IMG/VR virus record: IMGVR_UViG_3300024302_000061
Span: 1-21,703 of that record
DNA from: a virus
Direction: 5' to 3' (one strand)
DNA length: 21,703 bases
This document shows, one piece after another, positions 1 to 21,703 of the stretch. The translations under genes were made by a program, and so were the position numbers. The notes beneath the pieces are model-generated. The model did no database searches and was not told the origin of the DNA. It saw nothing but the letters and a program-made list of their open reading frames with translations. Positions within the stretch are counted from its first letter, which is position 1. Each line of letters begins with the position of its first letter.

Positions 1-956
1 TGACGATCACACCAGAACAACTCAAATTCCGCAAAGGGAAACTTGGTGCAAGCAGCTACGGTCAAGCCTTGGGTCGAGGGTATGGTTCGAAAACTAGGGC
101 CGAACTGTTTCACCAGATGAAGGGGAATATGCCTCCTGTGAAGGAAACCATGGCTATGCGTGTGGGTAACTTCATGGAAGCCTTCATTCTGTCCGAATAT
201 TCAAAGCAAACGGGCAGGCAGGGGGTGGAATTCCCCGAGACACAGATTCACCCTGATGAACCACGTATTATCTGTCATTGTGACGGCATCATAGCCGATA
301 AGAGCCGTTTAATTGAAATAAAGAACGTAGGGCCAAGGATGCACAGTGCGTGGGACGATGGCGTACCTGACTACACCTGGATACAAGCCTGCGGGCAGTC
401 TATGGTAACGGGTATCATGCAAGTGGATGTCGTTGCTTACTTTGGGGGGTCCGAACTGCGGGTATATGAGCTTACCTTTACAAAGGAAGACCATGCCAAG
501 CTATTCGATGGGTTGATGGACTTTCTGGGCTATCTGGATCGTGATGAAGAACCACCACACGAACAGGCTGACCTTCCTAACCTTGATAAGTATTATGAGG
601 TTGAGGATAATGATGACAGTGTGCAAGCTACCAAACAATTCAGGCTGATGGCCCAAAGATTAGCCTCTCTTAAATATGTAAATAAGGTGAGCAAAGAAAA
701 TGCTGATGAAATGAAAGAGTTGGAATTTTATCTAAAGGAATACATGGGTACACGTACTAGCCTTCTAGGTGACGATGAAGAAACCCTGTTCACCTGGAAA
801 CAAGGCAAGGATAAGACTGTCACGGATTGGGAAAATATGACCGTTGATTTGTGTGACCAATATAATATAGCCTCTGATGATTATGTGGCTTCAATGGAAA
901 GAAACACAACAACCAAAAAAGGTAACCGCACATTCCTGTGCAAAATAAAGGACTAA
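1..956 (+). CDS. YqaJ/lambda-exonuclease-family recombinase (5' end cut by one base)
   Basis: This is a viral alkaline-type exonuclease of the PD-(D/E)XK YqaJ family, expected to resect double-stranded ends so that the annealase encoded next can act. The open frame runs back to the window edge, and the first two bases (TG, followed by ACG) are what remains of an ATG one base outside, so only one base is missing and the protein would be 318 aa. An internal TTG at 69 is not the start, because the upstream residues RKGKLGASSYGQAL are typical of the YqaJ N-terminus. Counting from the inferred start, the visible active-site residues are E60 (GNFMEAF), D95 (CHCDG), E106 and K108 (IEIKN), then the glutamine-rich helix WIQACGQSM near 127-135. 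It sits 7 bp upstream of the ERF gene. The family call is strong; strict 5'-3' polarity is inferred from the family. Confidence 0.9.
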   Translation, partial: TITPEQLKFRKGKLGASSYGQALGRGYGSKTRAELFHQMKGNMPPVKETMAMRVGNFMEAFILSEYSKQTGRQGVEFPETQIHPDEPRIICHCDGIIADKSRLIEIKNVGPRMHSAWDDGVPDYTWIQACGQSMVTGIMQVDVVAYFGGSELRVYELTFTKEDHAKLFDGLMDFLGYLDRDEEPPHEQADLPNLDKYYEVEDNDDSVQATKQFRLMAQRLASLKYVNKVSKENADEMKELEFYLKEYMGTRTSLLGDDEETLFTWKQGKDKTVTDWENMTVDLCDQYNIASDDYVASMERNTTTKKGNRTFLCKIKD

Positions 957-963
957 ACTTAAG

Positions 964-1632
964 ATGCCTAAAAAGAAAGAAACAACTCCCGAAGTGGAGC
1001 CAAAAGAACCTACAGTAGTAACACATGAGCGTGTAATTGCCACAGCTATCAACCAGATTAAGAATAATGTCAAGTCTGTGAAGATGACGGGTAAGGTGAA
1101 CTATGGTAAAACCAAGTACGACTATGCCAGCGAAAATGACGTTATCAAATCCTTACGTCAAGCGTGTGTAGACACAGGGTTGGTAGTTATGCCTTCTTAT
1201 GTATCTCATCAAACAGATAGCCGTGGGAATGTTGAGTGTGTAATGGATGTCAAAATCTCTCACATTACTGGCGCAGTTTGGCCTTACGAAGTACGCACGG
1301 CTGGAAACTGTGGAAATAATAACCTGTTAGGCGCACAGACAAGTGCTATGCGGGTATGGTATTTAAAAACCTTCCACATGTATACGGGTGACGAACCAGA
1401 AATGGTAGATCAGGCTAAAGGTGATGGGTCTATATCCACCTACGTTATGCCACCTAAAGACATCGTACAAAAGAAGATTCTAAAGGAATTTCCAAGTGCT
1501 ACCCTCAAAGATAAGGAAAACAGGCTGGCGGCACTTAACCAAAACCTACTTGCAGTAGGCGGTAACCCTGTGGACAGCCCAGACAAGGTTACTGACGATG
1601 AATGGGCTAAGATCGCAAGGAGTATGCAATGA
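964..1632 (+). CDS. ERF-family single-strand annealing protein
   Basis: This 222-aa protein belongs to the ERF superfamily of phage single-strand annealing recombinases, which pair complementary strands exposed by an exonuclease. The core is visible at about residues 25-145: a YGKTKYDYASENDVIKSLR segment, an alternating hydrophobic region ending in a conserved glycine-rich stretch (NNNLLGAQTSAMRVW), and TGDEPE. The charged N-terminus (KKKETTPEVEPKEPT) and a C-terminal extension after residue 150 are probably flexible and could contact the SSB. Its stop overlaps the start of the SSB gene by 4 bp, which implies translational coupling. Exonuclease, annealase and SSB together make a complete phage recombination cassette. 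Confidence 0.92.
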   Translation: MPKKKETTPEVEPKEPTVVTHERVIATAINQIKNNVKSVKMTGKVNYGKTKYDYASENDVIKSLRQACVDTGLVVMPSYVSHQTDSRGNVECVMDVKISHITGAVWPYEVRTAGNCGNNNLLGAQTSAMRVWYLKTFHMYTGDEPEMVDQAKGDGSISTYVMPPKDIVQKKILKEFPSATLKDKENRLAALNQNLLAVGGNPVDSPDKVTDDEWAKIARSMQ

Positions 1633-2012
1633 GTATTGCAATTAATCAGTGTAATTTCGCGGGTTATCTGACCCGTGACGCAGAAGTCAACACAACCGGT
1701 GAACGCGCCAGAGCTAATTTTGGTATCGCCATCAACGGTTACAAAGACTCTGTTCTTTTTATGAATTGTACGGCCTGGGGCAAACTGGCAGAGAATGTCG
1801 GTCCCAACCTGAATAAAGGTCAACCCATTTATGTTACCGGTGAACTGGTGATGAACGAATGGAACGACAAGGAAGGCAATCCAAAGTCTTCTACTGACCT
1901 GAACGTGCGTGGTATCCAGTACCTTTCAGCGAAGGGTGAGACTGTATCGGCTGGGAACAACGAAAGACTGTTCCAACCGCCACCAAAGGAAACGGAAGAT
2001 ATTCCCTTCTGA
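1629..2012 (+). CDS. ssb: Single-stranded DNA-binding protein (SSB)
   Basis: This 127-aa protein is an OB-fold SSB. The N-terminus (INQCNFAGYLTRDAEV) matches the usual first strand of bacterial SSBs, followed by NFGIAINGYKD, NCTAWGKLAENV and GQPIYVTGEL in the expected order. It ends in the acidic tip ETEDIPF, the tail that bacterial SSBs use to recruit partner proteins. The linker is short, so the protein is smaller than a typical 170-180 aa chromosomal SSB. It is the last gene of the recombination cassette: a 134-bp gap with two hairpins follows. Likely roles are protection of replication intermediates and support of ERF-driven annealing. Confidence 0.95.
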   Translation: MSIAINQCNFAGYLTRDAEVNTTGERARANFGIAINGYKDSVLFMNCTAWGKLAENVGPNLNKGQPIYVTGELVMNEWNDKEGNPKSSTDLNVRGIQYLSAKGETVSAGNNERLFQPPPKETEDIPF

Positions 2013-2025
2013 TCAATCAGCGGAA

Positions 2026-2071
2026 GTGACCATCTGCTATACCTCGTAACCCTTGCTAGGGGGTTGGTCAC
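2026..2071 (+). promoter_or_regulatory. Folded RNA element between ssb and the next operon
   Basis: An outer inverted repeat GTGACC (2026-2031) / GGTCAC (2066-2071) encloses an inner stem AACCC (2048-2052) / GGGTT (2061-2065). The inner arm's 3' side abuts the outer arm directly, so the two helices could stack. No ORF covers it. Its function is unknown; it could be a leader structure, an RNA-processing site or an mRNA end. Pairing was worked out by eye only. Confidence 0.45.
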
Positions 2072-2091
2072 ATAGCATTGTTTGTAGATGG

Positions 2092-2124
2092 TATGGGGGT
2101 GTTAGCGCACCCCCGTATTTCTTT
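2092..2124 (+). terminator. Intrinsic terminator or attenuator hairpin
   Basis: A 10-bp GC-rich stem (2092-2101 with 2108-2117, including one G-U pair) closes a 6-nt loop TTAGCG and is followed by TTTCTTT. It lies after ssb and only about 22 bp before the start codon of the next gene, leaving no obvious room for a new promoter. It may therefore work as a partial terminator (attenuator) lowering expression of the long downstream operon. Confidence 0.55.
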
Positions 2125-2146
2125 AACACGGATACGGAGACAACAA

Positions 2147-2617
2147 ATGAAAGTAACGCTGAATGAGCATGAAAAAGCAATAGCAATACACACAACAAAG
2201 ATGCGAAGGAAAGAGGATCGAGCAAAGGGCAGGAAAGATGTAATCAAACCTGAAGACTCCTACGATTGTGATGAACGTGGATCGCTGGGAGAAATGGCGT
2301 TCGCCAAACACTTCAATAAATACCCTGACTTCACCATGGTACCTGGAGACTATGATTTTATAGTTGACGGGTACAGGGTAGATGTCAAAACATCCAAAGG
2401 CCATAACAACCACCTTGAACTAAAGAAGACAGCCCGTAAGGGTCGCTGTGACAGGTTCGTGCTTATCACGGGTGTATTCCCAGAATACCATTTCCGTGGC
2501 TGGATAGCGGATCGTGACTACTGGACGGTGTGCTTTAAGAAACCCTACGATAACGGTGACTGGTCCTGGTGGGTAAAACAAGCCGACCTAAACCCTATGG
2601 AGACATTTCTACGATGA
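2147..2617 (+). CDS. PD-(D/E)XK-fold nuclease, probable
   Basis: This is a 156-aa protein. The ATG at 2147 is chosen over an upstream in-frame alternative start at 2078, because the upstream stretch covers the terminator hairpin while this ATG follows ACGGAGACAACAA. The sequence shows a helix with a glutamate (GSLGEMAFAKHF, E49), then D70 in GDYDF and D79-x-K81 in RVDVKTSKG. That is the acid...acid-x-lysine arrangement of the restriction-endonuclease-like fold. A WIADRDYW segment follows. It opens the long overlapping operon. A role in host DNA degradation or recombination is possible, but the substrate is unknown. Confidence 0.65.
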   Translation: MKVTLNEHEKAIAIHTTKMRRKEDRAKGRKDVIKPEDSYDCDERGSLGEMAFAKHFNKYPDFTMVPGDYDFIVDGYRVDVKTSKGHNNHLELKKTARKGRCDRFVLITGVFPEYHFRGWIADRDYWTVCFKKPYDNGDWSWWVKQADLNPMETFLR

Positions 2618-2925
2618 ACGAACTTATCATAACAATTCTGCTGTTGGTGCCAGCAGTTAATTCTGACAAGGTAACAGGCTGGAACGTGGGAGCCGTACAC
2701 AATCAGGTACAGGTTTCCTTTGAGCATGGGTTAGAGGCATCATATTCAGCTACGATGGTGCCGTGTCATACCCGCCCAACCAAGGAAGGCTTTATTGTTT
2801 ATCACACAGAATCCATGGGCCAGGAAGTTTGTTATTTGACGGACATTAGCAGACCAGTGTTGGTGCGGTACACGGTTGACCACTGGTTTCCTGCAACCTA
2901 TAAAACATATAAGGGGAGACAATGA
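2614..2925 (+). CDS. Small exported protein, unknown
   Basis: This 103-aa protein is translationally coupled to the nuclease gene (ATGA overlap). The first 18 residues (MNELIITILLLVPAVNS) are a hydrophobic signal peptide or anchor with few charges. The mature part has two cysteines (VPCHT and EVCYL), which could form a periplasmic disulphide. No family is recognised. An envelope role such as superinfection exclusion would fit its form but is only a guess. Confidence 0.6.
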   Translation: MNELIITILLLVPAVNSDKVTGWNVGAVHNQVQVSFEHGLEASYSATMVPCHTRPTKEGFIVYHTESMGQEVCYLTDISRPVLVRYTVDHWFPATYKTYKGRQ

Positions 2926-3086
2926 AACCACAGAACTTTGAAGGATGTTGTTACGAAGTACGTGTGTACGATAAAGACATGAAGTTGAAGTACACCATCC
3001 CGCACAAGGATGTTTTGCTAAAGAGATTTAAAGAGGCGAAAGCACCTAAATACAAACCCTATGGAATGTTTGGAGGTGCCGCATGA
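2922..3086 (+). CDS. Small basic protein, unknown
   Basis: This 54-aa gene starts at an ATG overlapping the preceding stop by 4 bp and is preceded by AAGGGGAGACA, a good ribosome-binding site. The product begins MKPQNFEGCCYEVRVYDKD and is lysine-rich in its second half (LLKRFKEAKAPKYKP). Its stop overlaps the next start. Support is from position, coupling and ribosome-binding site; no function can be assigned. Confidence 0.6.
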   Translation: MKPQNFEGCCYEVRVYDKDMKLKYTIPHKDVLLKRFKEAKAPKYKPYGMFGGAA

Positions 3087-3238
3087 GTTATCTCGATTGG
3101 ATAATCGCTGTAGGTGTAACTTCGATAATTATATTCACTGGTTGGACTATGTATCACAAGCCTTACCCGCCAGATGCAAACATTACGATCCGTGTTACAC
3201 CCTTACCTGACGGGTCTTTTGAGGTGACAGACAAATGA
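3083..3238 (+). CDS. Small single-pass membrane protein
   Basis: This 51-aa ORF is coupled by ATGA overlaps at both ends. A transmembrane segment spans about residues 5-24 (DWIIAVGVTSIIIFTGWTM). A short tail follows (HKPYPPDANITIRVTPLPDGSFEVTDK), resembling a small beta-rich domain. It is part of a set of short membrane or exported proteins here (2614, 3083, 3515). Function unknown. Confidence 0.6.
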   Translation: MSYLDWIIAVGVTSIIIFTGWTMYHKPYPPDANITIRVTPLPDGSFEVTDK

Positions 3239-3528
3239 ATAAAGAAACCCGTGCAATTTTAAAGAGCCTTAAACATCTCGACATGGTTATGGTGGAGTGG
3301 ATAGATGCCGAGCAGGAGTCTTCTGGTTGGCAGGATATTACCGCGCCCATCGGCACACGGGTTGTAGTAGCCAGGACGGTGGGATTCTATTCGATCCACA
3401 ACAAGTCACTACTGCGTACCTACTCTAACTACGACCCCTCTAACGGCATGGGTACAGGCAGGGATGATATACCCCTGTCAGCTATTAAGGGTATCTTCAA
3501 ACTTGAGGTGAAGAATGCTGTGGATTGA
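3235..3528 (+). CDS. Conserved phage hypothetical protein
   Basis: This 97-aa protein is probably beta-rich. The pattern VEWIDAEQESSGW, then a VVVARTVGFYSI strand pair, then DDIPLSAIKGIFKL is of a kind that recurs in small uncharacterised phage proteins. It starts at an ATGA overlap with the previous gene, and its end overlaps the next start by 14 bp. No catalytic residues are evident. Confidence 0.6.
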   Translation: MNKETRAILKSLKHLDMVMVEWIDAEQESSGWQDITAPIGTRVVVARTVGFYSIHNKSLLRTYSNYDPSNGMGTGRDDIPLSAIKGIFKLEVKNAVD

Positions 3529-3736
3529 ACTGGCAATGTCAACCGTCACCCTGTACAGCATTTGGCTTGTTTGTTATGGACACTTGCTTCCAGGCATATC
3601 TTTGGGTATACTACTACAGTTTTTTTGGATAACACTATGGATCGTAACGGCACAGCAGGGGATTATACTTTTAGATTTTGGAATACTGGGTATTTATATT
3701 AAACGGATACATGACTTGAGGTTTTGCGATGAGTGA
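3515..3736 (+). CDS. Two-helix membrane protein, unknown
   Basis: This 73-aa protein is strongly hydrophobic, with transmembrane segments at about residues 5-25 and 28-60 and a positively charged loop near KRIHDLR. The ATG at 3515 lies close behind a GAGGTGAAG ribosome-binding site; a second in-frame ATG at 3536 is an alternative start. It has no recognised family. It lies among other small membrane proteins of this operon. Confidence 0.5.
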   Translation: MLWIELAMSTVTLYSIWLVCYGHLLPGISLGILLQFFWITLWIVTAQQGIILLDFGILGIYIKRIHDLRFCDE

Positions 3737-3932
3737 TACATTATTATGTAACTGGTGCCACAGGAGAATGGATGCGCCAGAGCATTACAAACATGAGGGT
3801 GAGGATGCCTGGAAATGCCCGAAGTGTAAGAAGAGAATTTACATCGTTGGAAATGTCGGGTGTATGGGACCAGCTAAACAAATTTCTAAATCAGTTATGA
3901 GAAGAGTCAAAATTCAAAGTGAGGAAGAATGA
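3729..3932 (+). CDS. Small zinc-ribbon protein
   Basis: This 67-aa protein has two CxxC pairs (LCNWCHRR and WKCPKCKKR) about 20 residues apart, as in a zinc ribbon that binds nucleic acid or protein. The basic C-terminus ends in a cluster of glutamates. It overlaps the preceding gene by 8 bp and the following PP-loop gene by 4 bp. The specific partner is unknown. Confidence 0.65.
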   Translation: MSDTLLCNWCHRRMDAPEHYKHEGEDAWKCPKCKKRIYIVGNVGCMGPAKQISKSVMRRVKIQSEEE

Positions 3933-4687
3933 AACATATAATTTCATTGGGGGCAGGCGTTCAGTCAACAACTATGGCATTACTAGCCCAGAAGGGCGAG
4001 ATAACCCCCAGGGTAGACTTTGCAGTATTTGCTGACACTGGACATGAACCCGCCCATGTCTATACTCACCTGAACTGGCTTGAAACACAGGTGTCCTTCC
4101 CTATATACCGCACAAAATATGGCAACCTGTCGGATGATATGGATATGGTTCCGTTCTATATCATGAAGGATGGCGTGAAGGGTATGGGACAGAGGCGTTG
4201 CACCAAGTATTATAAAACCATGCCTGTAGAGAAAAAGATCAGGGAACTGTTAGGGCTTGAGCCGAGGCAGCGAACAAAGGGTCCAATCGCTACGGTGTGG
4301 GTTGGCATATCTATTGACGAAGTTCAGAGGATGAAAGACTCTACTAACAAGTGGAGTTTGAAACGCCATCCCCTCATTGATGCAGGCATGAACCGCCAGG
4401 ATTGCTTGAACTGGATGGAGAAAAACAACTACCCAGAACCGGCAAAGTCAGCGTGTATCTTCTGTCCCTACACAGACAATATGCGCTGGAAGGATATGAA
4501 ACAGAACCAGCCCAAAGATTTCAAAGAAGCGATTAAATGGGACAACGAGGTGAGAAATATGTCTAAAGATTTTACTAGCTACTTACACAGGAATGCCATA
4601 CCATTAGAGGAGGCTGTTTTCACCGATGATGATATAGGACAGACCAATATGTTTAACGATGAATGCGATGGAGTATGTGGAATATGA
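3929..4687 (+). CDS. PP-loop PAPS-reductase-like enzyme
   Basis: This 252-aa protein belongs to the phosphoadenosine-phosphosulfate-reductase-like N-type ATP pyrophosphatases, in the variant form common in phages. The N-terminal SLGAGVQSTTMAL (residues 6-18) is the nucleotide-binding PP-loop variant. FADTGHEPAHVY follows, then RRCTKYYKTMPVEKKI around C91. WVGISIDEVQRMK comes next, then HPLIDAGMNRQDC and a CIFCP pair (C176, C179). True PAPS reductases act in sulfate assimilation, but relatives such as DndC take part in DNA phosphorothioation and others modify RNA, so the substrate here is open. It precedes a DUF1599-like gene with a 4-bp overlap, which makes a nucleotide- or nucleic-acid-modification role a reasonable guess. 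Confidence 0.8.
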   Translation: MKHIISLGAGVQSTTMALLAQKGEITPRVDFAVFADTGHEPAHVYTHLNWLETQVSFPIYRTKYGNLSDDMDMVPFYIMKDGVKGMGQRRCTKYYKTMPVEKKIRELLGLEPRQRTKGPIATVWVGISIDEVQRMKDSTNKWSLKRHPLIDAGMNRQDCLNWMEKNNYPEPAKSACIFCPYTDNMRWKDMKQNQPKDFKEAIKWDNEVRNMSKDFTSYLHRNAIPLEEAVFTDDDIGQTNMFNDECDGVCGI

Positions 4688-5214
4688 GGAATGTTAAATT
4701 CAATGAACTACTAAAAGAAATACAGCAGATGCATGATAAGAAAAACACGGACTACGCCACCAAGGAAGACCCACTAGCCAACATTATGGGTTGTGTAAGG
4801 TTACACCTTCCCCCTTTGGCTGGCGTTACTATCCGGATGCAGGACAAGTGGGAGAGGATTGAAAACTTCTTCCGGAACAAGAAACTACTTAACGAGCCGG
4901 TGCGCGATGCGTACCTCGACAACGCTATCTATTCTATGATGGCTGTGTTGATTATTGACAGAGAAAAGGAGAAAATGGATGCCGTGCAAGAACTTGGGAG
5001 ACGAGCGATTAAACATGATAAGCCAGATGCAAGTCCAACTTTTGCAGGAGATGGTTGCGATCCGGACGGAAATTGCACACCTGAAGAATGGACAGAAGGA
5101 AGCCCACAATACGGAAAACCCAGTGGTCCCAAAATCCAAACCGAAGCCGAAATACTCGGACCAAGATTTGCAAACAGCCAAGTTCATACTGGACACGATA
5201 CGGGCAACAAATGA
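4684..5214 (+). CDS. DUF1599-like (nucleotide-modification-associated) protein with overprinted tail
   Basis: This 176-aa protein starts at the ATG overlapping the PP-loop gene's stop. An upstream ATG at 4663 is in frame but less likely. Residues 10-95 carry the DUF1599-type pattern: KKNTDYATKEDPLANI, then TIRMQDKWERIENF, then the paired helix VRDAYLDNAIYSMMAVL. The family is all-helical and found with phage nucleotide metabolism genes. After about residue 98 the frame continues through a low-complexity tail (DGCDPDGNCTPEEW) that overlaps the replication gene at 4979 in another frame for 236 bp. The domain is well supported; whether the tail is functional is uncertain. Confidence 0.7.
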   Translation: MRNVKFNELLKEIQQMHDKKNTDYATKEDPLANIMGCVRLHLPPLAGVTIRMQDKWERIENFFRNKKLLNEPVRDAYLDNAIYSMMAVLIIDREKEKMDAVQELGRRAIKHDKPDASPTFAGDGCDPDGNCTPEEWTEGSPQYGKPSGPKIQTEAEILGPRFANSQVHTGHDTGNK

Positions 5215-5455
5215 TATTGTTGAACCTAATATGGATATGTGGGCTAAGGAAGTTCGTCTGATGCGGGAGATTGATAAGCGGAGCCATGTTAGCATACGTG
5301 ACGCTATTATCTACGCTCACCAAGACCCGTTCTGGACCATTAACTGCCAAAGCCCGAAGAAGTTGCGTAAACACTTTGACCGTTTCCATAACATGCGGAA
5401 ACAGGAAACCAAAAAGCAGGGGGAATCACTAGAAAACTACAGGCGTAAACGATGA
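4979..5455 (+). CDS. Replication protein / helicase-loader candidate
   Basis: This 158-aa protein has its start chosen at the ATG 8 nt after AAAGGAG (about 4964-4970); ATG 5018 is an alternative. Residues about 10-45 form an amphipathic helix (MQVQLLQEMVAIRTEIAHL), then a lysine/proline linker (PKSKPKPKY). The C-terminal domain follows with KFILDTIRATNDI, MWAKEVRLMREIDKR, IRDAIIYAHQDPFW and SPKKLRKHFDRF. That tryptophan- and arginine-rich pattern is seen at the end of many phage replication initiators and helicase loaders. It lies directly upstream of DnaB with a 4-bp overlap, the position of a loader. Its first half overlaps the tail of the DUF1599-like gene in a different frame. Confidence 0.7.
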   Translation: MPCKNLGDERLNMISQMQVQLLQEMVAIRTEIAHLKNGQKEAHNTENPVVPKSKPKPKYSDQDLQTAKFILDTIRATNDIVEPNMDMWAKEVRLMREIDKRSHVSIRDAIIYAHQDPFWTINCQSPKKLRKHFDRFHNMRKQETKKQGESLENYRRKR

Positions 5456-6711
5456 AAGAGTTAGACGGTGTACCATATCACCGGGAAGCGGAACGGGAAT
5501 TAGTCTGTAGCCTGATGGCTGGGCCAGACTATATTTTCCGTGTAGCTTCAGAGGTTGACCCGTCCTATTTCTTCAACGAAGATTTCAGGGCGGTATATAC
5601 CAAGCTGTTGCAGAAGGCCCAGGCTGGTGAGAAAATAGAAGAAGTAACATTCTCTGATGGTGAGAGTGAAGACCGTAAAATCTTATTGATGAGGTTGTTT
5701 GACAATGCAATCACAGGAACCACAGCCCCGCACTGGGCTAAAAAAGTTCGCGAACACGCGTATGCCAGGGAAATCTATCAGCTTGGCGTTGCCTTTTCTC
5801 AACATGCGGCTCAACTTGAGGATTTTCAAGAGGCAGATTCATTCCTACGATCCAGAACAGATGCGGTACTGGAAAAGTTCAATATGGGAAGTGACGATAC
5901 ATACAGCCCCACCGACATCGGGGAAATCTGTAACACCATACAGGACAAAAGGAACAACCCTGGAATACATGGAATTAGAACGCTGTTCCCGATCTTTGAC
6001 AATGTGGTGAAAGGCTTGAAGATTGTTAATCTCATAACTGCCCCGTCTGGATTTGGCAAGACCGCACTGGGGTTACAATGGGCTTGGAACATAGGTGTAA
6101 AGCAACGTATCCCTTGCCTGTACATAAACTTTGAGATGGGTGAGGATGAGTTACTTGAGAGGATGCTGGCATCTGGATCGGACACATTACTTGATAACAT
6201 TCAACTAGGTGAAACAAGTGAAGACGAACATAATAATGTTTCCAACGCTAGTGCCGCACTTTCGGACAGCAAACTACACGTTACTGGCTGTGAGGAAAAA
6301 ACTATTGACAACACGATTAATCTTATTCACCAGTATCATGCTCAACATGGTATTAAGTGCGTATTTATTGACTATATAGGGGAGGTGTCGAAGAAAGATG
6401 ACGAACACACACTCAACACTTATGCGTTATACGGGAACTGGGTTCAACGAATTAAAGGAGCGTGTAGCAGACTTGACATTAAATCAGTCATCCTCGCGCA
6501 ACTTAATCGCGATGGCTATGACGGACCCCCCAGTATGCAAACCGTTGCTGATTCCATGCAGCTTGTCCACAAGGCGCACGTTGCCTGTGGTTTGTACGAG
6601 AGTAAAGCTGGGGCTACGCATCTTAAGATATTTAAGAACAGGGGTGGAGCAATAGTACAGCCTATCCCAATGAATTTTAACCGAAAAACCCAGCGAATTA
6701 CTGAGCTATGA
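5452..6711 (+). CDS. Replicative DNA helicase, DnaB family
   Basis: This 419-aa hexameric helicase would unwind the phage replication fork 5'-3'. The N-terminal helical domain (residues about 1-145) begins PYHREAERELVCSLM, the start typical of DnaB. The RecA-like domain has Walker A APSGFGKT (197-204), NFEM (226-229), Walker B CVFIDYIG (303-310), and AQLNRDG near 349-355 where the family has its sensor/arginine-finger region. It is slightly shorter than the usual 450-470 aa DnaB. It is coupled by ATGA overlaps to the upstream loader candidate and the downstream GIY-YIG gene. No DNA polymerase or primase is visible in the window. Confidence 0.93.
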   Translation: MKELDGVPYHREAERELVCSLMAGPDYIFRVASEVDPSYFFNEDFRAVYTKLLQKAQAGEKIEEVTFSDGESEDRKILLMRLFDNAITGTTAPHWAKKVREHAYAREIYQLGVAFSQHAAQLEDFQEADSFLRSRTDAVLEKFNMGSDDTYSPTDIGEICNTIQDKRNNPGIHGIRTLFPIFDNVVKGLKIVNLITAPSGFGKTALGLQWAWNIGVKQRIPCLYINFEMGEDELLERMLASGSDTLLDNIQLGETSEDEHNNVSNASAALSDSKLHVTGCEEKTIDNTINLIHQYHAQHGIKCVFIDYIGEVSKKDDEHTLNTYALYGNWVQRIKGACSRLDIKSVILAQLNRDGYDGPPSMQTVADSMQLVHKAHVACGLYESKAGATHLKIFKNRGGAIVQPIPMNFNRKTQRITEL

Positions 6712-7103
6712 CACCACACAAAAGTCACAAAGAATTATTTGATTTGTCAATTACAGTAGACGAGGTGGACGGTCAGGGGATATATTTTTTTTGGGATGAT
6801 GGTGTGTGTGTTTATGTTGGGAAGTCAATCCACATGGTCAACCGTGTAACAACCCACAAGTATGGGATTCCTAGACATATAGGGCTTGATGGAAAACTTG
6901 TACTACCTGGGCAGAAGGGTCGGAAAAAAGGACAAACTTGGGTAGACCACAAACGCCCTAAGAAAAGAGTATTCAAAATATTTGACAGGGTTACATTGTT
7001 ACGGTATGCCGGTACACACAAATCCCTGATAGAGTTAGAGAATTACTATATTAAAAAGTTCAACCCAAAATACAACGGTAACACATCAGGAGAAAATAAA
7101 TGA
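6708..7103 (+). CDS. GIY-YIG endonuclease
   Basis: This 131-aa protein contains the GIY-YIG nuclease core. GIYFFW, then CVYVGKS (residues about 25-45) give the two signature strands, HMVNRVTTHK supplies the following helix with its arginine, and SLIELENYYIKKFNPKYN holds the metal-binding glutamate and the terminal asparagine motif. There is no extra DNA-binding domain, so it is a minimal free-standing nuclease. It sits directly after the helicase gene, a common spot for homing endonucleases, but it does not interrupt a gene. It could be a homing nuclease or a resident repair or host-DNA nuclease. Confidence 0.85.
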   Translation: MTPHKSHKELFDLSITVDEVDGQGIYFFWDDGVCVYVGKSIHMVNRVTTHKYGIPRHIGLDGKLVLPGQKGRKKGQTWVDHKRPKKRVFKIFDRVTLLRYAGTHKSLIELENYYIKKFNPKYNGNTSGENK

Positions 7104-7432
7104 ACGATGATATTTACAAACTTGAACCTGACCCTTCACCGGAAGACATTAAGGCAATAGAGGATGGTTTAACGGACAAGCGGCTGGGAGAAGTACCAGC
7201 ACAGGTTGATATGCAGTATGTGTTGGGCAAATCCGCAGACTATATCCACACACAGGGCGATATGTCCATGCAAAGGATTATAGAGGCTAACCAACCAGAC
7301 TGGCAACAATGGCCTGTTAGGTTGCATCTGGATGTCATTCTCAAACAGTTATTGAACACGGTGGGTATGCTACAGGCACAGATGATTGAACTTGAGCGTA
7401 AAGTGGAGAAAATGAAAAATGAAGGGAATTAA
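7100..7432 (+). CDS. Hypothetical protein with C-terminal coiled coil
   Basis: This 110-aa acidic protein has no recognised family. A heptad-like helix is visible at the end (VILKQLLNTVGMLQAQMIE, then a run of E and K residues), suggesting oligomerisation. It is coupled by a 4-bp overlap to the GIY-YIG gene and overlaps the next small gene by 14 bp. Confidence 0.55.
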   Translation: MNDDIYKLEPDPSPEDIKAIEDGLTDKRLGEVPAQVDMQYVLGKSADYIHTQGDMSMQRIIEANQPDWQQWPVRLHLDVILKQLLNTVGMLQAQMIELERKVEKMKNEGN

Positions 7433-7598
7433 ATTTGATCACTTTGTTTTTAATAATGACGGAACAAGTATTACCGAAGATCAACACACTCAATTATTAA
7501 ACAGGTGGATTGAAGTTGTTGAGTCAATGGATATGATGACAGGTGGCGGTTCAAAATTAATGGATGAAACAGAAATGGAGGATATGCAGGATGTGTAA
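7419..7598 (+). CDS. Small acidic protein, unknown
   Basis: This 59-aa ORF starts at ATG 7419, ten bases after GGAG and inside the end of the previous gene. The sequence begins MKGIKFDHFVFNNDGTS and ends in a methionine- and acid-rich tail (DETEMEDMQDV). Its stop overlaps the next start by 8 bp. Support comes from the gap-free operon layout. No function is visible. Confidence 0.5.
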   Translation: MKGIKFDHFVFNNDGTSITEDQHTQLLNRWIEVVESMDMMTGGGSKLMDETEMEDMQDV

Positions 7599-7923
7599 GC
7601 GGGGCGAGTATGAAATTCTTAGTGTCCCATACGCGACCTGGATTGTCAAAGATACGACCCCAAATCCCAAGGAAGTCAAAATTGATAAATGTCTTGTTCC
7701 ACAAATTAAACAACTGTGGCTGGGGGGAGTTAGAACATATGGTTGTTGTTGCCAACATGGTAACCCAGACCCATATATGCCCCAAAATGGATTTATTTCA
7801 ATACACTTTGATGATCTTAATAAGGCTCTAGTGCTGGGGTTCGAGGAATTAAAAACTAGACGAAAAGACCCAACCGCCCCCTGCTACGCATTAAAAATTA
7901 AACAGGAGGTTGACAATGAATGA
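7591..7923 (+). CDS. Conserved phage protein with CCxHG motif
   Basis: This is a 110-aa protein. The start is ATG 7591, which follows a GGAGG at 7577-7581, in preference to an in-frame ATG-less extension from 7564. It has MCKRGEYEIL, then KVKIDKCLVPQIKQLWLGG, then RTYGCCCQHGNPDPY, and a hydrophobic strand ISIHFDD. The order 'ID-x-C, helix, GG-x-x-T, C-C-x-H-G' recurs in small phage proteins of unknown function. The cysteine/histidine cluster suggests metal binding. Confidence 0.6.
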   Translation: MCKRGEYEILSVPYATWIVKDTTPNPKEVKIDKCLVPQIKQLWLGGVRTYGCCCQHGNPDPYMPQNGFISIHFDDLNKALVLGFEELKTRRKDPTAPCYALKIKQEVDNE

Positions 7924-8143
7924 ACTTGAATTTGACCTGTACGTGCCGGTAATATCTCAAGCTGGTGCTTACGACAAACGCCCTATTATGAACGGTCTGG
8001 GTGAAGTTGTAACTTATATCTCTTTTGGCCTTGCGGAAAAGGCTGGTCATGCCTATATTAGTGAAGCTGACAACGGGTTTGATATGGCTTTACATATCTG
8101 CCGCGTACAGCCAGGTGATATGGACGAATCAATTAATCATTGA
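7916..8143 (+). CDS. Hypothetical small protein
   Basis: This 75-aa protein has its start at the ATG after AACAGGAGGTTGACA, a strong ribosome-binding site that settles the choice against a TTG at 7910. It begins MNELEFDLYVPVIS and ends CRVQPGDMDESINH, with mixed alpha/beta character. It overlaps the previous gene by 8 bp. No family is recognised. Confidence 0.55.
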   Translation: MNELEFDLYVPVISQAGAYDKRPIMNGLGEVVTYISFGLAEKAGHAYISEADNGFDMALHICRVQPGDMDESINH

Positions 8144-8148
8144 CTGAA

Positions 8149-8325
8149 ATGGAATTTCTTGTAATACTTTGGCTCGTTATGATTGATGGGTCTACAATAA
8201 CCTCTAAGCATAGAACCATGCCGGACTGCAAGACTGCAATGCTTCAAGCTCATCTGGATTATCCTCAACTGGAACGGGCAGGCTGTATGAGGCGTAGACT
8301 ACCAGACTACAAGGAGACAAAATGA
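8149..8325 (+). CDS. Small exported or membrane-tethered protein
   Basis: This 58-aa protein has a hydrophobic N-terminus (MEFLVILWLVMIDGS) and two cysteines (DCKTA, GCMRRR). ATG 8149 is preferred; a TTG at 8140 overlapping the previous stop is the alternative, and neither has a clear ribosome-binding site. The plan (short signal, DC-helix, GC near the end) is shared with the gene at 17346, suggesting related small periplasmic proteins. Confidence 0.5.
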   Translation: MEFLVILWLVMIDGSTITSKHRTMPDCKTAMLQAHLDYPQLERAGCMRRRLPDYKETK

Positions 8326-8699
8326 ATCCTGAAAAACTAGATGAATTATTCTTTACTAAGGTTAAGGGGTGGAAATGGTGTCATATTGCTGATTTAGGGC
8401 AATCATTCAAGGGCTGGCATGATGAAAATATGGAATATCAAAGAGAATTACCTCCCCTCCGCAAATCCCTTGATCTTCAAGAGGAATGGCTGTGGCCTGA
8501 GTTGTGGAAGAAAGGGATAGACTACGCCCACTTTGTATATGAGGTTGGCAATAAAAATATCATTTGCAGAATGTGTACGATGGTTGGTGGTGAAAGTCGA
8601 AAAGCTAAAATAATGTATGGGAATTTATCTCAAACAAAAGCCATAGTCCAACTCACAGCGGGATTAAAGGCTTTGGGGATTGAGGTGACTGATGAATGA
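8322..8699 (+). CDS. Hypothetical protein, tryptophan-rich
   Basis: This 125-aa protein is coupled by a 4-bp overlap to the previous gene after an AAGGAGACAAA ribosome-binding site. It contains VKGWKWCHIADLG and EEWLWPELWKKG, and ends in a helix (TKAIVQLTAGLKALGIEVTDE). Its short length and Trp-rich composition resemble the small phage accessory proteins that follow. No specific domain is claimed. Confidence 0.55.
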   Translation: MNPEKLDELFFTKVKGWKWCHIADLGQSFKGWHDENMEYQRELPPLRKSLDLQEEWLWPELWKKGIDYAHFVYEVGNKNIICRMCTMVGGESRKAKIMYGNLSQTKAIVQLTAGLKALGIEVTDE

Positions 8700-9033
8700 C
8701 AAAGAACTTGCTGAAAAGGTTGCTAAGAAGTTAGGCGGTGAATTTGTTGAGTGTGGTGATGAGTTACACTTCTCAAAAGACGGTTTTATTGAAGGAGCTA
8801 ATAGTTTCTACGATTGGCCCACATTCGGTCTGATGGTTGAAGATGCTGAACGGAGAGGGTGGTTGCCAACTTGGAACTATGGACGATTTCAGTTTGACGA
8901 AATTGCAGGAATCGGACACACAGAGGTTTATCACTCGGTGCAACACGGTCACATCAAAGCCTGTGCCTTGGCATACCTCCAAATCCCTGATTTGGCTCCT
9001 TCAGGAAACCTGAACGATGGAGATACCAGATGA
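8692..9033 (+). CDS. Hypothetical phage accessory protein
   Basis: This 113-aa protein begins MNDKELAEKVAKKLGG, has a WPTFGLMVEDAERRGW segment, and ends with IKACALAYLQIPD. The layout (N-terminal AEKV helix, central WxTFGLMVE, late ACALAYL helix) resembles the short alpha/beta phage proteins sometimes called the phage ABA-sandwich type. That resemblance is by eye and uncertain. GAGG at about 8682 serves as its ribosome-binding site. Confidence 0.55.
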   Translation: MNDKELAEKVAKKLGGEFVECGDELHFSKDGFIEGANSFYDWPTFGLMVEDAERRGWLPTWNYGRFQFDEIAGIGHTEVYHSVQHGHIKACALAYLQIPDLAPSGNLNDGDTR

Positions 9034-9317
9034 ATAATTGGCAACCGATTGAGACAGCACCAAAGGATGGAAGTTATGTAATTGTTGGAAAATCGACATG
9101 GAGAATAAGCTGGCAAGCATCATGGGGTGAACATAGCCTTGCTAAAACCACCTATGGATGGAGCAGATTTAATTCACAAGGCCAAGATTTTCTACTACCC
9201 ACCCACTGGCAACCTTTACCGGAGCCTCCAAAAATAGAAGATAAAGACACCGAATGTTACAAAAACGGTTGCCCTGACTGCTTCCCTGAACTAACAGAAA
9301 AGGATGGCAACAAATGA
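9030..9317 (+). CDS. DUF551-like protein
   Basis: This 95-aa protein opens with WQPIETAPKDGSYVIV and closes its domain with THWQPLPEPP, which is the DUF551 pattern found in many phages and prophages. A cysteine-containing tail follows (ECYKNGCPDCFPEL), absent from the minimal domain and possibly metal-binding. Function of DUF551 is unknown. It is coupled by 4-bp overlaps on both sides. Confidence 0.75.
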   Translation: MNNWQPIETAPKDGSYVIVGKSTWRISWQASWGEHSLAKTTYGWSRFNSQGQDFLLPTHWQPLPEPPKIEDKDTECYKNGCPDCFPELTEKDGNK

Positions 9318-9667
9318 ATAACTGGAAACAAATGTCAGAGCAAGAGCAAGCAGAATGGTTGGCTGGTTTCTGTGGGTTTGAGTTATTACATACCGCATGG
9401 AAAAATCCTTATGGTCAGCCAATGTGTGTTGATGAGCTAACAGACTTCTTCAATTCCCCCGCAGGATTTATGGCGGTTAAAAATGAAGTTGTAAAGAGAA
9501 ATTTAGAATTTAGTATTCACTGGTTCAGGCATGGGGAGCTTGGAGATGTTTACGGAGTTACTGTCGATATTATGATTGACTCTAACACGCCCTTTGCTGT
9601 TAAGCATAAAGACTTAGAAGAAGCATTTTATGAAGCTGTTTTTATGAGTATGGAAGGCGGTGAGTGA
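9314..9667 (+). CDS. Hypothetical phage accessory protein
   Basis: This 117-aa protein begins MNNWKQMSEQEQAEWLAGF and ends with LEEAFYEAVFMSMEGGE. Its ends echo those of the gene at 8692 (N-terminal helix, late aromatic helix), so the two may be distant relatives. There are no catalytic residues to point to. It shares the first three residues MNN with the neighbouring DUF551-like gene, but otherwise shows no similarity to it. Confidence 0.5.
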   Translation: MNNWKQMSEQEQAEWLAGFCGFELLHTAWKNPYGQPMCVDELTDFFNSPAGFMAVKNEVVKRNLEFSIHWFRHGELGDVYGVTVDIMIDSNTPFAVKHKDLEEAFYEAVFMSMEGGE

Positions 9668-10062
9668 TGAAAGTTCATATAGAAAACTTTGAGCCAGTTT
9701 GGGAAGGTGGCAAGCCTTATCATTTTGAGAAGGTGGGGCCTGCGTACCTCAAAGTATCACCAAAATTTAACAATAAAGAAAAATATATTGCTAAGGCAAC
9801 GGAAGGCCATTTTACGCTTTATGTCCACGACTTCCCGTATAAGGGAAAGACTGGTGCATACAGGCTTGTTCCGCCAAAATTCAAACTCGGTGATGAGTTG
9901 TTTAGAGGGGAGGAGCGGGCAAAAGTTTACACGGTAATTGGGATTGAGGTGATTGAGAGACAGACACCCGAAGAAGTAGGCACTATTCTTTCATTGACAG
10001 AAACCAAAACTATATGGCGTGATAAATGGCACTTCAAATATCAACTTGAGGAAAAGAAATGA
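9667..10062 (+). CDS. Hypothetical protein
   Basis: This 131-aa protein takes ATG 9667 as its start, after GGAAGGCGG; a GTG three bases upstream would add one residue. It is basic and probably beta-rich, with EPVWEGGKPYHFEKVG, then KFKLGDELFRGEERAKVYTV and a KYQLEEKK end. The central segment looks like a small barrel, but no family is recognised. Confidence 0.5.
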   Translation: MKVHIENFEPVWEGGKPYHFEKVGPAYLKVSPKFNNKEKYIAKATEGHFTLYVHDFPYKGKTGAYRLVPPKFKLGDELFRGEERAKVYTVIGIEVIERQTPEEVGTILSLTETKTIWRDKWHFKYQLEEKK

Positions 10063-10469
10063 ATGAAAAACTTGTGCTGACGGATGAGGAGTTTGCAGGA
10101 CTGAAAACAGACCTTGCTAAGTATGTGAAACAGGTGGTGCTTAAAAGAAAAGAGTTTGACAGCCTAATCGCCACTATTGAGAGTTTGAAGGAAGAAGTCC
10201 TATTAGAAAAACAATCTGCATCTTCTTATAAATTTAGCAACGACCTACTAAGGGGGCGGTATTGCTTTGAAAAGTATAAAGAATTTGAAAGAGAAGTTGA
10301 GAGTTTGAAGGAACAGGCAAATCAAGACATGGGAGCTTTTGTTTCTATGCCAATGCGAAGGGATGAGCTTGAAGAAGAAAACGAAAAACTCAAACAGCTA
10401 ACGTGTGAACTTGAAGATGATAGGCGCAAATTAGATATAGCAAATTACAAGCTCAAAAGCCGTTTGTAG
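10059..10469 (+). CDS. Coiled-coil protein, last gene of the replication-side operon
   Basis: This 136-aa protein is mostly helical with heptad-like runs (SLIATIESLKEEVLLEKQ, EVESLKEQANQD, ELEEENEKLKQLTCELEDD). SLKE recurs, suggesting repeat expansion. It overlaps the previous gene by 4 bp and ends the unbroken gene train that began at 2147. A structured non-coding region follows. Function unknown. Confidence 0.55.
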   Translation: MNEKLVLTDEEFAGLKTDLAKYVKQVVLKRKEFDSLIATIESLKEEVLLEKQSASSYKFSNDLLRGRYCFEKYKEFEREVESLKEQANQDMGAFVSMPMRRDELEEENEKLKQLTCELEDDRRKLDIANYKLKSRL

Positions 10470-10508
10470 ACTTTCAGCATTAAGCAAGAGGGAACAAACG
10501 GTTGGTAG

Positions 10509-10601
10509 GGGGGTTGGCCCTGAATCGGTGGGCGAGAGTCAGGTACTAGGCTATGATGCTGAATGTGCTTATAGCTGATGATGGGAGTTGGCACAGCCCC
10601 C
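10509..10601 (+). ncRNA. Folded RNA candidate A (multi-stem junction)
   Basis: In the 278-bp non-coding gap after the coiled-coil gene, an outer helix GGGGGTT (10509-10515) / AGCCCCC (10595-10601) encloses two perfect arms: CCTGA / TCAGG (10519-10523, 10539-10543) and GCTAT / ATAGC (10550-10554, 10571-10575). This is the plan of a three-way-junction RNA. Its 5' part shares GGYTGGCCCTGA and a GTGGG...GAGTC-type segment with candidate B downstream. It matches no RNA family that I recognise. It could be a small RNA, a leader element or part of a mobile unit. Confidence 0.45.
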
Positions 10602-10682
10602 TTGCCTTAAATTCAAATACCACAGCATCCGGTGGTTTGCTAATAACCTGGGGCAGCAGGGTCGGATGCACTAGCCCAAAAG

Positions 10683-10721
10683 GGCCATGTCTATCGGGGA
10701 GCTAACACACTCCCCGTGGCC
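10683..10721 (+). promoter_or_regulatory. Leader hairpin just upstream of the twin-arginine/capsid-fragment gene
   Basis: The perfect 7-bp stem CGGGGAG (10695-10701) / CTCCCCG (10710-10716) is extended by GGCCA (10683-10687) / TGGCC (10717-10721), with a 7-nt bulge on the 5' side. It ends 13 bp before the TTAAGGAGATAATCAA ribosome-binding site. It lacks a clean U-tract (TACTTTC follows), so it reads more as a regulatory leader or mRNA-protecting hairpin than as a terminator. Confidence 0.5.
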
Positions 10722-10747
10722 TACTTTCAAATTAAGGAGATAATCAA

Positions 10748-11143
10748 ATGGAACTTAACAGGCGTAGTTTTCTAAAGAAGTTGGGTATAGGAACGGCTGG
10801 TGTCGCGGCTGTATCTGCTGGCTTGAATCCTTTAAAGGCTGTAGAGGCTAAAACGGGTGCTGGTTGTTATGAAACTATTATAGGGGTTGATCCTGGGCGT
10901 GTTGAGAAAGGATACATGTCAACCGTATTCAGGAGTAAAAAAGAAGATTTAACAGACGTTATCTACAATATCAGCCCCATAGAAACACCGATGACACGTA
11001 ATTATGAATGGCAGACTGACAGCATATCAACCAATGCTGATCGGTTGTCGCAGTTTGAGAAGGATAGCTTATCCAGGCAAATAGCTATCGCGGGTAGGAA
11101 AATGCGTGAGGATATGATAACCCATTTTAACACTAAAAAGTAG
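10748..11143 (+). CDS. Twin-arginine signal fused to fragments of an SU10-type major capsid protein
   Basis: This 131-aa protein starts at an ATG preceded by AAGGAGATAATCAA, a strong ribosome-binding site. Residues 1-34 form a textbook Tat signal: NRRSFLKK (RR at 5-6), a glycine/alanine hydrophobic stretch (12-26), and a possible cleavage site after AVEA (31-34). Residues 66-92 (KKEDLTDVIYNISPIETP, then YEWQTDS) match the N-terminal region of SU10/DUF5309-type phage capsid proteins. The last helix (FEKDSLSRQIAIAGRKMREDM) resembles a later helix of the same proteins. As I recall the family, the stretches between these blocks are much longer in real capsids, so this looks internally deleted and lacks the capsid core. 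It stands alone between two structured non-coding regions. An exported capsid-derived interference or envelope protein is possible; a decaying capsid remnant is the alternative, but the intact signal and ribosome-binding site argue for use. Confidence 0.75.
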   Translation: MELNRRSFLKKLGIGTAGVAAVSAGLNPLKAVEAKTGAGCYETIIGVDPGRVEKGYMSTVFRSKKEDLTDVIYNISPIETPMTRNYEWQTDSISTNADRLSQFEKDSLSRQIAIAGRKMREDMITHFNTKK

Positions 11144-11150
11144 AATTTAT

Positions 11151-11234
11151 AGGCTGGCCCTGACCGTACAACCCAATGTGTGGGTTGCAAGTCCGATGAA
11201 CAGTGAAAAGGGTACACACCAGCTTAGTCTTTTT
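11151..11234 (+). ncRNA. Folded RNA candidate B with terminal T-run
   Basis: This lies 8 bp after the stop of the twin-arginine gene. An outer 7-bp helix AGGCTGG (11151-11157) / CCAGCTT (11219-11225, one G-U) encloses CCCT / AGGG (11158-11161, 11209-11212) and a perfect hairpin CAACCC / GGGTTG (11169-11174, 11182-11187). Five T's (11230-11234) follow, so it could be a 3' end or terminator-like RNA. It resembles a tRNA in size but lacks a T-arm sequence and a U33-type anticodon loop. It shares GGYTGGCCCTGA with candidate A. Confidence 0.45.
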
Positions 11235-11483
11235 ACTCCTAAAATGAAGAAATCACCAAACACTGTCAAACCAGAAACACCCTATAAACCCATGAAAACA
11301 AAAGCCCTTAAAACTTTCTTCGCAAGGTTCCCATTTCTGTGATACTATGTAAAAGAGATGTCCAGAAATTTAAGTTTATCGCTAAAGGACAAATCCCCTA
11401 AAAGAGGCTACACCTAACTGGTTTTGAGTTAGGTGAATGAGATTTAGATGTTTTGACTGGTTTAGATTTTAATGGAGAGTTGT
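11235..11483 (+). promoter_or_regulatory. Non-coding stretch before the HNH-AP2 gene, with hairpin and weak promoter-like site
   Basis: No convincing gene is seen here. A 32-codon frame from 11244 lacks a ribosome-binding site. TGTGATACT (11338-11346) resembles an extended -10 element, but no good -35 is visible. A perfect 8-bp hairpin CACCTAAC (11411-11418) / GTTAGGTG (11428-11435) stands about 48 bp before the HNH start. With the flanking RNA candidate B, the gene-free stretch after the twin-arginine gene totals about 340 bp. Confidence 0.35.
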
Positions 11484-11951
11484 ATGCGTAAGATAGAATT
11501 GACACAGGGGTTGTTTGCGGTTGTTGACGATTCGGATTATAAATATCTGAATCAATTTAATTGGTGCGTTAGTGGCAAAAAAACATCCGACAGGCGGTAT
11601 GCTACAAGAACGGAAAAAGGGAAAAAGGTTTCTATGCACCGGGAAATTATGAATGCCCAACTTGGGGAATGTGTAGACCATATTAGTAGGGATGGCCTGG
11701 ACAACAGAAAATCCAATCTGCGTATTTGTACCGTTTCACAGAATGGCATGAACCGTAGAGGGAAAATCGGTGGGACTTCAAAATTCAAGGGCGTGAGTAG
11801 TCCGTCAATGACTTCAAAGTGGGTGGCGAATATCAGGGTCAACGGTAAAAACAAGTGTTTAGGTCGGTTTGAAAATAACGTAGATGCCGCTAAAGCCTAC
11901 GATGTTGCGGCTAAGGAATACTATGGTGAGTTTGCAAGGACTAATTTCTAA
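11484..11951 (+). CDS. HNH endonuclease with AP2 DNA-binding domain
   Basis: This is a 155-aa protein. ATG 11484 is preferred to 11472 because GGAG lies 6 nt before it and the family normally begins RKIELTQGLFAVVDD. The N-terminal strand pair (DYKYLNQFNWCV) is followed by the HNH core: MHREIM, CVDHISRDGLDNR and SNLRICTVSQNGMNR. An AP2-type domain makes up the C-terminus (FKGVSSP, WVANIRVNGKNKCLGRF, DAAKAYDVAAKEYYG). Such proteins are phage homing endonucleases. Its stop overlaps the next gene's start (TAATG), so it is coupled to a PD-(D/E)XK nuclease. It does not sit in a recognisable intron. Confidence 0.9.
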   Translation: MRKIELTQGLFAVVDDSDYKYLNQFNWCVSGKKTSDRRYATRTEKGKKVSMHREIMNAQLGECVDHISRDGLDNRKSNLRICTVSQNGMNRRGKIGGTSKFKGVSSPSMTSKWVANIRVNGKNKCLGRFENNVDAAKAYDVAAKEYYGEFARTNF

Positions 11952-12322
11952 TGGGTGGTAAAGCATCCAGAGACAAAGGACAAAGGGGTGAACGTGAGGT
12001 ATGCCAGTTACTAGGTGACCTTTTAGGCGTTGACCTTTCCCGCACTTTGGACCAGACTCGCGATGGTGGTGCTGATATAGTCTGGGAGTTGTGGGCCATA
12101 GAGGTTAAAAGGCGCATCAAATATACCCAAGGTGACGTAATGAAGTGGTGGGATCAGGCATGTCAGCAGGCCAAGACACTTGGTAAACATCCCGTTTTGC
12201 TTTACAGGGCTGACCGTGAAGAATGGGAATGCCTGATGCCGTATAGTTTAGAGGAAAACCCTAGCCTGTATTATGTGCATGGTGATATGAAACTGTTGGT
12301 TTCAAGGATCAGGAATGATTAG
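11951..12322 (+). CDS. PD-(D/E)XK nuclease, Holliday-junction-resolvase-like
   Basis: This 123-aa protein has KGQRGEREVCQLL (N-terminal glutamate helix), DGGADIVW (metal-binding aspartate) and WAIEVKRRIKY (E-x-K), with KWWDQACQQAKTLGKHPVLLYR completing the fold. This arrangement is typical of small phage nucleases called putative Holliday junction resolvases. Debranching of recombined or replicating DNA before packaging is the likely task. It starts on the stop codon of the HNH gene and its end overlaps the next gene by 8 bp. Confidence 0.8.
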   Translation: MGGKASRDKGQRGEREVCQLLGDLLGVDLSRTLDQTRDGGADIVWELWAIEVKRRIKYTQGDVMKWWDQACQQAKTLGKHPVLLYRADREEWECLMPYSLEENPSLYYVHGDMKLLVSRIRND

Positions 12323-12701
12323 AGATGATGAAGATAGCCCTGACCAAGTCACCTCTAATGTGGATAAGTTTATGGCCTGGGCTAAGATGTATAGCATGGA
12401 AGAACCTACCCTAAACAACGTCTGCAGGATTGAGCAGAAAAACTTTCCTAACGTATGCCTAGCATTTCCATCCGGAGATGGTGCTTTCCCTTGTGGCTTT
12501 CTGATGATCTGTGACCACAAACTACCAAAGAATGTGGATAAGGTGATGGAAGGTATGGCAGAGGATGGATATTTTACCGTGCCAACCAATGACTGGGAAG
12601 CGGCTAGGGATATTGCTCTTGAATACCTGAAACATCAAAGGGAAGCAGGTGACCCGTATCCGGACCAACGCTACCTCCCCGATGAAATCAGTCTAAACTA
12701 A
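12315..12701 (+). CDS. Hypothetical protein
   Basis: This 128-aa acidic protein begins MIRDDEDSPDQVTSNVDKF and overlaps the nuclease gene by 8 bp, with AAGGATCAGGA upstream as ribosome-binding site. It has four cysteines (NVCRIEQ, NVCLAF, PCGFLMIC) that could bind metal, and a C-terminal helix (WEAARDIALEYLKHQREAG). It is the last + strand gene before the convergent - strand operon. No family is recognised. Confidence 0.55.
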   Translation: MIRDDEDSPDQVTSNVDKFMAWAKMYSMEEPTLNNVCRIEQKNFPNVCLAFPSGDGAFPCGFLMICDHKLPKNVDKVMEGMAEDGYFTVPTNDWEAARDIALEYLKHQREAGDPYPDQRYLPDEISLN

Positions 12702-12962
12702 CCACACTACCAAACCCCAGTTTATAGAAAATACCAAACAATCCGGTACTGAATCTATCATACTGGGACACAAAAAAGGTTCTTCCGGTGGTTCTTTAAT
12801 CCTACCAGACCAAAACATTCTTAACTTCCACCTGTAATATACCCATCGACACATTTTAGTTCCTTTCAGTCAGACCAGTTCAAAACTTCGTTTTTCTCAA
12901 GTCTTCCTGTTAGTCAGACCACATGGATAATACCAGATAGATAATTATAAAGTAAATCATGG
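12702..12962. other. Convergent intergenic region with 10-bp repeats
   Basis: This 261-bp gap separates two converging transcripts and holds no credible gene. It contains the direct repeat AGTCAGACCA at 12868-12877 and 12912-12921, 44 bp apart. A weak hairpin AAAAC/GTTTT with loop TTC (12882-12894), ending in T's, is the best terminator candidate for the + strand. A second possible stem CCGGTA/TACTGG brackets about 12742-12765. No strong terminator is seen for either direction. Confidence 0.4.
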
Positions 12963-13328
12963 TTAATCCTCCAAATCTTTAAATTCTTCTTCAGGGTCAA
13001 ACCAATTATCAGACACGATATGCCCTATAGCTGTAATTGTTGATTGGCTATCTTTAACCTTAACACGAATGGTTTTACCTTTTAAATCACACCATGCCGT
13101 GACCCCCGCTATTTCCATAACACGCCAAATCCAATGTCCTGCTGCACCAGTTTTCATGCTGTGGTGTTTAAAGGATTTTGGCAAATATAGGGCGTAACCA
13201 CCAAAACACTGCCCAGAATTATCACCATAATCCAAAGCCACCCACGAACCAAGGGAACCGTGATCATCGGTTGTTATTGTTGCGCTTTTTATAATGGCAT
13301 TTTTAATAATTAAAAAATCTTCTTTCAT
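12963..13328 (-). CDS. Conserved phage hypothetical protein (last gene of - strand operon)
   Basis: This 121-aa beta-rich protein has the pattern [19 protein letters not shown], then [17 protein letters not shown] and [15 protein letters not shown], then KGKTIRVKV. This series of blocks recurs in uncharacterised phage proteins. Its ATG overlaps the stop of the HNH gene by 4 bp and GGAG lies just upstream. The C-terminal tail is very acidic ([12 protein letters not shown]). Function unknown. Confidence 0.6.
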
Positions 13329-13603
13329 AGCTGTTTCTCCTTTAATTGCATCTCCTTATTGTGCTGTGTACCCCTGGCCTTGTTACATTGACCACAGGCT
13401 AACACAGAAGGGATAGTATTGTTGACCCTGCGTGGGTCGCCTTTATGGTAAAAATGGTCGATGGTTGCAATATTATTCGGCTGTTTAAACTTCTCACCCC
13501 TGCCATAATCAATCCAGACCAGCTTACAATTACACCAGTGACAGAAGGGATTGTTTTTAAATAGTCGCAACCTTCTCTTTTTTCTTCTTTGTTGGGAAGT
13601 CAT
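13325..13603 (-). CDS. HNH endonuclease, small
   Basis: This 92-aa protein has a basic start ([14 protein letters not shown]), a zinc pair [25 protein letters not shown] carrying the H of the HNH core, and [11 protein letters not shown] with the second CxxC. That is the compact zinc-stabilised HNH architecture. Its GGAG ribosome-binding site is partly inside a small CCAATT/AATTGG hairpin at 13613-13626, which might limit translation. It could be a homing nuclease that settled in the operon. Confidence 0.8.
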
Positions 13604-13630
13604 ATTAAAACTCCAATTAAAATTGGTTTC

Positions 13631-13649
13631 TTAAAAACTGCGTTTTTAA
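13631..13649 (-). promoter_or_regulatory. AT-rich intergenic hairpin
   Basis: A perfect 8-bp inverted repeat TTAAAAAC/GTTTTTAA with a 3-nt loop covers the stop codon of the 178-aa gene. A second one (CCAATT/AATTGG, 13613-13626) lies before the HNH start and includes bases next to its ribosome-binding site. The first might partly terminate the - strand transcript or regulate the HNH gene. Confidence 0.4.
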
Positions 13650-14182
13650 AATTCCCAGTCGTCAACGTCAACTTCTTTCCTGTTTCGCTTAGAGCCTGGC
13701 GGGTTAGGTACATCCGACAATAAAGGCTTTTTAGGTCTTTGCGTTAATACCATCCTATCCATAGCAAGGTTCACCATACTACCCTGATCAAAGCATTTAC
13801 CCACTATCACAGCACTTAACCCGCATGATTTGATTAAGGTGTACATATCAATAGAACAGGACTTGGTCATTTGCAGGCGACATTTAAAGAATGTTCCCAT
13901 TGGCAGATCGGCAAACTCAACTTCACACATTCCAGAACGATTAATTCCCGCTATGTACTTCGCTTTAATGGCTTGTACTTGGTCGATATACTCTTGAGTT
14001 TTGTAATGCATGGATTTTCTGGGCTTACCGTGTCGTTCTAATGATTTAGCCCTATCCTTAGCATTCCTAGCCACTTTAACAGGGTCGGTAAGTGCTTGGG
14101 CCTGTTCTGCCAGTTGAACCTGTAACTCACCTAGTACTTTATCGCATTCGCCTATTGATTTGATGGTTGAGAGTGTTTTCAT
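13646..14182 (-). CDS. Hypothetical protein with acidic aromatic C-terminal tip
   Basis: This 178-aa protein begins MKTLSTIKSIGECDKVLGE. Its middle part is helical and lysine-rich (KVARNAKDRAKSLERHG, YKTQEYIDQVQAIKAKY). A compact segment follows with several cysteines (SGMCEVEF, FKCRLQM, KSCSIDMYTLIKSCGL) and then a proline-rich linker. The last residues DVDDWEF are acidic and end in an aromatic, like the protein-docking tip of SSBs, but no OB fold is visible. Function unknown. Confidence 0.55.
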   Translation of the reverse strand: MKTLSTIKSIGECDKVLGELQVQLAEQAQALTDPVKVARNAKDRAKSLERHGKPRKSMHYKTQEYIDQVQAIKAKYIAGINRSGMCEVEFADLPMGTFFKCRLQMTKSCSIDMYTLIKSCGLSAVIVGKCFDQGSMVNLAMDRMVLTQRPKKPLLSDVPNPPGSKRNRKEVDVDDWEF

Positions 14183-14184
14183 TT

Positions 14185-14421
14185 TTATACCGCCATTGTT
14201 AAGGTTAATTGTAGTCCATCCTCACTTACGTCCCAATCTTCATTCATACTGAAATAATCTATTAATCGCCTGCTTTTATCGTCAGAATCGTATACCAGCA
14301 TGGTATCGTTTGCCAGTAATACATGCAATAGATATTCTTTATCGTACAGACTAAGGGTAGGGTAAAGCATTAACATTTTTACCCGTGCTTCTTCTTTGTG
14401 GTTATATTCGGCATCGTTCAT
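14185..14421 (-). CDS. Small acidic hypothetical protein
   Basis: This 78-aa protein starts MNDAEYNHKEEARVKML and contains SLYDKEYLLHVLLANDTML. Its start codon overlaps the stop of the upstream 42-aa membrane gene (ATGA), and AAAGGGGATACA is the ribosome-binding site. No family is recognised. Confidence 0.55.
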   Translation of the reverse strand: MNDAEYNHKEEARVKMLMLYPTLSLYDKEYLLHVLLANDTMLVYDSDDKSRRLIDYFSMNEDWDVSEDGLQLTLTMAV

Positions 14422-14546
14422 TGTATCCCCTTTATTAAAAGATTAAGAAATAGATTCTGGACTGCGACAACCACGGTATAGACTGTCAGAATGATTGTCA
14501 AGCCCCATAATGAACCAGTTATGAACCAGAATGTTTTAGCTTTCAT
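14418..14546 (-). CDS. Small single-pass membrane protein
   Basis: This 42-aa gene begins MKAKTFWFITGSLWGLTII and is almost entirely one transmembrane segment (about residues 6-35). It starts inside the end of the ribbon-helix-helix gene, behind AAGGGACATAAAAA, and its stop overlaps the next start by 4 bp. Tight coupling on both sides supports it as real. Function unknown. Confidence 0.55.
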   Translation of the reverse strand: MKAKTFWFITGSLWGLTIILTVYTVVVAVQNLFLNLLIKGIQ

Positions 14547-14763
14547 TTTTTATGTCCCTTATCATTTTTAAAAGTTCAGGGTCCTTGATCTTCGAGAGAG
14601 TGTGAGCTAGGCTTCGCCTGATCAACTCGCTCTTTGACTCAATGCCCCAGTACGAAACCACTAGATTAAGTATGCGGTCTTGCATAGTGCTTAAATGGAA
14701 CTGGACCAGTCTGGTCTTTTTCTCTGTTTTTACGTTTTCAAGCTGTTTTCTTATAGATGCCAT
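14536..14763 (-). CDS. Ribbon-helix-helix DNA-binding protein candidate
   Basis: In this 75-aa protein a basic N-terminus (ASIRKQLENVKTEKKTR) is followed by a strand (LVQFHLS), helix 1 (MQDRILNLVVSYWG) and helix 2 (SKSELIRRSLAHTLSKI). This is the CopG/Arc-type ribbon-helix-helix plan, which dimerises and binds operator DNA through its strand. It is the only visible transcription-regulator candidate in the window. It could control its own operon from the intergenic region at 16335-16544; that is inference. AAAGGATAATATT provides the ribosome-binding site. Confidence 0.65.
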   Translation of the reverse strand: MASIRKQLENVKTEKKTRLVQFHLSTMQDRILNLVVSYWGIESKSELIRRSLAHTLSKIKDPELLKMIRDIKNES

Positions 14764-14767
14764 AATA

Positions 14768-14947
14768 TTATCCTTTTTGGAATGGTTTTAAGTGTTGGCT
14801 CTTTTTAATACAAGCTTTACAGGAAGTCAAACCTTCACCAGTTATTCTCACCCATCCATTAATATAGTCTGGTATTTTACCGCATAATGTTCTACCACTA
14901 CTGTAGTCAGTAAGGTGTATTGTGGTATTTGACTTAATGTACTTCAT
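14768..14947 (-). CDS. Small cysteine-rich protein
   Basis: This 59-aa gene begins MKYIKSNTTIHLTDYSSG and has TLCGK, then LTSCKACIKK. The pattern HLTD...TLCG...(S/T)CxxC is widespread in short phage proteins and probably binds one zinc ion. It ends 4 bp before the ribbon-helix-helix gene's start. A GGGTCAAA lies before its ATG. Function unknown. Confidence 0.6.
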   Translation of the reverse strand: MKYIKSNTTIHLTDYSSGRTLCGKIPDYINGWVRITGEGLTSCKACIKKSQHLKPFQKG

Positions 14948-14966
14948 TTTGACCCTGTGAGTTGTC

Positions 14967-14992
14967 GCCTAGTCCATTATTCCGGACCAGGC
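14967..14992 (-). promoter_or_regulatory. Intergenic hairpin in the - strand mRNA
   Basis: GCCTGGTCC / GGACTAGGC pair over 9 bp with one G-U on the - strand (the + strand copy has an A-C mismatch instead), around an 8-nt loop. This supports a role in the - strand RNA, between the 305-aa gene and the cysteine-rich gene. No U-tract follows, so mRNA processing or stability is more likely than termination. Confidence 0.4.
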
Positions 14993-15004
14993 TATAGGTT
15001 AGTA

Positions 15005-15922
15005 TTAGATTAAATTGAGCTGGCGTGCCATATTCTTAATAACGCCATATTTGATGTAATGACAACCGGCTGTTAAGTTGCCATGGTCGTCAATCTTTGA
15101 AACCTGAAAATGACCCGCGTGTATAGTCTTACCATTTGGCTTAAATACTGTTTTCGATGATTTGCACTTAGCGACCATCTGCCAGATAGCTTTGGCAAAC
15201 TTGACAGGCATCTCTGCGTTTTGAGATGTTTTAACCGTTTCATTATCCAAGCGCAGTAAGACAGGGAAACTCATTCCATAACCTACAAAATTGTTACCGT
15301 TACGGAAACGGAATACCCTATCTCGAATATCATTAATATTCTTTTTACGTTCTGCCCGTTCCTTAGCCAGCTTAGCCTTCTCACGTTTCGCAACTTCTTT
15401 GGGATTATCCCATTTCGCATCGTTAGCCTTTTTCTTAGTTAATATTGTTTCGCTTTGCTGTGTTGGGAATTGATACTCGGTATAAACATTAAATGTTTTA
15501 GAATAGGACAACAACTCCTGAAAATGATCGCCAGCTCTTTTAATATGAAACATAGCCGAATCATAGGAGTTTAGATAACTTGATCGTTTTGATCTACTAG
15601 CAGTATTCATAGCTGATTCAATCATATCAATATAATGCCTCATATTTCCAGCGTGATTATCCCGATATGGTACGGTAAAGGTTTTAAGATGATCGACTGC
15701 CGATTCTACAGCCCATTGATGCGAGCTTGTGGTTACTGAGTATTTAGAACTATTCAATAGAACTGCATCTCTTTCAGCGAAATAACCTATCCAGAAATGC
15801 TTACCATAAGAATAGATTGTGTCGCCTTCAAAGAATATTGAACTTTTAGCATTCCGGCCATTATCCTGTGTTTGTTGCGCCCAAACATGGCATACCATGT
15901 CATTATTAAATACAGTTTTCAT
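15005..15922 (-). CDS. Large conserved phage hypothetical protein (305 aa)
   Basis: This is the main protein of the - strand operon. The N-terminal block reads SYGKHFWIGYFAERDAVLL, then SSKYSVTTSSHQWAVESAV. A helical middle (residues about 85-150) and a lysine-rich segment (EVAKREKAKLAKERAERKK) follow. The C-terminal block has HAGHFQVSKIDDHGNLTAG and CHYIKYGVIKNMA. The same ends recur in phage proteins of unknown function that I have seen described, but I cannot name a domain with certainty. The basic middle suggests nucleic-acid contact. It is preceded by AAGGAATACAATA. Confidence 0.65.
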   Translation of the reverse strand: MKTVFNNDMVCHVWAQQTQDNGRNAKSSIFFEGDTIYSYGKHFWIGYFAERDAVLLNSSKYSVTTSSHQWAVESAVDHLKTFTVPYRDNHAGNMRHYIDMIESAMNTASRSKRSSYLNSYDSAMFHIKRAGDHFQELLSYSKTFNVYTEYQFPTQQSETILTKKKANDAKWDNPKEVAKREKAKLAKERAERKKNINDIRDRVFRFRNGNNFVGYGMSFPVLLRLDNETVKTSQNAEMPVKFAKAIWQMVAKCKSSKTVFKPNGKTIHAGHFQVSKIDDHGNLTAGCHYIKYGVIKNMARQLNLI

Positions 15923-15933
15923 TATTGTATTCC

Positions 15934-16095
15934 TTATAAGATAGCGGGATTATGGATTGTATCTAATAACAAAACCGTAACATCATAGGTTTTTTTTGCC
16001 TTTAATAGTTTGCTAGCAATTTGTTGCGCTTTATAACTTGTTTCCGCCTGTACTTCTACTGTTTTGTTTCTATAAAATGCTTTGTAGTTATTCAT
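15934..16095 (-). CDS. Small basic hypothetical protein
   Basis: This 53-aa gene begins MNNYKAFYRNKTVEVQAET, then SYKAQQIASKLLKAKKTYD and VTVLLLDTIH. The strand-strand-helix-strand layout recurs in short phage proteins. GGGAGACAAA before the ATG is a strong ribosome-binding site. It sits 11 bp upstream of the 305-aa gene. Function unknown. Confidence 0.65.
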   Translation of the reverse strand: MNNYKAFYRNKTVEVQAETSYKAQQIASKLLKAKKTYDVTVLLLDTIHNPAIL

Positions 16096-16112
16096 TTTGT
16101 CTCCCTGTATGA

Positions 16113-16334
16113 TTAATAATCCAATATAGAATATGATGGAACACGGTTAGTTCTAAAAGGTAAAGGAATATCAATACAACCGTGATTGGTGGATTGGTAA
16201 TCCGGATGGAATGATAGGTAATCTCGGCCTAATATTCTGCGTAACAAACCATGTTCCCATTTACCATCAATCTTAATATAGTAATAATTTGCTTTATTAT
16301 GTTTTATGCTTTCTATTTCGTGGAATCGTCTCAT
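16113..16334 (-). CDS. First gene of the - strand operon, hypothetical
   Basis: This 73-aa basic protein begins MRRFHEIESIKHNKANYYY and contains KWEHGLLRRILGRDYLSF. AAGGAGACTAAACAA gives a strong ribosome-binding site. It lies about 45 bp downstream of the -10 element of the strong promoter at 16378-16406, so it is the first gene read. No family is recognised. Confidence 0.55.
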   Translation of the reverse strand: MRRFHEIESIKHNKANYYYIKIDGKWEHGLLRRILGRDYLSFHPDYQSTNHGCIDIPLPFRTNRVPSYSILDY

Positions 16335-16377
16335 TTGTTTAGTCTCCTTGTATGATTAATCGTCTTTAACTATTAAC

Positions 16378-16406
16378 AATATAAATCATCATAATGCTGC
16401 TGTCAA
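16378..16406 (-). promoter_or_regulatory. Strong sigma70-type promoter for the - strand operon
   Basis: On the - strand, a perfect TTGACA (16401-16406) is followed after exactly 17 bp by TATATT (16378-16383), one mismatch from consensus in the -10 box. The transcript would start near 16371 and give a leader of about 35 nt before the gene at 16334. This suggests the block is read by host RNA polymerase, probably early or constitutively. Confidence 0.85.
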
Positions 16407-16478
16407 TAGGCAAAGCAAAATAAACTGAAAATAGTTGCTGATAAATGAGACAAACCTGGCTAGCCCAACGTGTCAGAT

Positions 16479-16499
16479 AATCGTTGCGTTACAATCGTT
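16479..16499 (+). repeat. Paired AATCGTT direct repeat in the divergent intergenic region
   Basis: AATCGTT occurs at 16479-16485 and 16493-16499, 14 bp apart. It lies in the 210-bp region between the - strand promoter and the + strand packaging operon. A TACAAT (16490-16495) between or over the copies resembles a -10 box for the + strand genes but lacks a good -35. The pair might be an operator for the ribbon-helix-helix protein (inference). Nothing else gene-like is seen at 16335-16544. Confidence 0.35.
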
Positions 16500-16544
16500 T
16501 AACTGGTAGTTTGATGGGGAATATTAATTGATAAGGGAAAAGAC

Positions 16545-17057
16545 ATGGGTAAGCAGGAGAAGAAGAAGTGCAACATACAGACTAACGAACCATTGGATGC
16601 TCACCTCTACGCCACAACCTATGAAGAATTAAGCCTGTTAATAGAAGACAGCCTGCTCCACGCCTATCTAAACACTAAACAGGAAGGAATGAAACGTGCT
16701 GTCGTCCGGGCCGTTGCTAGTTCAATATTAATTGTGGATATTGCGAAAATTGCGGGGGTGGGGGGGGAGGCTGAAGGCGGCCGGGTTGGTGAGAATGGGT
16801 GTCTACCACACTCAAATTCTCCCGAAAAAATCCCATATTTTACGAGCAAGGGTGAGATAGCGTATATTGACCCCCCAGAAAATCCCCCAAAAAATTTAAA
16901 AAATTACGAGCAAATCGGAAGGCGTATCTGCGGTATGTTAGAATCTTTGGCAAGTGTTGAACTAACGGATGAGGAATGGGAAGACAGTTACAGATTGTAC
17001 GTGAAAAGACGCAACACAAAAAGAAGGAACGAGTCTATAGCGCAGGAGAAGCCTTAA
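16545..17057 (+). CDS. Hypothetical protein with Gly/Pro-rich linker, first packaging-side gene
   Basis: This is a 170-aa protein. Residues 1-70 form a helical domain (EELSLLIEDSLLHAYL, GMKRAVVRAVASSILIVDI). A glycine-rich stretch encoded by a G-run (16754-16770) and a proline/asparagine stretch (DPPENPPKNLKN) follow, then a second helical domain (YEQIGRRICGMLESL, DEEWEDSYRLYVKRR). Both halves look coding, so the frame through the G-run appears intact. It starts the + strand right-hand operon at ATG 16545. It could be a DNA-binding protein of the packaging side, but no family is recognised. Confidence 0.55.
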   Translation: MGKQEKKKCNIQTNEPLDAHLYATTYEELSLLIEDSLLHAYLNTKQEGMKRAVVRAVASSILIVDIAKIAGVGGEAEGGRVGENGCLPHSNSPEKIPYFTSKGEIAYIDPPENPPKNLKNYEQIGRRICGMLESLASVELTDEEWEDSYRLYVKRRNTKRRNESIAQEKP

Positions 17058-17185
17058 TGACTGATCCTTTTGATGAGGAGACAGGTGTGCCAAGTACCTG
17101 GGGTACTATGGTAGAGACTATGGTATTACAGAGAGGTTACGACCATAAAGGGAATATCCAAATCAACTGGAAGGAGTCGGAATGA
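17057..17185 (+). CDS. Small hypothetical protein
   Basis: This 42-aa gene starts at the ATG overlapping the previous stop (TAATG), behind CAGGAGAAGCC. A longer frame from 16976 exists but would lie inside the previous gene. The sequence runs MTDPFDEETGVPSTWGTM and ends QINWKESE. Its end overlaps the next start by 4 bp. Function unknown. Confidence 0.5.
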   Translation: MTDPFDEETGVPSTWGTMVETMVLQRGYDHKGNIQINWKESE

Positions 17186-17349
17186 ACAGGCGTGAGAAGA
17201 TTGAGGCTGTTGTTTATGAGCGGTTGAGGTATTGCCATGATTTAGATGCCCCTGAATACTACGCTGACAAGATTGCCGGGGACATAGAAGACCTTTTACA
17301 CAACCCGCAGTCCGACATCTGGAAGCAATACCATGAGGAGAAGAAATGA
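17182..17349 (+). CDS. Small helical hypothetical protein
   Basis: This 55-aa gene is coupled by 4-bp overlaps at both ends and preceded by GGAAGGAGTCGGA. The sequence MNRREKIEAVVYERLRYCH, then YYADKIAGDIEDLL, looks like a two-helix domain. No family is recognised; similar short helical proteins occur near phage terminases. Confidence 0.55.
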   Translation: MNRREKIEAVVYERLRYCHDLDAPEYYADKIAGDIEDLLHNPQSDIWKQYHEEKK

Positions 17350-17552
17350 TCTGGTTGTTATTTATGATACACATGAGCATTACCCCACCCGATGTTGGGG
17401 TTGAACATGCCGAGATAGTTAAGACGTTCCATAGTGAACAGGCGTGTATTCAGGAGTTACAGAGCATATTCAAGGATGCTAAGGAGAGTGGTATGCCGGT
17501 GCCAAAGACTGTGAACCTTGGTTGTGTGCCTTTGAAGGGAAAGATGGTATGA
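17346..17552 (+). CDS. Small exported protein
   Basis: This 68-aa protein has a hydrophobic N-terminus (MIWLLFMIHMSITPPD) that could be a signal peptide. HSEQACIQELQSIFKDAK and a late NLGCVPL give two cysteines that could pair outside the cytoplasm. The architecture resembles the gene at 8149. It is coupled on both sides by 4-bp overlaps. Confidence 0.55.
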   Translation: MIWLLFMIHMSITPPDVGVEHAEIVKTFHSEQACIQELQSIFKDAKESGMPVPKTVNLGCVPLKGKMV

Positions 17553-17968
17553 CCAAGGGTAAAGACGGAAGGCAGATGCACCCGAACAGTTTGGCTAATT
17601 TTGGTGATAACACACCACCGCCAACAAAGGCAGAGATTGAGTTTGGGGAAACATTTAAAGCGGATATTATTGCCTTATGGACCAAAATGACCGAGGGAAA
17701 GAAGTTAGACCAGTTGGAATGGGAAGAAGGTATGACGATTGGACAGGCGTTGATGTTAGAAGCGGCAAGGAAGTCACCTATGTCGTTTGTGAAGATGGCA
17801 TCTACTTTACTACCGAAGGACACAGCGGACCGTGTGAAACCAGTATTGGATTTTGCGGAAACTTTAGCAAAATTAAACGCCCGTGTGAAAAAGAAAGCAC
17901 CAGCCATTGAGGAGACTACCGAGGTGGTAGATATTAACGTGTTAGATGAAGAGCCGTTACCATTATGA
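17549..17968 (+). CDS. Small terminase subunit candidate
   Basis: This 139-aa protein takes ATG 17549 as its start, which overlaps the previous stop; a TTG at 17522 is less likely. A basic N-terminus (MTKGKDGRQMHPNSLANFG) resembles the start of some phage small terminases and DUF5681-type proteins. Helices follow (FGETFKADIIALWTKMTEG, GQALMLEAARKSPMSFVKM). The C-terminal tail is acidic and may be flexible (EETTEVVDINVLDEEP). Position in the operon and size fit a DNA-recognition subunit for the large terminase at 18995, but no signature proves it. Confidence 0.5.
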   Translation: MTKGKDGRQMHPNSLANFGDNTPPPTKAEIEFGETFKADIIALWTKMTEGKKLDQLEWEEGMTIGQALMLEAARKSPMSFVKMASTLLPKDTADRVKPVLDFAETLAKLNARVKKKAPAIEETTEVVDINVLDEEPLPL

Positions 17969-18171
17969 AGACATTTAACCCCAACGAGTTTACAGAAATA
18001 ACAATAGGGTGTTCAAACAGGTATTGTAGTTGTCCTGATTGGGAGTCTGGAATAGAGAAAATCAATGGTCCTATAATCCTAGATCAGGTTAGGACCGGCA
18101 ATTATGTGGATGAGAATTACTTTAAGAAATTTGTTTATTGCCCGTGGTGTGGCGAGAAGGTTAGGGAATGA
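17965..18171 (+). CDS. Small cysteine-rich (zinc-ribbon-like) protein
   Basis: This 68-aa protein has GCSNRYCSCPDW near the N-terminus and FVYCPWCGEKV at the end; the spaced cysteines suggest one zinc site. The middle segment GPIILDQVRTGNYVDENYF is probably a hairpin insert. It overlaps the neighbours by 4 bp on both sides. Partner unknown. Confidence 0.65.
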   Translation: MKTFNPNEFTEITIGCSNRYCSCPDWESGIEKINGPIILDQVRTGNYVDENYFKKFVYCPWCGEKVRE

Positions 18172-18998
18172 AAGTAGCCGTTATAGGATTCAGTGAGTCA
18201 AGTTACGATGATGCCCCGTGGGATGACCCAACCTGGGAGAAGTGGGGTATGCCTTGGGATGGGAAAGGTTGGGAGAGGTATACACGGTTGTTTGAAATGC
18301 ACGACCCTATCTTGTGGGATTTGAAGCTGGCAGAGCATTTTATTGAATTTTGGGACGGTGAGAAGTTTCATAGGAAGTCACATCGTCCTGCTGATTATTA
18401 CCCTGATGAGGGTAGAAGCGGGAGGTTGGTTGACTGCGCTAATTCAAAGGATCATAAATTATATGTGCAGGAAGGTGTTTTGGAGAAGGATGTTGTGGAT
18501 AATGTTGGTCTTATCTCCTATCCTTTTGATAGGGTTGTTCCAGTGGTTGGGGAGTATTTTCAATCAAGTATCGCTTACGTACTGGCCCTAGCTATAACTG
18601 AGATGGTAGCGTTCCAAAAAAAACCAAAGAGCATAGTAGAAGTTAATTACCAGCAAGAAATAGCCTTATACGGTATAGACGTATCCCCAGATGAGGAATG
18701 GGCTTACCAACGGGCTTGTATTGAGTTTTTAGTTGGTATCGCCATAGGGATGGGGATTAAGGTCACGATACCTGAATCTTCTGCTTTGCTCAAGTTTCAC
18801 CGGCAGTTCATCAAGTACGGTGCCTGTAACGTGGAATATGAGGGTAGGTACGGCAACATCGTACAGCCCCAGGTGTTTAAGCGGTGGACGTTAGGGGAGC
18901 ATTATTCAGCCAAGCAGTTGTGTGAGATGAATCTACCGGAAGAACAGATGAGGAAGGCACAAGAGGCATTGCAGATGATTAAGAACGACAACCTATGA
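18168..18998 (+). CDS. Conserved phage protein, probable Rossmann-like fold
   Basis: In this 276-aa protein MKVAVIGFSESSYDDAPWD opens a Rossmann-like strand, and WEKWGMPWDGKGWERYTR and LFEMHDPI follow. Later blocks YPFDRVVPVVGEYFQSSIAYVL, EIALYGIDV, EEWAYQRACIEFLVGIAIG and IKVTIPESSALLKF are also characteristic. I recognise this pattern from phage genomes, often near the terminase, but know of no assigned activity. It overlaps the large terminase by 4 bp. An enzymatic role acting on a nucleotide or sugar is possible but unproven. Confidence 0.65.
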   Translation: MKVAVIGFSESSYDDAPWDDPTWEKWGMPWDGKGWERYTRLFEMHDPILWDLKLAEHFIEFWDGEKFHRKSHRPADYYPDEGRSGRLVDCANSKDHKLYVQEGVLEKDVVDNVGLISYPFDRVVPVVGEYFQSSIAYVLALAITEMVAFQKKPKSIVEVNYQQEIALYGIDVSPDEEWAYQRACIEFLVGIAIGMGIKVTIPESSALLKFHRQFIKYGACNVEYEGRYGNIVQPQVFKRWTLGEHYSAKQLCEMNLPEEQMRKAQEALQMIKNDNL

Positions 18999-20386
18999 CA
19001 CCAGAAGTCTTACACAGATTAGAGATATGGCATAACGACCCTGTTAAGTTTGTCAAGCAGGCGTTAGGTGCGAAGCCTGAAAAATGGCAAGCTAGGACGA
19101 TGAACCAGATTATGAAGGAAGACCGTGTAGCGGTCAAGTCTGGGCATGGTGTTGGTAAATCAGCTTTACTAGCATGGATTATATTATGGTGGTTACTAAC
19201 TCGATTTCCTTCCAAAATCGCGTGTACCGCCCCTACATCCCATCAGTTGGACGATGTGCTGTGGGGAGAAATATCAAAGTGGTACAGGAAGCTTCCTGCG
19301 GGGCTGAAGGATTTATTAACTGTTACATCTGATAAGGTATTTGTAAATGCTGCTCCAAACGAGGGTTTTGCTGTTGCTCGCACAGCACGCAAGGAAAAGC
19401 CCGAAGCATTCCAAGGGTTTCATTCAGAAAATATGTTATTTATTGTTGATGAAGCTAGTGGAGTGGACCCTATCATCTTCGAAGTTGGAGAAGGTAGTAT
19501 GTCAACTGAGGGTGCCAAAACATTACTCACGGGGAATCCTACTCGTACTAGTGGATATTTCTACGATGCCTTCGGAAAAATGAAGAAGTGGTGGTTCACC
19601 ATGACGGTGGCCTGTACTGACTCAAGCCAAGCTACTGACAAGTATGTACAGCAGATGGAAGACAAGTGGGGCAAGGATTCCAATGTTTATTCCGTGCGTG
19701 TACTGGGTGAGTTTCCAAAGGATGATGATGACTGTGTAATTCCCAGAAGCCTGATGGAGTCTGCCATTGATAGAGATATTGTAGTGCCGGGAGATGACAA
19801 GACGGTATGGGGCTTGGATGTCGCACGGTTTGGTTCTGACAAGTCTGCGTTATGTGTAAGGAAAGGCCGTGGTATTGTCGGTAAGATAGAGACATGGCAG
19901 GGCAAGGATACCATGCAAATTGCGGGGATAATAAAGGCTAAATATGATAAAGTTCGAAACTTCCCACCAGAAAAACCTAGTGAAATCATGGTTGACAGCA
20001 TCGGCATCGGAGCAGGAGTTGTTGACAGACTACGTGAAATGGGCTTACCCGCTAGAGGAGTCAATGTTGCTGAATCAGCTTCTGTCGACACACTCTATAG
20101 CAGACTTAGAGATGAGTTGTGGTTTAGAGCCAGGGACTTCTTCGACAAGAAAGATGTCACCATGATCAATGATGAGGATTTCATTGAGGAGATGTGTGCT
20201 GTGAAGTATGCGTACACATCCCTTGGTAAGTTGAAGGTGGAGAGTAAGGATGAGATGAAAAAGAGAGGGTTACCTTCTCCTGACCTTGCTGACGCATTTT
20301 GTTTAACCCTAGCCTACGAAACCATTGGCGGTGCAGATGGTGGCTGGGAAAAGAAACTTGAATATCCGGACTTGAATTTAGCCTAA
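18995..20386 (+). CDS. Terminase large subunit
   Basis: This 463-aa packaging ATPase-nuclease pumps DNA into the capsid and cuts it. The ATPase half has W31-Q32 (adenine motif), Walker A SGHGVGKS (49-56), Walker B MLFIVDEA (147-154) and motif III TGNPT (179-183). The nuclease half has D275 in GLDVARFG, D334 in MVDSIGIG, and D430 and D433 in SPDLADAF, matching the RNase-H-like metal sites. The length is normal for this class. It is coupled to the upstream gene (4 bp) and overlaps the next start (TAATG). Confidence 0.93.
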   Translation: MTPEVLHRLEIWHNDPVKFVKQALGAKPEKWQARTMNQIMKEDRVAVKSGHGVGKSALLAWIILWWLLTRFPSKIACTAPTSHQLDDVLWGEISKWYRKLPAGLKDLLTVTSDKVFVNAAPNEGFAVARTARKEKPEAFQGFHSENMLFIVDEASGVDPIIFEVGEGSMSTEGAKTLLTGNPTRTSGYFYDAFGKMKKWWFTMTVACTDSSQATDKYVQQMEDKWGKDSNVYSVRVLGEFPKDDDDCVIPRSLMESAIDRDIVVPGDDKTVWGLDVARFGSDKSALCVRKGRGIVGKIETWQGKDTMQIAGIIKAKYDKVRNFPPEKPSEIMVDSIGIGAGVVDRLREMGLPARGVNVAESASVDTLYSRLRDELWFRARDFFDKKDVTMINDEDFIEEMCAVKYAYTSLGKLKVESKDEMKKRGLPSPDLADAFCLTLAYETIGGADGGWEKKLEYPDLNLA

Positions 20387-20574
20387 TGTTAGCTCCTGAC
20401 TTGTATTTATCACATAAGGTTCTTTTTTGGTTGCGAAGTAATTTAGTGCCTATGTGGTTTAGAAATAAGTGGCCTGTGCGTAATTTTGGCTGGTATTGGC
20501 AAAAGGAAGATTTCGAAAGGGCAGATAAACAAGCTAAAAAAATAGCGGAGTTTTTTAAGAATGCCAATATTTGA
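20386..20574 (+). CDS. Small basic hypothetical protein
   Basis: This 62-aa ORF begins on the terminase stop codon (TAATG). It is rich in tryptophan and lysine (SHKVLFWLRSNLVPMWFRN, FGWYWQKEDFERADKQ). It overlaps the next gene by 14 bp. No family is recognised; its position suggests a packaging or head role. Confidence 0.5.
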   Translation: MLAPDLYLSHKVLFWLRSNLVPMWFRNKWPVRNFGWYWQKEDFERADKQAKKIAEFFKNANI

Positions 20575-20731
20575 ATACAAATGTGAAAAGTGTGGCTTTA
20601 CAAAAGAGGTAATTATTATCAACGTGAGCATTTCCGGTTACCCAGCCAAAAAGCGTTGTGATAAATGCGCTGGCATGATGACCCGTGTTCCTACAGCACA
20701 CGCTAAAACGGCTGGTAAATGGCTAGTCTAA
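20561..20731 (+). CDS. FmdB-type zinc-ribbon protein
   Basis: This 56-aa gene begins MPIFEYKCEKCGFTKEV and continues KKRCDKCAGMM, the FmdB-like zinc ribbon with two CxxC pairs. The rest (TRVPTAHAKTAGKWLV) is a basic tail. Such proteins occur in phages between terminase and portal. GGAG lies upstream; the stop overlaps the HNH start by 13 bp. Confidence 0.75.
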   Translation: MPIFEYKCEKCGFTKEVIIINVSISGYPAKKRCDKCAGMMTRVPTAHAKTAGKWLV

Positions 20732-21030
20732 CAAGGCACGAAAAGCGTGACTGTCTTATAGCCTATATGGGCGGTAAATGTGAGGAATGTGGTTATGTGT
20801 TTGAGGGGTGGAACGAAGGTGCTTTCGAATTCCACCATATCAAACCCAGAGATAAGAAATTTACCCTTGGCAAGAGAAACATGAACAGACGGTGGGATTC
20901 CCTACTGGATGAGGCAAAGAAGTGTAGTTTACTTTGTTGTATGTGTCATAGGCTGTTACACATAAAACAAGACAAGCCAATATATGTTAACATAAAAGGA
21001 GAGAAACATGCAAGAAAGACAACTGGGTAG
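20719..21030 (+). CDS. HNH endonuclease next to terminase
   Basis: In this 103-aa protein the zinc pair GGKCEECGYVF is followed by FEFHHIKPRDKKF (the first histidines), LDEAKKCSLLCCMCHRLLH with CxxCH, and a lysine-rich C-terminus. This compact HNH form is often encoded beside phage terminases, where some members aid DNA packaging and cutting rather than homing. It sits between the zinc ribbon and the small coiled-coil gene. Confidence 0.85.
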   Translation: MASLTRHEKRDCLIAYMGGKCEECGYVFEGWNEGAFEFHHIKPRDKKFTLGKRNMNRRWDSLLDEAKKCSLLCCMCHRLLHIKQDKPIYVNIKGEKHARKTTG

Positions 21031-21205
21031 TCCTGAAATGCGGATTGTGGAACGCATTGGGCATAGATTGGACAAAACCATCAGAAGGGTGGAAAAGCTG
21101 GAAACCCGCTTGGATTTGCTGTCTGGCAACAGCCAGGACGAGGATGAAGCCCCATTCATCAAGAAATTAATAGTTAAGGGAAAAAAGAATGGCAAGAGCA
21201 AATAG
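21008..21205 (+). CDS. Small coiled-coil hypothetical protein
   Basis: This 65-aa protein follows AAAGGAGAGAAAC, a strong ribosome-binding site, and begins inside the end of the HNH gene. Residues about 10-38 form a heptad-rich helix (RIVERIGHRLDKTIRRVEK); the end is basic (KKLIVKGKKNGKSK). It overlaps the portal start by 17 bp. Its role near the portal is unknown. Confidence 0.55.
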   Translation: MQERQLGSPEMRIVERIGHRLDKTIRRVEKLETRLDLLSGNSQDEDEAPFIKKLIVKGKKNGKSK

Positions 21206-21703
21206 AACCACATCTGGTGGTGATAAGATGACAGAAGACGAGCTGAAAAGTATTCTGGATTTTGAGCTATACAACGCTTTGGGTCGACATGACGGGGAGT
21301 TATCGGAACAGCGCAGAAAGTCCATGCACGCATATTATGGACAAAAGATTGGTAATGAGGTAGCAGGCCGGTCCCGTATCGTCACCAGGGATGTGTTGGA
21401 GGTTGTAGAGTGGGCTATGCCCGAATTGATGGACGTATTTACCTCTGATGACACTGTAGCCATATTTGCCCCTAAAAGTGAGAAGGATCAGGCCGAAGCG
21501 GAACAGGCAACTGACTACGTAAACCACCTGTTTTTTAACGAAAACGATGGCTTTACCGTGTTTTATAACATGATGAAGGATGCCCTGTTACAGAAGACTG
21601 GAACTGTAAAGGTGTGGTGGGATGACACACCTGAAACTAAACGTGAGGAGTATACAGGTCTTGACGATTTCCAATTTCAAAAACTGGTTTCTGATGAAGA
21701 TAT
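21189..21703 (+). CDS. Portal protein, P22-like (3' end outside window)
   Basis: The window holds the first 171 codons. The start ATG at 21189 follows AAGGGAAAAAAGA and lies inside the previous gene; an in-frame ATG at 21228 is an alternative. Visible are the N-terminal helix (LKSILDFELYNALGRHDGE), SRIVTRDVLEVVEWAMPEL, MDVFTSDDTVAIFAP, QATDYVNHLFFNENDGF and MMKDALLQKTGTVKVWWDD. This series is typical of P22-type portal proteins, the dodecameric gate for DNA entry. It supports a podovirus-like virion. Confidence 0.88.
   Translation, partial: MARANRTTSGGDKMTEDELKSILDFELYNALGRHDGELSEQRRKSMHAYYGQKIGNEVAGRSRIVTRDVLEVVEWAMPELMDVFTSDDTVAIFAPKSEKDQAEAEQATDYVNHLFFNENDGFTVFYNMMKDALLQKTGTVKVWWDDTPETKREEYTGLDDFQFQKLVSDED

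Follow-up and report, generated by a model that had tools for sequence, protein, structure and literature searches.

An open reading frame (ORF) on the plus strand of the window (the whole 21,703-nucleotide stretch of viral DNA analyzed here) joins an N-terminal twin-arginine (Tat) signal to part of the N-terminal arm of an SU10-type major capsid protein (MCP) (Table 1). Its bounds and length (10748-11143, 131 aa) agree with the initial annotation, and the fusion claimed there is borne out by matches to a Tat signal model, TIGR01409, and to SU10-type MCPs. This Tat/capsid chimera is real and so far one of a kind. The frame runs uninterrupted for 131 codons, through the junction of the two parts and the losses in the capsid part, and its codon use is typical of this phage. 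Shine-Dalgarno matches were compared at 28 of the 43 hand-drawn gene models in the window, and because of the strong ribosome site at its ATG, the ORF is probably translated.

Table 1. Features of the chimeric ORF, its surroundings, and the head genes on contig L174
Feature	Location	Strand	Remark
Stretch without gene model before the ORF, 278 nt	10470-10747	+	G+C-richer than the upstream stretch
Shine-Dalgarno-like TAAGGAG	10733-10739	+	longest match of 28 plus-strand starts checked
Chimeric ORF, 131 aa, Tat signal and truncated SU10-type capsid N-terminus	10748-11143	+	
Tat signal region, residues 1-34	10748-10849	+	end set by eye; model spans residues 3-23
RRSFL of the Tat signal	10760-10774	+	
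Internal AAGGA followed by ATG (Met57)	10908-10918	+	near the usual MCP start; suggestive
Capsid block 1, residues 65-82 (KEDLTDVIYNISPIETPM)	10940-10993	+	
Capsid block 2, residues 87-92 (EWQTDS)	11006-11023	+	about 10 aa absent before the block
Possible beginning of the capsid spine helix, residues 105-131	11060-11140	+	weak, alignment-dependent
Possible capsid-like continuation, in frame beyond two TAG codons	11144-11173	+	weak
Stretch without gene model after the ORF, 328 nt	11144-11471	+	
HNH_3 and AP2 endonuclease gene, homing type, next gene downstream	11472-11951	+	
ORF in the scaffold position, before the MCP gene	L174 4219-5232		no Pfam match
Intact SU10-type MCP, 332 aa	L174 5248-6246		head operon, usual place

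Tat signal and capsid arm of the ORF

The initial annotation had proposed running a Tat predictor on the N-terminus. The NCBIfam Tat signal model TIGR01409 matched residues 3 to 23 with 21.9 bits, exceeding its cut-off of 16.7, and the Pfam TAT_signal model matched the ORF weakly (6.8 bits against a cut-off of 22.7). None of ten other window proteins, taken from the same 43 gene models, had an NCBIfam match at E ≤ 0.01. Under a rule that combines a twin-arginine motif with a hydrophobic stretch, the start of the ORF was the sole match among 123 stop-free frames of at least 60 codons; 51 of 100,000 shuffles of residues 2 to 40 also satisfied this rule. We therefore regard the Tat signal as a solid prediction. 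An iron-sulfur protein, conjectured as the source of this part, was supported by no search (best E 0.2).

The N-terminal arm motif of SU10-type MCPs is present at residues 57 to 97. Pfam SU10_MCP (PF17236) matched the ORF with an E value of 3.8e-4 and 20.5 bits, under its gathering cut-off of 24.1, and PHROG 1328 (major head protein) gave an E value of 3.8e-4 as well. A tblastn search with the ORF matched the MCP of Sinorhizobium phage phiM5 at E 1e-6, and the capsid protein of PDB 9ny2 matched residues 59 to 84 at E 0.0054. Two profiles built here scored 31.4 bits (10 MCPs) and 32.9 to 33.9 bits (31 MCPs, the distinct sequences among 34 that passed a length filter out of 37 profile matches). 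In the MCP alignments, block 1 ranks with the best conserved stretches. From these matches, the capsid arm is a solid assignment: the likeness to a capsid protein that the initial annotation had claimed is significant at about residues 57 to 97 and not significant at residues 98 to 131. The single PADLOC hit, a weak one of HEC-03B to residues 57 to 93 (window 10916-11026, E 0.0056), coincides with the capsid block and was taken for chance.

The capsid parts that had been described as missing are indeed absent when the ORF is set against intact MCPs. In MAFFT alignments some 10 residues are lacking ahead of EWQTDS, and a comparison at the MCP start suggests that another 5 may be gone there. The full-length capsid fold (E-loop, spine helix, P and A domains) is not present in the ORF, and most of the protein is absent in three MCP alignments.

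The C-terminal helix, which had been likened to a further part of the same capsid family, is suggestive at most. Residues 105 to 131 scored 3.7 bits against the MCP profile, a score equaled by 4 of 2000 shuffles (hmmsearch reported a score for 1495 of them). MAFFT opened a gap of about 40 to 50 residues after EWQTDS and set these residues on the spine helix, with a placement that varied among three alignments. BLAST and the profile aligned the stretch after EWQTDS at low identity without a large gap, and the tblastn match to contig L110 runs through residues 63 to 125 with a gap of 10 aa alone. Because BLAST and the profile disfavor the gap of 40 to 50 residues, an internal loss after EWQTDS is not certain. 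Reading past two TAG codons raised the score from 3.7 to 6.0 bits (25 of 1000 shuffled continuations scored as high), and the Pfam model read through the same two stops gave 5.3 bits (E 0.29); this hints, short of proof, that the 3' end has decayed. An AlphaFold model of the ORF showed one long helix (mean pLDDT 55.6, pTM 0.22) and says nothing on folding, since the intact MCP used as a control was also modeled poorly (mean pLDDT 42.3, pTM 0.32).

Met57 aligns within one residue of the start of the L049-type MCP (GYMSTVFRS..KKEDL versus GNIMTTFRTYAAIGMREDL), and the join may lie immediately before the start of a captured MCP gene. Shine-Dalgarno matches of at least 5 bases are common (14 of the 28 gene starts checked), so the AAGGA at Met57 is suggestive and no more; the ATG of residue 123 is also preceded by a match, of 4 bases.

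Surroundings of the ORF

On either side, the ORF is bordered by a stretch without gene models. Rfam gave zero matches in the window at gathering scores, and at E ≤ 10 the segment 10380-12000 gave three chance-level matches with no intron among them. Three promoter-like sites were counted where 2.7 would be expected, each of them on the minus strand, and terminator-like sites numbered 3 against 1.2 expected, of which one was on the plus strand, within the HNH gene. A long hairpin is predicted at 10470-10747, with a fold no better than shuffles. Structured RNA in the flanks was rejected (fold z-scores of −0.35 and −0.73, not better than shuffles), and a 12-nt direct repeat (10512 and 11152) and a 14-nt inverted repeat were put down to chance by judgment, with no null computed. 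A decayed full capsid gene at 10300-12000 was likewise rejected: apart from the block already described, a six-frame profile search turned up a single match, with a negative score.

When the flanks were compared by tblastx with the loci collected, only the phage's own contig and one match at E 0.036 were obtained. The best match of 10460-11475 at the DNA level in phage records was 47 nt of block 1, 83% identical to a capsid gene (E 2e-3). Downstream, the HNH_3/AP2 gene is followed by a PDDEXK gene that is common to the relatives L020 and L021; the stretch before this gene in L020 carries different ORFs and nothing matching the chimeric ORF. Elsewhere in the window, an HNH-type gene (20719-21030) occupies the interval between terminase and portal and has relatives in nine related contigs at 40 to 51% identity.

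Intact capsid gene and distribution of the fusion

Contig L174 (IMG/VR 3300024327_000146) is 97.6% identical to the end of the window over 416 bp and 100% identical to the end of another viral contig, G001, over 89 bp. It encodes an SU10-type portal and, in the head operon, an intact MCP that matches SU10_MCP with E 3.4e-83 and a score of 280. By these overlaps and matches, a normal MCP is encoded by this phage or by a sibling strain. Because the intact MCP sits in the head operon on L174, the chimeric ORF is an extra, truncated copy. The place after the scaffold gene is taken by the intact MCP and not by the chimeric ORF, which lies apart from the head genes, as the initial annotation had noted. 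The comparison with the phage's own capsid gene that it had suggested was made with this L174 gene.

The 54 nt of block 1 share 61% identity with the MCP gene of L174 and 74% with the MCP genes of L009 and L178. At 61% identity to the L174 gene, the block is no recent self-copy. In a codon comparison that took in 7 of 10 MCPs, 4 of the 18 codons of block 1 were unchanged relative to the L174 MCP, 10 differed synonymously, and 4 were nonsynonymous; for the 24 tail codons set on the spine helix, the corresponding numbers were 4, 4, and 16. Judged by this divergence, the capsid fragment is old or of foreign origin rather than a recent duplicate of the L174 MCP gene; the amino acid constraint in block 1 may go back to the donor capsid gene.

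In viral contigs, where the look-up finds close relatives only, the ORF was matched in G001 alone, with a sequence identical to that in the window. The window and G001 differ at 15 positions in 17,501 bp, all within 6294-6613 in a DnaB-like helicase gene, and may by this measure represent one population. As the ORF is without variants in the two, they provide no measure of selection. The 320-bp patch at 6294-6613 adjoins a GIY-YIG gene (6708-7103) and looks like gene conversion beside a homing-type endonuclease.

A match at E ≤ 10 was present in 141 phage records, in none of them over 80% of the ORF, and plasmids gave none at E ≤ 1. In bacterial and archaeal genomes, where again only close relatives are found, two other Tat-type proteins were matched and nothing else. 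Across these four collections, nothing beyond G001 spans both parts. A pattern scan listed at least 120 loci, all 120 of which were checked, with eight copies of the window or G001 left out. The capsid block was in frame at at least 40 loci (which include contig repeats and near-identical contigs, so that independent phages number fewer than 40), and G001 was the only one among the matches listed with an upstream twin-arginine motif in the same open frame. The initial annotation had set homologues with the same fusion in other phages as a test of its proposal, and their absence as refuting it; no second lineage was found in these collections.

Origin and possible roles of the fusion

With a probability of about 55%, we consider the ORF to be a lineage-specific recombination product, most likely a neutral by-product without a conserved role. 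Illegitimate recombination would have moved the 5' part of an SU10-type capsid gene, encoding the N-terminal arm, far from the head operon and set it behind a leader encoding a bacterial-type Tat signal, with a single open frame spanning both. The capsid piece may have arrived with a start codon and ribosome site of its own, and two products would then be possible, a Tat precursor from the ATG at 10748 and a 75-aa cytosolic capsid-arm piece from Met57. Measured against intact MCPs, the piece would be short of some 10 residues ahead of EWQTDS, possibly another 5 close to the start, and possibly 40 to 50 following EWQTDS, in addition to the remainder of the capsid protein. The neighboring HNH endonuclease may have promoted the exchange through DNA cutting.

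This origin is consistent with the intact MCP on L174, with Met57 and its AAGGA aligned at MCP starts, with a fusion found in one lineage only among the collections searched, and with a block 1 that is no recent self-copy. When set on the spine helix, the tail has far more nonsynonymous codons than block 1 (16 of 24 against 4 of 18), the capsid-like reading seems to extend beyond two TAG codons, and flanks without gene models lie on both sides, with the HNH gene next. Against a neutral by-product stand the open frame kept over 131 codons, the amino acids of block 1 kept despite synonymous change, ordinary codon use, and the longest Shine-Dalgarno match of 28 at the start. The internal deletion leans on the tail alignment, which neither BLAST nor the profile preferred.

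Some of these same features would suit a working exported protein, carried by Tat to the periplasm or tethered in the membrane, where it would alter the envelope or block other phages. The Tat signal is above its cut-off and is the sole rule match in 123 open frames, the ribosome site is the longest match of 28, and the frame stays open across the in-frame losses. However, no relative carrying the fusion turned up in the collections searched, and the Tat pathway normally carries folded proteins out; the poor model (pLDDT 55.6, pTM 0.22) says little here, the intact MCP control being no better. We judge such a protein unlikely, if worth keeping in view. A cytosolic fragment, either the 75-aa product from Met57 or the unexported precursor, could instead bind MCPs and disturb the assembly of competing phages or act as a decoy for host capsid sensors. 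The AAGGA-ATG near the MCP start position and the strong conservation of block 1 among MCPs fit this proposal, but most of the capsid fold is absent, the fragment might harm the phage's own assembly, and no comparable gene appears in the titles and abstracts of the matches listed; it seems a long shot. Doubtful, too, though slightly less so than the cytosolic fragment, is the broader idea that a foreign capsid arm was repurposed as a Tat-exported or membrane-tethered protein, or as a dual-start gene with exported and cytosolic products, that interferes with other phages. The new use of a capsid fragment put forward in the initial annotation has so far gained no support.

A sequencing or assembly join without a real gene would fit the fact that just two contigs carry the ORF, identical outside the 320-bp patch and perhaps from one population. 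It is nevertheless very improbable, given that the window and G001 agree here, with all 15 differences in 17,501 bp elsewhere, and that the intact capsid gene is not at this spot. The ORF could also be an exon of an intron-split capsid gene, stopping where the intron begins. A precedent is phage C72C1, where a group I intron (RF00028, E 1.6e-19) interrupts the MCP gene, and an HNH gene lies downstream of the ORF here. This reading is disfavored as the most improbable: no intron is among the Rfam matches at E ≤ 10 in 10380-12000, no second capsid exon occurs in six frames of 10300-12000, the intact MCP is located elsewhere, and the ORF extends beyond the C72C1 insertion site (as judged visually and from the weak tail alignment).

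If the ORF is a relic, as the recombination by-product would be, it shows that a captured capsid gene start can mimic a secreted gene without having a function, which is a warning for annotation. If functional, it would, to our knowledge, be the first known capsid-derived protein to leave the cytoplasm and would show a path from a structural gene to an interference factor. We know of no earlier capsid-derived protein sent out of the cytoplasm, and none is described in the titles and abstracts of the matches listed.

Like the SU10-type MCPs (PF17236; phage phiM5 MCP, PDB 9ny2), the ORF contains EDLxDVIYNISPxETP and EWQTDS and perhaps the beginning of the spine helix; unlike them, it is missing some 10 aa ahead of EWQTDS and everything in the later part of the protein, carries a Tat signal, and lies outside the head operon. 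It shares the RRSFLKK motif and the hydrophobic stretch with Tat signal-bearing proteins (TIGR01409) but has a capsid-like part next to the signal in place of a known Tat substrate domain. The record of C72C1 (OQ984150) has a group I intron in the capsid gene (L012 25495-25735) and annotates two separate head-protein genes flanking it. C72C1 is a relative, with a terminase that is 51.8% identical, and its SU10-type MCP gene is interrupted; it differs from the present case in having a true intron and two capsid exons within the head operon, no Tat signal, and another break point.
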